Assembly: GCA_016935695.1 (NCBI GenBank)
Contig: JAFGQL010000087.1
Span: forward strand, 1-64,000
Length of the DNA: 64,000 nucleotides
Source of the DNA: Spirochaetales bacterium
GTDB taxonomy: Bacteria; Spirochaetota; Spirochaetia; JC444; Marispirochaetaceae
Reading direction: 5' to 3'
Below are positions 1 to 64,000 of this stretch, one piece after another. A program made the position numbers and the translations under genes. The stretch's first letter is position 1. Each line of letters begins with the position of its first letter. The notes beneath the pieces were generated by a model. That model was not told the origin of the DNA, made no database searches, and saw nothing but the letters and a program-made list of their open reading frames with translations.

Positions 1-108
1 CATGTGAGCAGATCAAAGCGAGAAGGAATTTACTTCCTTCGAGCGCGGAGGACAGAGGGAGATAGAGGCCGAAGGCCGAAATCGACCGAAAAGAAAGGAA
101 GGTAGGAT

Positions 109-582
109 ATGAAACAATCCCCTGATCTGATGATCGCCCAGGCAGCAATGGCGCCGGGGAAAATCACCCTCGACGGCTTTCTTGGCACAGATGCCAGAAA
201 TCTGATTGATATCCTGATTGCCGATAACGCCGCGGTGGAGCGGCTTGGGTATGACCATGCGGACCTTGCCGCCCGGATGGAGTATCTGCGCGATGCGGGA
301 GCCAGAGGTCTTGGAGAGTATGTTACCGTTGACAAGATGTATGAGGTAAAGGTGGACTCGGTCCGGGGAAAACTCCCTTGTCCTTTCGGCGACCAAGCGT
401 TCATACCAAAGGTAAACACCACGGTCCGCCGTAAAAAGGACGGACTGATTCTCACCTATTCGGACCTTCACATCCACATGATACGCGAACACGGTTTTTA
501 CGAGGGGAAAGGCTGCCTGTTCCGGCTTGAGCCCGCTGACATTGTAACTGTCCTGGGAGTACCAGAGAAAAATACCGATTAG
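109..582 (+). CDS. Conserved-looking protein of unknown function, 157 aa
   Basis: I do not recognise this family. The start is an ATG with a good ribosome binding site (AAGGTAGG) just upstream. There is no signal peptide or membrane segment, so it is probably cytoplasmic. Residues 1-60 look helical and acidic. The C-terminal half has a KxNTTVRRKKDG stretch followed by a His-rich SDLHIHMIREHG segment (about residues 118-129) that could bind a metal, but this is only a guess. It lies about 100 bases before the PRPP synthase gene, with a weak hairpin between them, so co-transcription is uncertain. A longer reading frame on the opposite strand covers the same bases but has no convincing protein character. 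Confidence 0.7.
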   Translation: MKQSPDLMIAQAAMAPGKITLDGFLGTDARNLIDILIADNAAVERLGYDHADLAARMEYLRDAGARGLGEYVTVDKMYEVKVDSVRGKLPCPFGDQAFIPKVNTTVRRKKDGLILTYSDLHIHMIREHGFYEGKGCLFRLEPADIVTVLGVPEKNTD

Positions 583-588
583 TCCGTT

Positions 589-612
589 CTTCACAGCCGT
601 GAACCCTTTTTT
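589..612 (+). terminator. Weak terminator-like hairpin before prs
   Basis: A 5-bp stem (TTCAC/GTGAA, loop AGCC) is followed by CCC and a run of six T. The stem is short, so termination would be partial at best. Confidence 0.3.
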
Positions 613-616
613 CGAA

Positions 617-646
617 TTGACCCGGATATGGGGTGCATGATAGGTT
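617..646 (+). promoter_or_regulatory. Candidate promoter for prs
   Basis: TTGACC at 617-622 is followed after 18 bases by TAGGTT at 641-646. The -35 is close to consensus and the -10 is poor. It sits just after the weak hairpin and about 40 bases before the GTG start of the PRPP synthase gene. Confidence 0.3.
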
Positions 647-688
647 GGTACATGCTTCTTATTCTTTTCTGTGTAAGGTGATGTAACG

Positions 689-1975
689 GTGAGCATAACC
701 AAACCCGGTACTCTCGCGGTAATATCCTGTCCCGGAGGACGGGAGTTTACACGGGGTATGATTCCCCACTTGAAATCTATTTACAGAAGGCGCTTTGACC
801 GTCTTGCGGCGACAATTGCGAAGCGGTATAAAATTTCCACCGAAGAAGCCCTCAAGGAAATAAATATTGCCAGCGATCTCCATATGTGGTCGTCGAAATT
901 TTCCACAAAAGAGCAGCGTGTCCATATTCCCCGGTTTGAATTACCGGTGCGGTTTACGAAATTCGCCAACGGCGAGTTCAAGGCCCAGCTTCAGGCGTCG
1001 GTCCGGGGCCTGGATGTGTATATTGTGCAGGATGTGGAAAATCATTACCCCATCAAGGTATCGGAGGATGCTGAACCGGAGATTCTCTCGGTCAACGATC
1101 ATCTGCTGCTGCTTTTTGTTACCATAGATGCGGCGATCCGTTCCGGGGCGCAAAGCGTTACCCTGGTCCTGCCTGCCTATCCTTACGCGCGCCAGCATAA
1201 GCGAAAAGGCCGTGAAGGTCTTACCGCCGCCTGGTTCGGTCAGATTACCGAACACATGGGGGTTTCCCGGATCATCACGCTGGATATACATTCGCGGGAG
1301 ATCCAGAATACCTTCTCCAGGACCAGCATGGAGAACCTTCATGCTTCATATCAGATTTTGCGTAAACTGTCGGAATTGGTAGATATCGTCCATGATGACA
1401 TCGTAGTGGTATCGCCGGATACCGGCGCCGTCGACAGGAACAAGTTTTACGCTGAAAGTCTCCACAAACCGCTGGCACTTATTTACAAGGAACGGGACTA
1501 TTCAAAAGTGTCCACCGATGCAGCGAATTCAAATATTACCAACATGCACATGCTGGGGAATGTTGAGGGAAAAACCGTATTCATGGCCGACGATATGCTT
1601 GGCACCGGCGGTACTCTCATTAAGGCTATGTGCTATCTGAAAGACCTGGGAGCGGATAAAATCATTTGCGCGGTATCTCTGCCTCTTTTTACCGGCAGCG
1701 CAGTGGAAGATTTTCAGGTTGCCTACGAGAAAGGCTACTTTTACCGGATTATCGGTACCAATGCGGTGTACCACACAAGCGACCTTGCCGCGAGGGAATG
1801 GTTTGTGACTGCGGATGTGACCAACCTGTTCTCCCGTATCATTTCCAGGCTCCATCATGGCCGCAGTTTAAGTCCTCTTCTGGATAACCGCACCATAATA
1901 CAACGTCTCATTTCCGCCGCATCTGAACGGCGTACCAACAGTCAGCTCGAACTCACCCTTCCGGACGGAGAATGA
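689..1975 (+). CDS. prs: Ribose-phosphate pyrophosphokinase (PRPP synthase), long form
   Basis: Makes phosphoribosyl pyrophosphate from ribose 5-phosphate and ATP for nucleotide, His and Trp synthesis. The catalytic flexible-loop region PAYPYARQHKRKGREG is at about residues 164-179, the LDIHSREIQ segment follows near 198, and the PRPP-binding loop ADDMLGTGGT is near 297. At 428 residues it is about 110 longer than the usual bacterial enzyme of about 315. The extra length is mainly an N-terminal segment of about 85 residues before the FxNGE motif, plus a C-terminal tail. The GTG start is supported by AAGGTGAT six bases upstream. Its last bases overlap the start of the sugar kinase (ATGA), so the two are translationally coupled. 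Family assignment is firm, but whether this divergent form is the main cellular enzyme cannot be told from sequence. Confidence 0.88.
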   Translation: MSITKPGTLAVISCPGGREFTRGMIPHLKSIYRRRFDRLAATIAKRYKISTEEALKEINIASDLHMWSSKFSTKEQRVHIPRFELPVRFTKFANGEFKAQLQASVRGLDVYIVQDVENHYPIKVSEDAEPEILSVNDHLLLLFVTIDAAIRSGAQSVTLVLPAYPYARQHKRKGREGLTAAWFGQITEHMGVSRIITLDIHSREIQNTFSRTSMENLHASYQILRKLSELVDIVHDDIVVVSPDTGAVDRNKFYAESLHKPLALIYKERDYSKVSTDAANSNITNMHMLGNVEGKTVFMADDMLGTGGTLIKAMCYLKDLGADKIICAVSLPLFTGSAVEDFQVAYEKGYFYRIIGTNAVYHTSDLAAREWFVTADVTNLFSRIISRLHHGRSLSPLLDNRTIIQRLISAASERRTNSQLELTLPDGE

Positions 1976-3345
1976 AGTCATTGCATCTTGCCGTCGATAT
2001 CGGTACCTCGTCGTTGAAGGGCGGGCTGTTCACCGTCGATGGTTCACTTTCAGATACATTCCATGTACCTCTGGGCCCAACAAAGCCTCTGGTAGATCCC
2101 CGGATCTGGATCAACGCATTTCGTACCGGCTATGCCGCCCTTCAGAAAAAATGGCCGGGGGCTGTAGCATCTGTTACGGTAAGCGGTAATGGTCCTACTA
2201 TTCTTCCTGTTTTTCAGGACGGCAGATGGGGAGATGCCCTCATGTGGCATTCCCCGGTAAAAAATTACCATGAAGGATGCTCTTCGTATTTTCTTCCCCG
2301 TATTGTCTGGTATCGGGACCAGTACCCCGGTCTTTACGAAAAGGCCCGGTCTTTTCTTACCTGTCCTGATTTTCTGTCCTGGGCCCTCACGGGGGTGGAA
2401 CATGCGGTTATCGCCACCGATGCATATATTCCTGTGTTCTGGGCGCCCGGGGACGCCGTGCGCTGTGATATTGATGAAGGAAAACTCCCTCCATTAACAA
2501 AAAGCGGGTCTTTTATCGGGCGGGTATCGAAAGCAGGTTCGGCACTGACTGGAGTTCATGAAGGGGTGCCGGTGTACGCAGGAGGCCTTGATTATCTGAT
2601 GTCCCTTCTTGGTACCGGCACCGTCGAAGGGGGGACTGCCTGCGACAGGGCCGGAACGAGCGAAGGCATTAACTACTGCAGTGATACGCCGGTGGACAAT
2701 CCCTATCTCCGGACTCTCCCCCATGTTATTGAAGACAGCTATCATGTGTCGGGCATACTTTCGTCTACTGGCCGGGTATTTGAATGGTTCAGGCACATTA
2801 CCGGGCAGGGTCAGCGGGAATATGTTGACATGATGAACGGGATACGTCGAATAGATCCCCGGAGCCAGGACCCCCGGTTTTTTCCTTCAAGCCGGCATGG
2901 TGCGATTTGGGAATTCGCATCGGGAGCATTTACCAGACTTCATCCCCATCATACAAGCGATCATATGGGCAAGGCGGTTGTAGAAGCGATAGGCTTCGGG
3001 ATTCGTGATGTCCTTTCGGTTCTTGAGACTGCAGGGTGCAGGGTTGGCAGTCTTTCAGGATCCGGCGGCCAGATGCGGAACCCTGTATGGACCCAGATGA
3101 AAGCGGATATAATCGGAATTCCTGTCTGTGTTCCCCGCATTATCGATGCTGAACTTCTCGGTTGTCTGTGCTGCGCCCTCCAAGGGCTGGGCAGGTACGG
3201 ATCACTGAAGGAGGCCTCTCTGGATCTGGTTGTAACAGATCTGACCTACGAACCGGATCTATCCCGAACTGCTCTGTACGAAGACAGTTATGATGCCTAT
3301 CTGGCCGAACGGGATCTTTTCATAGCGGCTGCCCTACCGGAATAG
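1972..3345 (+). CDS. FGGY-family carbohydrate kinase (xylulokinase-like)
   Basis: Predicted ATP-dependent kinase of a pentulose or related sugar. The N-terminal FGGY domain opens with the phosphate-binding AVDIGTSSLKGGLF motif (residues 7-20). The C-terminal domain has the family signature SGSGGQMRNPVWTQMKADI near residues 361-379, followed by the conserved AELLG helix. Length (457) is close to the xylulokinase norm of about 490. The ATG overlaps the TGA of the PRPP synthase gene, which suggests a shared operon and a role in supplying pentose phosphates (inference). Its 3' end overlaps the convergent metalloprotease gene by 12 bases. Substrate cannot be assigned from sequence alone: xylulose, ribulose and other polyols are all possible. 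Confidence 0.85.
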   Translation: MKSLHLAVDIGTSSLKGGLFTVDGSLSDTFHVPLGPTKPLVDPRIWINAFRTGYAALQKKWPGAVASVTVSGNGPTILPVFQDGRWGDALMWHSPVKNYHEGCSSYFLPRIVWYRDQYPGLYEKARSFLTCPDFLSWALTGVEHAVIATDAYIPVFWAPGDAVRCDIDEGKLPPLTKSGSFIGRVSKAGSALTGVHEGVPVYAGGLDYLMSLLGTGTVEGGTACDRAGTSEGINYCSDTPVDNPYLRTLPHVIEDSYHVSGILSSTGRVFEWFRHITGQGQREYVDMMNGIRRIDPRSQDPRFFPSSRHGAIWEFASGAFTRLHPHHTSDHMGKAVVEAIGFGIRDVLSVLETAGCRVGSLSGSGGQMRNPVWTQMKADIIGIPVCVPRIIDAELLGCLCCALQGLGRYGSLKEASLDLVVTDLTYEPDLSRTALYEDSYDAYLAERDLFIAAALPE

Positions 3346-4065
3346 ACCTATCAGATTCCGGTGGTCTTTAAGCCAGCGTTCCGCCTTTTCGTAATCGGGT
3401 ACCCGCGCCGCGACATCCTTCCAATAGGCCTTAGAATGATTCATGTGACGCTGATGGATGAGTTCATGAATAATCAGGTAATCCTGTACTGCCGGAGGGG
3501 CCATGATGATCCGCCAGTTAAAGGAAAGGGTGCCGTTGGATGAACTCGAGCCCCATCTGGTCTTTTGGTTTCTGAACATGATCCGGGAAACCTTTATCCG
3601 GTGCTGCCGGCTGAGTGATTCCACCCTCGGGGTTATAGTTGCTTTTGCCCGGGAAATGAGCCACTTGCGGACTAATGTCAGCATTTCTTCTTCCGGGTTA
3701 GCCTGGGCAGGGTTGAAGCAAACCTGTATTTCCGAATCGTGTACGCATACCGGGCAGCCCTTCTTGACACTGTCTTTTTCTGGTTTTCCCCGTACCGGGT
3801 TTACTGTGGTTATAGTTCCGTCAACCGGTACAACCCGGTAATGGCGTCCGTTGTACATGAGGGTTTTAACCGGATCAAAGCGCGCGTAATCTTCATTCAG
3901 TTTTTGCAGGTGTCCGTGTATCCACGCGGATTTTTTCAGAAGGGTGTGCCGTATTTCCGCAACCGGTGTTTCAAAGGGTGCAGAAACGATGACTTCTCTT
4001 GTCCGTGTAATACGAATGCGTATGTTCTTCTGCCCGCGCCTGCGCTTAATAATAACCTGGTCCAT
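3334..4065 (-). CDS. YgjP/WLM-type zinc metalloprotease (M48-like, DUF45)
   Basis: Small cytoplasmic protein with a SprT/YgjP-like metal site: HELIHQRHMNHS near residues 202-213 supplies HExxH and a third His. The preceding QKTRWGSSSSNGTLSFNW block is the family signature. No signal peptide or transmembrane segment is visible. At 243 residues it matches the family length. It contains an inserted KKGCPVCV stretch near residue 101 with a CxxC-like pair not typical of the family. The gene is convergent with the FGGY kinase (12-base overlap) and divergent from pyruvate kinase. The biological substrate of YgjP-type proteins is unclear. Confidence 0.85.
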   Translation of the reverse strand: MDQVIIKRRRGQKNIRIRITRTREVIVSAPFETPVAEIRHTLLKKSAWIHGHLQKLNEDYARFDPVKTLMYNGRHYRVVPVDGTITTVNPVRGKPEKDSVKKGCPVCVHDSEIQVCFNPAQANPEEEMLTLVRKWLISRAKATITPRVESLSRQHRIKVSRIMFRNQKTRWGSSSSNGTLSFNWRIIMAPPAVQDYLIIHELIHQRHMNHSKAYWKDVAARVPDYEKAERWLKDHRNLIGLFR

Positions 4066-4090
4066 CAGTGATAACTAGTACCATGGTTCC

Positions 4091-4120
4091 TTGACATGGG
4101 CAATGCTTTCTGAGTATGTT
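4091..4120 (+). promoter_or_regulatory. Promoter for pyruvate kinase
   Basis: TTGACA at 4091-4096, an 18-base spacer and TATGTT at 4115-4120. The -35 is perfect and the -10 matches 4 of 6 bases. It lies in the 127-base divergent gap and predicts a leader of about 65 bases before the pyk ATG. Confidence 0.6.
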
Positions 4121-4192
4121 CCATTGCGGAAAAAAAGTGGTTTTTACGGTTCCCTGAAAACAGAATCCAATCGGCCTTAATAAGGACTGACC

Positions 4193-5599
4193 ATGAAAAA
4201 GAAACAGACAAAAATAGTCGCTACCATTTCCGATATGCGCTGCGATACCGACTTCATAAAAACCCTGTATTTGGAAGGGATGAATGTTGCCCGTCTGAAT
4301 ACTGCCCATCAGAGTCTGGAAGACACCCTGCGGGTGGTTAAGAATATCCGGGAGGTTTCTTCCGAGATTGCAATCCTCCTGGATACCAAGGGGCCTGAGG
4401 TCAGGACCGCGGGGATTACCGAACCCTTGTCGGTCCAGCAGGGTGATGAAATATTTATCGGTGAAATACCTCCCGGCAAACAAGGGTTTGCTGCCACCTA
4501 CAGCCATTTTGTTAAAGATGTGCCTGTCGATGCACGCATTCTCATAGACGACGGCCTGGTGAGTCTATTGGTCATCAACAAGAGTCCCCATACTTTGGTC
4601 TGCCAGGTCGAGAACTCCGGGCAGATCGGCAAAAAGAAAAGCGTAAACGTGCCGGGAGTTCATCTTGGCCTGCCCGCCCTGTCCGACAAAGACAGGGAGT
4701 ATATCAATTTTGCCATTGAACATGATATCGACTTCATTGCCCATTCTTTTGTGCGTTCAAAGGAGGATCTCAAGGAGATCCAGGATATTCTCGATGCCGC
4801 CGGTTCGCGGGTAAAGATCATTGCAAAGATAGAAAACCGTGAAGGGGTGCAGAACCTTAAACAGATACTTAAATATTCTGCCGGGGTCATGGTTGCCCGG
4901 GGCGATCTGGGCATAGAGATTCCCGCAGAGGAGGTACCGGCAGTCCAGAAGCACATTATCCGGGCCTGTATTAAAAAGGCAAAACCGGTAATCACCGCGA
5001 CACAGATGCTCCATTCGATGATAGAAAATCCCCGTCCCACCCGGGCCGAGGTCAGCGATGTCGCCAACGCGGTATATGACGGTACCGACGCCATCATGCT
5101 CTCAGGGGAAACGGCGTACGGCAAATATCCGGTGGAATCGGTGCGCACCATGGCCAAGATTGTGCGTAAAGTGGAAACCCAGAAGGCACAGTTGACAGAC
5201 CTCCCTGTATTTAAAAGCCGCAATCATGTCCGTAATTATCTTGCGAAATGCGCGGTTTCCGCCGCTATTGAACTGCCGGTGACCTCGATGATCATCGACA
5301 GCGATACCGGTCATTCCGCCCGGGTTGTGTCCGCCTACCGGGGCCATATACCCATTTTTGCCAAGGCCCAGGATTCCCGGGTAGTCCGGGAGCTTGCATT
5401 GAGTTACGGGGTCTATCCCAGCCAGATGGATATGCCTGAAACCACCGATGCCATGGTCCGGAAGTCCCTTGAGTCGCTGCTTGAACACGGCGAGATACAC
5501 CGTGATGATCTGGTTGTCATCCTTGCCGGTACACCGGGCAACACCGAAGGGTCCAATTTTATCGAGGTCAATACAGTGGCCAAGACCTTGGGCCGCTAA
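4193..5599 (+). CDS. pyk: Pyruvate kinase
   Basis: Last ATP-forming step of glycolysis: phosphoenolpyruvate plus ADP to pyruvate plus ATP. The 468-residue length fits the bacterial enzyme. The beta-barrel signatures are present: LDTKGPEVRT (63-72), KIENREG with the catalytic Lys, VARGDLGIEIP, and TQMLHSMIENPRPTRAEVSD. The C-terminal domain ends in LAGTPGNTEGSNFIEV. Glu69 in the TKGPE motif is the residue associated with K+-dependent enzymes. The N-terminus is unusual: the normal TIGPAS is TISDMR (11-16), and the normal RLNFSHG is RLNTAHQ (34-40), so the Ser that helps bind K+ is Ala38. A ribosome binding site (AAGGA) precedes the ATG. It has its own promoter. Confidence 0.92.
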   Translation: MKKKQTKIVATISDMRCDTDFIKTLYLEGMNVARLNTAHQSLEDTLRVVKNIREVSSEIAILLDTKGPEVRTAGITEPLSVQQGDEIFIGEIPPGKQGFAATYSHFVKDVPVDARILIDDGLVSLLVINKSPHTLVCQVENSGQIGKKKSVNVPGVHLGLPALSDKDREYINFAIEHDIDFIAHSFVRSKEDLKEIQDILDAAGSRVKIIAKIENREGVQNLKQILKYSAGVMVARGDLGIEIPAEEVPAVQKHIIRACIKKAKPVITATQMLHSMIENPRPTRAEVSDVANAVYDGTDAIMLSGETAYGKYPVESVRTMAKIVRKVETQKAQLTDLPVFKSRNHVRNYLAKCAVSAAIELPVTSMIIDSDTGHSARVVSAYRGHIPIFAKAQDSRVVRELALSYGVYPSQMDMPETTDAMVRKSLESLLEHGEIHRDDLVVILAGTPGNTEGSNFIEVNTVAKTLGR

Positions 5600-5620
5600 C
5601 CGGAGAATCAGCGGAGCCTG

Positions 5621-7183
<1,563 letters not shown>

Positions 7184-7313
7184 TCGGATTTCCTTTTATG
7201 ATGTCTTCATGTCGAATAACAGAAAGCATCGTACCAAAATGTAGGAAATCAGGCAAGGTGAGAAGGGATGCCAGGGATACATGCAAATAGGGTGCCAAAT
7301 TACGGGATCAATA

Positions 7314-7342
7314 TTGACAAACAATACTATCTCTGCTATTTT
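7314..7342 (+). promoter_or_regulatory. Strong promoter for tRNA-Thr and downstream genes
   Basis: TTGACA at 7314-7319, a 17-base spacer, and TATTTT at 7337-7342. Start of transcription would be near 7349, thirteen bases before the tRNA. It may drive the tRNA-rpmG-tRNA-secE-nusG run. Confidence 0.75.
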
Positions 7343-7361
7343 GTCGCAACCTAAGAGGCAT

Positions 7362-7434
7362 GCCCTTGTAGCTCAGTCGGTAGAGCACATCCATGGTAAG
7401 GATGGGGTCATCGGTTCAAATCCGATCGAGGGCT
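7362..7434 (+). tRNA. tRNA-Thr (anticodon GGT)
   Basis: A complete cloverleaf can be drawn. Acceptor GCCCTTG pairs with CGAGGGC, the D stem is GCTC/GAGC, and the anticodon stem is CATCC/GGATG. The loop ATGGTAA puts GGT at 7395-7397. The T arm is ATCGG-TTCAAAT-CCGAT and the discriminator base is T. CCA is not encoded. A run of seven T follows at 7438-7444. Confidence 0.95.
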
Positions 7435-7560
7435 TGGTTTTTTTGTAATCAATGTTGATGCAACGATTTGTAATCATGTATGATTCATTTTGCGGATTAA
7501 GGGCACTGTTGTCATTATATGTCGCAGCGGTGGCTTTATTAGTAAACGGAGCGTAAGCAA

Positions 7561-7737
7561 ATGGCAAAAGCGAAAAAAGGCGTAGTTGAAAAGGTTGCTC
7601 TTAAGTGCAGCGAATGCAACCGCAGGAACTATACTACAATGAAAAACAGAAGGAACATCCAGGGAAAGCTGGAGTTCAACAAGTACTGCAGGTTTGATCG
7701 CAAGCATACCCTGCATGTCGAAACAAAGGTAAAATAG
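7561..7737 (+). CDS. rpmG: 50S ribosomal protein L33
   Basis: 58 residues, component of the large subunit near the E site. The family pattern CSECNRRNYTT is followed by KNRRN and HTLHVETK. The first CxxC pair is present (Cys16, Cys19), but the second pair is reduced to a single Cys (KYCRFDRKH), so the usual zinc site is incomplete. The start ATG has GGAG nine bases upstream. It sits between tRNA-Thr and tRNA-Trp and ahead of secE-nusG, a gene order common in bacteria. Confidence 0.92.
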   Translation: MAKAKKGVVEKVALKCSECNRRNYTTMKNRRNIQGKLEFNKYCRFDRKHTLHVETKVK

Positions 7738-7774
7738 TCCGGTTATTGTTGATAATTGTACCTGTGAACATCAC

Positions 7775-7848
7775 AGGCCAGTAGCTCCAATGGCTAGAGC
7801 GCCGGTCTCCAAAACCGGATGTTGTAGGTTCGAATCCTACCTGGCCTG
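7775..7848 (+). tRNA. tRNA-Trp (anticodon CCA)
   Basis: Acceptor AGGCCAG pairs with CTGGCCT, the D stem is GCTC/GAGC, and the anticodon stem is CCGGT/ACCGG. The loop CTCCAAA places CCA at 7809-7811. The T arm is TGTAGGTTCGAATCCTAC and the discriminator base is G, as expected for Trp. It lies between rpmG and secE, a position known in many bacteria. Confidence 0.96.
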
Positions 7849-7940
7849 ATTATTTTGTTTTGATGCTCCGTATTGAGCGGCGGTATCAGTTTATTGCCTG
7901 CGGAAGCAGCGGGAAGTGGAATGCCAAGGGGTGGATGACC

Positions 7941-8120
7941 ATGAAGAAAATCATACAGTTTTTTAAGGACAGTTATGGAGAGCTCCGGAAGGTCGTATGG
8001 CCTAGCAGGGAAGATGTAATCGCATCAACAAAGGTTGTTGTTGTTTCTACCTTCATTTTTGCTGTTGTCCTGGGGTTTGTTGATTTCTTGGCGGTGTGGG
8101 GGATTGATTTCCTGTTTTAA
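7941..8120 (+). CDS. secE: Preprotein translocase subunit SecE
   Basis: 59 residues, single-span form typical outside enterobacteria. It has the amphipathic FFKDSYGELRKVVWPSRED segment (about 7-25), then one transmembrane helix (about 33-55). It clamps SecY in the SecYEG channel. The frame is open back to 7860, but the upstream residues look non-family. AAGGGG at 7925-7930 supports a start at 7935 (MTMKK) or 7941 (MKK), and 7941 is chosen because the spacing is more normal. nusG follows after 30 bases. Confidence 0.9.
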   Translation: MKKIIQFFKDSYGELRKVVWPSREDVIASTKVVVVSTFIFAVVLGFVDFLAVWGIDFLF

Positions 8121-8150
8121 CGCAAGGCAAAAAAAGGAACGTTACTGATA

Positions 8151-8708
8151 ATGGCGAGAGGCTGGTATGTAGTACATACTTATTCCGGTTTTGAGAATAA
8201 GGTTGAGAAGTATATCCGCAAACTTATGGACACAGAGCCGGAGGTGGGTGCCTCTGTTTTTGATATTAAAGTGCCATCGGAAGATGTGGTTGAAATGAAA
8301 GATGGCAAGAAAAAGGTTGTGTCCAGGAAGTTTCTCCCGGGATACATCCTTGTTGAGATGGATCTTCCTGACAAGGGATGGAAAGGGGTGTGTTCCCATA
8401 TCCGCCGTATAAACGGGGTTACTGGATTTGTCGGCTCCATGAGCGGGTTGAAGCCCCAGCCTATTTCTCCTGACGAGGCCCGGTCTATCCTGCAAAAGGC
8501 CGGAGACATTAAGTCGGAACGTATTTCCAGACCAAAAGAAACCTTTGTTTTGGGTGAAACGGTAAGAATTACCGACGGGCCTTTTGATTCCTTCACCGGT
8601 ACCGTAGAGGAAGTGAACCCCGAAAAGGCGAAACTCCGGGTTATGGTGGGTATCTTTGGAAGGGCAACCCCGGTGGAAGTCGGGTTTCTTCAAGTGGAGA
8701 AACTGTAA
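8151..8708 (+). CDS. nusG: Transcription termination/antitermination factor NusG
   Basis: 185 residues. The N-terminal NGN domain begins [20 protein letters not shown] and includes [11 protein letters not shown]. The C-terminal KOW domain has [18 protein letters not shown] and [11 protein letters not shown]. It binds RNA polymerase and couples transcription with Rho or the ribosome. Here the linker between NGN and KOW carries the usual spirochaete-type [11 protein letters not shown] segment without a third domain. It is directly downstream of secE and upstream of the rplK leader hairpins. Confidence 0.96.
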
Positions 8709-8727
8709 GGAAACCATGTGCGCAACA

Positions 8728-8753
8728 GGCAGACGGTGATCGTCTGCCTTTTT
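8728..8753 (+). terminator. Intrinsic terminator or attenuator after nusG
   Basis: Perfect 8-bp stem GGCAGACG/CGTCTGCC with loop GTGAT, followed by TTTTT. It lies 20 bases after the nusG stop and could reduce read-through into rplK. Confidence 0.65.
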
Positions 8754-8763
8754 CAGCATAACT

Positions 8764-8878
8764 GCGAAACGGCAATGAGCCGTTCGCGGGAAAATTAGAC
8801 CGGTTCCCGGGATACGGGAATATCCGGTCCCTGTTGGGACCTGGCCGGGATCGTGTGTGTACACATACATCGCCGGCC
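8764..8878 (+). promoter_or_regulatory. Structured leader of rplK-rplA
   Basis: Four inverted repeats in about 115 bases. They are GCG-A-AACGGC/GCCGTTCGC (8764-8787), ACCGGTTCCCG/CGGGAA-TAT-CCGGT (8799-8828), GGTCCC/GGGACC with loop TGTT (8826-8841), and GGCCGG/CCGGCC (8843-8878). The second and third share the bases at 8826-8828, so they may exclude each other. Feedback control by L1 at the rplKA leader is known in other bacteria, and its site could be here. That is inference. Confidence 0.45.
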
Positions 8879-8906
8879 GGGGTTAGTACCACATAAGGAG
8901 TTTGAA

Positions 8907-9338
8907 ATGGCTAAGAAGAAGGTCACTGCAATTATCAAGTTGCAAGTACCCGCAGGGAAGGCGACCCCTGCGCCTCCTGTCGGACCCGCCTTAGGGCCTC
9001 ACGGAGTAAGCGCGCCTCAGTTTGTCCAGCAATTCAATGACAAAACCAAGGCGATGGAGCCGGGATTGATTATTCCGGTTGTAATTACGGTGTACGCCGA
9101 CAGAACGTACACCTTCATCATGAAGACCCCTCCTGCTGCGGTTCTTATCAAAAAGGCCTGCAAGATCCAGAGCGGGTCCGCAGAACCCCACAAAGTCAAG
9201 GTGGCAAAGCTTTCTAAAGCGGCCCTCAAGGACATCGCAACAACAAAACTGCCCGATTTAAATGCGAACGATATTGATGCAGCGATGAAAATCATCGCCG
9301 GAACAGCTCGCAGCATGGGCGTTGAAGTAGAGGGGTAA
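8907..9338 (+). CDS. rplK: 50S ribosomal protein L11
   Basis: 143 residues. The N-terminal motif [20 protein letters not shown] and the GLPMGP-like PALGPHGV block are present, and the C-terminal rRNA-binding domain ends [13 protein letters not shown]. It binds the GTPase-associated centre of 23S rRNA and is the target region of thiostrepton-type antibiotics. The frame is open further upstream, but TAAGGAG at 8894-8900 and the MAKKK start fix the ATG at 8907. rplA follows after four bases. Confidence 0.96.
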
Positions 9339-9342
9339 CAGC

Positions 9343-10014
9343 GTGAAACGTGGAAAGAAATACAAAGAAGCCGTAAAAAAATATGATAAGCAGTCCCAGT
9401 ACAGCTACGAAGACGCACTCAAACTTGTCAAGGAACTTGCATACGCAAAATTTGACGAGACGGTTGAGGTGGCAGTGCGGCTGAATCTGAAAAAAAGCCA
9501 AACGGTACGGGACACTATGGTTCTTCCGAATCAGTTTTCAGAGGAGAAGAAAGTTCTGGTTTTTGCCAAGGGCGAAAAAGCCGAAGAAGCTAAGGAAGCT
9601 GGTGCTACCTATGTCGGTGACAACGACCTGATCGACAAAATAAAGGACGGTTGGCTCGATTTTGATGTTGCTGTTGCAACGCCGGACATGATGAAAGACG
9701 TCGGACGTCTCGGGCCCATTCTTGGGCGGCGCGGTCTTATGCCTAACCCGAAAACCCAGACAGTAACCTTTGATTTAAAAGGTGCCCTTGCTGAGCTCAG
9801 AAAAGGGCGGGTGGAGTTCCGGTCCGACAAAACAGGTGTCGTAAGCCTCGCTATCGGCAAAGTATCGATGGAGCCGGAAAAGCTTGCAGAAAATGCCCGC
9901 TCTTTCGTGGGCGAAGTCGTGAAACGGAAACCCACAGACGCGAAGGGTGAATTCCTGAAGTCTGTCGCTGCCTCCTCCACGATGGGGCCTGGCGTGAAGA
10001 TCGCCTTCAAGTAG
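9343..10014 (+). CDS. rplA: 50S ribosomal protein L1
   Basis: 223 residues, forms the L1 stalk at the E site. The signature [21 protein letters not shown] (within residues 125-146) and the [13 protein letters not shown] block are present. The start is GTG after GAGGGG. In other bacteria L1 also represses its own mRNA. The structured leader before rplK fits this, but no specific site was proven. It is only 18 bases ahead of rplJ, so the long L10 leader common in other phyla is absent here. Confidence 0.96.
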
Positions 10015-10032
10015 GCAAAGGAGAAAGGTAAC

Positions 10033-10572
10033 ATGAGCGATTATCAGGTAAAGATACAGCAGTATAAGGTAGACGCGGTTAATGAAATAAAGGAAGAGTT
10101 TAAGGATATAAAGGACTTCTTCTTTACCGATTACCGCGGAATGTCGGTTGAGCAGATTACCGAGCTTAGGAACAAGCTTAGAGAGAAGAACGCATCCCTT
10201 AAGGTTGTGAAAAACCGGTTTGCGAAAATTGCACTCACAGACATGGACAAGGGTGAGGTTGCCAGTCTTCTGGTAGGCCCGACCGCAATCGCCCTTTCAA
10301 AGGAAGAGGCGGGTCCTGTTGCAAAGATTCTTCTTGAATACGCAAAGACTGCGCCTATCGAAATCAAGGGCGGGCTTGTAGAAGGTAAGCTGTTTGATCT
10401 TGATCAGGTTGAGGCTTTCTCCAAACTGCCCACCAGGATCGAGCTTATCAGCAAACTTATGGGCACCATGCAGGCTCCCGTACAGAACTTTGTCGCGATC
10501 CTCAACGAGGTTCCCACCAAGTTTGTCCGGACCCTTCAGGCTGTGGCCGATAAAAAGTCAAGCGAAGGATAA
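10033..10572 (+). CDS. rplJ: 50S ribosomal protein L10
   Basis: 179 residues. The N-terminal rRNA-binding domain contains [18 protein letters not shown] and [11 protein letters not shown], followed by the L12-binding C-terminal helix ([20 protein letters not shown]). It anchors the L7/L12 dimers of the stalk. GGAG is spaced correctly before the ATG. A 7-bp inverted repeat separates it from rplL. Confidence 0.95.
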
Positions 10573-10578
10573 AAATTA

Positions 10579-10619
10579 CACAGCGTTAGTCTTCTGATTC
10601 TTGCCATGCTATCGCTGTG
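10579..10619 (+). other. Inverted repeat between rplJ and rplL
   Basis: CACAGCG (10579-10585) pairs with CGCTGTG (10613-10619) around a 27-base loop, followed by AAAAAA. It is not a standard terminator. It may be an RNA-processing or spacing element that lets rplL be made in excess, which is inference. Confidence 0.3.
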
Positions 10620-10644
10620 AAAAAAATATTAAGGAGAAGATAAT

Positions 10645-11034
10645 ATGGCTACAAAACAAGAAATTTTGGAAGCAGTTTCCAACATGACCGTTCTTGAGCT
10701 CTCTGAGCTTATCAAGGACATGGAAGAAAAATTCGGTGTTACTGCAGCGGCTCCCGTAGCGGTTGCGGCTGTTGGTGCCGTAGCAGGGGCTGCAGCTGCA
10801 GGACCTGAAGAAGAAGAAAAGACTGAGTTTGATGTGGTTCTTACATCTGTCGATGATGGAAAGAAAATTCCAGTCATTAAGGAAGTTCGGGCAATTACCG
10901 GACTCGGACTTAAAGAAGCAAAAGAGCTTGTAGAAGCCGGCGGAAAGACTGTGAAAGAAGGTGTTTCCAAGGATGAAGCGGCTCAGATGAAGGAAAAGCT
11001 GGAAGCAGCTGGCGCAAAAGTTGAAGTTAAATAA
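10645..11034 (+). CDS. rplL: 50S ribosomal protein L7/L12
   Basis: 129 residues, the stalk protein present in several copies that recruits translation GTPases. The N-terminal dimerisation helix is followed by an Ala-rich hinge (about 34-55). The C-terminal domain has [18 protein letters not shown] and [13 protein letters not shown] strong site, AAGGAGAAG, precedes the ATG. A terminator-like hairpin lies downstream, ahead of rpoB. Confidence 0.97.
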
Positions 11035-11068
11035 CAATTGTTATAAACGCGTAGAAACTTTTTTTCTC

Positions 11069-11110
11069 AACGAAACCACCGGAAATGACACCGGTGGTCT
11101 CGTTTTGTTT
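11069..11110 (+). terminator. Terminator/attenuator between rplL and rpoB
   Basis: Stem ACCACCGG/CCGGTGGT with loop AAATGACA (11075-11098), extended on the outside by AACGA/TCGTT with small mismatches and followed by TTTTGTTT. A partial terminator in this position is known in other bacteria and sets polymerase below ribosomal protein output. Confidence 0.65.
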
Positions 11111-11139
11111 ACTTGATTTCCAATCCAGGGGGTTGTTGC

Positions 11140-14100
11140 ATGTCTGTCCAGAACAAGACGGTAAAGAGAACATATATAGGGCAGGAGTTTCAGGAAGTAA
11201 TGGAACTTCCGGACCTTGTCGACATTCAGATCACTTCATACGACCGTTTTCTCCAGCGGAAAGCCCTTCTTGCCAAAGAACCCCTGAATATGCAAGGTCT
11301 GGAAGAGGTTTTTCAAAGCATTTTTCCCATTGAGAGTCCAAACGGCGACATGCTCCTTGAATACACCTATTATACCCTTGATGAGGAAGGGGTGAAATTC
11401 AACGAGGCGGAGTGCAAGCTCAAGGGGCTTTCCTACGCAATACCTATAAAGGCGCGTATCAATCTCATTTTTCAGGAAACTGGGGAAATCAGGCAGAAAG
11501 ATATCTATGTCGGTGACATACCTCTTATGACTGACCGGGGCACGTTTATCATCAACGGTGCCGAGCGTGTGGTTGTCAGCCAGATCCACCGTTCTCCGGG
11601 TGTTATTTTCTCCCATGAAAAGGGAGTGTATTCTTCCAGGATCATCCCTTATCGAGGATCATGGCTTGAATTTGAAATAGACGCAAAAAAAGAACTCATT
11701 TACACAAAAATAGACAGGAAAAAGCGGATACTCGGTACCCTTTTCCTGCGGGCCCTCGGTTTCGATACCCGGGAAAAGATCATTGAACTTTTTTATAAAA
11801 CAAAGAAAGTGAAAGTGAAGGAAAAAGGCGACTCCAAAGACGTGCTTATCGGAAGCGTGTTTGCCAAAGCGGTATACAGCGGAAAGGACAATGAACGTCG
11901 AAAGCTCTATAAGGCGGGGGATAAAATACATGCCCACGATGTTGACGAAATGCTCCATTCCGGGATCAAGGAAGTAGAAGTAATTGATTTTACCGCCGAA
12001 GGGTCGCTGAATTCCAATGTTGTTCTGAACTGTTTTGAGCGGGAAGATGTGAAGTTCACCCGTGATGAAGTTGATGTTGATGAACCGTCAAAGGAAGACG
12101 CTCTTATTGCTGTGTATTCCGTACTCATGCCTGGCGAGCCGATTACCCTCGAAAGTGCAGAGAAAGATCTTAATTCCATGTTCTTTTCAACACGCCGTTA
12201 TGACCTTGGTAAAGTGGGGCGGTACAAGCTCAACAAGAAATATGATTATGACCCGCCGGTAGAGGATTATACCCTCACAAAAGCGGATATTTATAACACA
12301 ATGAGCTTCCTTATAAAGGTGTTCGCCGGTGACGCGAATGTCGATGACATTGACCACCTTGGCAACCGCCGTGTCCGTTCGGTTGGCGAACTTTTGGCCA
12401 ACCAGTTGAAAACAGCTTTTACAAGAATGGAACGTATTGCCAAGGAGCGGATGAGTCTTAAAGAGACAGATACGGTTAAACCTCAGGATCTGATTTCCAT
12501 CAAACCAATAGTAGCCGCCATCAAGGAGTTTTTCGGCTCCAGCCAGCTGTCGCAGTTCATGGATCAGGTAAATCCCCTGTCCGAACTTACCCATAAACGG
12601 CGTCTGAATGCTCTTGGTCCAGGCGGTCTTTCCCGGGACAGGGCAAGTTTTGAAGTCCGGGACGTCCATTACACCCATTACGGCAGAATGTGTCCCATCG
12701 AAACTCCTGAAGGTCCGAACATCGGTCTTATTGTCTCCCTGGCGAACTACACCAGAATTAATGAGTACGGTTTTCTTGAGACACCTTACAGAAAGGTGAT
12801 AGATGGCAAAACAACCAAGGAGATTCACTACCTTTCGGCCATGGATGAAGAAAAGTACTTCATTGCCCAGGCCAATGCGAAGCTCGATAAAGACGGTTCC
12901 TTTTCCGAAAATACCGTCTCTGTGCGGAAGGCCGGCGACTATACCCAGAAAGAACCAAAGACGATCCAATATATGGACGTTTCTCCCAAGCAGGTAATTT
13001 CCGTCGCAACATCCCTTATCCCGTTTCTTGAGCACGATGATGCCAACCGCGCATTGATGGGATCGAACATGCAGCGTCAGTCTGTGCCTCTTGTATTTCC
13101 CGAGCCGCCCCGTGTGGGAACCGGTATGGAAGGGAAGGCGGCCTATGACTCGGGTGTTCTCGTAAAGGCGCGCCGATCCGGGAAAGTGGTTTATGTGTCC
13201 ACCGATCAGATAATTATCGAGCTGGATAAGCCCAACGGCAATATCAAGCAGGATGTCTACCCTCTGGTCAAGTTTCAGCGTACGAACCAGGATACCTGTT
13301 TTAACCAGCGGCCTATTGTTCTTGAAGGCGACAAGGTAAAAGAAGGGCAGGTGATTGCCGACGGTCCTGCTACGCGGGGCGGTGAGCTTTCTCTTGGACG
13401 GAATGTGCTTGTCGGGTTTGTCCCCTGGAACGGTTACAACTATGAGGATGCCATTCTTATCTCGGAAAAAGTTGTTAAAGAAGATATTTTCACTTCTATA
13501 CACATAAAAGAATACACCGTCGATGTGCGTGAGACGAAACTCGGTCCGGAAAAACTGACCCGGGATATACCGAATACCGCAGAGAACGCCCTTGAACAGC
13601 TTGACGATGAGGGGATTATACGTATCGGTGCGAAGGTCAAGAGCGGATATATCCTTGTGGGAAAGGTTACTCCAAAATCGGAAACAGAAACCACTCCTGA
13701 GTTCAAGCTGCTGAATTCTATTTTCGGCGAAAAGGCCAAGGAAGTCCGGGATACGTCTCTCCGGGTGCCTCATGGTACCGAAGGGACCGTTATTGATGTA
13801 CAACGCTTAAGGCGTTCGGAAGGTGACGACCTGGCTCCCGGCGTGGATGAAGTGGTTAAGGTTCTCATAGCCGTCAAGCGGAAGCTGAAAGAAGGCGACA
13901 AAATGGCGGGCCGTCACGGTAACAAGGGTGTCGTCGCCCGGGTTTTACCCGAAGAGGATATGCCTTACATGGAAGACGGTACTCCCCTGGATATCTGTCT
14001 CAATCCCCTCGGTGTACCTTCCCGTATGAATATCGGCCAGATACTGGAGACTGAGCTCGGGTGGGCGGCAAATGCCATGGACGAGTGGTACTCAACGCCC

Positions 14101-14640
14101 GTTTTCCAGTCGGCGACCCCGGAAATGATCGAGGAGAAACTGAAAAACGCAGGGCTTCCTCCCAATTCCAAGACGATGCTGCGCGATGGACGCAGCGGCG
14201 AGTACATGGTAAACCCTGTATTCTGCGGGTACATTTACATGCTCAAGCTCCATCACCTGGTGGATGACAAAATGCACGCTCGTTCAACCGGTCCTTACTC
14301 CCTTGTTACCCAGCAGCCTCTGGGCGGTAAAGCACAGTTCGGCGGACAGCGGCTGGGAGAAATGGAAGTGTGGGCCCTTGAAGCATACGGTGCCGCCAAT
14401 ACCCTCCAGGAATTATTGACGATCAAGTCAGACGATATGAACGGACGGGCCAAGATTTACGAATCAATAGTGAAAGGGGAGCCGGCGTCAGCCGCCGGTG
14501 TGCCTGAGTCCTTCAATGTTCTTGTACAGGAACTGCGGGGACTCGCGCTGGATGTCGAGATTTTTGACTCGAAAGGTAAGCGTGTTCCATTGACAGAAAG
14601 GGACGAAGAAATCATCAGTCGTCAGGGAAGCCAGTTTTAG
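11140..14640 (+). CDS. rpoB: RNA polymerase beta subunit
   Basis: 1166 residues. Conserved blocks include the rifampicin region [20 protein letters not shown], then [32 protein letters not shown], and near the C-terminus [12 protein letters not shown] and [20 protein letters not shown]. Asn490 in [10 protein letters not shown] replaces the Ser found at E. coli position 531. This substitution is known from spirochaetes and is associated with natural rifampicin resistance. The start at 11140 is preferred over an upstream TTG because CAGGGGG lies at 11126-11132 and [10 protein letters not shown] is the natural N-terminus. rpoC follows after nine bases. Confidence 0.97.
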
Positions 14641-14649
14641 GAGTTGCAG

Positions 14650-17600
14650 ATGAGAGATATCCAGGATTTTGATAATATTCTAATTCGCCTTGCCTCTCCC
14701 ACACAGATCAGAGCATGGTCGTATGGAGAGGTGAAAAAACCGGAAACCATTAATTATCGGACCCTTCGTCCGGAAAAAGACGGGTTGTTCTGTGAGCGCA
14801 TTTTTGGGACAACCAAGGAATGGGAGTGTTACTGCGGAAAGTTTAAGTCAATCCGCTACAAAGGGGTGATCTGCGACCGGTGTGGCGTCGAGGTGACTCA
14901 TTTCAAGGTCCGTCGTGAACGCATGGGTCATATTGAGCTTGCTTCACCGGTATCCCATATCTGGTATTACCGGTCTGTTCCATCGCGGATGGGTCTTTTG
15001 CTTGATCTTTCCATCGCAGCCCTCAGGTCAATCCTGTATTACGAAAAATACGTAATTATTGACGCTGGAGATACAGATCTCAAGAAAATGGATCTTCTTT
15101 CGGAAGAAGAATTGTGGGAAGCACGTGAACGCTTTGGTATGGGTTTTACTTCGGGTATTGGCGCTGAAGCTGTCCGCACCCTTTTGGAAAATCTCGACCT
15201 TGATGCGTTGAGCCTGGAACTCCGGGCGAAAATGATAGAAAAAGGCGTAAAAGCAGACAAACGGCTGCTGAAGCGCATAGAGATCGTGGAGAATTTTCGT
15301 GACTCAGGAAACCGTCCCGAGTGGATGATTCTCGATGTGATTCCGGTTATACCGCCGGAACTCCGTCCGATGGTTCAGCTGGACGGCGGTCGTTTTGCCA
15401 CCTCTGACTTAAACGACCTTTATCGGCGTGTTATTAACCGTAACAACCGTCTCAAACGCCTGATGTCTCTCAATGCGCCTGATATCATTATCCGTAATGA
15501 AAAAAGGATGCTTCAGGAAGCTGTGGATGCCCTTTTTGACAACTCCAAGAAAAAGCGGGTTGTAAAAGGGGCCTCCAACCGACCGCTCAAGTCCCTTTCG
15601 GATATGCTGAAAGGAAAGCAGGGGCGTTTCCGTCAGAACCTGTTGGGAAAACGAGTCGACTATTCCGGCCGTTCGGTAATTGTTATCGGGCCGGAGCTCA
15701 GAATGCATCAATGCGGTCTTCCGACAAAGATGGCCCTGGAACTGTATAAACCTTTTATTATGAAAAAACTCGTCGAGAAAGACGTGGTATACAACATAAA
15801 GAAGGCTAAAACCCTTGTAGAGCAGGCCACCCCGGAGGTTTTTGCCGTCCTCGATGAAGTAGTGCGTGAACATCCGGTACTGCTGAACCGCGCGCCGACT
15901 CTTCACCGTCTCGGTATTCAGGCATTTGAGCCGGTACTGGTGGAAGGCAAGGCAATAAAACTGCATCCTCTTGTGTGTCATGCCTACAACGCAGACTTTG
16001 ACGGTGACCAGATGGCGGTCCATGTGCCCCTTACCCAGGCGGCACAGATAGAATGCTGGACCCTCATGCTCTCGGTAAACAACCTCCTCAATCCTGCCAA
16101 CGGAACGCCGATCGTATTTCCTTCACAGGATATGGTATTGGGAATCTATTATCTTACCAAGGCGCGCCCCGGTGCCGCCGGCGAAGGCAAATATTTCTCT
16201 TCAATGGAAGAAGCTATTCTTGCAGCGGAAACCAATGCGGTGGAATACCAGGCCCTTGTCAAAGTCCGTCATGAAGGCGAATGGCTGGAGACGACTCCCG
16301 GCAGGATCATCCTGAACGAGGAAATGCCCAAAGAGCTTGGGTATCTCAACTACTCCATGGGAGACAAAGAACTCAGACAGCTTGTCGGAAAATGCCATTC
16401 AAAATACGGTCCGTCTGTCGCGGTGCAGATGCTCGATACCATTAAGGATATGGGGTTCAAGTACGCGACGGTTTTCGGCGCCACTATTGGTATTGACGAT
16501 ATACAGATTCCTGTCCAGAAAAAAGATATGATCTCGACAGCGAACAAAGAAGTACTCGCCATCCAGAAACAGTATCTCCAGGGACATATTACCCAGGAAG
16601 AACGTTACAACCGGGTTGTCGAAGTGTGGAGCAAGACCAACGAGGACCTGACCAATGTGCTTATGCAGACCCTCGAGGCCGACCGTGACGGGTTCAATCC
16701 CGTGTACATGATGGCCCATTCGGGAGCCAGGGGAAGCCGTACCCAGATCAGACAGCTGGCAGGGATGCGCGGACTCATGGCCAAACCGTCGGGAGACATT
16801 ATCGAGCTGCCAATCCGTTCCAACTTCAAGGAAGGACTGTCGATTATCGAGTTTTTCATATCGACCAATGGTGCGCGTAAAGGTCTGGCGGATACGGCTC
16901 TTAAAACGGCCGATGCCGGATACCTTACACGGCGGCTTGTGGATATCGCCCAGGACGTGGTAATCAACGAAGATGACTGCGGCACCATCAACGGTATCGA
17001 AATGAAGGCCTTGAAAGACGGTGAAGAAGTCGTTGAATCCCTCTCTGACCGTATCCAGGGCAGGTTTACCCTTGAACGGGTAAAGCACCCTATTACCGGG
17101 GAAATCATCATTGATGTAAACGAAGAAGTTACCGATGAAGTCGCGGCCACCATTGAAGAGCTCGGCATAGAGCATGTGCGTATCCGTACTGTGTTTACCT
17201 GCGAAGCGAAGCACGGTGTCTGCCGCAAGTGTTACGGACGGAACCTGGCATCAAATAAAACTGTTGAGATCGGTGAGGCAGTCGGGATTATCGCGGCACA
17301 GTCTATCGGCCAGCCCGGTACCCAGCTGACAATGCGTACCTTCCATATAGGTGGTGCGGCTACAAAAGTCGCCGAGGAAAACAGGATAGTGCTCCGTTAT
17401 CCGGTCTATGTGAAACAGATAAACGGTACCACCGTTGAGCTGGATAACGGCGATATCCTTTTCACCAGAAAAGGGAATGTGGTTGTGAACCGTGTTCTGC
17501 GTGAAATCCCTGTTTCGTCTAAGACAAAAGTTCTGGTAGAAGAAGGGCAGAAAATTGTAGCCGGAGACATTGTTGCCAAGGAAGGCAAGGATGAAATCGC

Positions 17601-18891
17601 TGCAGAAGAAGTCGGGTATGCCCATGTTGGCAAAAAGGAAATCGTTATTATAGCCCAGGATCAGAAGGTAGATGTAAGAAACGGCGCGGAACTTCTCGTT
17701 AAGGTGGATTCGATTGTCGATGCCGGAGAACCTCTTGCTATTTTCGATCCCTTTTCCGAGCCGATTATCGCGGAGCAGGAAGGCATTGTAAAGTTTGTTG
17801 ATATCGTGCTTGGTACGACCTTGAAAGAGGAAGTCAACGAGGAAACAGGTAAAATAGAGAAGAAAATTACCGATTTCTCCCTTGAGTCCCTGCAGCCCCG
17901 TATTCTGATCGTGGACAAAAAAGGCAAGGAGATAGCGAGCTACTACATACCGGGGAACGCCTACCTCAATATAGAAGACGGCGACAAGGTAGAGAAAGGG
18001 CGCATACTGGCAAAGCTTCTGAAGGAAAGTGTCAAGACCAGCGACATTACCGGAGGTCTGCCGAGGGTTGGTGAGCTGTTTGAGGCCCGTCGTCCCAAAA
18101 ACTCTACAGTGCTTGCAATGATCAGCGGAACCGTACAATTCAAGGGCATAGTGAAAGGTAAGCGAGTCATCGTTATTGTAGACACCTTCGGCAACGAATA
18201 TAAGCAGCTTGTTCCCATGGGTAAGCACCTTTTGGTCCGTGACGGAGACCTTGTAGAAGCTGGCGAGCCCCTGTGCGACGGCAATATAGATCCCCACGAT
18301 GTACTCGATATTCTCGGTGAAAACGCATTGCAGTCTTTTCTTATAAATGAGGTGCAGGAAGTTTACCGGCTTCAGGGTGTACAGATAAATGACAAGCACA
18401 TCGGGGTTATTATCCGTCAGATGATGCGTAAAGTGGAAATAATTCAGGTTGGCGATACCAACTTCATCTACGGACAGCAGGTTGATAAGTACAAATTCCA
18501 TGAAGAGAATGAAAAGGTGCTTCGCGAAGGCGGACAGGCATCGGTCGCGCGGCCCCTGCTTCTCGGTATTACCCGGGCATCCCTTAATATTGATTCCTGG
18601 GTGTCTGCGGCTTCCTTCCAGGAAACCACGAAAGTACTTACCAATGCCGCAATCGCCGGAGATGTGGATAACCTGCGGGGCCTGAAAGAAAATGTGGTAA
18701 TAGGTCATCTTATTCCTGCGGGAACAGGTATGAAGAAGTATCGCAAGGTTAAACTTTTCGATGAAAACCGTATGGACCTTGATGCCTCAATGCAGAGCAT
18801 TCTCGAGGCCAGAAAACTTGAAAAAGCAGCCGGGGTGGATCAGAGGGAATTGATTGACGAGAACGATCTTTCAGATGACTCGGACGATTAG
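14650..18891 (+). CDS. rpoC: RNA polymerase beta' subunit
   Basis: 1413 residues. Zinc site 1 is near the N-terminus (CYCGKFKS...CDRCGVEV). The catalytic Mg-binding motif [12 protein letters not shown] is near residue 446. The trigger-loop/bridge region with [19 protein letters not shown] follows, and zinc site 2 ([16 protein letters not shown]) is near 855. It ends in an acidic tail. ATG at 14650 is chosen over TTG at 14644 because AGGAG at 14639-14643 gives a six-base spacer. Length fits beta' proteins without large lineage inserts. It forms one operon with rpoB. Confidence 0.97.
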
Positions 18892-18968
18892 TTGTACGAT
18901 CTGACATGCTGAACCCGCAAGGCCGGACTTTTTATTGATATATGCACCGAGGGAGCAGTTTGCGTCCC

Positions 18969-18997
18969 TTGACTTTTTTCATGGAGGTTGTTACAGT
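18969..18997 (+). promoter_or_regulatory. Candidate promoter of rpsL-rpsG
   Basis: TTGACT at 18969-18974, a 17-base spacer and TACAGT at 18992-18997, 50 bases before the rpsL ATG. The -35 matches 5 of 6 bases and the -10 matches 4 of 6. It would make the ribosomal genes partly independent of rpoBC. Confidence 0.5.
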
Positions 18998-19046
18998 CTC
19001 CATCTCGAAAGAGTCATTAAGTTATTGTTTTGGAGTGAGATACATA

Positions 19047-19421
19047 ATGCCTACGATTAATCAGTTGATACGGAAGGGGCGGACACGGGTTATCAAGAAA
19101 ACAAAGTCCCCCGCTCTGGACGCATGTCCTCAAAAGAGAGGGGTGTGTACCCGTGTGATGACGGTTACCCCAAAGAAGCCGAACTCCGCCTTAAGAAAAG
19201 TAGCCAGGGTCAGGTTGACAAACAGTATAGAAGTTACCGCGTATATTCCCGGTATTGGACATAATCTTCAGGAACACTCGGTTGTGCTTCTCCGCGGCGG
19301 CAGGGTAAAGGACCTTCCCGGTGTACGGTATCATATCGTCCGTGGTGCGAAAGACACCCTTGGTGTGGATGACCGTAAGCAGAGCCGTTCAAAATACGGT
19401 ACCAAGAAACCAAAGGCTTAA
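19047..19421 (+). CDS. rpsL: 30S ribosomal protein S12
   Basis: 124 residues, decoding-centre protein. [12 protein letters not shown] is the standard N-terminus. [11 protein letters not shown] and [14 protein letters not shown] carry Lys at the two positions where streptomycin-resistance mutations usually occur, so the ancestral sensitive form is predicted. The frame extends upstream to 18942, but GGAGTGAGA at 19032-19040 fixes the start. Confidence 0.97.
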
Positions 19422-19436
19422 GGGGAGACGTTCAGG

Positions 19437-19907
19437 ATGAGCAGAAGAAAGACAGCTCCGGTAAGAGAAGTTCTTCCGGATCCGAAATACGGCAGTAAGA
19501 TCGTGACGAAGTTCATTGCCCGCATGATGGTTCATGGGAAAAAGTCCATCAACCAGAGCAATCTCTACGGTGCTATGGAAATTTTGAAAACAAAAACCAA
19601 GGAAGATGCTCTCGAGGTATTTCTCAAGGCTCTTGCAAATGTGAAACCGGAAGTCGAGGTTAAGTCCCGGCGCGTCGGCGGTTCAACGTATCAGGTGCCG
19701 GTAGAGGTGCGTGAGCAGAGGCGTGAAGCCCTTGCCATGAGGTGGATTATTCAGGCAGCACGGACTCGCAGCGGCAAGTCCATGGCCGAGAGACTCGGTG
19801 ATGAGCTGCTTGATGCCTATAATTCGACAGGAACCGCATTTAAAAAGAAAGAGGATACTCATCGGATGGCAGAGGCGAACAAGGCATTCAGCCATTATCG
19901 GTGGTAA
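19437..19907 (+). CDS. rpsG: 30S ribosomal protein S7
   Basis: 156 residues, organises the 3' major domain of 16S rRNA. The N-terminal [19 protein letters not shown] and the signature [15 protein letters not shown] are present, as are [11 protein letters not shown] and [15 protein letters not shown]. It follows rpsL by 15 bases. In many bacteria fusA comes next, but here the next gene is tuf after a 356-base gap. Confidence 0.97.
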
Positions 19908-19933
19908 TCACGCTCTTATTTTTTTGTAGGGTA

Positions 19934-19962
19934 TTGAATAAAGTTCGGATCTTGTGTATAAA
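19934..19962 (+). promoter_or_regulatory. Promoter of tuf
   Basis: TTGAAT at 19934-19939, a 17-base spacer and TATAAA at 19957-19962. Transcription would start near 19969, giving an unusually long leader of about 295 bases before the tuf ATG. Confidence 0.6.
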
Positions 19963-19988
19963 TTACAAACCTTTTTGGGTTGTCATCT

Positions 19989-20042
19989 GATTTCGGATGC
20001 GAGCGGAATTCTGCTCTCTGTGTGCCGATTTCGGATATGAGC
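19989..20042 (+). repeat. Imperfect direct repeat in tuf leader
   Basis: GATTTCGGATGCGAGC (19989-20004) recurs as GATTTCGGATATGAGC (20027-20042), 14 of 16 bases identical, with a 38-base period. The bases between contain the near-palindrome GAGCGGAATTCTGCTC. Function unknown. Confidence 0.5.
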
Positions 20043-20263
20043 TTGTATAGCCAAACCATTTGTTCTGTTGGGCAGATAGGTGGCACAAGTTTCGACATCG
20101 ACTACACTGTATCATTCAGTTTGTCTGTGTTCTTATCTTGTGAAATCCTGTCTGATCACGCATAACCGCTGGAGTGGCTATATGACTGGGGGAGTTGTGT
20201 GCTTCTCTGTCTATACATATTTTTTTGAATATTCTGCGTTAATACAACGCAAGGAGGAAAAGA

Positions 20264-21454
20264 ATGGCTAAAGATAAGTTTGTGAGATCGAAGCCGCATA
20301 TTAACGTAGGTACTATCGGCCACGTTGACCATGGTAAGACAACTCTCACTGCCGCAATCACTATGCACTGTGCTCTTAAATCTGGTGATAAAGCTCTTAA
20401 GTATGATGAAATTGACAACGCACCAGAAGAAAAGGCGCGAGGAATCACGATCAATACCCGGCATGTTGAGTATCAGACCGAAAATCGGCATTATGCTCAC
20501 GTAGACTGTCCGGGGCATGCTGACTATATCAAGAACATGATTACCGGTGCTGCCCAGATGGATGGAGCGGTAATCGTAGTTGCTGCGACTGATGGTGCGA
20601 TGGCTCAGACCAAAGAACATATACTTCTTGCACGTCAGGTTGGTGTTCCTGCGCTGATTGTGTTTGTAAATAAGTGTGATCAGGTTGATGATCCGGATCT
20701 CATCGAGTTGGTAGAGGAAGAAATGAGGGACCTTCTCCGGGAATACGAATTCCCTGGCGATGATGTACCTGTCATTAAGGGATCTGCCTTCGAAGCAATG
20801 GAAAATCCTGATGATGCCGAAAAAACAAAATGTATCGACGAGCTTCTTGAAGCAATGGATACCTATTTCCCGCTTCCTGAGCGTGAAGTTGATAAACCCT
20901 TCCTTATGCCTATTGAAGATATTTTTTCTATCCAGGGGCGGGGAACCGTTGTTACCGGACGTATTGATCGCGGTATCGTAAAGGTAGGGGATGAAATCGA
21001 GATCGTCGGTATCAGAGATACTTCCAAGACAACATGTACCGGTGTTGAAATGTTCAACAAGCTCCTGGATCAGGGTGAAGCCGGCGATAATATCGGCGCA
21101 CTGCTCCGCGGTGTCGACAAGAATGATGTTCAGCGGGGACAGGTTCTTGCAAAACCCGGTAGTATCACTCCTCACCACAAATTCAAGGGTTCCATTTATT
21201 GTCTGAGCAAGGACGAAGGTGGACGGCATTCACCGTTCTTTTCCGGGTACCGGCCTCAGTTCTATTTCAGAACTACTGATATAACCGGAACGGTTAATCT
21301 TCCTGAAGACAAACAGATGGTTATGCCCGGCGACCACACCGAAATTAATGTTGAGCTCATTCACCCGATCGCAATGGAAAAAGGGCTGAGATTTGCTATC
21401 CGCGAAGGTGGTAGAACTGTAGCCTCCGGTCAGGTAATTGAGATAGTCGAGTAA
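20264..21454 (+). CDS. tuf: Elongation factor Tu
   Basis: 396 residues, GTPase that carries aminoacyl-tRNA to the ribosome. G1 GHVDHGKTT (19-27), G3 DCPGHADY with the catalytic His, and G4 NKCD are present. Domain 2 has [10 protein letters not shown], and domain 3 has [12 protein letters not shown] and [18 protein letters not shown]. The region after the G3 helix reads [12 protein letters not shown], where most EF-Tu have DGPMPQTREH, and domain 3 has [10 protein letters not shown]. The protein is therefore somewhat divergent, but all nucleotide-binding residues are intact. It is transcribed from its own promoter with a strong AGGAGG site. A hairpin separates it from rpsJ. Confidence 0.97.
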
Positions 21455-21469
21455 TACTGTAACTGATGA

Positions 21470-21502
21470 TGGGTCCCGTCGTAATGGCGGGACTCAATTT
21501 TT
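21470..21502 (+). terminator. Terminator-like hairpin between tuf and rpsJ
   Basis: 8-bp stem GTCCCGTC/GGCGGGAC (one G-T pair), loop GTAAT, then TCAATTTTT. It probably limits read-through from the highly expressed tuf into the S10 genes. Confidence 0.55.
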
Positions 21503-21512
21503 AGGAGGAATG

Positions 21513-21815
21513 ATGGACAGGATCCGTGTAAGATTACGGGGATTCGATGTTGAGCTTGTAGATCAGAGTGCCAAATCGATTGTGCAGACAGTCGGCAAGG
21601 CGGGCGTCAAGGTGTCGGGGCCAATCCCCCTTCCTACAAGAATCAATAAATACACTGTTCTTCGATCGCCCCACGTAAATAAAAAGGCGAGAGAGCAGTT
21701 TGAAATGCGGACTCATAAACGGTTGATTGATATTTTGAGTCCTACATCCAAGGTTATGGATGCGTTGATGAAATTGGAACTTCCTGCTGGGGTTGATGTA
21801 GAAATCAAACAGTAG
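21513..21815 (+). CDS. rpsJ: 30S ribosomal protein S10
   Basis: 100 residues, also NusE, a partner of NusB and NusG in antitermination. [35 protein letters not shown] and [14 protein letters not shown] are the family signatures. Two ATG codons stand in tandem (21510 and 21513). The second is chosen for better spacing from AGGAGG at 21503-21508. It is the first gene of the S10-spc-alpha series. Confidence 0.96.
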
Positions 21816-21825
21816 CAGTCAAAAT

Positions 21826-21857
21826 GTCTGCTCGCGCTTCGGCGGAACTGAGTAGAC
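21826..21857 (+). promoter_or_regulatory. Hairpin between rpsJ and rplC
   Basis: GTCTGCTC pairs with GAGTAGAC (one G-T pair) around an inner CGC-TTCG-GCG hairpin with a UUCG tetraloop. There is no T run, so it is more likely a regulatory or processing element than a terminator. Confidence 0.4.
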
Positions 21858-21882
21858 CACTTTTAAGTCTAAGGAATGACAG

Positions 21883-22506
21883 ATGATCGGTTTGATGGGA
21901 AAGAAAATCGGTATGACCCAGATTTTTGATGAAACCAAAGGCATACTGATTCCGGTTACCGTTATAAACATTGATGATAATGTGGTAATCGGTCACAAAA
22001 CAGAAGAAAAAAACGGATACACTGCTGTTGTACTGGGTGCATTCGATCAGAAGAAAAGCAGGGTAAGTAAACCTGCGTTGGGGCAATACGCGGAGAATGT
22101 TTCTCCAAAGAAGTCCATCATGGAATTCAGGGATTTCGAGAAAGAAGTCGCTGTGGGCGACAGTCTCGGCGTTGATGTGTTTGAAGGTCATCGTTATGTC
22201 GACGTTATCGGGATGTCTAAAGGGAAGGGATACCAGGGTGTCATGAAGCGCCATGGTTTTGGCGGCGGTCGGAAAACCCACGGTTCCAAGTTTCATCGGG
22301 AAAACGGTTCCACTGGTAATGCAGCTACTCCATCTAAAGTACAAAAAGGCCGTAAAATGGCTGGTAGAATGGGGTTTGACAAAACGACAGTGCAGAATCT
22401 TCGTCTAGTAAAGATAGATGCCGAGAAGAAAGTAGTATTGGTGAAGGGTGCAGTGCCTGGGCCGAAAGGTTCTCTGGTGATTGTGCGCGACGCTAAGAAG
22501 AAGTAG
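21883..22506 (+). CDS. rplC: 50S ribosomal protein L3
   Basis: 207 residues, early assembly protein reaching the peptidyl-transferase centre. GLMGKKIGMTQIFDE is the N-terminus. KGKGYQGVMKRHGFGGG and the conserved RENGSTGNAATPSKVQKGRKMAGRMG loop region (split here across residues 142-167) are intact. The loop keeps the usual position for the modified Gln (TPSKVQKG). It precedes rplD by 11 bases. Confidence 0.96.
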   Translation: MIGLMGKKIGMTQIFDETKGILIPVTVINIDDNVVIGHKTEEKNGYTAVVLGAFDQKKSRVSKPALGQYAENVSPKKSIMEFRDFEKEVAVGDSLGVDVFEGHRYVDVIGMSKGKGYQGVMKRHGFGGGRKTHGSKFHRENGSTGNAATPSKVQKGRKMAGRMGFDKTTVQNLRLVKIDAEKKVVLVKGAVPGPKGSLVIVRDAKKK

Positions 22507-22517
22507 GGGCACAGAAT

Positions 22518-23141
22518 ATGAAACAAAAGGTCTTTTCGATAAGCGGCGAAGAGATAAGAAATATCGATCTTAATGATGTGGTGTTTGGCCGTGAGGTTAG
22601 TGACGGCTCAATATATCATGCGATCCGTAATGAACTCGCCAACCGAAGGGTTGGTACTGCATCGGTGAAAACCCGTGCGGAAGTGAAAGGCAGCGGTGCA
22701 AAACCGTGGGCGCAAAAGGGAACCGGCCGTGCGCGTGCAGGGCACAGACGCTCTCCAGTCTGGGTAGGCGGAGGTGTTGTGTTCGGTCCAAAACCGCGTG
22801 ACTACAGCTACAAGCTTCCCAAAAAAGTAAAGCGGCTTGCCATGACATCCATACTGAGTCTTAAAGCTCAGGAATCTGCATTGAAAGTGATTGAAGACTT
22901 CTCTGTAGAGACAGGAAAAACGAAGGACCTTGCAGGCATACTTACAAAACTTGGTAATGGTGAGCGAACTGTTATCGTCATGAAAGATGATGATGTCCTG
23001 CTTCGACGTGCTGCAAGGAATATTCCCTGGTTGAGGGTTCTTTCTTACAACAGGCTGAGCGCACATACGCTTTTCTACGGGAAGAATGTTCTGTTGCTGG
23101 AGACGGCCGCGAAAAATCTGAATGAGTTTTACGGTAAATAG
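22518..23141 (+). CDS. rplD: 50S ribosomal protein L4
   Basis: 207 residues. The extended loop lining the exit tunnel is recognisable as TRAEVKGSGAKPWAQKGTGR, followed by ARAGHRRSPVWVGGGVVFGP. The C-terminal globular domain ends with LETAAKNLNEFYGK. The loop Lys and Gly residues where macrolide resistance changes occur look normal. In enterobacteria L4 represses the S10 operon. Nothing here shows whether it does so in this organism. Confidence 0.95.
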   Translation: MKQKVFSISGEEIRNIDLNDVVFGREVSDGSIYHAIRNELANRRVGTASVKTRAEVKGSGAKPWAQKGTGRARAGHRRSPVWVGGGVVFGPKPRDYSYKLPKKVKRLAMTSILSLKAQESALKVIEDFSVETGKTKDLAGILTKLGNGERTVIVMKDDDVLLRRAARNIPWLRVLSYNRLSAHTLFYGKNVLLLETAAKNLNEFYGK

Positions 23142-23155
23142 GAAGGAATGATATT

Positions 23156-23461
23156 ATGGATATGAATCAGATTATCATTGCGCCGGTTCTGACTGAGAAG
23201 ACGAATGTCATGCGAGAAGGTGATACCAAGAAGTATGTATTTCGTGTTCATCCCAGAGCGAACAAGCTTATGGTGAAGCAGGCGGTTGGTAAAATTTATG
23301 GTGTGAAAGCCGTCGATTGCAATATTGTCAGTGTAAAGGCTAAGCCAAAATCAAATAGAACGAAATCCGGGTTCCGGTACGGCGCTACTACTCCTTGGAA
23401 AAAGGCTGTTGTAACCCTCGCCACCGGAGATAAGATCGATGCCTTTGAAGGCGTATCATAG
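23156..23461 (+). CDS. rplW: 50S ribosomal protein L23
   Basis: 101 residues, at the exit tunnel mouth and docking site for trigger factor and [17 protein letters not shown] is the N-terminal signature. [19 protein letters not shown] and the basic loop [14 protein letters not shown] follow. It is 14 bases after rplD and 11 before rplB. Confidence 0.95.
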
Positions 23462-23472
23462 GGGATTGCAAC

Positions 23473-24297
23473 ATGGGTATAAAAAACTTTAAGCCGGTAA
23501 CACCGACGTTACGCTACAAAAGCGTTCTTGATTACAGTGAACTTTCTGATGTCAAACCTGAGCGCGGACTTACAAAGGGCAAAGCATCAAAAGCAGGCCG
23601 CGGCGCCGGCGGAAGGATTGCTGTCCGTCGAAGAGGCGGCGGTCATAAGAGAAAATACCGCGATATCGATTTTAAGCGTGAAAATTACGGAATTCCTGGA
23701 AAGGTCGCTACTATCGAATACGATCCGAACCGCAGCGCAAATATTGCGTTGGTAAAGTATATAAACGGTGACAAGAGATATATCATAGCGCCGAAAGGGC
23801 TTTCTGTGGGTATGGAAGTACAGAGCGGTCCGGATGCTCCGGTACAGCTCGGTAACGCGATGCCGTTATCTGCGGTTCCCCTCGGAATGAGTGTGCATAA
23901 TGTGGAGCTCCAGCTCGGCAGGGGCGGACAGATCGTGCGTTCAGCCGGTACCTCGGCAACAGTTGCTGCGAAAGAAGGCGACTATGTTACGCTCAAGCTC
24001 CCGTCAGGCGAAATGAGAATGGTTTTTCATAAATGTATGGCTACCATTGGGTCTGTCGGTAATGAAGATCACATGAACGTAACTATCGGAAAAGCTGGAC
24101 GAAGCCGCTGGCTTGGCAAGCGTCCGAAAGTTGCAGGAAATGCCATGAATCCGATTGATCATCCGCATGGCGGTGGTGAAGGCCATACCAGCGGAGGCCG
24201 TCACCCTGTGACACCCTGGGGTATACCGACAAAGGGTTATAAAACTCGTAAGAAACGAAAGAACTCTACGAAGTTTATCGTGAAACGAAGGAAGTAG
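23473..24297 (+). CDS. rplB: 50S ribosomal protein L2
   Basis: 274 residues, needed for peptidyl transfer and subunit joining. [19 protein letters not shown] and the highly conserved C-terminal [13 protein letters not shown], including the key His, are intact. [13 protein letters not shown] is also present. Full length for the family. Confidence 0.97.
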
Positions 24298-24307
24298 GAG
24301 ATAAATT

Positions 24308-24589
24308 GTGGCACGTTCGATTAAAAAGGGGCCCTTTATCGAGAAGAAACTCTACAAACGTATTCTCGATATGGCCAAGTCCGGTGAAAAGAAAATGATT
24401 AAAACATATTCCCGGTGTTCAACAATTATTCCTGAAATGGTCGGTATGACTGTTTCTGTGTATAACGGGAAAAGCTGGGTGCCTGTATATGTAACCGAAA
24501 ATCTCGTAGGACATAAGCTTGGTGAGTTTTCTCCTACCCGTGTATTCAGAGGACATTCGGGTTCCGACAAGAAGGCTGCAAAGAGGTAG
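24308..24589 (+). CDS. rpsS: 30S ribosomal protein S19
   Basis: 93 residues, head of the small subunit. [14 protein letters not shown], the signature [20 protein letters not shown] and [12 protein letters not shown] are present. The start is GTG with AGGAG upstream. Its stop codon abuts the rplV start. Confidence 0.96.
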
Positions 24590-24961
24590 ATGAATATGGA
24601 TGAGAATAAGAAGGGATATACGGCAATTTCCAAGCATCTATTGATTTCTCCGACTAAACTGCGCAGGGTTGCGAACGAGGTTCGGAATAAACCGTATGTA
24701 GAAGCTATTGCAATACTTGAAAGTCTGCCTCATAAGGGAGCCGGCTTTTTAAGAAAAACCATACAGTCGGCTGCATCGAACGCCATGTACCTTAACAAGC
24801 AGCTGGATGAAGAGATGCTGTACGTGAAGGAGCTTCAGATAAATGAAGGTCCGAGGTTGCGTCGTGTATGGCCGCGTTCACGGGGTAAAAGAGATCTTTT
24901 ACTAAAAAGAATGAGCCATATTTCTGTGGTAGTCGAAGAAATTGCAAGGATGGGGGAATAA
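24590..24961 (+). CDS. rplV: 50S ribosomal protein L22
   Basis: 123 residues, its beta-hairpin lines the exit tunnel. ISPTKLRRVANEVRNKPYVEA and the C-terminal GPRLRRVWPRSRGKRDLL hairpin tip are typical. Start at 24590 directly abuts the rpsS stop, and an in-frame ATG at 24596 is an alternative. Overlap with the following GTG start of rpsC is avoided by two bases. Confidence 0.94.
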   Translation: MNMDENKKGYTAISKHLLISPTKLRRVANEVRNKPYVEAIAILESLPHKGAGFLRKTIQSAASNAMYLNKQLDEEMLYVKELQINEGPRLRRVWPRSRGKRDLLLKRMSHISVVVEEIARMGE

Positions 24962-24962
24962 C

Positions 24963-25658
24963 GTGGGTCAGAAAGTTAACCCGAATGGGCTTCGTCTCGG
25001 GATAAATAAAACCTGGAAATCGAAATGGTATGTAGATCCGAGGGAATATGCGAACACCCTTCATGAGGATCTTAGGCTTCGTAAGCTTGTGGTGAATTGT
25101 CCGGAAACAAAGGGAGCTGAAATTGCAGACCTTGAAATCATCCGCCATCCGCAGAGAATTACAATTGTTATACATACCTCACGCCCCGGCGTTATTATAG
25201 GCGCAAAAGGCGCCAATATCGAGAAACTCGGCGTTACCCTGCAGAAATATGTAGATAAGAAAATACAGATAAAGATCAAGGAAATTAAACGTCCGGAAGT
25301 AAACGCACAGTTGATTTCCATGAACGTTGCCCGGCAGCTCAAGTCGAGGGGATCTTTCCGAAGAGCTTTGAAAATGGCTGTTAATAATGCAATGAAAGCC
25401 GGTGTTCAGGGAATCAAAATCAAGATTTCAGGACGGCTTGGCGGCGCGGAAATGTCCAGAAAGGAACAGTACAAGGACGGTCGCGTGCCTTTGCATACCT
25501 TGCGTGCCGGAATTGATTACGGGTTTTCTACTGCAGATACAACCTTCGGCGTTATCGGCGTCAAGGTATGGGTTTTTAACGGTGAAGTCTTCAAGAGAGA
25601 CAGGAAAGATGACGCTGGGCTTCTCGTGAAAAAAACGAAAAGCGAGGCAAGGAGCTAA
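24963..25658 (+). CDS. rpsC: 30S ribosomal protein S3
   Basis: 231 residues, at the mRNA entry site. GQKVNPNGLRLGI is the N-terminus. The KH domain has RPGVIIGAKGANIEKL, and the C-terminal domain has GRLGGAEMSRKEQYKDG and VPLHTLRAGIDYG. GTG at 24963 is the start, since GGGGGA lies upstream and the earlier in-frame residues do not match the family. Confidence 0.95.
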   Translation: MGQKVNPNGLRLGINKTWKSKWYVDPREYANTLHEDLRLRKLVVNCPETKGAEIADLEIIRHPQRITIVIHTSRPGVIIGAKGANIEKLGVTLQKYVDKKIQIKIKEIKRPEVNAQLISMNVARQLKSRGSFRRALKMAVNNAMKAGVQGIKIKISGRLGGAEMSRKEQYKDGRVPLHTLRAGIDYGFSTADTTFGVIGVKVWVFNGEVFKRDRKDDAGLLVKKTKSEARS

Positions 25659-25661
25659 TCG

Positions 25662-26081
25662 ATGTTAAGTCCAAAGAGAACGAAATACAGAAAACGGCAT
25701 CGAGGTAACTGGAAAGGGAATGCCACAACAGGCAATAAAATCTCATTTGGTGATTTCGGACTTGTTTCGACAGAAAACAAATGGATTACCAACCGCCAGA
25801 TAGAAGCTGCCCGTATAGCAATGACCCGCCACATAAAACGTGGTGGAAAAGTATGGATCCGCATTTTTCCGGATATCCCCTACACAAAAAAGCCTGCTGA
25901 AACTCGAATGGGGAAGGGTAAGGGAAATCCTGAATATTGGGTGGCGAACGTAAAACCCGGAACTGTCATGTTTGAGATGGCCGGTGTTTCTACCGAACTT
26001 GCGAAAGAAGCTATGCGCTTGGCTGGTTCAAAACTGCCGATCATAACTAAGTTTGCGGTTAGAAGAGACTTGGAGCAGTAA
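25662..26081 (+). CDS. rplP: 50S ribosomal protein L16
   Basis: 139 residues, near the A-site tRNA elbow. [27 protein letters not shown], and [20 protein letters not shown] with [15 protein letters not shown] are diagnostic. Its stop (26079-26081) is one base before the rpmC ATG. Confidence 0.96.
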
Positions 26082-26082
26082 T

Positions 26083-26280
26083 ATGAAAAATACCTTTAGT
26101 GATCTCAGATATGAAGAACTGGTTACCAAGAAAGATGAGTTTACCAAGAAACTCCGTGAGCTCAGGTTTCAGAAAGTGCTTGGTCACTTGGAGAATGAGC
26201 TTGAATTGAGAACACTCAGGCGTTCTATCGGCCGGGTTAATACATTGTTGCATGAATTTGCGCTTGGTATTCGGAAATAG
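26083..26280 (+). CDS. rpmC: 50S ribosomal protein L29
   Basis: 65 residues, two-helix protein at the exit tunnel. FSDLRYEELVTKKDEF and RELRFQKVLGHLEN match the family, as does the RTLRRSIGRVNTLLHE helix. The ATG at 26083 is preferred over 26053, which would overlap rplP. GGAG is in the rplP 3' end. Confidence 0.93.
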   Translation: MKNTFSDLRYEELVTKKDEFTKKLRELRFQKVLGHLENELELRTLRRSIGRVNTLLHEFALGIRK

Positions 26281-26289
26281 GAGTTTGTG

Positions 26290-26556
26290 ATGGAAGACAC
26301 AACTGTAAAATCCAGTAAGAAAGTATTTACTGGGCAGGTAATAAGCGAAAAGAATGATAAGACGATTGTTGTTAAGATAAGCACGAAAAAGCTTCATCCG
26401 TTGTACAAGAAGTACGTGTCGGCATCGAAGAAAGTGCATGCTCATGACGAAAAAAACGACGCTCATCATGGTGATACCGTAAAGGTGATTGAATGCAGAC
26501 CCTTAAGCAAGTTGAAACGCTGGCGTCTGCTTGAAGTCGTTGAACGTGCAAAATAG
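26290..26556 (+). CDS. rpsQ: 30S ribosomal protein S17
   Basis: 88 residues, OB-fold primary binder of 16S rRNA. FTGQVISEKNDKTIVVKI, HPLYKKYV and DTVKVIECRPLSKLKRWRL are the family motifs. ATG at 26290 is chosen over GTG at 26287 by spacing from TAGGAG. Confidence 0.94.
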   Translation: MEDTTVKSSKKVFTGQVISEKNDKTIVVKISTKKLHPLYKKYVSASKKVHAHDEKNDAHHGDTVKVIECRPLSKLKRWRLLEVVERAK

Positions 26557-26586
26557 GAAATTAACTTTTAGAAGGAGAATTGCGTT

Positions 26587-26955
26587 ATGGTTCAGATGCA
26601 GACTTACCTGAATGTTGCCGACAACTCAGGCGCCAAGCGCGTTCAATGTATCAAGGTACTCGGCGGAAGCAAACGTGTTATCGCCGGTGTGGGCGATATT
26701 ATTGTTGTCGCTGTGAAAGATGCATTACCTAATTCCGCAGTGAAGAAGGGTGATGTACAAAAAGCCGTGATAGTTCGGACAAAAAAAGAATTCAGAAGGC
26801 CTGATGGTACCTATATACGTTTTGATGACAATGCGTGTGTAATTTTGGATGGTAACCTGAATCCTCGCGGAAAGCGTATATTCGGGCCTGTCGCAAGAGA
26901 ATTACGAGAAACCGGGTTCATGAAAATAGTTTCATTGGCACCCGAAGTGCTGTAA
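26587..26955 (+). CDS. rplN: 50S ribosomal protein L14
   Basis: 122 residues, part of intersubunit bridge B8. [44 protein letters not shown] (residues about 44-67) and [12 protein letters not shown] are diagnostic. It follows a 30-base gap with a strong AGAAGGAGAA site. Confidence 0.97.
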
Positions 26956-26969
26956 GCGGAGGGCAGTAA

Positions 26970-27290
26970 ATGAGTACCGTTGTTAAAACAAAGATAAAGA
27001 AAGACGATACTGTCCAGATTATCGCTGGTAAGGACAAAGGGAAGAGCGGCAAAGTCCTGCGGATCGATCGTAAAAACGGACGGTTGGTAGTTCAAGGCCT
27101 TAATATGGTCAAAAAGACTGTTCGTCCCAAAAATCAGCAGGATAAGGGCGGAATCATTGATATTGAAGCGGCGATTGACACTTCAAATGTTATGATAATT
27201 TGCAAAAAATGCGGTCCGACGAGAATCGGCTATAAATTAGACGGCGATAAGAAGAAACGGATTTGCAAGAAATGCGGAGAAACGTTCTAA
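26970..27290 (+). CDS. rplX: 50S ribosomal protein L24
   Basis: 106 residues, assembly initiator. The KOW motif [19 protein letters not shown] is near the N-terminus. The C-terminal part has two CxxC pairs ([11 protein letters not shown] and ICKKCGETF), giving a probable zinc knuckle as in several other bacterial L24 proteins. The TAATG junction couples it to rplE. Confidence 0.95.
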
Positions 27291-27841
27291 TGAAAGAGTA
27301 TACGCCAAACCTGGAAAAGGTTTATAAGGACAAGGTCTGTAAAGAAATGATGGAAGAATTTAAGTATTCTTCTGCTATGCAGATTCCAAGAATGGAACAG
27401 ATCAGCGTAAGCATCGGCTGTGGTGATGCCATTCAGAACAAGAAATACCTGGATTCAGCTGTGAAAGAATTAGAGCAGATCACCGGGCAAAAGGCTATGA
27501 AAACAAAAGCCAGAAAGTCCATTGCGAATTTCAAGCTCAGGGAAGGTATGGAAATTGGCGCGAAAGTAACTCTTCGTGGTAATTATATGTGGGAGTTTCT
27601 GGATAGGCTTGTAAATGTTGCATTGCCGCGTGTTAAGGACTTTCGAGGTGTTAATCCGAAAGCATTCGACGGCCATGGAAACTATTCGCTGGGTATCAAA
27701 GAACAAATTATATTTCCTGAAATTGATTACGACAAAATTGAGCGAGTCAGCGGACTCAACGTAGCAATCGTAACAACGGCGCAATCCAATGAGGAAGGGA
27801 AAGCCCTCCTGGAGAAATTGGGTATGCCGTTCAGGAAATAG
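27290..27841 (+). CDS. rplE: 50S ribosomal protein L5
   Basis: 183 residues, binds 5S r[19 protein letters not shown]-like [35 protein letters not shown] (residues about 64-84), and [27 protein letters not shown] (split across 112-138) are family blocks. The start ATG overlaps the rplX stop by one base. The upstream in-frame extension is part of rplX sequence and is rejected. Confidence 0.95.
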
Positions 27842-27850
27842 GAGACTATT

Positions 27851-28036
27851 ATGGCGAAGAAATCGATGATAATTAAGGCGCAAAGAAAACCGAAGTTTTC
27901 TTCAAGACGTGTCAATCGTTGTCACATCTGCGGACGGCCAAGGGGATACATGCGCAAGTTTAAAATGTGCAGGATATGTTTTCGGAACTTAGCAAGCGAA
28001 GGCCTAATTCCTGGCGTTACTAAATCTAGCTGGTAG
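27851..28036 (+). CDS. rpsZ: 30S ribosomal protein S14, zinc-binding type
   Basis: 61 residues, the short Cys4 form. [17 protein letters not shown] and CRICF supply four Cys in CxxC...CxxC. The longer zinc-free form found in enterobacteria is about 100 residues. It lies in the normal spc position between rplE and rpsH. Confidence 0.96.
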
Positions 28037-28046
28037 GAGAAATGAG

Positions 28047-28445
28047 ATGGCTGTGAGTGATCCTGTAGCTGATATGCTTACTAAAATCAGAAATGCGAGC
28101 GATGCTCGGCATGATAAAGTTGATATTAGCACTTCGAAACTCAAGCTTGAAGTTATCAAGACTTTGAAGAACGAAGGGTACATAAAAAACTTTAAGAAAA
28201 CTGTAATAGACGGAAACAACTATATACGCATTTTTCTTAAGTATGATGAAAAACAAAAACCTATCATTCACGGGCTGGAAAAGGTTTCCACTCCGGGGAG
28301 AAGGGTTTATTCCGGTTATAAAAAACTGCCGCGGGTTTTAAACGGATTCGGAACAGTAATTGTCTCGACTTCGGGCGGTGTAACAACTGGAAAGAAGGCG
28401 GCAGAGAAGAAAGTCGGCGGCGAAATTCTCTGTACCGTGTGGTAA
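28047..28445 (+). CDS. rpsH: 30S ribosomal protein S8
   Basis: 132 residues, central-domain 16S rRNA binder. [21 protein letters not shown] and the C-terminal signature [17 protein letters not shown] are present, ending GGEILCTVW. In E. coli it represses the spc operon. A matching mRNA site was not identified. Confidence 0.96.
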
Positions 28446-28459
28446 GGAGCGGGAGTATT

Positions 28460-28999
28460 ATGTCTAGAATTGGAAAATTACCAGTAGAACTCCCTCAAGG
28501 AGTGAAAGTGACGGTCAATGGTGATCTGGTTCAAGTGGAAGGTCCTAAAGGGAAACTTGAACAACAGGTTAAGAGTGAGATTAAGGTGACTGTGGAGGGA
28601 ACCACAATTACCGTTGGTCGGACAAACGACTCCAAGGCTGCAAGGTCTTACCACGGGCTTTATCGTAATCTCATTAGAAACATGGTCGAAGGTGTATCGC
28701 AAGGTTACCAGAAGGCATTGATTATTAATGGGGTTGGTTACCGCGCTGAAATGAAAGGCAAAAACCTGGTTCTAAATCTGGGGTACAGTGCTCCGATTGA
28801 ATATGTGGTTGAAGACGAATTGACGGTGTCATGTGAAGGCAATAACAAGATCATTGTATCTGGTATACGAAAAGATATGGTCGGTCAGGCTGCAGCGGAA
28901 ATCAGGTCTATTCGTCCTCCCGAGCCATACAAAGGTAAGGGTGTGCGGTACGAGAATGAACAGATTAGACGTAAAGTCGGAAAATCAGGTGTTAAATAG
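28460..28999 (+). CDS. rplF: 50S ribosomal protein L6
   Basis: 179 residues, near the sarcin-ricin loop. MSRIGKLPVELPQGVKV is the natural N-terminus, so ATG 28460 is preferred to 28439, which overlaps rpsH. The C-terminal signature RPPEPYKGKGVRYENEQIRR is intact. Confidence 0.96.
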   Translation: MSRIGKLPVELPQGVKVTVNGDLVQVEGPKGKLEQQVKSEIKVTVEGTTITVGRTNDSKAARSYHGLYRNLIRNMVEGVSQGYQKALIINGVGYRAEMKGKNLVLNLGYSAPIEYVVEDELTVSCEGNNKIIVSGIRKDMVGQAAAEIRSIRPPEPYKGKGVRYENEQIRRKVGKSGVK

Positions 29000-29008
29000 G
29001 GTGATGGC

Positions 29009-29368
29009 ATGAAGAAACTTATAGAAAAGGCACGAAAGCGCTGTCAGCGGAAACAGCATATAAGAAAGACAATCAAAGGTACTTCAGAGCTTCCCAGAAT
29101 GAGTGTGTTTAGAAGTAACAAGCATATGTACGTACAGGTTATTGACGACATTGGCGGAGTTACTATCGCCCACGTGAACACAATGGAAAAAGAATATAAT
29201 TCGCTTAAGAATAAGGTAGCTGATGCCGCTAAGCTCGGCGCAGCCATCGGCGTGCGTTTGAAAGAAAAAAACATCAGCCAGGTTGTGTTTGACAGAAATG
29301 GCTTCAAATATCATGGAATAATTAAGGCTATTGCCGACGGTGCCCGTGAATCGGGTATAAGGATTTAG
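29009..29368 (+). CDS. rplR: 50S ribosomal protein L18
   Basis: 119 residues, binds 5S rRNA with L5. RKTIKGTSELPRMSVFRSNKH and VVFDRNGFKYHGIIKAIADGARESG are typical. Short basic N-terminal extension as usual. It is 10 bases from rpsE. Confidence 0.95.
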   Translation: MKKLIEKARKRCQRKQHIRKTIKGTSELPRMSVFRSNKHMYVQVIDDIGGVTIAHVNTMEKEYNSLKNKVADAAKLGAAIGVRLKEKNISQVVFDRNGFKYHGIIKAIADGARESGIRI

Positions 29369-29378
29369 GGGGCTTAGT

Positions 29379-29873
29379 GTGGAAAGAGATCGAGATAACG
29401 AATACGTTGAGAAGCTCATAAAACTAAATCGTGTTGCAAAGGTTGTTAAAGGTGGTAGAAGGTTTTCCTTCTCTGCATTGACCGTGGTCGGCGACCGTAA
29501 AGGTTCGGTTGGCTATGGTTTCGGAAAAGCCAATGATGTTACCGAGGCAATACGGAAAAGTATAGAAAAGGCTAAAAAGAATATGATTACTATTCCGGTG
29601 AAGAAGAATACGCTTCCTCATCACATAGTAGGAAAATTCAAAAGCGCTGAAGTTCTGCTTCGTCCAGCTGCACCGGGTACCGGTATTATCGCCGGAGGTT
29701 CTGTGCGTGCCATTATGGAAGCCGGGGGAATTCAAGATATTCTTTCGAAACGTCTGGGATCGAAGAATTCCATAAATATTGTGAAAGCTGTTTTTTCCGG
29801 GTTGAATCAAATGCTTGATGCAAGAAATGTCGCAAAAAACCGCGGTAAATCTCTGCAGGATTTATGGAGCTGA
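29379..29873 (+). CDS. rpsE: 30S ribosomal protein S5
   Basis: 164 residues, at the mRNA entry and fidelity centre. KVVKGGRRFSFSALTVVGDRK includes the loop where spectinomycin resistance maps, and it looks wild type. GYGFGKANDVTEAI and RPAAPGTGIIAGG follow. The start is GTG after TTAGGGGG. Confidence 0.95.
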   Translation: MERDRDNEYVEKLIKLNRVAKVVKGGRRFSFSALTVVGDRKGSVGYGFGKANDVTEAIRKSIEKAKKNMITIPVKKNTLPHHIVGKFKSAEVLLRPAAPGTGIIAGGSVRAIMEAGGIQDILSKRLGSKNSINIVKAVFSGLNQMLDARNVAKNRGKSLQDLWS

Positions 29874-29876
29874 GAT

Positions 29877-30056
29877 ATGAAGGTAAAAGTTACTCTGGTT
29901 AGAAGTACCATAGGCAGGAAACCGGATCAACGTAAAACTGTTACTGCCTTGGGTCTGAATAAAATGAATTCAACAGCGGTTCATGAAGCAAACCCCTGCG
30001 TTATGGGAATGATTAATAAAATCTCTCACTTGCTTCGGGTGGAGGAGATCAAATAG
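29877..30056 (+). CDS. rpmD: 50S ribosomal protein L30
   Basis: 59 residues. [20 protein letters not shown] and [22 protein letters not shown] match the L30 family, ending [11 protein letters not shown]. The ATG at 29877 follows the rpsE stop by three bases, with GGAG in the rpsE end. Its stop directly abuts rplO. Confidence 0.95.
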
Positions 30057-30527
30057 ATGTCAGAATTACGAGCACCGAAAAATAGCACGAAAAAGAAAAA
30101 GATTGTAGGTCGTGGTCAGGGAAGTAATCGGGGGGGGACCTCTGGAAAAGGTCACAAAGGACAAAACTCGCGATCTGGCGGTGGTGTACGTCTGGGTTTT
30201 GAAGGTGGACAGATGCCCCTTTATCGTCGGGTTGCCAGAAGAGGTTTTTCCAACTATCCGTTTAAGGAAGAATTTGCGATTGTAAACCTCTCTACGTTGG
30301 AAAAGTCATTTGCTGACGGGGACAAGGTTACTGTTGAGACTCTTGTGAAAGCAAAGGTCTTAAAAAACCAGAAGCTCCCGTTGAAAGTTCTGGGGAATGG
30401 AGAAATTTCGAAGAAGCTTACCGTAATTGCAGACAAGGTTTCTGCCGGAGCAAAAGCTAAGATCGAAAAAGCCGGTGGCAGTGTTGAAGTCACTGCTGCA
30501 ACAGAAGAGCTGAAAGAAAACGAATAA
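30057..30527 (+). CDS. rplO: 50S ribosomal protein L15
   Basis: 156 residues, late assembly protein. KKIVGRGQGSNRGGTSGKGHK and RLGFEGGQMPLYRRVARRGFSN form the basic glycine-rich N-terminal arm. The C-terminal globular domain includes ISKKLTVIADKVSAGAKAKIEKAGG. It ends in an acidic ELKENE tail. Confidence 0.96.
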   Translation: MSELRAPKNSTKKKKIVGRGQGSNRGGTSGKGHKGQNSRSGGGVRLGFEGGQMPLYRRVARRGFSNYPFKEEFAIVNLSTLEKSFADGDKVTVETLVKAKVLKNQKLPLKVLGNGEISKKLTVIADKVSAGAKAKIEKAGGSVEVTAATEELKENE

Positions 30528-30539
30528 TAGGGAAGTGAT

Positions 30540-31856
30540 ATGAATCCGCTCATAGATATTTTTCGAGTCAGGGACTTACGGCAAAGGGTTTTATTTACTA
30601 TAGGAATGCTCATTGTTTTCCGTATCGGAGCCAACATACCGATTCCTGGTATAAACATAAATGCTCTCAAGTTGTATTTCATGTCGCAACAGGGCAATTC
30701 CGGTATTGGTATAACGGAATATATCGATTTCTTTTCCGGTGGAGCGTTTATGAACTTCTCCATTTTTATGTTATCGATTATGCCGTATATTTCTACTTCC
30801 ATTATCATGAACTTGTTGGTGATTATATTCCCTTCGCTAAAAAAGATATCTGAAGAAGAGGGCGGACGGAAAAAAATACAACGCTATACAAGGTATGGAA
30901 CTGTGGTAATTTGTCTGATTCAATCCTATACAGTTACTGTATATGCGAACCAGATTCCGGATGCAATAACGATGGGGAGGCTTCCGTATTCACTGATAGC
31001 AATGTTGACGGTTACAACCGGTACAATGTTTTTGATGTGGATGGGTGAGCAGATAACTCAAAGAGGAATTGGAAACGGTATTTCCTTACTGATTTTTGCA
31101 GGTATAGTGGCCCGTATGCCGAACGCGTTTTTTGTCCTTACCGAAAAGGTCCGGCTGAGAGAAATTAATCTTGTTTTCCTTTTTATCGTATTGGCCATGT
31201 TCGTGGTTGTTATCGCGTTGGTTGTATACGAACAGCAGGGTCAAAGGAAAATACCGGTACATTATGCGAAACGGGTCGTTGGACGAAGAATGTATGGCGC
31301 TCAGAACACCTACATACCGTTTAAAATCAATCCGTCAGGTGTTATCCCTGTTATTTTCGCATCTTCCATGTTGACCTTTCCTCTCCAGCTGACAGGCAGC
31401 CTTGGCGCGAAATTCAAGTTTCTTGCAGATTTTTCTTACTGGCTGCGGCCGAATGGGTTGCCGTATCTTATTGTCTATACACTTTTAATTGTGTTTTTTG
31501 CTTATTTTTATACACAGGTAAGTTTAAACCCTATTGAAATTGCCCGGCAAATAAGAGAAAATGGCGGTTCAATACCTGGAATCAGGTCAGAAAAAATGGA
31601 AGAGTACTTGAGTACGATTCTTAACAGGATTGTACTTCCGGGTTCGATTTTTCTGGCATTTATAGCGATAATTCCTTCCATTATACAAACGCTTTTTAAC
31701 TTCCCTGCGGAGGTGGCGTACATCATGGGAGGGACTTCTTTGTTGATTATGGTCGGTGTTGACCTGGATACCATGTCCCAGATTGAAGGACATTTAAGGA
31801 TGCATCATCATGATGGTTTGACAAAGAAAGGTAAAATCCGGTCACGGAATTTATAA
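30540..31856 (+). CDS. secY: Preprotein translocase subunit SecY
   Basis: 438 residues, ten-span channel of the Sec translocon. [26 protein letters not shown] is TM1 and its plug-side edge. The plug region [24 protein letters not shown] and the signature [15 protein letters not shown] before TM6 are present. The cytosolic loop with [15 protein letters not shown] follows. It partners SecE and sits at the spc/alpha boundary. adk, map and infA, which often follow secY, are not here; rpmJ comes next. Confidence 0.97.
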
Positions 31857-31867
31857 GGGGTAATGAA

Positions 31868-31981
31868 ATGAAGGTTCGAGTTAGTGTTAAGCCTATGTGC
31901 GATAAATGCAAAGTTATACGTCGTAGAGGCGTTTTGAGAATCATTTGTGATAATCCGAAGCATAAGCAAAGACAGAGGTGA
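31868..31981 (+). CDS. rpmJ: 50S ribosomal protein L36
   Basis: 37 residues, the smallest ribosomal protein. [21 protein letters not shown] and [13 protein letters not shown] supply the Cys3His zinc ribbon (Cys11, Cys14, Cys27, His32). The GGGG site is a few bases upstream. It directly precedes rpsM. Confidence 0.95.
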
Positions 31982-31990
31982 TAGAAATAT

Positions 31991-32365
31991 ATGGCACGTA
32001 TTGCAGGTATTGACTTACCAAATAAACGAGTAAAAATTGCGTTAACCTATATCTACGGGATAGGTCAGTCACTGGCGAAAGAGATTTGTGATAAAGCCGG
32101 TGTAGACGCAGAAGCAATGATGAATGATATCTCTGCAGAAGATGTAAACAAGTTACGTCAGCTCCTTGATTCTGAATACAAGGTTGAAGGACGGCTTCGG
32201 TCTGAAATTGGTCTTAACATAAAAAGACTTATGGATATAGGATGTTATAGAGGTCTTCGTCATAGACGGGGTCTACCCGTTCGCGGCCAGAGAACGAAGA
32301 CAAATGCACGGACCCGTAAGGGAAAACCAAAAACGGTTGCGAACAAGAAAAAAGCAACTAAATAG
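31991..32365 (+). CDS. rpsM: 30S ribosomal protein S13
   Basis: 124 residues, head protein contacting L5 and L31. [23 protein letters not shown] and the C-terminal [24 protein letters not shown] region (residues about 92-115) are diagnostic, followed by a Lys-rich tail that reaches the P site. Confidence 0.97.
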
Positions 32366-32385
32366 TTGTAGCGGAGGATACTGCT

Positions 32386-32766
32386 TTGGCTAAGGTCAAG
32401 AAAAGAAAAGAAAAGAAGACGGTATATGAAGGCCGTGTATTTATACAGGCAACGTTCAACAATACAATTGTTACAGTTACCGACTTAAACGGAAATACGG
32501 TATCATGGGCGAGTGCCGGAGGCCTGGGCTTTAAAGGTGCAAAGAAATCAACACCTTATGCTGCCCAGACTACCGCGGAAACAGCGGCAAAAAAAGCCAT
32601 GGATTTCGGTCTGCGTGAAGTGCATGTCGCTGTAAAGGGTCCAGGAGTTGGAAGGGAATCAGCGATTCGTTCTTTGGGTGCACTTGGCCTGACGGTAAAG
32701 AGCATCATTGATAACACGCCTATTCCTCATAACGGCTGCAGGCCCAGGAAGAGTAGAAGGGTATAA
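32386..32766 (+). CDS. rpsK: 30S ribosomal protein S11
   Basis: 126 residues, platform protein. [39 protein letters not shown] and the C-terminal [18 protein letters not shown] are intact. The start is TTG with GGAGG ten bases upstream. Confidence 0.96.
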
Positions 32767-32777
32767 GGGGAAAGAGA

Positions 32778-33413
32778 ATGGCAAGATATACTGGACCCCG
32801 CTGCCGTCAATGCCGCGCAGAGGGAAAGAAACTTTTCTTAAAGGGTGAACGATGTTTCGGGGCGAAATGTCCTGTTAGCAAAAAGAGGCCAAGCCCCGGT
32901 AAGGGCCCTCGTTCCCGTAAAGGGAAAATGTCCGACTATGGTATACAGCTTCGTGAAAAACAAAAGCTGAAACGTATATATGGTATGTTGGAAAAACAGT
33001 TTCATAACACTTTTGAGAAAGCCGAAAAAATGAAGGGTATAACCGGTGAAAATCTGGTTCAGCTGCTTGAAAGACGCCTTGATAATGTTGTGTACCGCCT
33101 GCGGTTCGCCACTTCGAGAAGTCAGGCTCGTCAGCTGGTAACTCATGGCCATATCATGGTAAACGGACGCAAGGTAAACATACCATCGTATATCGTACGA
33201 GAGAATGACGAGATTTGTGTTGTAGATAACAGCAAGAAAGTGCTTATCATAAAAGAAGCACTGAAAGAATACACGAAAGCAGGCGTAATGCCATGGCTCA
33301 AGGTAGATCCCGATACAATGAAAGGGTCAATGCTTGCGATACCCAAACGTAGCGATGTGACAGACCTTGGGGATATTAAAGAGCAGTTAATCATTGAGTT
33401 GTATTCTAAATAG
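32778..33413 (+). CDS. rpsD: 30S ribosomal protein S4
   Basis: 211 residues, initiates small-subunit assembly. The N-terminus has a Cys4 zinc arrangement (CRQC...RCFGAKC), then the S4 RNA-binding domain with [22 protein letters not shown] (split over residues 93-115) and [20 protein letters not shown]. In E. coli S4 represses the alpha operon; no pseudoknot site was established here. Confidence 0.97.
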
Positions 33414-33421
33414 GAGATAAC

Positions 33422-34474
33422 ATGGCGCGTAAAAACCTGTTGAAGGGATTTAAACGTCCAAAGGGTATTACATTTGAGCATAGTGAGCAAAAAGCTGACT
33501 ACGGAAAATTTGTAGCATATCCTTTTGAGCGTGGATTTGGCACGACAGTTGGAAACACATTACGACGTATTCTGCTCTCATCAATACAGGGCTATGCGAT
33601 AACCGCGGTCAAGATCACATCCTACGATGATGATGGTACTCCTCATTTAATATCAAGTGAGTTTGAATCAATACCTGAGGTCGCTGAAGATACTCCTGTA
33701 ATATTGAATAATCTGAAAAACCTTCATATCAAATTACCCGATGAGGTTGAGCAGAGGACGATTTTTGTAGAAGTAAAAGGGCCAGGGACTCTGACTGGCG
33801 CGGATATTGAGAAGGGCAATGATATTGAGATAATCAATAAAGATTTTGTTATCGCCAATTTGTCCAAGAAAGCAAACATTGACCTGGAAATTCAAATCGA
33901 TCTTGGAAGGGGATATGTCCCGGCGGAAGTAAACGAGAAATACATAGATGTCGTTGGAACGATTGCTATCGATGCTGTTTTCACTCCTGTTACAAGGGTG
34001 AAATATAATATTGAGAATACACGGGTAGGACAGCGAAGCGACTATGATAAGCTGGTTCTGGAAGTATTTACAGACAGCACCATCACTCCGGAAGATGCAG
34101 TCGCTGAAGCAGCCAAAATCGCGAAAGATCATTTCAGTATTTTTATCAATTTTGACGAGGATGCTGTTACCGGCGACGAAGAAATTGATGAGGAGGAAGA
34201 GCGCGTACGTGCTATTCTTGACACGCCGGTAGAAGAGCTTGAGTTATCGGTAAGATCAAGTAACTGCCTGAAGAATGCTAACATCAAGACAATTGGTGAC
34301 CTTACCCGTCGAACGGAAGACGATATAGCTAAAACCAGAAATTTTGGCAAGAAATCCCTTCTGGAAATCAAAGATAAGTTGAAAGAATGGAATCTGCACC
34401 TGGGTATGACCGATTACAGTGTGCTTAAAAATGCGAAAATAAAGAAGGTCGGAGAAGATTCAGATGAAACATAG
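33422..34474 (+). CDS. rpoA: RNA polymerase alpha subunit
   Basis: 350 residues. The N-terminal assembly domain has [21 protein letters not shown] and VQDVHPEF-equivalent [12 protein letters not shown], followed by the ATLTL-type NVP region. The C-terminal domain (about 265-330) has [23 protein letters not shown] and [14 protein letters not shown] for UP-element and activator contact. An acidic linker ([11 protein letters not shown]) joins the two. Its 3' end overlaps rplQ by 11 bases. Confidence 0.97.
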
Positions 34475-35081
34475 GATTGGCTTTAACAGGCTTGGGAGAA
34501 TATCCAGCCACCGAAAGGCAATGTGTAGAAATATGGTGACCTCTCTTTTTCAGTATGAGAGAATTTCTACCACGAAGGCAAAAGCTCTTGAAGTACGTAG
34601 AATGGCTGAAAAGATGATCACCCGCGCCAAAATTGATTCAGTACATAACAGGCGTATAATTGCAAAAGATATTCATGACAAATCAATTGTCGCTAAGCTT
34701 TTCACCGCAATTGGTCCACGTTTTGAAAAACGGCCTGGTGGATACACAAGAATTCTGAAGACCGGTTTCCGACAGGGAGACGCCGCTGAAATGGTGTTGT
34801 TGGAACTGGTTGACAGGGAAGAAGAGAATAAAGCGAAAAAATCCAAACAGGCAAAAGCTGAAAAACCGAAAGCTGACAAAGTAAAGAAAGAAACTGTAAA
34901 AGATGCAGCAGCAGAAGGTTCTAAGAAGGCGGTTAAGGCAACAACAGCCAAGAAAAAAGCCGTAAAAGAACCTGAAGAAGCGAAATTTGTTGAACCGGCA
35001 GATGAAAAAGACCCGGTAGATAACGATAAAGTAGAAACAGACTCAGCTGCTGCAGAGACTGTTCAGCAGGACGAAGCCTGA
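34464..35081 (+). CDS. rplQ: 50S ribosomal protein L17 with long charged tail
   Basis: 205 residues, against about 120-130 for the family. Residues 1-117 are a normal L17: [39 protein letters not shown], and [21 protein letters not shown]. Residues 118-205 form an extension that is first Lys/Ala-rich ([19 protein letters not shown]) and then acidic ([15 protein letters not shown]). It is probably disordered and looks like a histone-H1-type tail. It overlaps rpoA by 11 bases and is the last gene before the operon terminator. Confidence 0.95.
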
Positions 35082-35100
35082 TTAACGTATGATTTCCATG

Positions 35101-35132
35101 AAAACCGCCTCAGTAAAAAGGCGGTTTTTTTT
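35101..35132 (+). terminator. Strong terminator of the S10-spc-alpha series
   Basis: 10-bp stem AAAACCGCCT/AGGCGGTTTT with an eight-base loop CAGTAAAA, followed by more T (eight in total from 35125). It is a textbook intrinsic terminator 20 bases after the rplQ stop. Confidence 0.92.
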
Positions 35133-35166
35133 ATGCGCAGATAAAACTTCAAGGTCACTGTTTAGC

Positions 35167-35194
35167 TTACCGAAAATAGAAACGGTAGTATATT
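35167..35194 (+). promoter_or_regulatory. Candidate promoter of the acidic-repeat protein gene
   Basis: TTACCG at 35167-35172, a 16-base spacer and TATATT at 35189-35194. The -10 is good and the -35 is weak. It is the only reasonable match between the terminator and the GTG at 35217. Confidence 0.35.
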
Positions 35195-35216
35195 ATTATT
35201 CAGGGTAGTTAATCGG

Positions 35217-38200
35217 GTGAAAGGTTCCCATAGGATCGCCATAAGTCTTCTGGTATCAATTGTTCTCTCCAGCCTAATTGCGGTGTCCGCATACGGGGGA
35301 CTGTTCCGTCTTGTCGATACAAAATTTTACAGCACACGCATGTACAGATTTTATCAGACTCAAGGAGAAAAAATCTCAGAAAGTATAGATAGTCTCCATG
35401 AAAGGAATATAATTAAGTTTACCACTATCCTCAAAGAAACCCAGATATGGCGGAATTATGTAGCAAATCAAAGTCTGGAAGTAATAAGGGAATCCAGAAG
35501 AACCGTACAACTGCTCAATCAGGAATCTGAAAACCTTATTGGTATTCGCCTTATAGATGTAGAAGGTGGCATTCACTTTTCTTCTTTTATCAGTGATAGA
35601 AGAACCGCAAATGATTTTCAAATCATTTATGATGATTTTGACAACGTACAAACAGAATTGACTGTCTCCGATGTAAAAAATGGGAGGCAGGTTTTTCTGT
35701 TGAACGCCCTGGGTTCCGGCTATGTAGTTTATCCAATTGAAATCAAGGATACAGCCAATATTTCAAGAGGATTTGCATTAGTTTATATCGGTAGTGTCGG
35801 CTTTGTTTCCGAGATGCTGGAAGCCGGCAATATTGATATGGGTACTACTGTACACGTTATCTCCCAAAAAGGACTCCTAATTTATAAAAGTATGTACTCT
35901 GACAAAAATCTTCTGTCAATAATTTCGGATAGCTGGGCAGAAGGGCCTGCCGGTGCTGCTTCATTTGCAGTGGAAAAGGAGGATGGTACTGTTTTTCAGT
36001 TATTTCAAGTACCGTCAAAGTACGGTTATACCGTCGGGATGCTTGTACCGGAAACAAGTTTTCGATTAAGCGCATCCATGAAATTACTGCTTGTAGTTTC
36101 CTTATGTGTCTCTGTTTTTTTGTTTGTGTTTCTCATAATAAATCTGAAACAGGATGATGCGGTAGTTTTTGAGGCAAGGTTAAAGCATTTTCATGAGTCA
36201 ATATTTATTGAATATCTTGAGAATCAGCGTAGCATACCTTTGGATAAATGGTTCCGTGAACTGGATGCACGAAAAGATCAGATTAAGAATAATCTGTTAA
36301 GCTCGATTGCCAGGAAACAACGGCCGGAATTTGAAAAACAGTTTGACATTTCCTGGTCCCAATTGGTTGAAAGTTTCCAGGACCAAACCAGTAACATACC
36401 TTTACCTGACGCAAGCAAACTTGAGGCGCTCCTTAATAAGGTGCTTCACAATCAATTACAAAATGCACCAATCAGAATACAGACGACCCATGAAGAAACG
36501 TCAAATACCATGAAAACAAATACATCTTCCGTTTCTCCTCAATCTTTAGGTTCGCAGAAACTGTCTCAGATCATGAAAAAGTCTGAAGAATCAATCGGGA
36601 TGGATACGGTTGGGGAAATTGAAGAAGTAGAAGAAATTGAAGATGCTGAAGAAATTGAAGAAATGGAAGAGGTTACGGCTGCCGAAGAAATCGAGGAAAT
36701 AGAAGAGGTTGAAGCCGCCGAAGAAATAGAGGAAATAGAAGAGGCAGAAACCGTCGGGGAAATTAAAGAAGCAGAAGAGATTGAAGATGCTGAAGAAATC
36801 GAGGAAATGGAAGAGGTTGAGGCCGCCGAAGAAATTGAGGAAATTGAAGAGGCGGAAACCGTCGGGGAAATTGAAGCAGCAGAAGAGATTGAAGATGCTG
36901 AAGAAATCGAGGAATTTGAAGAGGTTGAGACCGCTAAAGAAATAGAGGAAATAGAAGAGGCGGAAACACTCGGAGAATTAGACGAAATAGATGAGGTTGA
37001 AAATGTTGATGTGCCCGTTTCAGCATCGCGAAGGAAAGGGGTTCGCAATAACCGGGATATCCCTGTCCTTGAATATCAGGAACCTGAATATGAACTGGTG
37101 CGGATAGATTTAGAGGGCCGGCAGCAGGAGGCTCCCGTTATTTCAGCCATTGGTTATTCCATGATGAACCCGGAAACCATAATTGATGATGATGAGGTAC
37201 TTGATCTTACTGCCCTGTTCAGTGGAGAAGATGATCTCGGGAATATAGAAGTATTTGAAGACTCCGTTGATGATGTTGATATTGTAACGGAAATCATGGA
37301 TGAGGTTGACGGGAAAGAAATTTATGATGAAGGTGAAGAAATCGAGTTATTGCTGTGTGCCGATGATGTAGAGGGTATTAATCAGCAGCCGGAAAACAAG
37401 GAGATTTCTATTATACCGCTGCCAGAGCTTCCTCAGGAAGAACTCGAAGAAATACAAAATATACAAGAGTCCGAGTCGGAAATAGTCGGCGCTCTGCCGG
37501 TCCAGGAAATCGGAAAAAGTGAAATATATAACCCTCAACCAAGAGACTTTTGTTATGGCCTACGGGGGATCGATCAGCGGGACGGGGGATTCGATGATGC
37601 TTTTGAGTCCCGAAATTTCTTTGCAAAGCTTGATGAGCTTGTTGCGACTTTCAACGCCCATGAAAATTGTGAGATATATCATTTATCGGAAGTGATCATA
37701 AACGAAGATCGAAAAAGAATTAATCAAAAATTACAGTCAATGCAGAAGCATAAACTTCCGCAGGATCTTGATTATGAAATATCTGAACTTGTTGAAACAA
37801 TTTTACCGCATCCTGTGGATGAAGACCTCTCTATTGACAGCCTATTATCTAAAAAATCCGTGGATCTTACCGCTGGGCTTGAAGATGAAGACAGCCTCGA
37901 TGCTGACGAAACAGATGATGTTTTTGTTTCGGTTGAACGCAATTATCTTAAAATGCGTGGATTCGATTTCGATGCATATTCTGCCAGCTTCCGTCAAGGG
38001 AGCATGGGTACTATAAAAGGTCTTATGCGCCTGTCCTCGAAGTTTAATGCGTTTTACGCGGCACTCTTGAAATTTACCGACACGGGTTTGCGCGTGACCC
38101 AGTCTTTGGGCATGGACTCGTTAAGTATAAACCAGCTGCATATTGATGAGAACGAGGAAGGTATGAAACTTTTCAAAAATAATCTTATCGTGTATCTGAG

Positions 38201-38381
38201 GTCCGGGAAGGTAGGGATACCGTTCTTTGATTCGAAGATGGTAGGCAGAGACCGTTCTTATTTACAGGGATCCATCTATTTCCCTGTTATTTTCAATAAT
38301 GTGCCGGCATATCTTTATCTTGGTCTGAAAAATTCACGCTTGGGAATAGAAGATTGGATGTCAATATTGAGTAATGCGTAA
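35217..38381 (+). CDS. Large membrane protein with periplasmic sensor-like domain and Glu-rich repeats
   Basis: 1054 residues, family not recognised. Residues 6-28 and about 289-311 are transmembrane helices. The 260 residues between them would be periplasmic, with a Cache-like pattern (inference). Residues 312-450 are a cytoplasmic helical segment. Residues about 463-598 are a tandem repeat of nearly pure Glu/Ile/Ala, with a 36-residue unit. A second acidic region follows to about 760. The C-terminal 150 residues (starting MRGFDFDAYSASFRQG) look like a folded domain of unknown type. No kinase, HAMP or methyl-accepting output domain is visible. The GTG start has only a weak binding site. It lies alone between the ribosomal operon terminator and the rny promoter. 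Confidence 0.8.
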   Translation: MKGSHRIAISLLVSIVLSSLIAVSAYGGLFRLVDTKFYSTRMYRFYQTQGEKISESIDSLHERNIIKFTTILKETQIWRNYVANQSLEVIRESRRTVQLLNQESENLIGIRLIDVEGGIHFSSFISDRRTANDFQIIYDDFDNVQTELTVSDVKNGRQVFLLNALGSGYVVYPIEIKDTANISRGFALVYIGSVGFVSEMLEAGNIDMGTTVHVISQKGLLIYKSMYSDKNLLSIISDSWAEGPAGAASFAVEKEDGTVFQLFQVPSKYGYTVGMLVPETSFRLSASMKLLLVVSLCVSVFLFVFLIINLKQDDAVVFEARLKHFHESIFIEYLENQRSIPLDKWFRELDARKDQIKNNLLSSIARKQRPEFEKQFDISWSQLVESFQDQTSNIPLPDASKLEALLNKVLHNQLQNAPIRIQTTHEETSNTMKTNTSSVSPQSLGSQKLSQIMKKSEESIGMDTVGEIEEVEEIEDAEEIEEMEEVTAAEEIEEIEEVEAAEEIEEIEEAETVGEIKEAEEIEDAEEIEEMEEVEAAEEIEEIEEAETVGEIEAAEEIEDAEEIEEFEEVETAKEIEEIEEAETLGELDEIDEVENVDVPVSASRRKGVRNNRDIPVLEYQEPEYELVRIDLEGRQQEAPVISAIGYSMMNPETIIDDDEVLDLTALFSGEDDLGNIEVFEDSVDDVDIVTEIMDEVDGKEIYDEGEEIELLLCADDVEGINQQPENKEISIIPLPELPQEELEEIQNIQESESEIVGALPVQEIGKSEIYNPQPRDFCYGLRGIDQRDGGFDDAFESRNFFAKLDELVATFNAHENCEIYHLSEVIINEDRKRINQKLQSMQKHKLPQDLDYEISELVETILPHPVDEDLSIDSLLSKKSVDLTAGLEDEDSLDADETDDVFVSVERNYLKMRGFDFDAYSASFRQGSMGTIKGLMRLSSKFNAFYAALLKFTDTGLRVTQSLGMDSLSINQLHIDENEEGMKLFKNNLIVYLRSGKVGIPFFDSKMVGRDRSYLQGSIYFPVIFNNVPAYLYLGLKNSRLGIEDWMSILSNA
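36603..37010 (+). repeat. Tandem repeat encoding Glu/Ile-rich units
   Basis: About three and a half copies of a roughly 108-base unit (36 codons). It begins near ETVGEI, passes through EEIEDAEEIEEMEEVEAA, and ends EEIEEIEEA. The first copy carries an extra 12 codons. Third-codon and small amino-acid differences separate the copies, so the repeat is diverged rather than freshly duplicated. Confidence 0.8.
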
Positions 38382-38426
38382 TCCTACGGAAATGTAGGAA
38401 ATAGAGGTATTAAAGAGACTTGTTGC

Positions 38427-38454
38427 TTGACAAATGCATATGTATATTTATAAT
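38427..38454 (+). promoter_or_regulatory. Consensus promoter of rny
   Basis: TTGACA at 38427-38432, a 16-base spacer and TATAAT at 38449-38454. Both boxes are perfect. Transcription would start about 22 bases before the rny ATG. Confidence 0.85.
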
Positions 38455-38483
38455 GTGATAACATATTTGCTGGAGGAAGTTTT

Positions 38484-40013
38484 ATGCCTTTGTATGTTGC
38501 AATAGTACTTCCTCTCGTAGGTGTAGTATTTGGTTGGACAATTAGATGGTTTTATGCACGGTTTCAGCTGTCGTCTTCCGAGCAGAAGGCGAAACGCCTT
38601 AATCAGGAAGCGGTGCGTGAGGCCGAGGCGAAAAAAAAGGAAATCCTTCTTGAGGCGAAGGATACGCTGCTGAAGGAGCGAAACCAGCAGGAGCGTGAAT
38701 TTCGCGAAAGAAGAGCTGAGCTGCAGCGTTCCGAGAGGCGCTTGCAGCAAAAAGAAGAAAATCTGGAACGTAAACAGACTGCTGTTGAGAAACAGAAACA
38801 GACTGTTGCGGATCGGGAACAGGCGCTGAAAGATAAGGAATTATCTCTCAGCGAGATGGAAAACGAATGGCGCAACCGGTTGGAAACCGTTGCTGGAATT
38901 AGTGCAGACGAGGCGAAGAAGCTTATTATCCAGTCAATGGAAAATGATGCCCGCCATGATGCCCAGGTTCTGATCAACAAGATTGAACAGGAGGCTCAAG
39001 GTACTGCAGATAAAAAGGCACGAGATATTCTTGTATCTACGATTCAGAGACTGAGTACCGATGTGAGTTCTGAAGTAACGGTTGCATCTGTCAGTCTTCC
39101 GAATGATGAGATGAAAGGACGCATAATCGGGCGTGAAGGCCGGAATATCCGTACCCTTGAAACCCTTACCGGTGTTGACATCATTATTGATGATACACCT
39201 GAAGCCGTTGTCATTTCCTGTTTTGATCCCGTTCGCAAAGAGATCGCCAAAAGATCTTTAGAACGGTTAATAACCGACGGCCGTATCCATCCGGCCAGGA
39301 TTGAAGAAGTTGTCCATAAAGTAACGAAAGAAGTTAGCCAGATCATCTACGAAGAGGGAGAAAAGGTTTTATTTGATTTAGGAATTCATAATTTGTCCCA
39401 GGACAGCATACGAGCCCTTGGCCGCCTGCATTTCAGAACCAGTTATGGTCAGAATGTGCTTGCTCATTCCAAGGAAGTCGCCGTGATTGCGGGTATGCTG
39501 GCCGCTGAAGTTGGGGCCGACCGGGAAATCGCCCGGCGCGGTGCGCTTCTTCATGACGTTGGGAAGGGGATCGAATCCGATGGTGATTCAAACCATGCTG
39601 AGTTGGGTATGGAGTTTGCCAGGAAAATCGGAGAAGATCCACGGGTGGTCAATGCAGTCGGTTCCCATCATAATGATGTAGAGCCATCCTGTATCGAAGC
39701 CGTGATTGTGCAGGTAGCTGATGCAATCAGTGCTGCACGGCCGGGTGCCCGAAGAGAGACTTTGGATACGTATATAAAACGTCTTGAAAACCTCGAACAA
39801 ATCTCGGAAAGTTTTGAGGGAGTTGATAAAGCATTTGCCATTCAGGCCGGGCGTGAGCTCAGAATTATGGTGAACAATGACAAGGTAGACGATGCCCAGG
39901 CGAAGATCCTCGCAAAGGATATAGCCAAGAAGATTGAAGGTGAACTGAAATATCCGGGTCGGATAAAGGTAACCATCATTCGTGAGACACGGGTTGTCGA
40001 ATACGCGCGATAA
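38484..40013 (+). CDS. rny: Ribonuclease Y
   Basis: 509 residues, membrane-anchored endoribonuclease that starts mRNA decay. One N-terminal transmembrane helix (about 4-22), then a long coiled coil rich in Glu/Lys/Arg (about 30-150). The KH domain has MKGRIIGREGRNIRTLETLTG. The HD domain has HSKEVA and the metal-binding HDVGKGIESDGDSNHAELG. The final dimer region ends TIIRETRVVEYAR. Length fits the family (about 520). GGAGGA precedes the ATG. It is followed after seven bases by a YmdB-type gene, the same pairing as in Bacillus. Confidence 0.96.
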   Translation: MPLYVAIVLPLVGVVFGWTIRWFYARFQLSSSEQKAKRLNQEAVREAEAKKKEILLEAKDTLLKERNQQEREFRERRAELQRSERRLQQKEENLERKQTAVEKQKQTVADREQALKDKELSLSEMENEWRNRLETVAGISADEAKKLIIQSMENDARHDAQVLINKIEQEAQGTADKKARDILVSTIQRLSTDVSSEVTVASVSLPNDEMKGRIIGREGRNIRTLETLTGVDIIIDDTPEAVVISCFDPVRKEIAKRSLERLITDGRIHPARIEEVVHKVTKEVSQIIYEEGEKVLFDLGIHNLSQDSIRALGRLHFRTSYGQNVLAHSKEVAVIAGMLAAEVGADREIARRGALLHDVGKGIESDGDSNHAELGMEFARKIGEDPRVVNAVGSHHNDVEPSCIEAVIVQVADAISAARPGARRETLDTYIKRLENLEQISESFEGVDKAFAIQAGRELRIMVNNDKVDDAQAKILAKDIAKKIEGELKYPGRIKVTIIRETRVVEYAR

Positions 40014-40020
40014 GGAACGA

Positions 40021-40815
40021 ATGGAAACAGCCATACGTGCTCTGATCCTGGGTGACGTTATAGGTCACCCGGGGTGCAGGGCTCTTTTTATACATGCGAA
40101 GCAATTAATTAAAGACTATAAAGCCGACGTGGTCATAGTAAACGGCGAAAACTCTGCCGATGGTTTTGGCATTACGCCGGATATAGCGGATCAGTTTTTC
40201 TCCCTGGGAATTCATGTTATCACCACGGGAAACCATGTCTGGCAAAAGCGTGATATCCTCGGCTATATGGACAGTCATCCCGCGGTTCTCAGACCTGCAA
40301 ATTACCCTCCCGGGACACCGGGCAACGGCTCGGTGACAGTAGAGGTGAGGGGAGCGCGCGGGACGGTAATCAATCTACAGGGAAGGGATAATCTTTCCAC
40401 CATAGACTGTCCGTTCCGTGCAGCCAGGGATATGATAAAGAAGATGAAGCAGGATACCGACTTTTTCATTATCGATTTCCATGCAGAGAGCGTTAAAGAA
40501 AAGGAAAGTCTGGCATATTATCTTGATGGATCGATAGCGGCGGTTGTGGGAACCCATACCCATGTACAGACAGCTGATGAGCGAATCCTGGACGGCGGTA
40601 CCGCATATATTTCAGATATTGGGATGACAGGCCCCGACAACAGCGTGATCGGTGTCGAACCTGATATGGCCTTGCAGCGGTCCTTGACCCAAATGCCGTT
40701 GAAGCTTCAGGTTTTAGATGTCCCAGCAGTTATTCACGGCGTGCTTGTCACCATAGATCCAGCAACGGGAAGGGCCCTTACCATTGAGCGTGTACGCTGT
40801 GCCTCTAGTTTATAG
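40021..40815 (+). CDS. YmdB-type metallophosphoesterase
   Basis: 264 residues, TIGR00282 family. In Bacillus the relative YmdB hydrolyses 2',3'-cyclic nucleotides and affects RNA turnover through RNase Y. Metal-binding motifs are visible: ALILGDVIGHPG (Asp), NGENSADGFG (Glu/Asn), TTGNHVWQK (Asn-His), DFHAE, and GTHTHVQTADE near the C-terminus. ATG at 40021 after AAGGAACG is preferred to 39982, which would lie inside rny. The gene order rny-ymdB-tlyA suggests an RNA-metabolism operon. Confidence 0.9.
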   Translation: METAIRALILGDVIGHPGCRALFIHAKQLIKDYKADVVIVNGENSADGFGITPDIADQFFSLGIHVITTGNHVWQKRDILGYMDSHPAVLRPANYPPGTPGNGSVTVEVRGARGTVINLQGRDNLSTIDCPFRAARDMIKKMKQDTDFFIIDFHAESVKEKESLAYYLDGSIAAVVGTHTHVQTADERILDGGTAYISDIGMTGPDNSVIGVEPDMALQRSLTQMPLKLQVLDVPAVIHGVLVTIDPATGRALTIERVRCASSL

Positions 40816-40817
40816 CT

Positions 40818-41606
40818 ATGAAAGGAACCCGGCTCCTTGATTGCCTGATCAGACAATTTCCCCTTCAATCACGGAAAAACCTTCATTCACTCATTTTATG
40901 CGGAAAGGTCAAAGTGGATGACGCTGTCATCCGTGATCCGAAATTCCCGGTTTCCGGTAACGAGGTATTCTGCATCCAGGAAAAGGACTTCGTTTCCCGC
41001 GGTGCTTATAAGCTGTTGACGGCGTTGGAGGCATGGAATATTGATGTCGCGGATAAAATAATGCTGGATGCCGGGGCTTCAACAGGCGGGTTCACCGATG
41101 TGCTTCTACGCCGCGGAGCAGCGCGGGTTTACGCCGTTGATGTGGGATACAACCTTCTGGATTATCGTCTTCGTATAGACCAGCGTGTCCAGGTTATGGA
41201 GAAAACAAATGTCATGGATGTATCGTCGCTGGATCCGCAGCCGCACGGCGCTGTGGCGGATTTGTCGTTCCGCAGCTTGAAAGGTGCCGCTGAACATCTT
41301 ATTTCTCTGACTGCCGAGGGATGGTGTATTTGTCTTATCAAGCCTCAGTTTGAAATTGATCCTGCCACTCCCGGATTTAGCGGGGTAATCAGCGATCCGT
41401 CTGTCATTAGGACTGTGCTGGATACAACCATTGGTCAACTGAAAGAAAGGGGCCTGAAGCCCCGGCGGCTGATCGCATCTGCCGTAAAAGGCACGAAAGG
41501 GAACCAGGAGTATCTGGTGCTGATTGATCAGAATGGAGTATTTGGGCCGGGATACGGCCCGGAAATGGTTGAAAGAGCCCTTAACGACAGGAATGATCCT
41601 ATTTGA
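40818..41606 (+). CDS. tlyA: TlyA-family rRNA 2'-O-methyltransferase
   Basis: 262 residues. The N-terminal S4 RNA-binding domain (about 4-65) is followed by the FtsJ/RrmJ methyltransferase fold with the SAM-binding motif DAGASTGGFTDVLL (about 80-93). KPQFE holds a conserved catalytic-type Lys. In mycobacteria TlyA methylates 16S and 23S rRNA and makes ribosomes capreomycin-sensitive; the first Brachyspira member was described as a haemolysin. Starts two bases after the YmdB gene. Overlaps the convergent GerMN gene by eight bases. Confidence 0.9.
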   Translation: MKGTRLLDCLIRQFPLQSRKNLHSLILCGKVKVDDAVIRDPKFPVSGNEVFCIQEKDFVSRGAYKLLTALEAWNIDVADKIMLDAGASTGGFTDVLLRRGAARVYAVDVGYNLLDYRLRIDQRVQVMEKTNVMDVSSLDPQPHGAVADLSFRSLKGAAEHLISLTAEGWCICLIKPQFEIDPATPGFSGVISDPSVIRTVLDTTIGQLKERGLKPRRLIASAVKGTKGNQEYLVLIDQNGVFGPGYGPEMVERALNDRNDPI

Positions 41607-42342
41607 AACTGTCCCTGGACAACGGTCCGCCGATATAGACCCCTTCGGGTCCCAGATACGTGTGTACTGTCCCGTTTATAAGAAACTGTACAGCCTTGAC
41701 CGTTGAAAACTCGGTCGCAGTGTACACGATCTGCATCAGCTGGAGTCTGTACCCTTCTCTGCCGAAGCTGTTGAAGCGGAAGGATTCGGTAACATCAATT
41801 GAGGCAATACCGTTACTTACCTTGATGCTGTTGATCGCTGTGTCTCCCGGGATGAGGGATATGAGCCCCATGTTCAACTCGTCGGTAGACGGGCCGCGCA
41901 GTAGTGATTTCAAGGTGTCAGTAAGGGGTGAATCGTAATAATACACCGGCCGTACGACTCCCTTGAGGATACCGTGTTCTCCCTCTATTTGTACAAAATG
42001 GAGTTTCCCCCTTCGCAGATTTCTTTGAGGCTCTGTTTTTTCCACCGCTGCCGGAGTCGCCTGAGCTTCCTGTGTATTCTGTTGGGCCGGTTTTTCTTTC
42101 TCGGTTACAACGATTTCAACTGTCTGCTCCCGGGGTTCAGGTTTAGCCGGGCGGGACACAGGTTCTTCCGGCTGAATCTTGTCGACAATTGTTGGCTCAG
42201 GCTGGGTCTGGGTGATGATTTCCATGAAACCAGTCGCTTCCATAACCTGATCGATACGGTTTTTATTGAATGCGAACACCACCAGCACCAGTAAAATGAG
42301 AGCAACCCAAAATAAACAACCGATTGAAGCCTTCTTTTTCAT
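41599..42342 (-). CDS. Membrane-anchored GerMN-domain protein
   Basis: 247 residues. A single N-terminal membrane helix (about 7-27) is followed by a Pro/Glu/Lys-rich linker (about 45-115) and a C-terminal GerMN (sporulation/germination-type) domain. That domain has VYYYDSPLTDTLKSLLRGPS and IPGDTAINSIKVSNGIASIDV, then QIVYTATEFSTVKAVQFLING. In spore-formers GerM acts at the forespore membrane, but the domain is also present in non-sporulating bacteria. The start at 42342 has AGGAATGGT upstream. The frame is open to 42432, but that would run into the divergent ptsI gene. It is probably envelope-associated; exact role unknown. Confidence 0.8.
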   Translation of the reverse strand: MKKKASIGCLFWVALILLVLVVFAFNKNRIDQVMEATGFMEIITQTQPEPTIVDKIQPEEPVSRPAKPEPREQTVEIVVTEKEKPAQQNTQEAQATPAAVEKTEPQRNLRRGKLHFVQIEGEHGILKGVVRPVYYYDSPLTDTLKSLLRGPSTDELNMGLISLIPGDTAINSIKVSNGIASIDVTESFRFNSFGREGYRLQLMQIVYTATEFSTVKAVQFLINGTVHTYLGPEGVYIGGPLSRDSFK

Positions 42343-42375
42343 ACCATTCCTATTATCGGAAGAAATTAATGCAAT

Positions 42376-42404
42376 TTGACACCAGAAATAAAACACAATA
42401 TAGT
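42376..42404 (+). promoter_or_regulatory. Near-consensus promoter directly before ptsI
   Basis: TTGACA at 42376-42381, a 17-base spacer and TATAGT at 42399-42404. The expected start of transcription is 42411-42413, at or within two bases of the ptsI ATG, implying a leaderless mRNA. Confidence 0.8.
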
Positions 42405-42412
42405 AGAAAAGC

Positions 42413-44158
42413 ATGAAAGAGTTTAGTGGCATCCCTGTCTCTCCCGGTATTGTAAAGGGAAAGGCGTTTCTTTATCTCGATGATTCCCAGAATGTGCCGA
42501 AGTATGAGATTCGGCAGGAGGATATGGTCCGTGAATTCGAGCGTTTTATCGAGGCCACTGAAAAGGCTGCCGCAGAAGTCCTGCATCTGAAAAAAAGTAC
42601 AAAGGGAGAGATCCACGAGCAGCAGAGCCGGTTTCTCGATGCTCATTTGCTGATGTTGAACGATCCGGTGTTTAGTGACCAGGTTAAGGACAACCTTGAA
42701 AAATACAAGCAAAATGTTGAATGGATCATTTTGAAGACTGTCGGTGACCTTGTCGATTCCCTGAGCAGTTCACAGGACATGTACATGCGGGAACGTGCCA
42801 TAGACTTTCATGACGTGTCCCAGAGGGTTCTTAACCACCTTATGTACCGGGAACGGATCAGTCTGAAAAACATACCAGCCGACTCAATACTTATTTGTCA
42901 TACTCTCATGCCTTCGGAAACCATTTCCATGGACAGGCGAAAAGTCAAGGGAATCGCCCTCGAAGTCGGAGGGAAGACCTCCCATACTGCCATTCTTGCC
43001 AGGGCCTTTGAAATACCGGCAGTACTCGGTATCAGCGGTCTGACAGATTATGTGAATAACGGCGACACGGTGATAATCGACGGGTATCAGGGAAAGGTGA
43101 TTTTCAAGCCCGATGAGGAAACAGCCGCCCAATACGAGACAATATACCTAAGCTGGCAGAAACGGGAAGTGAAGCTCATGACAATGAACAAGCTTCCCGC
43201 GGAAACAAAGGATGGCAAGCACATCCTTTTAAAGGCGAATATCGAGGTGCCGGAAGAAACAGAATCTGTCCTCTCCCACGGTGCAGACGGAGTTGGCCTG
43301 TACCGTTCGGAATTTTTATACATGCAGTCATCCGGAGCCCAGTCCGAGGAAAGCCAGTTTGAAGCGTACAGCGAGGTACTGAAAGCAATGCGGGGAAAAC
43401 CTGTCACCATTCGTACCCTGGATGTGGGCGGAGATAAATACGTTCCCGGTCTTCTGTTGCGGGAAGAAAAAAACCCCATTCTGGGGTGGCGGGCCATCCG
43501 TTACTGCCTGAGCGAGCTGCCTCTGTTCAAAGTGCAGCTCAAATCCCTTCTCCGCGCTTCTGTTTTCGGTGATCTCCGGATCATGTTTCCAATGATTTCC
43601 GGTATTGAGGAACTGGACCAGGCTTTGCGTATCCTGGATGAGGTGAAAGAGGATTGTGCCAGGGAAGGGCATAAATTCAACGAGCAGATCCCCATAGGTA
43701 TTATGATTGAAGTCCCTTCTGCCGCTCTTACCTCTGATATCCTTGCCACCAGGGTAGATTTCTTTTCAATCGGCACCAACGATCTCATACAATATACCAT
43801 CGCGGTCGACCGGGGAAATGAAAAAATCGCGTATTTGTACGAGCCTTTCCACCCTGCTGTACTTAGACTGATAAAAAATGTAATATCGAATGCCCATGAA
43901 GTCGGTATCCCCGTGACAATGTGCGGAGAGATGGCCGGAGATCCTTACGCCAGTGTAGTGTTGCTTGGCCTGGGACTGGATATTTTTTCCATGAGTGCGT
44001 TCGGTATCCCTGAGATCAAGCAGATTATTCGTTCCGTGAAACTCTCCCATGCAGAGGAACTGGTCGGCGCGATTCTGGAAATGCGGTCCAGTGTGGAAAT
44101 CGACCGGTATATAAAGGACTGGATGAATGAGCGTTTCGAACTTACCAAATTCACATAA
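42413..44158 (+). CDS. ptsI: PTS enzyme I (phosphoenolpyruvate-protein phosphotransferase)
   Basis: 581 residues. Takes phosphate from phosphoenolpyruvate and passes it to HPr. The N-terminal HPr-binding and phosphohistidine domains carry the active His191 in GGKTSHTAILAR. The C-terminal PEP-binding barrel has GLYRSEFLYM, RTLDVGGDK, MIEVPSA, FSIGTNDLIQYT and the active Cys in TMCGEMAGD. Length is normal. No ribosome binding site is visible before the ATG, and the promoter lies immediately upstream. HPr is not in this window. In many spirochaetes enzyme I has a regulatory rather than a full sugar-uptake role, which is inference here. Confidence 0.95.
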   Translation: MKEFSGIPVSPGIVKGKAFLYLDDSQNVPKYEIRQEDMVREFERFIEATEKAAAEVLHLKKSTKGEIHEQQSRFLDAHLLMLNDPVFSDQVKDNLEKYKQNVEWIILKTVGDLVDSLSSSQDMYMRERAIDFHDVSQRVLNHLMYRERISLKNIPADSILICHTLMPSETISMDRRKVKGIALEVGGKTSHTAILARAFEIPAVLGISGLTDYVNNGDTVIIDGYQGKVIFKPDEETAAQYETIYLSWQKREVKLMTMNKLPAETKDGKHILLKANIEVPEETESVLSHGADGVGLYRSEFLYMQSSGAQSEESQFEAYSEVLKAMRGKPVTIRTLDVGGDKYVPGLLLREEKNPILGWRAIRYCLSELPLFKVQLKSLLRASVFGDLRIMFPMISGIEELDQALRILDEVKEDCAREGHKFNEQIPIGIMIEVPSAALTSDILATRVDFFSIGTNDLIQYTIAVDRGNEKIAYLYEPFHPAVLRLIKNVISNAHEVGIPVTMCGEMAGDPYASVVLLGLGLDIFSMSAFGIPEIKQIIRSVKLSHAEELVGAILEMRSSVEIDRYIKDWMNERFELTKFT

Positions 44159-45467
44159 ACTGCCGCTGATTGCGATTGTCGGCAGGCCTAATGTAGGCAA
44201 ATCAACCCTCTTTAACAGATTAATCGGAAAACGGCGGGCAATTACCGATCCGACACCCGGGGTTACCCGTGATCCCGTGGAATATCGATGGGACTATGAA
44301 GACCGAAGCGCCCTTTTGGTTGATACCGGAGGAGTCAAACTTGAGTATAAGGATTTTGACCGCCAGGTGAGCGATAAGAGCCGGGAAGTTATTACCCGTG
44401 CGGACTGTATTGTGTGCATGCTTGATGTGACCGAGATCACTCCGGAAGATGAAGACATCATGGCGTTCTTACGGCCTTACAAAGACAAGGTGTTTATCGC
44501 CGTGAACAAGGTCGACAACGAAAAGCGGGAGCAGGCGGCGTGGGAATTCCATTCTTTCGGCTACGCCCGTGTGTACACCATTGCGGCGACTCATGGTACA
44601 GGCTGTGCCGACCTGGCTGACGCGCTTTTTGCTTTTCTGCCCGAGGAGCAGGAAATGGAACCGGACACTGCACCCTCACATCAGTCCATACGCATTGCTG
44701 TTTTGGGAAAACCGAACACCGGGAAATCAACCCTGCTGAATACCCTCACAAACTCAGACCTTGCGATCGTCTCGGATATCCCGGGCACAACGAGGGATGT
44801 GATCGAAGGCCGTTTCATGTATCGGAACACGGAATACACCATCCTCGATACCGCGGGTATCCGGCGCAAGAGCAAAGTGACGGAAAATGTAGAATATTAC
44901 TCGGTCAACCGGGCCATCAAAACAATAGATGAAGCGGACGTAGTCCTCCTTATGGTCGATACCCTCGAAGGTGTTACCGATCAGGACAAGAAAATTGCAG
45001 GCCTTATTGTGAAAAAGGGAAAAGGTGTGCTGATAGTCCTGAACAAATGGGACCTCCTGGAAAAAACACCAAACCAGCTGGAGGCCATGAAGGACCGCAT
45101 CGGTTTTGTTTTTCCTGTGCTGTCCTTTGCACCGATTGTACCGGTATCGGCACTCAACGCCAGCGGTATCGAAGAGCTTCTTGACGACGTATACAAGGTG
45201 TATAAGGAACTTCATAAACGCGTAGATACCAGTGTGATGAACAAATACCTGGAAAAATGGCTTTCCTACAACCCTCCGCCGAGATGGAAGCGGGGGCAGT
45301 ACAAAATCCGTTACATGACACAGGTGTCCTCGGCTCCGGTAGAGTTTGCCGTGTTCGTTAACCGGACAAAAGGGTTTCCCGCTTCCTACATTCAGTACTT
45401 GAAAAACAAGATCCGCAAGGATCTGGGATTTTCCCGCGTACCGATAGAAATTCATGTGAGGGGATAA
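44127..45467 (+). CDS. der: Ribosome-assembly GTPase Der (EngA)
   Basis: 446 residues, needed for 50S subunit maturation. Two GTPase domains in tandem. The first has GRPNVGKST, PGVTRDP, DTGGV and NKVD. The second, from about residue 185, has GKPNTGKSTLLN, PGTTRDVIEG, DTAGIRRKSKV and NKWD. The C-terminal KH-like domain ends FSRVPIEIHVRG. The start overlaps the last 32 bases of ptsI, with AAGGACTGG as its binding site. Confidence 0.95.
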   Translation: MSVSNLPNSHKLPLIAIVGRPNVGKSTLFNRLIGKRRAITDPTPGVTRDPVEYRWDYEDRSALLVDTGGVKLEYKDFDRQVSDKSREVITRADCIVCMLDVTEITPEDEDIMAFLRPYKDKVFIAVNKVDNEKREQAAWEFHSFGYARVYTIAATHGTGCADLADALFAFLPEEQEMEPDTAPSHQSIRIAVLGKPNTGKSTLLNTLTNSDLAIVSDIPGTTRDVIEGRFMYRNTEYTILDTAGIRRKSKVTENVEYYSVNRAIKTIDEADVVLLMVDTLEGVTDQDKKIAGLIVKKGKGVLIVLNKWDLLEKTPNQLEAMKDRIGFVFPVLSFAPIVPVSALNASGIEELLDDVYKVYKELHKRVDTSVMNKYLEKWLSYNPPPRWKRGQYKIRYMTQVSSAPVEFAVFVNRTKGFPASYIQYLKNKIRKDLGFSRVPIEIHVRG

Positions 45468-45486
45468 TATTCCGATATGTACTAGT

Positions 45487-46761
45487 ATGAAACATTCATG
45501 GCGCCTTATTTATTTCATACCGTGGTTGTTCATTTCCGTCTGCGCGTATGGCCAAATTTTCCAGGCTCAGCTGTTTTCTTCCCTGCATTTTGAAGAACCA
45601 GCTGATATTCGTCTGACATTGAAGGAGTTCATACTCAGCTCGGCTTACATAGCCCGAAACGCGCCCCACCGGATTCTGTATTCTGACCGGATTGCCAGGG
45701 ATACCGAATTCCGGGTTATAGAAACCGACGGTTTTTTTTATCAGGTGATTGTGCCCGAATACGCGGGGATATTCCCGCTGTACTCAAAAGGGAGCTATAT
45801 CATTAAACGTGATAAGGAAAACGGTGCGTACATTCAAGCCAAGATATTCTTGAAAAGCGAAGCATCCTGTTTTGCACGAATTTCGCCTCAGCAGGACCGC
45901 AGTGTGCTTGAGGTGTTCATCTATGATCGTAAAGTCGGGGATGAGATTGTACTTCCCGTCGTCTTTGAAGATCTTTTATTCATGCCCTTTAATGAAGTTG
46001 TTTCCTTAACCGAAAACAAAATACCATGGGATATCGTCTGGCCGGATATCGATCCTTCCCACTCTCTTGTACGTGATATGGCCGATAAAATCAGTCTTCA
46101 TTTACCGGTCCTGAAAGATGAGGACGACGGAGCAATGGATAAGGACGGAAATTTCGTGTATATCGAGTCAGGAGAGCGCTCACAAACCGGCGGCTTCAAT
46201 TGCTCCGGTTTTGCGAAATGGGTCGTCGACGGCGTATCCCGAAACAGAGACACGGGAGTTCTGGATATAGAAGAATTGAAGCAAAAGCACACCGCGGAAC
46301 GGGGCAGCTCTTTTTCCGCGGTGTATGAAGAGGACCGAGACCCTTATTTCGGCCTCGACTGGACGCGGAATCTGGCTTCCCAGGTTTCCGGCCGCGGTTA
46401 TGAAGACAGTGATGCCCGTAACGTGCCGTATCACCGATACACCGAGGATGTGGGCTTCAAGGTGGGTGAACTCGAAAGCGTCATGTATCAACTTTCTGTT
46501 GATACTCCCGGCCGGTTTTACCTGGGTTCGGTGAATATGGACTATGGTGCAGATCCTGTTCTTAGGCAGCATGTTCATGTAGTGGTGCTGTTTCCGTATC
46601 TGGACTCGCAAGGTGAATTGGTTGTACGGGTTATGGAGCGAAACCGTGAAACAAGCCTCAAATCTCTTGAAACCCGGTACCCCGACGGGTTCATTCACCT
46701 GGTGCACATTGATGCCGCCGAAGATTATACTCCGTTCGATATTGTAACTAGGCTTGAATAA
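45487..46761 (+). CDS. Exported protein with NlpC/P60-like Cys-His site
   Basis: 424 residues, no firm family. Signal peptide at residues 1-22 with cleavage likely after CAYG. Residues 25-190 are a beta-rich N-terminal part. Near residue 239, GGFNCSGFAKWVV resembles the catalytic Cys motif of NlpC/P60 peptidoglycan hydrolases (DCSGF). HVHVVVLFPY near 362 could supply the His. The two are about 120 residues apart, more than usual, so the fold assignment is tentative. It is likely periplasmic and may cut peptidoglycan peptides. The binding site for the ATG is weak. It overlaps the region just before the TPR gene, so it may belong to the same envelope cluster. Confidence 0.7.
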   Translation: MKHSWRLIYFIPWLFISVCAYGQIFQAQLFSSLHFEEPADIRLTLKEFILSSAYIARNAPHRILYSDRIARDTEFRVIETDGFFYQVIVPEYAGIFPLYSKGSYIIKRDKENGAYIQAKIFLKSEASCFARISPQQDRSVLEVFIYDRKVGDEIVLPVVFEDLLFMPFNEVVSLTENKIPWDIVWPDIDPSHSLVRDMADKISLHLPVLKDEDDGAMDKDGNFVYIESGERSQTGGFNCSGFAKWVVDGVSRNRDTGVLDIEELKQKHTAERGSSFSAVYEEDRDPYFGLDWTRNLASQVSGRGYEDSDARNVPYHRYTEDVGFKVGELESVMYQLSVDTPGRFYLGSVNMDYGADPVLRQHVHVVVLFPYLDSQGELVVRVMERNRETSLKSLETRYPDGFIHLVHIDAAEDYTPFDIVTRLE

Positions 46762-46789
46762 TAAAATACCTGGGGATATCTTTCCTTTT

Positions 46790-49639
46790 ATGAAAAAACT
46801 GCCTGCAGTATTATGTTTTCTCTGTACCGTCTCCTTCGTCTTTGGGGATGCACGTGTAGATGCCCAGTTTTCTGTCGCGAAGAACAGGTTTCTGGAAGCC
46901 GATTATGAAGTCGCGCTTCATGAATTCCAGCAGTTCATCAGATTGTTCCCCGATACAGGCTATGATGGCGATGCCTATTATTTCATGGGGCAGTGTCATT
47001 ATTTTCTTGGTGATTTTCCAAGCGCTCTTATCGCCTTTCACCGGGTCCGGCACAAATATACTGCGTCACGTTATGCCCGGGTTGTCGGCTTTTGGGAAGG
47101 GGTTGTTCTTATCGGAATGGACAGGCACGAAGAAGGGTATGACGCCCTGAAAGAGTATCTGGACAATGGTGAAAGTGCCTACCGCAGAGAAGCCGTCTAT
47201 TATCTTTCGGTGGCTTCGCTGAACCTCGGGAAAGAACAGGAAGGCTTCGCCTATATGGAAAACCTGGTTAAGGGTGATGAGAAGCCGGAGCCTTATATCC
47301 TGGTCAGTTTGATGAAAACCGGTATTGCTTCCGGTTCTTCAGAGCAGACCCTGTTTCTCCTTGACAGCCTCGGCGAGCGGTATCCCGAAGATGCATATAT
47401 AACATTTTTACGGGCGGAAATGTATTTCTATATCACCGATTATGAGCGTTCCCGTGAGCTTTATTCATATTTGGCTAAAAATGTGGCTTCTGTCAACGAA
47501 GAAATTCGCGCTTATCTGCTACTGAGGGAGTTGTATTTTTCAAAGGATGTCCTGAATCCCGGAGAATTCCGCGATGCCTACTCAGCCGCTGAACAGGAAC
47601 TCGGCAATGACCGCATCCTCCTTGCCCAGCTATGGGAGATGGGGCTGTTTTATTACCATGAGAAGAATGTCTTTGCCGATGTTGTGGCAATTTTTCAGAA
47701 AATGAAGGCATCGTCGGTGCAGGTTTCTTACGCAGCGGTGGCAAGAGTCGTGGACCTCTACAGTGTTTCGGGAGATTATCAGTCCGCTATAGACGTGCTC
47801 TTATGGTATCTGCCGCAAAGCGTTGAAGATTCCGCGGATAATTATAAAACACTTTTTGCCCTTGCTTCCCTCTACGCTCAGTCTGATGATTGGGACAAGG
47901 CAATGGAGATTCTAAGGGAGGAAAACGGTTACGGACCGCTGGATGAGAAATGGCAGTACCTTTACGCCCAAGGTCTTTATATAGAAGGTTTATATGAGGA
48001 ATGTTCTGCGCTGTCTGAGGTACTTCTAAAGGAGTATCCCGGGTCTGATTATTACCCAGACATACTTTTATTGATTGCCCGTTGTGCAAGGGAGCGCGGA
48101 GAACTTGCTCGTGCCGAGGACCATTACCGGAAACTCGCCGGGCTTCCGGGCTATGAGTTTACAAAAGCTGAGTTTATTTCGATTTTGTTCAATCAGGGCA
48201 AATACCGGGAGGTGGCGGGTCTGGAGTTTTCCCGGGAGGAAAGCGCCAATCCTGTTTTCTCATATTACCGCGGTTTATCGTATGTACTCCTGGAATCCTA
48301 CGATAAAGGGATACCCCTTCTGGAAAAACTCGAGGCAGGGGCGGTTCAGGATACATTGAAGCCCTATGTACTGTTTTATCTGGGATGGTCAAAATACAGA
48401 GTTTCCGATTTCAAGGCCGCCCTTGGGTATTACCGGAAACTGTTTGCCTCATACCCGATGTCGGAAACCGTGACGTCTGCCAAATATACTGCCGGCTGGT
48501 GCGCATTCTCCTTGGAGGATTATCCCCAGGCTTCTACCTATTTCACCGAGTACGCCCTCAGAAGCGAGTATACCGCCCAGCGGAATAAGGGTCTTTTCAT
48601 GTCGGCCCGGTCGCTTCGCCGCACCGGCCAGACAAACAAGGCGATTCTTACTCTTAATGAGGTGATCGCCGCGGAAAATGGAGGCTATTGGAAAGAGGCC
48701 TATTTCGAACTTGGGGAAATGTTTCTGGAAACCGGTGCGACCGACAGGGCCATTGACGCATATAAGACTGTCTTTATGAAAGATCCCGACGGTACCGACG
48801 GTGTCAGGGCCATGGTCGAGGCTGGTAAGGCGGCATACGGTGCAAAGCGCTTTGACGAGGCGGCGGATCTTTTCCGTACCCTCCGGGACAGCGGTACCCG
48901 TGATGAGAAAATGGTTGACGCGTATTATTACTGGGGTCTTGCTTACAAGGACGCAGGGAAACCCTATTCCGCTATCCTTGTGTGGAACCGTCTTGTGGAG
49001 CAGTATCCCAAAAGCGTATATGTTTTTGAGGTGCAGGTTTTTATTGCGGCGATGTATCAGGATATGGGAGAATACAAAAAAGCCGCAGATATATATGCAA
49101 AACTGGTGACCCAGTTTCCTGATGACGCGAGCAATTCCCAGATTGATGTAGAACTGGACAAGCTCAAATTCATGATACAGGGTCAAAGCGACCGGGAGGC
49201 AGCTCTTTCTGCCAGGATAGGCAAACAGAAGGGTGCACAGACGAGGGAAGGCCGGGAGGCCATCATCGAACTGGCCCGTTTATATATCCTCAATGACACC
49301 CGGAAGTCCCAGCTTGATTTTGTCCTTGACCTGCTGCTCAAGGTCATTGACAAAAAAGACGATGACCCGGACACCGGCTCCAAAGCACTGTTCTTGTATG
49401 GTGAATATCTGTCAAGGGAAGGTCAGCACGTTAAGGCAACAGAAGCGATGCTGGATGCAGCTCTCCTGTCACCGGGCCCGGAGGATTTCATTGCCCAGGC
49501 GCTGTTCCGTGCCGCATCTTCGGCAGCGTTTTCAGGTGACAAATCCGATGCCAAAGCCATCATCACCACTTTAAGGCAGCGTTTTCCGTCAAGTGTGTGG
49601 GCGGAAGAAGGGCGGAAACTGGAAGGAGGTCTGAAATGA
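46790..49639 (+). CDS. Exported TPR-repeat protein, 949 aa
   Basis: Signal peptide MKKLPAVLCFLCTVSFVFG (1-19). The rest is almost entirely helical repeats of TPR/Sel1 type, for example the N-terminal AQFSVAKNRFLEADYEVALHE (split here over about residues 24-44), YYFMGQCHYFLGDFPSALIAF, and later YYWGLAYKDAGKPYSAILVW. The spacing is about 34-36 residues, giving perhaps 20 or more units. It would form a long periplasmic solenoid scaffold. Start 46790 is preferred over TTG 46754 because of the signal peptide. It overlaps the next gene (ATGA), which encodes a predicted outer-membrane barrel, followed by exbB-exbD-tonB. A scaffold for that system is the natural inference. Confidence 0.82.
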   Translation: MKKLPAVLCFLCTVSFVFGDARVDAQFSVAKNRFLEADYEVALHEFQQFIRLFPDTGYDGDAYYFMGQCHYFLGDFPSALIAFHRVRHKYTASRYARVVGFWEGVVLIGMDRHEEGYDALKEYLDNGESAYRREAVYYLSVASLNLGKEQEGFAYMENLVKGDEKPEPYILVSLMKTGIASGSSEQTLFLLDSLGERYPEDAYITFLRAEMYFYITDYERSRELYSYLAKNVASVNEEIRAYLLLRELYFSKDVLNPGEFRDAYSAAEQELGNDRILLAQLWEMGLFYYHEKNVFADVVAIFQKMKASSVQVSYAAVARVVDLYSVSGDYQSAIDVLLWYLPQSVEDSADNYKTLFALASLYAQSDDWDKAMEILREENGYGPLDEKWQYLYAQGLYIEGLYEECSALSEVLLKEYPGSDYYPDILLLIARCARERGELARAEDHYRKLAGLPGYEFTKAEFISILFNQGKYREVAGLEFSREESANPVFSYYRGLSYVLLESYDKGIPLLEKLEAGAVQDTLKPYVLFYLGWSKYRVSDFKAALGYYRKLFASYPMSETVTSAKYTAGWCAFSLEDYPQASTYFTEYALRSEYTAQRNKGLFMSARSLRRTGQTNKAILTLNEVIAAENGGYWKEAYFELGEMFLETGATDRAIDAYKTVFMKDPDGTDGVRAMVEAGKAAYGAKRFDEAADLFRTLRDSGTRDEKMVDAYYYWGLAYKDAGKPYSAILVWNRLVEQYPKSVYVFEVQVFIAAMYQDMGEYKKAADIYAKLVTQFPDDASNSQIDVELDKLKFMIQGQSDREAALSARIGKQKGAQTREGREAIIELARLYILNDTRKSQLDFVLDLLLKVIDKKDDDPDTGSKALFLYGEYLSREGQHVKATEAMLDAALLSPGPEDFIAQALFRAASSAAFSGDKSDAKAIITTLRQRFPSSVWAEEGRKLEGGLK

Positions 49640-51189
49640 GACCGGTAGTGTATGTTCTATGGTTGGCCCTTCTCGGTTCAGCGGTTGTGAGTGCCCAGGA
49701 GACAGAAGCCCCGGATATTTATTTGCCCCCTGTCGTCCTCGAGGTGGAGGATACCGGTGCCTCACGGGTGAGTATTCCGGATCCGGTGATCGGGGAACAG
49801 GAACCGGGGATTCCCGGAGTTCTTATCGAGGCAGGATCGGATGAGGGAGATTTCCAGCTGCTGACCCAGATTCCCCTTATTGACCCCCTGGACAGCGAGG
49901 CGGTTGTATCCGATAAACGGTTTTTCTCCGAAGGAACCATCGGAGTCGGGACGGCAAGCCGTTTATACGGCAATATTGAACTGACCCAGATGAGTAAGCA
50001 GGGGCCCGGATTCACCGCGGGCTTCCTTCATGATGCCAGCGACGGTTTTTATCCTCACGAGGCAGGCAAAGGCTTTTCCCAGCGTGATGATTCGATTTAT
50101 GGAACCTTTGTATACCTGGACGATCCTTTGAATCTGTTTGTGAAAGGTGATGTGGTCGAATACGCGTGGGGTTTTCAGGGACTGGGAGACTACATTGATG
50201 TGACCCGCCGCGGCGGATCGGTGTATCTGGAAGGTTCCTACACCCGCGACTGGTTCACCGCCACTCTGACAGGTGATACGCTGTTCCTGACCCAGGTTTT
50301 CGGCGGAGAAAACAGCCAGTCTTTTGACTATAACGCGATTACACCCCGGGCGGATTTCGAGGGTGCCTGGGAATACGCATCAGCCGGAGTGTTTGCTCTC
50401 AGCCGTATTTCACAGGAAAGCCTGTGGGAATTCGGGGCCTACATTGGACTAACTCCTTTTCCGTGGCTTGGTATTAACGGGGGTGTTTCCCTTGTGGGAG
50501 ATGAAATGCTCATACCCTGGCATGGAGGCATTGAATTCAGCTACTTCGACGGCATGAACATGGAAATTTCCGGGGGGCGCAAGGTTGTATCGGCAGATCC
50601 TTTGGACATCCTGTCCGCAGCCCCCATGTCGCCCGTGAAAAAAGCGTATCCCCTGGAAAGCTTCTGGTTCATTGATACCCGGCTTCAGCTTGTTCCCTCG
50701 GATACCGTTACCATCAGTTTTGAGGGAGAAACCTTTCTGGAGAGGGAATTCAACTGGCTGGAAAAGGAGATCGACACCGACGGCCGTTTGTATTTTGCTG
50801 CAATACCCTACGACCTCGGTTTCGGCGGCCGTTATACAGCTGCCGCCCGGTATTCCACGTCTCTGCACTGGTTTATGCGTGCCGCTTACGCGGTGGATAT
50901 TTTCTCCCAGGATCTTCCCGGAATGGGCAACAGCCTGGTCCTGGAAGGAGAGTACACCCGGATGCCCTGGGGCCTGGTGGTCGCCGGCTCTTTTGAGGTC
51001 CCTTTCGGTGCCTCGACACAGCTTCCTGTGTTTGATGTATCAGTGGAAGTCCCCGTCGGCCGGGGAGTCAGTATTGAGTTCAGAGGTTCGGATCTGTTGA
51101 GTGTAACAGCCGAAGACCCCAGACCGTTTATTGGAAATTATCAAACCAAAGGTTTTGAGTTGTCATTTTTTACGAACATATCTTTATAA
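49636..51189 (+). CDS. Predicted outer-membrane beta-barrel protein
   Basis: 517 residues. Signal peptide at 1-20 with cleavage after VVSA. The mature N-terminus has a Pro/Val/Glu-rich segment (IYLPPVVLEVEDTG) that could act as a TonB box, which is speculative. From about residue 95 the sequence alternates polar and non-polar residues in short strands (for example GVGTASRLYGNIELTQM and RLYFAAIPYDLGFGGRYTAA). It ends ELSFFTNISL with a non-polar last residue, as barrel proteins do. It is shorter than most TonB-dependent receptors, and no plug domain was seen. AAGGAGGT gives very strong translation start. Directly upstream of exbB. Confidence 0.7.
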   Translation: MRPVVYVLWLALLGSAVVSAQETEAPDIYLPPVVLEVEDTGASRVSIPDPVIGEQEPGIPGVLIEAGSDEGDFQLLTQIPLIDPLDSEAVVSDKRFFSEGTIGVGTASRLYGNIELTQMSKQGPGFTAGFLHDASDGFYPHEAGKGFSQRDDSIYGTFVYLDDPLNLFVKGDVVEYAWGFQGLGDYIDVTRRGGSVYLEGSYTRDWFTATLTGDTLFLTQVFGGENSQSFDYNAITPRADFEGAWEYASAGVFALSRISQESLWEFGAYIGLTPFPWLGINGGVSLVGDEMLIPWHGGIEFSYFDGMNMEISGGRKVVSADPLDILSAAPMSPVKKAYPLESFWFIDTRLQLVPSDTVTISFEGETFLEREFNWLEKEIDTDGRLYFAAIPYDLGFGGRYTAAARYSTSLHWFMRAAYAVDIFSQDLPGMGNSLVLEGEYTRMPWGLVVAGSFEVPFGASTQLPVFDVSVEVPVGRGVSIEFRGSDLLSVTAEDPRPFIGNYQTKGFELSFFTNISL

Positions 51190-51201
51190 AGGCAGGTGTA
51201 T

Positions 51202-51816
51202 ATGCTGGATATTATCCAAAAGGGCGGTCCCATCATGATCGTCATCCTGGGACTGTTCTTCATCGGGACAGTCATCATTATTGAACGGCTGTTGTTTTTC
51301 AGAAAAATCAAGGTAGACGAAGACAAAATGATCAATCGCCTCAAGGAAGCCTTAAGGCATAATCATTATCAGGAAGCCCTGAGTATCTGTGAAACAAACC
51401 CCTCTCCGGTTACCAACCTTATGAGAGTGGGGATTGACAACCGGCATCTTGACACGGGGACTATACGTGACATGATCGTGAGTGCGGCAAACATGGAAGT
51501 GCCTCGTCTTGAGCGTTTCTTAAGTTCCCTGGGTACCATCGCACACATTGCCCCCCTTCTCGGGCTCCTTGGCACCGTGACCGGAAATATAGACGCTTTC
51601 GGCGTCCTTGGAAAATTCGGATCGGTGGGCGATCCGGCTTTACTGGCAGCAGGCATATCCGAGGCCCTGATCACCACAGCCGCGGGGCTCATTGTATCGA
51701 TCCCGACGATTACATTTTATAATTATCTGGTGAACAAGGTGAACCACATCATTATTCGCCTTGAAAACCGGGTCAATGAAATGGTTCTGTTACTGGGGGG
51801 AGGCAATGCAGTTTAA
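51202..51816 (+). CDS. exbB: MotA/TolQ/ExbB proton channel protein
   Basis: 204 residues, inner-membrane proton channel that powers TonB or TolA. Three membrane helices: about 11-29 (IMIVILGLFFIGTVIII), about 110-130 (IAHIAPLLGLLGTVTG) and about 150-175 (ALITTAAGLIVSIPTITFYNYL). The conserved TM2-TM3 segments LGLLGTVTGNIDAF and SEALITTAAGLIVSIP are diagnostic. ATG at 51202 after AAGGCAGG. It overlaps exbD by 11 bases. TolQ is an alternative name, but a TonB gene follows. Confidence 0.9.
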   Translation: MLDIIQKGGPIMIVILGLFFIGTVIIIERLLFFRKIKVDEDKMINRLKEALRHNHYQEALSICETNPSPVTNLMRVGIDNRHLDTGTIRDMIVSAANMEVPRLERFLSSLGTIAHIAPLLGLLGTVTGNIDAFGVLGKFGSVGDPALLAAGISEALITTAAGLIVSIPTITFYNYLVNKVNHIIIRLENRVNEMVLLLGGGNAV

Positions 51817-52204
51817 ACGCAGGCTCAAGACATCGGCAACGGTAGACCTGGTACCGATGATCGATGTGGTCTTTCAGCTGGTAGTGTTCTTTATGGTTTC
51901 TTCTACCTTCATTCTTACCCCTGGCATAAATATCAACCTTCCCGAGTCCACAACCTCGGAGCCCGTAGCTGTGTCACGTCTGGTGATCACCGTTGCGGGA
52001 GAGAACGAGATTTACATAAACAAGGACCGGTATTCCCTGTCCCAGTTCGCTAAAGCATTGGGTAATGTAGAACGTAAAGACGGCGGCAACCTCATTTTAG
52101 AAGGCGATGCCGGGGTTGATTACCGTCTGATGGTGCGTGTCCTCGATGAGCTTCGTAAAAACGGCTTTTACGGTGTAAATTTAAGGACCAGGGAGACAAG
52201 GTGA
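51806..52204 (+). CDS. exbD: ExbD/TolR family protein
   Basis: 132 residues. A basic N-terminus, then one membrane helix (about 18-36) that starts VPMIDVVFQLVVFFM. Asp20 is the conserved proton-path residue. The periplasmic domain shows the usual INLPEST and VITVAGENEIYINKDR pattern. Start at 51806 after GGAGG inside exbB. Its stop overlaps the tonB GTG (GTGA). Confidence 0.92.
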   Translation: MQFKRRLKTSATVDLVPMIDVVFQLVVFFMVSSTFILTPGININLPESTTSEPVAVSRLVITVAGENEIYINKDRYSLSQFAKALGNVERKDGGNLILEGDAGVDYRLMVRVLDELRKNGFYGVNLRTRETR

Positions 52205-53091
52205 TTTATAACGACCGGGAACGACTGGGGTTGAGCATTCTCTTAAGCATGGTTCTGTGTCTCGGGCTGTTCTTTGTCTTTGATTACTTGACGGACCTGG
52301 AGTTCCCCACGCCCCAGATTGTCCGGCCGCCGCTGCTGGTCAGTTTTTATGCCGAGCGCCCCGCTCCCAAGGGTGAGGAAACCAGGGAAAAACCTGCACA
52401 ACGTCGGCCGCCTCCTCAGCAGAAACAGGAGCCGGTTTCCAGGCAGCCCCGCAGCGCGGAATCTCCTTCGTCAAGCACGGAATCTGCCCGGGCTCAGGTC
52501 CGGCATGACGATGCGGCAGACGACTATGTACAGGATCTGCCTCCCGTAGATTGGGGCGACAGTACCGATACCAATGATCCCTACATTCCCGAGGAAAATG
52601 TAGTAGAGTATGATCAGAACGCCCCTGTCTCTCAGCGTTCTACTTCATCTGCCTCTCCCGTGGTTGAAATCGAAGAAGACACATCCTGGGTGGACGAACG
52701 GCTCGCCAAAATCGCGGATAAAGATATTTCCAGCACAGCGGGGAACGCGGGTTCAACCGCTGATTCGGAAGGTACCAACCCTTCGTCCATCTACAGCGAT
52801 AATCCGGTAAGTCTGGATGAGATAACCAGTGTGCGCGCACTCAAAGAGAGCCCCCGTCCGGACTTGCCTGACAATTTCACCCTGGACGGACAGACGGAAA
52901 TACGCGTGGAGATTTCTTTTGAAATTACCCAGCCCGGCAGGGTTGTAAACTTGCAATTTGATTCCCAAACCGGCTATCCTGTGTTGGAGCGGGCGATCCG
53001 TGATGCGTTGGCCAAATGGCGATTTGTCGCGGCTCCCCCGAATGCTCAAAACATGAAGGTACGCATGGTTTACCGCGTCCGCGCGAGGTGA
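52201..53091 (+). CDS. tonB: TonB-family energy transducer
   Basis: 296 residues. N-terminal membrane helix (about 11-29), a long Pro/Gln/Arg/Ser-rich periplasm-spanning region (about 50-150), and a C-terminal TonB domain (about 222-296). That domain has EIRVEISFEITQPGRVVNLQF and the terminal YPVLERAIRDALAKWRF segment. With the adjacent exbB and exbD it forms a complete energising complex. GTG start overlapping exbD. No TonB-dependent receptor with a plug is in the window, so the barrel protein two genes upstream is the nearest partner. Confidence 0.85.
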   Translation: MIYNDRERLGLSILLSMVLCLGLFFVFDYLTDLEFPTPQIVRPPLLVSFYAERPAPKGEETREKPAQRRPPPQQKQEPVSRQPRSAESPSSSTESARAQVRHDDAADDYVQDLPPVDWGDSTDTNDPYIPEENVVEYDQNAPVSQRSTSSASPVVEIEEDTSWVDERLAKIADKDISSTAGNAGSTADSEGTNPSSIYSDNPVSLDEITSVRALKESPRPDLPDNFTLDGQTEIRVEISFEITQPGRVVNLQFDSQTGYPVLERAIRDALAKWRFVAAPPNAQNMKVRMVYRVRAR

Positions 53092-53092
53092 G

Positions 53093-53755
53093 ATGGGTTT
53101 TACAGCGATCGGGTTTGATATTGATGGCACATTGTACGCGAATTACAAAATGTTTCTCCATTCCCTGCCCGCGGGGTTGTTTCATCCCCGTCTGTCGTGG
53201 AATTTCGGCAAGGTGCGGAAGGAAATACGGCGTATACGCCCGGTTCATAATTTCCGCCATCTTCAGGCCCAGCTTTTAGCCGGTCATATGGGCATGGAGC
53301 CGGAACATGCCTTTGCTCTGATGGAGCGTTTCCTCTACCAGTCCTGGGAAACCAGTTTCAGAGGCATTAAACCCCTGAACGGGGTGAAAGCGGTCCTTCT
53401 GGATTTGAAGTCACGGGGGTTCAAACTGGCGGCATTGTCGGATTTCCCTGCTGCCAGGAAGCTGGAATACCTTGGGTTGACTGGAATGTGGGATACGGCT
53501 TTCAGCTCCGAGGATACCCAGTACCTGAAACCCCATCCCGAGCCATTTCTTGAAATGGCGTCACGTCTTGATACTCCGCCTGAGAACATTCTGTATGTCG
53601 GCAATAGTTACCGCTATGATGTACTCGGTGCGAAAGGGGTGGGGATGTGTGCTGCCCATTATTCGTCCCGTCCGAAGCCCCGTTCAAAGGCCGATTTTAC
53701 CTTCTTTGACTACAAAGATTTACGTGACTTTATCCTAGAAAATTCTGGTATTTAA
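53093..53755 (+). CDS. HAD-superfamily hydrolase
   Basis: 220 residues, cytosolic phosphatase-type. Motif I GFDIDGTLY (7-15) has both catalytic Asp. Motif II is LSDF. Motif III has the Lys in KPHPEPF, and motif IV is VGNSYRYDVLGAKGVGM. The cap region lies between motifs I and II. It starts one base after the tonB stop and is probably in the same operon. Its substrate is unknown, and it may be just a hitch-hiker in the cluster. Confidence 0.87.
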   Translation: MGFTAIGFDIDGTLYANYKMFLHSLPAGLFHPRLSWNFGKVRKEIRRIRPVHNFRHLQAQLLAGHMGMEPEHAFALMERFLYQSWETSFRGIKPLNGVKAVLLDLKSRGFKLAALSDFPAARKLEYLGLTGMWDTAFSSEDTQYLKPHPEPFLEMASRLDTPPENILYVGNSYRYDVLGAKGVGMCAAHYSSRPKPRSKADFTFFDYKDLRDFILENSGI

Positions 53756-53796
53756 GTCCCCTATAGGATACAATAACCCTAACTGGGAGAGGAACA

Positions 53797-56700
53797 ATGA
53801 ATTTTGATTTTGGTGATCTCTTAACCTTAATCATTGTGTTTGTCATACTGGTGATTTATCGCCAGCTTGATCTGAACAATCGATCATTGGAAAAGGTTAA
53901 AAAGTTTTCTGATAAAATGAAAGAGGAACTGGCCGGGTATGTGGATACCAAAGCCCAGGATCTGAAAAATCTTTCTATCGAGGTGGACGTTCATCAGAAG
54001 GCCGCCAAGGAAGTTCTCAAACGGATAACCGTGATAGAGTCAGGTCTTCAGGATAAGTCCTCGGACATAGAGCATATTTTTACCCGTATTACAAGCTATG
54101 ACAAAGCCCTGGACGAGCTGGTGAAAATGACCGGCAGGGTAGAGGAAAATCTGGGAAGGCTCCACAAGGAATCGGAATTCGTAGATAAAGTGGGTAAAAA
54201 AGTAGGCGAGGTTTCAGGTTCCCTCAAGCGCCTTGAGTCCGATCTCGGGACCATCCGCCAGGATTTTCAGAAACACAACCTCAAAGCCCTGGATCTTGTC
54301 CGTAAGGAACTTTTGAAAAAGACCCAGAGCGATATTATCAAATCCCAGGAACGGATGGGGGTCATAAAAACCCAGGTGGAAGAGTTTTCCGAGTTTATCG
54401 GTGATCTGACAGCCAGGAAGGATGATGTTGAGCGGGATTTGACCGCGGCAATAGAACAGATGAACCGCGACGCGGTGAAAGAGATCGACGCTTCGGCCAA
54501 CAGGATCAACGATGAGCTGATGGATGTCTGGCAAAGCCAGCAGAAGCAGTTTTTCGACGCCATCGAAAGCAAAGTGAAGGAAGGTTTTGAACGCGGCGGC
54601 CAGCTGCAGTCCGGTTTCAACACTCTCATTACCGAGACCAAACAGGCTCTTGGTTCTTACGAGGACAAAATTAAAAACTCCAAATCCGTGTTAGAGGCCA
54701 ACGGCAAAGAGGTTCTCGCTGCGGTGAAAAAACAGCTCATTGTCATCCAGAGCGAAGGCGAATCCTCCATTGGAAAGATGTCCGGTGATTTCGCTGCACG
54801 GCTGGAGGCACTGCGTGCCGCAGAAGACCAGAAGGGAAGCGATGTCATTTCTCACCTCAAGGTTCTTCATAATGAATTGAAGCAGGCGGTAGAGGATACC
54901 GACTCGACCATCTCCCAGCGTCTGGAAGAATTCCAGGACCAGGCCGGACGGATTGAGCATGCCTACGAAGAACATCTAAAGACCGTAGCCGAGCGTGGAA
55001 AGAATTTCGAGGATGACATTTTCGCGAAACTGCGTGAGCACATAGAAAAGAAGGCAGCAGAAACCGAAAAATCCTTGTTAGGCGCGATCGGGGAAGTGCG
55101 GGCCAATATAGAAGAAAAGAAACGGGAGTTTATTGCTTTTTTTGGTGATTCCCGTTCGGAAATCGCTGTGTGGCGTACCGAAGTGCAGAAGCAGCTTGAC
55201 GACACTCTGAGCGAATATGAAAGTCTTTCCGGCCGTATGAAAACCCATATCGGCCAGGCTATCGATGCCCTTACCGGCAGGACCGATGCGATGATCGAAG
55301 AGCAGGACAAAAAGTACAGAGGCCTTGCAGCTGGTCTTGACGCCGCGGCTAAAAGCTTTAATGAACAGATCCAGAGGCAGTCGGCGGGTTTTGCCGACAC
55401 GGTACAGGAGCGCTTTACCGAAATGGACAGCCGCATCAGCGATTACGAGGAGAGCGTATCCTATAAATTTTCCAAAATAGAAGAAATAGGAAGTGATATA
55501 GACGGCCTTGAGCATAATCTGCGCGCGAGCATGGACCGAATTTCCGATAAAATCCGCAGCGAGTTCCGCGAGTTTCATGAGGCTTTGTCCTCTGAACGCG
55601 CTCAGGAACAGGCAAAGGCCCGGGACGACTTGGGCACCATTCACCAGGCGGTGTCCCAGATAGAGGGTGAGCTTAATGAGCTTAAACAGCGGGCTTACGA
55701 CAGTGTTTCCGAAAAACTCCAGGTTTTTGAGGATGAATTTTTTGAGGATCTCCGCAACAGAGGGCAGGTCCTCAGTTCCGAATTGAAACAATGGAAGGAT
55801 TCTCTTGACCAGCGTATGGAAGACTACGCCCAGGGTTACGAAAAGCAGCAGAAGGAAATGGAAGCGCGGCAGGCAATGGACATGGAGGCACGGCTTGAGT
55901 CCTTGAGGGATCTTTTTAACGAACGGCTTGCCGGGTTTGAAGAAAACCTTTCTGTGTTTGATGCTTCCATGAAGAACCGGATGGAAGAAAGCAATCTGGG
56001 CATCAGGGATCTGGAGTCGCGGATGCACAAGGAAGTGGCGGGGTTCCAATCACGGTCGGCGAAGCTCTTTGATGAGAAAATTCAGGCTTCGGCTGCCGAC
56101 ATGGAAGAGGCCCTTTCTGCCTATCGGCAGCAGATTGAGACCCGGATGGCAGGGGTGAAGGATTACCTGGCGTCAAGCAGCAAGGAAACCGAGGGTATTA
56201 TCGATTCTGTGAGGGCCGGTGTGACCCAGTGGCAGTCCCAGGTCCTTTCGAACATGAAGGAAACGGATAACAGCGTGAAAGAACGCATTGCAGATCTGCG
56301 GGGTTCCATGACCGAAGCGACATCGGCCATTAAGGAAGAGTTTATTTCCCAGCGGGAGGACCTGATCCTTAATTCCCAGGAAGAACGCAGCCGTTTAAAG
56401 AATGAACTCAAGGATATCAGTGAAACGATTCTCGCTCTTCAGGAGGATTTGCGGAGGCGAAGCGACGAAGCTCTTCTTACCTTTTCCAAGGAGTCGGAAA
56501 CCTCTCTGCTTGAATATCAGAAAAAAGCCCGGGAACTGCAAATGGACATGGAAGTCCGAACCAAGGACTTCCGTACCGCTGTTTCCGACATCCGTGAGAA
56601 GCTCGAAACAGCCCAGTCCCGGCTCCTGGGTAAAGTGGAGGATGAGGCCAAGGCCCTTGAAGTCACCCTTGTGGAGATTGACAAGAAACAGAAGGCCTTC

Positions 56701-57582
56701 ATCAGCCAGACCAGGGTTTTCGAGAAGGCCGATCAGCTTAAGGAATCGTTGAGCAAGAGCATAGAAGACCTCAAATCGGAAATCAGCCGCATAGCCCAAA
56801 TGTCAAAGGATGTACGGGAATCGGAAAAGGAATTCTCAACAGTGCTGAAGCTCGCGGAATCCGCCAATACCAAAATGGCCCGCTTCCTTGGGGAAAAACG
56901 GCGTATAGATTCCATGGATGAGGACTTTGCCAAGCTCCTCAATCTGTCCCAGACCATAGACACAAAAATTGCCCAGATGACCCAGACCCATGATACCCTC
57001 CAGCACATTCAGGCTGATCTTATGCGCCTGGGTGAACTCGAGGAGAGCGTCGAGGCCCGTTACAAGCGTCTTGAATCCAAAGAAGGCCTTCTAGAACGTA
57101 CCACCGAAGGTGTGGACAAGAATTTTTCTGTTATCAGCGATATGACCAAGGCCCTAAAGGGAGTCAGGGAGGAGATGTCGCGGATACCCGCCGAGCTTTC
57201 CCAGCTCGATCAGCGGGTGTCTTTGCTTGCCGAAAACAAGGACCAGGCAGAAGCCACCATCACAAAGCTGTCAGGTCTCGACGGGGTTTTGTCGGAAATT
57301 GAGACCCGTATAGAAGCAATGCAGGAAGCGCGGCAGTGGCTTGCAAGAACCGAGACCCGTCTGGAGGACGTTGCCCGACAGGCCCAGGAGCAGGTTAAGC
57401 TTCTTGGTTCCATCATGAAGGAGGGGGCAAAACGGGCAAAGGGTAAGGAAAAACTCGATACCAGAGATGTTGTTATACGTCTTGCCAGGGAAGGCTGGGC
57501 AGTAGAGGAGATCGCCCGTACTACCCAGTTGAGCAGGTCGGAGGTGGAACTGATTCTTGAGCTGGTGGCAAAAAAAAGCTGA
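53797..57582 (+). CDS. SpiroCoCo-type giant coiled-coil protein
   Basis: 1261 residues. One N-terminal membrane helix (about 7-24, LLTLIIVFVILVIYR) is followed by some 1100 residues of near-continuous coiled coil rich in Glu, Lys, Ala and Arg. The last 45 residues (DTRDVVIRLAREGWAVEEIARTTQ and following) are a small helix-turn-helix-like module of the kind found in several Gram-positive and spirochaete proteins. Matches the SpiroCoCo family by overall layout (my recollection of the family). It is probably a membrane-tethered cytoskeletal or cell-envelope spacer protein. The small C-terminal module may bind DNA or a protein partner. Preceded by a GGGAGAGG site. Confidence 0.85.
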   Translation: MNFDFGDLLTLIIVFVILVIYRQLDLNNRSLEKVKKFSDKMKEELAGYVDTKAQDLKNLSIEVDVHQKAAKEVLKRITVIESGLQDKSSDIEHIFTRITSYDKALDELVKMTGRVEENLGRLHKESEFVDKVGKKVGEVSGSLKRLESDLGTIRQDFQKHNLKALDLVRKELLKKTQSDIIKSQERMGVIKTQVEEFSEFIGDLTARKDDVERDLTAAIEQMNRDAVKEIDASANRINDELMDVWQSQQKQFFDAIESKVKEGFERGGQLQSGFNTLITETKQALGSYEDKIKNSKSVLEANGKEVLAAVKKQLIVIQSEGESSIGKMSGDFAARLEALRAAEDQKGSDVISHLKVLHNELKQAVEDTDSTISQRLEEFQDQAGRIEHAYEEHLKTVAERGKNFEDDIFAKLREHIEKKAAETEKSLLGAIGEVRANIEEKKREFIAFFGDSRSEIAVWRTEVQKQLDDTLSEYESLSGRMKTHIGQAIDALTGRTDAMIEEQDKKYRGLAAGLDAAAKSFNEQIQRQSAGFADTVQERFTEMDSRISDYEESVSYKFSKIEEIGSDIDGLEHNLRASMDRISDKIRSEFREFHEALSSERAQEQAKARDDLGTIHQAVSQIEGELNELKQRAYDSVSEKLQVFEDEFFEDLRNRGQVLSSELKQWKDSLDQRMEDYAQGYEKQQKEMEARQAMDMEARLESLRDLFNERLAGFEENLSVFDASMKNRMEESNLGIRDLESRMHKEVAGFQSRSAKLFDEKIQASAADMEEALSAYRQQIETRMAGVKDYLASSSKETEGIIDSVRAGVTQWQSQVLSNMKETDNSVKERIADLRGSMTEATSAIKEEFISQREDLILNSQEERSRLKNELKDISETILALQEDLRRRSDEALLTFSKESETSLLEYQKKARELQMDMEVRTKDFRTAVSDIREKLETAQSRLLGKVEDEAKALEVTLVEIDKKQKAFISQTRVFEKADQLKESLSKSIEDLKSEISRIAQMSKDVRESEKEFSTVLKLAESANTKMARFLGEKRRIDSMDEDFAKLLNLSQTIDTKIAQMTQTHDTLQHIQADLMRLGELEESVEARYKRLESKEGLLERTTEGVDKNFSVISDMTKALKGVREEMSRIPAELSQLDQRVSLLAENKDQAEATITKLSGLDGVLSEIETRIEAMQEARQWLARTETRLEDVARQAQEQVKLLGSIMKEGAKRAKGKEKLDTRDVVIRLAREGWAVEEIARTTQLSRSEVELILELVAKKS

Positions 57583-57630
57583 AAACGCTATACTCCTGGA
57601 AATGAGACGGATAACCATTCAGGAGTGTAT

Positions 57631-58623
57631 ATGACCGCTTTACTGTCGAATATTCCCATCAACTTTCTTATTCTTCTTGTTAGTTTTTTTATTCTCGCGA
57701 AAAGTGCCGACTTTCTTGTGGACGGTGCTGTAGGTATCGCAGAAATTTTCAAGATACCCAAAATCATTATAGGTATAGTACTGGTCAGTTTCGGGACTAC
57801 ATCCCCGGAATTCACGGTTACCATGATCGCGGCCCTGCAGGGTTCGGCAGGTATCGGACTTGGAAACGCGCTGGGTTCTGTCATTTTCAACGGCGCTGTA
57901 GCTCTTGCTGTGGCGATATTGCTGTCTCCTGCGCCCATACCGGTAGAAAAGCGCATCCTGAACACAACCGGGTTGTTTCTGATCGGTGTGTTCATTGTGT
58001 CCTTTGTTATGAGTCTTGACGGTGTTCTTCAGCGGTGGGAAGGTATTCTGCTTCTTGCAATGATGGTCGCCTATCTGGTTTTTCTGGTCTTTTCCGAATC
58101 CAACGAACGGAAAAAGCATAAAAACGATGAGCTTCCGATAGAGGTGGAGGGCCATGAAAAACCGGGATCGCTGCCGCTTCAATTCATCAGGTTTGCAGGA
58201 GGACTTGCCGGTGTCGTTATTGCCAGTAGACTCCTTGTTTTTTCGGCACAGAATATCGCAGTATATTTCGGGGTTCCGGAAATCGTCATTGGACTGACAA
58301 TAATTGCCATCGGGACATCACTGCCGGAGCTTGCAACCTGTATAGTCGCTGCCCGGAAAGGCCACGGTGACCTTGCGTTTGGCGATATCATAGGCGCGAA
58401 TGTTCTGAATATTCTGTGGATCATCGGCGCGGCGTCAGCAGTCGCGGGAATAACTGTTTCGAAGGATATCCTGTATTTTGCCTTTCCCGCGGTATTCATT
58501 TCGGTCCTCCTTGTTCTGGGTCTTGCGCGTATGGGGTATCGACTTAACCGCTGGAACGGCTGGGTCCTGATCGGCTGTTATGTTGTATATTTTTCGGTGA
58601 TGATGTACATGTATTTTCTTTGA
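57631..58623 (+). CDS. CaCA-type cation (Na+/Ca2+) exchanger, YrbG-like
   Basis: 330 residues, about ten membrane helices in two repeats. The alpha-1 signature is GTTSPEFTVTMIAALQGSAGIG with GNALGSVIFN, and alpha-2 is GTSLPELATCIVAARKG with GDIIGANVLNI. The hydrophilic loop between halves is short and acidic (SESNERKKHKNDELP). ATG at 57631 with AGGAG five bases upstream. Could exchange Ca2+ for Na+ or protons. The Ser in the first repeat (usually GTSLPEL) is Thr here. Confidence 0.88.
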   Translation: MTALLSNIPINFLILLVSFFILAKSADFLVDGAVGIAEIFKIPKIIIGIVLVSFGTTSPEFTVTMIAALQGSAGIGLGNALGSVIFNGAVALAVAILLSPAPIPVEKRILNTTGLFLIGVFIVSFVMSLDGVLQRWEGILLLAMMVAYLVFLVFSESNERKKHKNDELPIEVEGHEKPGSLPLQFIRFAGGLAGVVIASRLLVFSAQNIAVYFGVPEIVIGLTIIAIGTSLPELATCIVAARKGHGDLAFGDIIGANVLNILWIIGAASAVAGITVSKDILYFAFPAVFISVLLVLGLARMGYRLNRWNGWVLIGCYVVYFSVMMYMYFL

Positions 58624-58765
58624 TGAAGATCACCTGATGTCTTGAATGTAACTGTTTGCACAAAAAGAAATTGACTTTTATACCATTAAGGGTTCATTAG
58701 GGTTGACGCTGGGTTTAAAGCGTTAGTATCTTAGTTTTCAAGAATCACTCACATTGAGGTAACGA
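58624..58765 (+). promoter_or_regulatory. Promoter region of grpE-dnaK-dnaJ
   Basis: TTGACG at 58703-58708 and TATCTT at 58727-58732 are 18 bases apart. An inverted repeat ACGCT-N8-AGCGT (58706-58723) overlaps the -35 end and spacer, where a repressor could bind. No CIRCE (TTAGCACTC-N9-GAGTGCTAA) is present. Confidence 0.4.
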
Positions 58766-59422
58766 ATGTCGAAGGAAAAGAAGGAAGAAGTTCTGGAAGA
58801 GGTGTCGACCGGGACGGATGAGGCTTTGGAAAATGAAAATCCCGGTGGGGGCTCTTCTGCGGAACAGGAAAGCACCGATGATTCTGATGAAAAAGTCTCT
58901 TTGGAGCGGCACATAGAAGCCCTGAATGCGGAAGTTGCAGATTTAAAAGACCAGCTGCTTCGAAAGCAGGCTGATTTTGAAAACTTTCGTAAAAGGGTAA
59001 TCCGGGATAAAGAGGATTCAATAAAATACGCGAACACGAACCTTCTTCTGGATCTCGTGCAGATCATAGACGATTTTGAACGTGCTATCAAATCCTCCGA
59101 AGAGTCCAAGGATTTCGCGGCGTTTCACGCTGGAATCGAGATGATTGAGAAGCAGTTTGTCGGGACTCTTGAGCGGAACTGGGGTCTTAAGAGGTTTGAA
59201 AGCAAAGGCGAGGAATTCGATCCGGAAAAACACGAAGCCATAGCCATGGCTGAGTCCGATGAACATGATGTTCAGACCGTCCTCGACGATTTTCAGAAAG
59301 GATATATGCTCCATGACCGTGTGCTTCGCCACGCGAAGGTACGTGTCTCTATGCCGAAAGCGGCAGGAAACAGCGATCACAGCGGCGAAGCCGCAGAAGA
59401 TACTACAAAGGAAACTCATTGA
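58766..59422 (+). CDS. grpE: Nucleotide exchange factor GrpE
   Basis: 218 residues. The N-terminal 45 residues are acidic and probably disordered. Then comes the long dimer coiled coil and the signature RKQADFENFRKRVIRD. The C-terminal beta domain has FESKGEEFDPEKHEAIAM and GYMLHDRVLRHAKVRVS. Releases ADP from DnaK. No hrcA gene lies upstream, unlike many bacteria. dnaK follows after 24 bases. Confidence 0.95.
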   Translation: MSKEKKEEVLEEVSTGTDEALENENPGGGSSAEQESTDDSDEKVSLERHIEALNAEVADLKDQLLRKQADFENFRKRVIRDKEDSIKYANTNLLLDLVQIIDDFERAIKSSEESKDFAAFHAGIEMIEKQFVGTLERNWGLKRFESKGEEFDPEKHEAIAMAESDEHDVQTVLDDFQKGYMLHDRVLRHAKVRVSMPKAAGNSDHSGEAAEDTTKETH

Positions 59423-59446
59423 GTAAATGGCAAATAGGAGAATGAT

Positions 59447-61390
59447 ATGGGAAGAATAATCGGTATTGACCTTGGAACAACAAACTCGTGCGTTGCGGTA
59501 ATGGAAGGCGGCGAGCCCATTGTCATACAAAACTCGGAAGGACAGCGGACTACGCCCTCTATAGTGGCATATACCGCTAAAGGCGAGCGTTTGGTCGGTC
59601 AGCCGGCCAAAAACCAGAGTGTAACAAATCCGGAAAACACGGTGTATTCCATCAAACGGTTCATGGGAAGGCGCTTTAGTGAAGTACCTTCGGAAATTTC
59701 AATGGTACCGTATAAATTGAAAGATACCGGCAGCGGCGACATCCGCGTACAGGCAGGGGACAAGGAATATTCACCTCAGGAAATTTCCGCGGCTGTTCTT
59801 CAGAAAATGAAGAAAACAGCGGAAGATTATCTGGGAGAAACGGTTACAGAAGCGGTTATTACTGTGCCTGCTTATTTCAATGACGCCCAGCGCCAGGCCA
59901 CGAAAGATGCCGGAAGAATTGCAGGTCTGGAAGTAAAACGAATCGTGAATGAGCCGACGGCCGCATCCCTTGCATACGGGTTCGGTAAGGAAAAGAAAGA
60001 AGAAAAGATTGCAGTGTATGACCTCGGTGGAGGTACCTTCGATATATCCATCCTTGAACTTGGTGACGGTGTATTCGAGGTCAAGTCGACAAACGGTGAT
60101 ACCCATCTCGGAGGAGACAACTTTGATCAGCGGATAATTGACTGGATGGTCCAGGAGTTCAAGAAGGATTCCGGCATAGATCTTAAGCAGGACAGAATGG
60201 CCCTGCAGCGTCTCAGAGAGGCGGCGGAAAAGGCCAAGATCGAGCTTTCCAGCACCCAGTCAACGGATATTAATCTTCCGTTTATCACTGCCGACGCCTC
60301 CGGTCCCAAGCATCTTCAGTATAACCTGACCAGGGCCAAGTTCGAACAGATGGTGGGCGATCTGATTGAAAAAACAAAAGAGCCCTGCAAGAAGGCACTC
60401 AAGGACGCAGGTCTGTCAGCTTCGGAAGTAGACGAAGTTATTCTCGTCGGCGGTTCCACCCGTATCCCGGCCGTTCAGGCGGCGGTGAAAGAATTGTTTC
60501 AGCGCGATCCTCATAGAGGAGTGAATCCCGATGAAGTCGTTGCTATCGGCGCCGCCATTCAGGGCGGTATTCTTGGCGGAGATGTCAAGGATGTTCTGCT
60601 GCTCGACGTGACTCCCTTGTCTCTCGGTATCGAAACCCTCGGCGGGGTAACCACAAGGTTGATTGAGCGGAATACTACCATTCCCACCCGCAAGAGCCAG
60701 ATTTTCTCTACTGCGGCTGATAATCAGACGGCGGTTTCTATCCATGTTCTTCAGGGTGAAAGGGAAATGGCAAACCAGAACCGTACCCTTGGCCGGTTTG
60801 ACCTTGTGGGTATTCCTCCCGCACCTCGGGGAGTTCCTCAGATTGAGGTAACTTTCGATATCGATGCAAACGGTATTGTTCATGTATCTGCAAAAGATAT
60901 GGGCACCGGTAAGGAGCAGAAAATCCGGATCGAAAGTTCATCGGGACTGTCGGAATCTGAAATCGAAAAAATGGTTAAAGACGCGGAACTTCACGCTGAT
61001 GAAGACAAGAAAGAAAGGGAAAAAGTGGAAGTCCGCAATGAAGCAGATTCCTTGGTATATGCCACCGAGAAGTCACTGAAAGACTACGGTGACAAAGTTT
61101 CCTCTGACGAAAAGGCGGCTATAGAAAAGGCAATAGCAGATGTCCGGTCTTCCCTCGAGTCAGGAACTGTAGAGGAAATCAAAGCAAATCTTGAAACCCT
61201 GAAACAGGCTTCCCACAAACTGGCTGAAGAAATATACAAACAACAGGCCAGCGGTGCTGCGGGAGGTCCGGCGGAAGGACAGGATACGGCTCAGGAAGGA
61301 ACCACCGAAAACGGTTCTTCCAAGGATAAGAAGTCGAATGTTGAAGACGTAGATTACGAAGTCGTCGACGATGACGATGATAACAACTAA
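59447..61390 (+). CDS. dnaK: Chaperone DnaK (Hsp70)
   Basis: 647 residues. The ATPase domain begins [19 protein letters not shown] and includes [30 protein letters not shown] and [13 protein letters not shown]. The substrate-binding domain starts near [17 protein letters not shown]. The lid is helical, and the C-terminus is the acidic [16 protein letters not shown]. Length normal. AGGAG upstream. A perfect 13-bp inverted repeat separates it from dnaJ. Confidence 0.98.
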
Positions 61391-61418
61391 AGCAGCATAC
61401 ACACAGTAGTGAACTGAA

Positions 61419-61448
61419 TACAGCGCGGAGGAGGACCTCCGCGCTGTA
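61419..61448 (+). other. Perfect 13-bp hairpin between dnaK and dnaJ
   Basis: TACAGCGCGGAGG pairs with CCTCCGCGCTGTA around the loop AGGA. There is no T run, so it is not a standard terminator. It more likely stabilises the dnaK mRNA 3' end or marks a processing site. Confidence 0.55.
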
Positions 61449-61482
61449 GTAATTACGCAGGGAAAAGGGGCATTGAAAAACA

Positions 61483-62613
61483 TTGGCTAAGCGAGATTAT
61501 TACGAAGTCCTTGGAATAGCAAAGGGTGCTTCCGATGATGAGATAAAAAAGGCGTACCGAAAACTTGCGATCAAGTTCCATCCGGATAAAAATCCGGGTG
61601 ACAAGAAGGCTGAGGAAAGTTTTAAAGAGGCAACTGAAGCATACGAAGTATTGAGTAACTCCCAGAAGCGTCAGGCATACGATCAGTTCGGGTTTGCCGG
61701 AGTGGAAGGAATGTCCGGCGGCGGCGGCCATGATTACTCCTCGGTATTCAGGGACTTTGAAGATATCTTTGGTGATTTTGGCGGTATTTTCGACTCCTTT
61801 TTCGGCGGAGGGGGAGGGCGCAGTTCCCGGTCGCGCAGGGGCTCTTCAGTACAGCGCGGATCCGATTTGCGCTATAATCTGAGTGTCCCTTTTCGTGATG
61901 CCGTATTCGGCACGAAGGTGGAAATCAGCTATAACAGGAACACCAGCTGTTCTGTATGTAAAGGCTCGGGAGCGGAGTCCGGAAGCGGACGGAAAACCTG
62001 TCCTTCCTGCGGAGGGAGCGGCCAGGTGCGCAGAAGCTCGGGGTTTTTCTCTATTGCATCCCCCTGTCCTACCTGCAGTGGCGAAGGCTTTATAATTGAG
62101 CATCCCTGCCGCAGCTGTAATGGTGCAGGCGTTGTCGGCAAAAAACAGAAAATAAAAGTTACCATTCCTGCAGGGATTGAAAACGGCAAACGGATCAATA
62201 TACCCGGACAGGGCGATGCAGGTCCGAACGGCGGACCGGAAGGCGACCTTTATGTCTATATCAACGTAGAAGCAGACACTCATTTTGAGCGGGACGGCAA
62301 TGACCTGTATTGCGTCATTCCCATCTCCATTACTCAGGCGGCCCTCGGAACCGAGTTACAGGTGGAAACTCTCGACCGCAAAAAGATCAAAATCAAGATA
62401 CCAGCAGGTACTCAGAGCGGCAAGATCCTTCGAGTTCGGAACGAAGGAGTCCCTTTCCTGCATCACGCAGGCCACCGTGGAGATATGTACATAAAGCTTC
62501 AGGTGATAACACCCAAAAAGCTGTCATCCCGGGCACGTGACCTGTTGAAGGAATTTGCGGTTCTCGAAGGAGAGAATACGAGTCCTGATCCCATACCCTT
62601 GTCGGAGCTGTAA
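61483..62613 (+). CDS. dnaJ: Chaperone DnaJ (Hsp40)
   Basis: 376 residues. J domain (4-67) with the HPD triad in [14 protein letters not shown] Gly/Phe-rich region with [14 protein letters not shown] follows, then four zinc repeats ([32 protein letters not shown]), then the substrate-binding C-terminal domains. The start is TTG with AAAAGGGG upstream. It stimulates DnaK ATPase. Confidence 0.97.
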
Positions 62614-62706
62614 AAAGGCCACCCAGGCGTCAGGGACGGAAAAAATTGCAGCTTTCGATATGTAATCGGTGACAATTCTGTTATATACTTGAATTGAGGT
62701 TTTAAA

Positions 62707-63237
62707 ATGGTAGAGGGATTCAAAAAACGTAAGAAATATGTGGTTGACCGACGTTTCCAGTTCCGGATGATTTCTTCATTCCTTATGTCAGTACTCATTG
62801 CCCTGTGTATTTTTACCCTGTGCATATCAATATATTATTGGGCAGCGACCATGGCGGGCGAGAACATGTTCAAGGAATTCATTACCATTGACAGGCAGGT
62901 CATAGAGGAACGTGAAGTCGATGTCAATGGCGAAACCGTCATGCAACAGGTTTCATCGACAAAGACGGAAGCCGGGGTGAAACGGTGGGAACTTGTTCTT
63001 CCGCCAATTATTATCAACAATCTCATTATCATTCTTGTCATTTCCGTGCTTGGTCTGAGGTACTCACACAGGATTGCCGGGCCTGCCTACCGCATGAAAG
63101 AAGACATAAAGCGGGTGCTTGACGACGGCGAATCAATGCAGATACAGCTTAGGAAAAACGACAAGCTTCAAGAGCTCGTCGGCGAAGTTAACCGTTTGAT
63201 TGCCGAATACGATAAACTCAGGAACGCTTCGGGCTGA
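62707..63237 (+). CDS. Small membrane protein with two TM helices and a HAMP-like domain
   Basis: 176 residues. Membrane helices at about 22-47 and 98-118, enclosing a 50-residue periplasmic loop. The C-terminal part resembles HAMP (LRYSHRIAGPAYRMKEDIK, then QLRKNDKLQELVGEVNRL), with no kinase, cyclase or methyl-accepting output domain. HAMP-only proteins of this size are known in several phyla but their role is unclear. GAGG lies before the ATG. A weak -10 (TATACT at 62684) is the only promoter sign. It is followed by a small exported protein gene. Confidence 0.75.
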   Translation: MVEGFKKRKKYVVDRRFQFRMISSFLMSVLIALCIFTLCISIYYWAATMAGENMFKEFITIDRQVIEEREVDVNGETVMQQVSSTKTEAGVKRWELVLPPIIINNLIIILVISVLGLRYSHRIAGPAYRMKEDIKRVLDDGESMQIQLRKNDKLQELVGEVNRLIAEYDKLRNASG

Positions 63238-63300
63238 GTGTACCTTGTATCCCGTCTCCTGAAACCGGTTAAGCTGCCACTTTGTTCCAACCGATAATTG

Positions 63301-63348
63301 AAAGACGCGGATGCGGTTATTCTTTTGCCCTGCTGAAGGGCGTCTTTT
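63301..63348 (+). terminator. Possible terminator overlapping the next gene's leader
   Basis: AAAGACGC (63301-63308) pairs with GCGTCTTT (63340-63347) around a 31-base loop, followed by one extra T. The loop is long, so it may instead be a leader structure close to the GGAG binding site at 63351. Confidence 0.3.
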
Positions 63349-63359
63349 ACGGAGAAACC

Positions 63360-63782
63360 ATGAAACAATCACTCATTATATGTACCTTGTTTTTTTTATG
63401 TGTAAATACGGTACTCGCTGCTGCACAGGAATACGATGAAAACAATGACGGTGTTACCGATAAATGGATCGTATTTGGCAGTAATGGGACCCGCAGGATA
63501 GAGGTCGATAGAGATTATAACGGTGTTGCTGACTATGCGGTGGTCTATGACAGAGACGCAAACATTAAAGAAGAGCATATAGATTTTAACAATGACGGGT
63601 ATATGGACGATTTCTATTATTATACCAATGGGGTGTTAACGCGCCGTGAAGTGGACAGCAATTACGACACAGTCATTGATATTTGGGTGTATCTCCGGGA
63701 AGGCGTGTATATCGAGAAATATGAGATGGACACGGATTTTGATGGAGAGATCGACACGATAAAGGATTATACCGCGCAATGA
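63360..63782 (+). CDS. Small exported protein with five Asp-rich Ca-binding-like loops
   Basis: 140 residues. Signal peptide at 1-21 with cleavage likely after LAA. The mature part has five DxDxDG-like loops starting at Asp26, Asp50, Asp75, Asp99 and Asp124, spaced 24 to 25 residues apart. Best examples are DENNDGVTD, DFNNDGYMD and DTDFDGEID. This matches EF-hand-like/dockerin-like calcium loops in repeat proteins, so a Ca2+-bound periplasmic or surface protein is predicted. GGAG lies before the ATG. It overlaps the rlmB start (ATGA). Confidence 0.78.
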   Translation: MKQSLIICTLFFLCVNTVLAAAQEYDENNDGVTDKWIVFGSNGTRRIEVDRDYNGVADYAVVYDRDANIKEEHIDFNNDGYMDDFYYYTNGVLTRREVDSNYDTVIDIWVYLREGVYIEKYEMDTDFDGEIDTIKDYTAQ

Positions 63783-64000
63783 CAGTGGTACACGGTTTTC
63801 ATGTTATAGAGGAGTACCTTAAATCCAGAGACAGGTCCCGGATGCGTCTCCTTGTGGCCGGGAAAGGTCCCCGGATAAAACAAATTCTGGAACTGGCGGC
63901 TAAGAGCGGTATTGCTGTCGAAGATACCACAAAAGGCGAATTGGACCGGCTGTGCGGAACCCGGGACCACCGCGGGGTGGCCCTGGAAGTTGAATCGGTC
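63779..64000 (+). CDS. 23S rRNA 2'-O-methyltransferase RlmB/TrmH family, N-terminal part
   Basis: Partial gene, 74 codons before the window end. The visible part is the substrate-binding N-terminal domain of SpoU-type RNA methyltransferases: MTVVHGFHVIEEYLKS, RLLVAGKGPRIKQILELA, and the signature DRLCGTRDHRGVALEV. RlmB methylates G2251 of 23S rRNA in E. coli; tRNA-modifying relatives share the domain, so the exact target is not certain. The ATG overlaps the stop of the preceding gene. Confidence 0.8.
   Translation, partial: MTVVHGFHVIEEYLKSRDRSRMRLLVAGKGPRIKQILELAAKSGIAVEDTTKGELDRLCGTRDHRGVALEVESV

Follow-up and report, generated by a model that had tools for sequence, protein, structure and literature searches.

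One gene in the window, as we call the whole 64,000-nucleotide stretch of Spirochaetales DNA that was analysed, raises the question of how a large sensor-like membrane protein may act when it carries a long acidic repeat and no recognisable output domain. The open reading frame had been proposed in a preliminary description of this DNA and was found as claimed, with a GTG start and 1054 amino acids (Table 1). Judged from sequence comparison and predicted models, the protein appears to consist of a transmembrane helix, a dCache sensor, a second transmembrane helix, a helical module, a (Glu-Glu-hydrophobic)n arm, a tail motif and a GAF-like domain. Because the inside part has no known enzyme, a partner-catching mode of action is probable, and we propose with moderate confidence that the protein is a receptor with a dCache sensor, an acidic, probably disordered arm and a docking tail for a cytosolic partner.

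Table 1. Features of the receptor gene and its flanks (window coordinates)
Feature	Residues	Position	Strand	Basis or remark
Intrinsic terminator after rplQ		35100..35132	+	stem-loop -15.4 kcal/mol, z -3.86, then U-tract
Membrane receptor gene	1054 aa	35217..38381	+	GTG start
Transmembrane helix 1	~8-28	35238..35300	+	hydrophobic stretch after basic N-terminus; boundaries by eye
Periplasmic dCache sensor (predicted)	~29-285	35301..36071	+	AlphaFold2 model, Foldseek, VIA-align
Transmembrane helix 2	~286-312	36072..36152	+	A1 alignment, model; boundaries from modelled helix
Membrane-proximal cytoplasmic helical module	~313-391	36153..36389	+	helices in model
Acidic array, (Glu-Glu-hydrophobic)n with higher-order 36-residue unit	467-595	36615..37001	+	
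Short motif DLxxLF...IxVFE	663-681	37203..37259	+	
Degenerate tail-motif counterpart (EIYHL...ELVETIL)	819-863	37671..37805	+	alignment
GAF-like domain (predicted)	~909-1054	37941..38378	+	predicted model
Sigma-70-type promoter before rny		38427..38454	+	TTGACA-16-TATAAT, 12/12 positions; consensus match only

The suggestion that a periplasmic sensor lies between two transmembrane helices was borne out by the AlphaFold2 model, in which two PAS-like lobes follow a long helix between the two transmembrane helices. At E<=1e-3, Foldseek matched the sensor model to 21 PDB chains, most of which are dCache sensors, and VIA-align gave Z of about 11-13 for residues 29-288, which are therefore predicted to form a dCache sensor. 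The first transmembrane helix is conserved in alignment A1 and lies inside the modelled helix 3-74. In Pfam, dCache_1 was matched by three of 27 family members at E<=0.1 (best E 9.1e-5) and not by the window protein, and the sensor is only about 6-17% identical to solved dCache domains. With the known dCache receptors (Pfam dCache_1/Cache; the HK1S sensor domains, PctA/PctC, TlpC) it has in common the two-lobed periplasmic sensor, the long first helix and two transmembrane segments; unlike them, it has no HAMP, MCP, kinase, GGDEF or phosphatase output found by Pfam or NCBIfam. Lysine and arginine precede the first transmembrane helix and KQDD...R follows the second, which is consistent with a cytoplasmic tail.

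Members of this spirochaete family were found in 37 of 60 relatives, and they apparently represent a widespread, unnamed and undescribed group of receptors. The whole window protein matched no family in Pfam or NCBIfam and nothing in the PDB by single or profile sequence search, and five further members gave no credible Pfam family. No description of the receptor family occurred in the literature searched with few terms, including PMC12687308 and PMC3373638, nor was the probable Treponema pallidum family gene named in that literature under the name forms tried. A sensor fold is predicted for the window protein, and no earlier account of the family came up in Pfam, NCBIfam and this limited search. 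The probable T. pallidum gene belongs to the group that lacks the GAF-like domain.

The C-terminal part had been described as an unknown folded domain; it does seem to be folded, but it is not without likeness, since residues ~909-1054 are predicted to adopt a GAF-like fold. At E<=1e-3, Foldseek matched its model to 34 PDB chains, most of them GAF and five T4 holin, and the best VIA-align hit had Z 9.5 (rmsd 3.2, 118 aligned). Rows other than GAF had a similar Z, and for models that lack a clear match the best Z is typically 7-8. Sequence profiles gave no GAF match, neither by Pfam in 23 members nor by Pfam and NCBIfam in the whole window protein, and for this reason we use only the label GAF-like. 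The domain has its predicted fold in common with the GAF domains of NreA, ptsP GAF, fRMsr and Lcd1, and it differs from them by following a long acidic arm, by lacking a Pfam match and by being missing in one group of relatives. The GAF-less group had moderate tree support (87/95). On the tree, 12 changes are needed for the GAF label, since among the 36 rows without a profile match are 10 that contig ends or N runs truncate, and five diverged rows from outside the class. Only the 22-row group was used, and its one row labelled GAF (L164) ends at the motif. In members from other classes, a profile match (E 7.1e-11) identified the GAF-like end of one, the second piece of L154, and inspection by eye identified that of the others.

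Between the array and the GAF-like domain lies a conserved tail motif, DGxFxI...FKxLVDSVL, of which the window protein has a degenerate counterpart; the motif profile (A4) had no match at E<=0.01 in the window's genome. It had one match in each of 28 of the 60 genomes, and 25 of these matches were at a family gene or at a contig piece with its second half, while a strict pattern recovered it from no more than 19 of the 49 members or pieces. In the GAF-less group the motif, located by eye, forms the end of the protein in all 20 readable members, at a distance of 0 to 19 residues from the stop. A narrow regular expression recovered the other short motif, DLxxLF...IxVFE, from five of 75 family ORFs or pieces; L032, among these five, is a piece.

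The 36-residue Glu/Ile repeat of the preliminary description is real, but only as a higher-order unit. Tandem Repeats Finder reported five overlapping rows within 36615-37009 with periods of 9, 27, 36 and 108 bases; the 36-base row coincides with the array of Table 1 and the 108-base period equals the 36-residue unit, whereas the elementary unit is an E-E-hydrophobic tripeptide. Glutamate accounts for 69 of the 146 residues 453-598, with a net charge of -72, and for a fraction of 0.47 of the array, against 0.03 for Lys+Arg. The whole cytoplasmic tail of the window protein carries a charge of -123; in the 32 of 49 members or pieces in which it was measurable, four of them cut by contig ends, the charge ranged from -34 to -226 (median -101).

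The hydrophobic period of the window array peaked at 3.00, above all 1000 shuffles, with a power of 12.0 at 3.0 versus at most 0.3 at 3.5-3.67. Among 60 Glu-rich stretches of at least 40 residues in family ORFs or pieces, period 3.0 was stronger than in any of 1000 shuffles for 48 and not for the other 12; the peak fell within 2.9-3.1 in 53, and period 3.0 was stronger than the helical periods in 54 (the first ORF of L032, a short family piece, had been left out beforehand, and both pieces of the L038 gene are counted). The control, 711 ORFs (799,716 bases) taken as non-family by a filter, yielded 72 shorter Glu-rich stretches and one strong period-3 signal (L056, power 2.9), which turned out to be the family's own G020 member missed by the filter. 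Three weak signals (1.2-1.5) came from one neighbouring gene in three genomes, and a second family ORF left in by the filter, the second piece of L154, showed no period 3. Since the control stretches were short (30 to 81 residues) and chosen at 30% Glu, this comparison has less weight than the test on the family. For a presumed coiled-coil ORF in the window, the peak was at 3.64.

With a Glu-Glu-hydrophobic period of 3.0, neither a coiled coil nor a salt-bridged helix fits the array. ER/K single alpha-helices and coiled-coil linkers are likewise long and Glu-rich; the array differs from both in its 3% Lys+Arg and in a period of 3.0 instead of 3.5-3.6. We rejected the coiled coil on the period, and the single alpha-helix also on the lack of Glu/Lys-Arg alternation. 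The repeats of the treponemal acidic repeat protein Arp (TP0433) and of TP0470 are length-variable, with a unit and charge pattern that probably differ from those of the window array. Both are spirochaete tandem-repeat proteins according to PMC9531955 and resemble the window protein in this feature.

Copy-number variability, as had been anticipated, was seen between close relatives. Two pairs that are 95.0% and 96.5% identical over the first 400 residues have arrays of 125 versus 89 and 218 versus 155 residues, differing by 36 and 63, respectively, while composition and three-residue phase stay. This makes a fixed-length ruler, one of two roles put forward earlier, unlikely, and we rejected it, although two more distant pairs of the five compared had equal lengths (217 and 218; 80 and 80). 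The other suggested role, a charged brush, is possible, as is a tether, and both enter into the explanation proposed here.

The same length differences favour the view that the array is a product of neutral drift in low-complexity sequence, an acidic linker that slippage and recombination lengthen and shorten and whose only role is to join two domains; this is a possibility to which we give limited credence. It agrees with the finding that 14 of 74 ORFs or pieces, several of which are truncated by contig ends or N runs, have no Glu-rich stretch of 40. In 50 of 57 stretches, moreover, codon identity is best at a lag that is a multiple of three residues, which recombination in register would likewise produce; such recombination could also keep a three-residue phase once present. 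Agreement of Glu codons at lag 3 exceeded shuffles in 12 of the 57 stretches, as drift would have it, and fell below them in six; the mean, 0.60 versus 0.58, is little above chance. Recent 9-base slippage therefore does not account for most arrays and was rejected as the sole origin of the phase, the 12 stretches with excess codon identity notwithstanding. Against drift stands the E-E-hydrophobic phase common to deeply separated members, including L153, L165 and L166 from outside the class. The strict pattern (D/E-E-h)4 also argues against it: 17 of 60 genomes contain it, 16 of them at the family gene, and its reversed control had no match (matches outside the family gene on contig C35 of G045 were left out of the inspection). 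The window's own genome had no match to these four strict triplets. With limited confidence we suggest that the arm may be a new kind of selected low-complexity sequence, an acidic polymer in which an exact three-residue amphipathic phase would be kept across deep spirochaete divergence despite turnover of sequence and length, and in which the physics of the arm may tune the display of the motif.

It is unlikely that the array forms an ordered rod, a three-residue-per-turn helix of the polyproline-II or 3-10 type with one hydrophobic edge for bundling or for membrane or metal binding. In stretches 41 to 308 residues long the hydrophobic residues remain in three-residue phase, and at 3.0 residues per turn all of them would lie on one side. 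However, poly-Glu is normally disordered at neutral pH, and some arrays lose the phase or slip out of it (e.g. L046, L055, L159 and L163). We know of no example of an ordered three-per-turn Glu-rich rod, and a literature search with limited terms gave nothing relevant to the idea.

The gene was said to stand alone between a terminator and the rny promoter, and the flanks agree with this: the stem-loop with its U-tract and the 12/12 consensus site suggest that it is transcribed as a separate unit. The consensus scan, which accepts loops <=8, did not return the stem-loop, and its promoter-like sites in the region were not in excess (six versus 7.7 expected from shuffles). Among the 29 loci of a first set, 23 of the 28 with enough flank have rplQ no more than 700 nt upstream, and 17 of 25 have rny no more than 700 nt downstream. 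Such neighbours might point to a regulator of translation or mRNA decay tied to rplQ and rny, as might the f11 proteins: 3/3 genomes of family f11 have, in the slot between rplQ and rny, a protein of 262-281 aa with the motif and the GAF-like part and without sensor or array. We consider this improbable, for neither neighbour was present at any of 18 further loci (GAF-less group and outside class; some short flanks), in seven of 17 fetched genomes without the family rny comes directly after rplQ and such a gene is missing there, and the terminator and promoter set the gene apart here. An exclusive link to rplQ and rny was rejected on the first two of these grounds.

In agreement with the earlier statement, no catalytic output domain was found in Pfam or NCBIfam; for the whole protein neither database gave HAMP with an MCP signalling hairpin, or HisKA with HATPase. 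The 13 Pfam families matched by any of 27 members at E<=0.1 included no HAMP, MCP-signal or kinase family. The helical module (313-391) is, as judged from the alignment, better conserved than the sensor, with a mean BLOSUM score of 1.74 versus 0.97, 0.89 and 0.26 for three sensor segments, and W380 is invariant in 27 rows of A1. Consequently, although dCache sensors are typical of chemoreceptors and histidine kinases and one of the 27 members weakly matched the sensor module 4HB_MCP_1 (E 0.048), a degenerate form of either that has lost its signalling domain is very improbable, given the missing families and a helical module conserved in its own right.

Returning to the receptor with a docking tail, we envisage that the dCache domain binds a small molecule and that the ligand-induced change would pass through the second transmembrane helix to the helical module as the first output element. 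Neither structure model spans the acidic arm; we infer that it is mostly disordered, in which case its charge would keep it extended and soluble and it would be unable to carry a rigid conformational signal. The arm may thus be a tether by which the tail motif, and the GAF-like domain where present, are offered to a cytosolic partner held near the membrane. The f11 proteins, with motif and GAF-like part on their own, favour this view. Against it, they have no array, and hardly any array is left in the probable T. pallidum gene.

The conserved tail motif offers a concrete bait for a partner search. If the arm is indeed selected, its ion- or pH-dependent extension or one-edge hydrophobic assembly would tune the display of a docking motif to a partner shared by spirochaetes, including the syphilis bacterium. 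Since the arm retains its composition and three-residue phase through changes of sequence and, often, of length, it is also a natural experiment that lets selection on a low-complexity protein be asked about. The unnamed, widespread family, with its probable T. pallidum gene, may be a way into how spirochaetes sense their surroundings.

The product of the family gene is a new architecture, in which a known kind of sensor is joined to an unusual arm; we established the order of its parts, their folds by model, their conservation, the three-residue phase of the acidic array and the placement of a tail motif. The gene is an open reading frame of 1054 residues with a GTG start. Upstream lies rplQ, followed by a stem-loop with a U-tract, and the rny gene is preceded by a TTGACA-16-TATAAT site that agrees with the sigma-70-type consensus in 12 of 12 positions with a 16-base spacer. 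The gene thus appears to stand alone, as the preliminary description had proposed. The 36-residue repeat described there corresponds to the 108-base period among the overlapping arrays found by Tandem Repeats Finder (periods of 9, 27, 36 and 108 bases). Overall, the observation of that description holds and its interpretation was right in part.

Features of the window and of the related f11 loci
Sequence	Positions	Feature
Window	35217-38381 (+)	Family gene
Window	36615-37009	Overlapping tandem arrays
Window	38427-38454	Promoter-like site before rny
Window	53797-57582	ORF of 1261 aa
L206	1520-2311	f11 protein: tail motif and GAF-like part, without sensor or array
L207	916-1761	f11 protein: as above
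L208	4316-5104	f11 protein: as above

The predicted model of residues 1-446 (mean pLDDT 81.4) runs from a long helix through a sensor of two lobes to TM2 and further helices. In Foldseek, 21 PDB chains matched at E<=1e-3, and most of them are dCache sensors; VIA-align gave Z of about 11-13 for residues 29-288, and Pfam dCache_1 was matched by 3 of 27 members. Among the soluble parts, conservation was highest in the cytoplasmic helices 313-391 (mean BLOSUM 1.74 vs 0.97, 0.89 and 0.26 in three sensor segments), and we infer that the first output step is located there.

The elementary unit of the array is Glu-Glu-hydrophobic. To 75 family ORFs or pieces, less one short piece, we applied a period test; 60 of the 74 contained a Glu-rich stretch that reached 40 residues or more. 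Period 3.0 exceeded all 1000 shuffles in 48 of these 60 stretches, the periodicity maximum fell at 2.9-3.1 in 53, and power at 3.0 was greater than at helical periods in 54; in an earlier count by segment, 29 of 37 had surpassed every one of 300 shuffles. The control, 711 ORFs filtered as non-family (799,716 bases), contained 72 Glu-rich stretches, which were 30 to 81 residues long. Its sole strong period-3 signal (locus L056, power 2.9) proved to be the family's own member from genome G020, and three weak signals (1.2-1.5) came from one neighbouring gene in three genomes. A strict pattern of four consecutive triplets was present in 17 of 60 genomes; for 16 it lay at the family gene. Its reversed control had no match in the 60. 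The strict pattern had no match in the window's own genome, because the third position of the triplet is often Ala or Thr in the array there. A standard coiled coil does not fit the period of 3.0, and a salt-bridged single helix is ruled out for the window array by its 3% of Lys+Arg.

The 1261-aa ORF of the window, upstream of grpE-dnaK-dnaJ-like ORFs, has helical periodicity (peaks 3.64 and 3.45) and is presumably a giant coiled-coil protein. Outside the family gene such E-E-hydrophobic runs were rare; two places lie on contig G045:C35. Those inspected, whose proteins were named by eye, included an FtsK-like linker of one relative (L108, G045:C4), which carries an (Asp-Glu-Val)n array in a three-residue style like that of the family. 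The others (L106, L107, L121) were a short ORF (G054), the linker of a hybrid histidine kinase (G025) and a different small membrane protein (G055).

At a lag of three residues the agreement of Glu codons was little above that of shuffled codons (mean 0.60 vs 0.58; of 57 stretches, 12 exceeded the shuffles and 6 fell below them), whereas in longer repeat units the codons often agreed well, as in the window array, with 0.91 at lag 36 and 0.53 at lag 3 (0.61 expected). This indicates that, in most arrays, the triplet arose before the long units. For 50 of the 57 stretches the best repeat lag, counted in residues, was divisible by three, which could come from selection for phase or from in-register recombination alike.

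Array length differed within two close pairs: 125 vs 89 residues at 95.0% identity over the first 400 residues, and 218 vs 155 at 96.5%. In two more distant pairs the longest stretches were equal (217 and 218 at 82.75% identity; 80 and 80 at 62.5%), and in a fifth pair (84.5%) they were 217 and 155. Contigs ended in or beside the array in 9 of 30 loci (L003, L008, L010, L016, L017, L018, L020, L021, L029), so array lengths based on drafts are unsafe; short-read assemblies probably break there. Beyond the helical module the net charge of the cytoplasmic tail was -34 to -226 (median -101) in the 32 members or pieces, out of 49, for which it was measurable (4 of these are cut by contig ends); the window protein has -123 after residue 391.

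Between the array and the C-terminal domain sits a tail motif with the consensus DGVFxI...DFKxLVDSVL, aligned from the 19 of 49 members that matched a strict pattern. Its profile had one match apiece in 28 of 60 genomes and none in the window's own genome; 25 of the matches lay at the family gene or at a contig piece that has the gene's second half. The motif is degenerate in the window protein, and the claim is therefore weaker there. In a tree of 72 N-terminal parts, 22 members without the GAF-like end grouped together with moderate support (87/95); in all 20 that were readable to their end, the stop lay 0 to 19 residues past the motif (read by eye, some motifs being weaker). In the f11 family, where no sensor part was found, all 3 genomes had a protein of 262-281 aa, with the motif and a GAF-like part, directly between rplQ and rny. 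The motif is thus present both in a lineage without the sensor and in one without the GAF-like domain.

The model of residues 804-1054 had a mean pLDDT of 81.4 overall, with the end part modelled well. Of the 34 chains that Foldseek returned at E<=1e-3, most were GAF domains and five were T4 holin; the best VIA-align Z was 9.5, with non-GAF rows close behind. We call the domain only GAF-like, since none of 23 members matched a GAF sequence profile.

Searches of Pfam and NCBIfam with the window protein and with members revealed no family covering it; an NCBIfam match at E 0.0093 in one of 27 members was not credible. Protein search gave matches in 37 of 60 relatives, a count that takes in the window's own genome, with one sensor-part match in each. 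A profile from 27 N-terminal parts matched 48 of 247 genomes sampled across the phylum, some weakly, including genomes outside the class. A single, narrow ten-residue pattern gave 35 stretches in a collection of 84,980 species, 32 being relatives, all in records titled spirochaete. On this narrow pattern, the family is likely, but not certainly, confined to spirochaetes.

Of the 29 loci in the first set, 28 could be judged on the upstream side, and 23 of these have rplQ within 700 nt; on the downstream side rny was found in 17 of 25. Neither neighbour was found at 18 further loci, which belong to the GAF-less group or lie outside the class. Where the family is absent, 7 of 17 fetched genomes have rny directly after rplQ. 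In some GAF-less relatives the gene lies close to what appears, from the first residues, to be an HflX-like GTPase (L156, L159, L163) or an ECF-type sigma factor (L156, L159, L164).

Genome G111, which we take to be T. pallidum, has a family ORF of 677 aa as listed (start uncertain), just upstream of a 236-aa ORF at 647,824-648,534. TP0594 of another strain is tabulated at 647,488-648,165 with 225 aa (PMC3373638). The family gene is therefore probably TP0593; no paper naming TP0593 was found under the name forms searched. This probable T. pallidum member has almost no array.

In the mechanism that we propose, the sensor part would sense a ligand and the signal would run through the helical module, the arm may act as a disordered, charged tether, and a cytosolic partner would dock.
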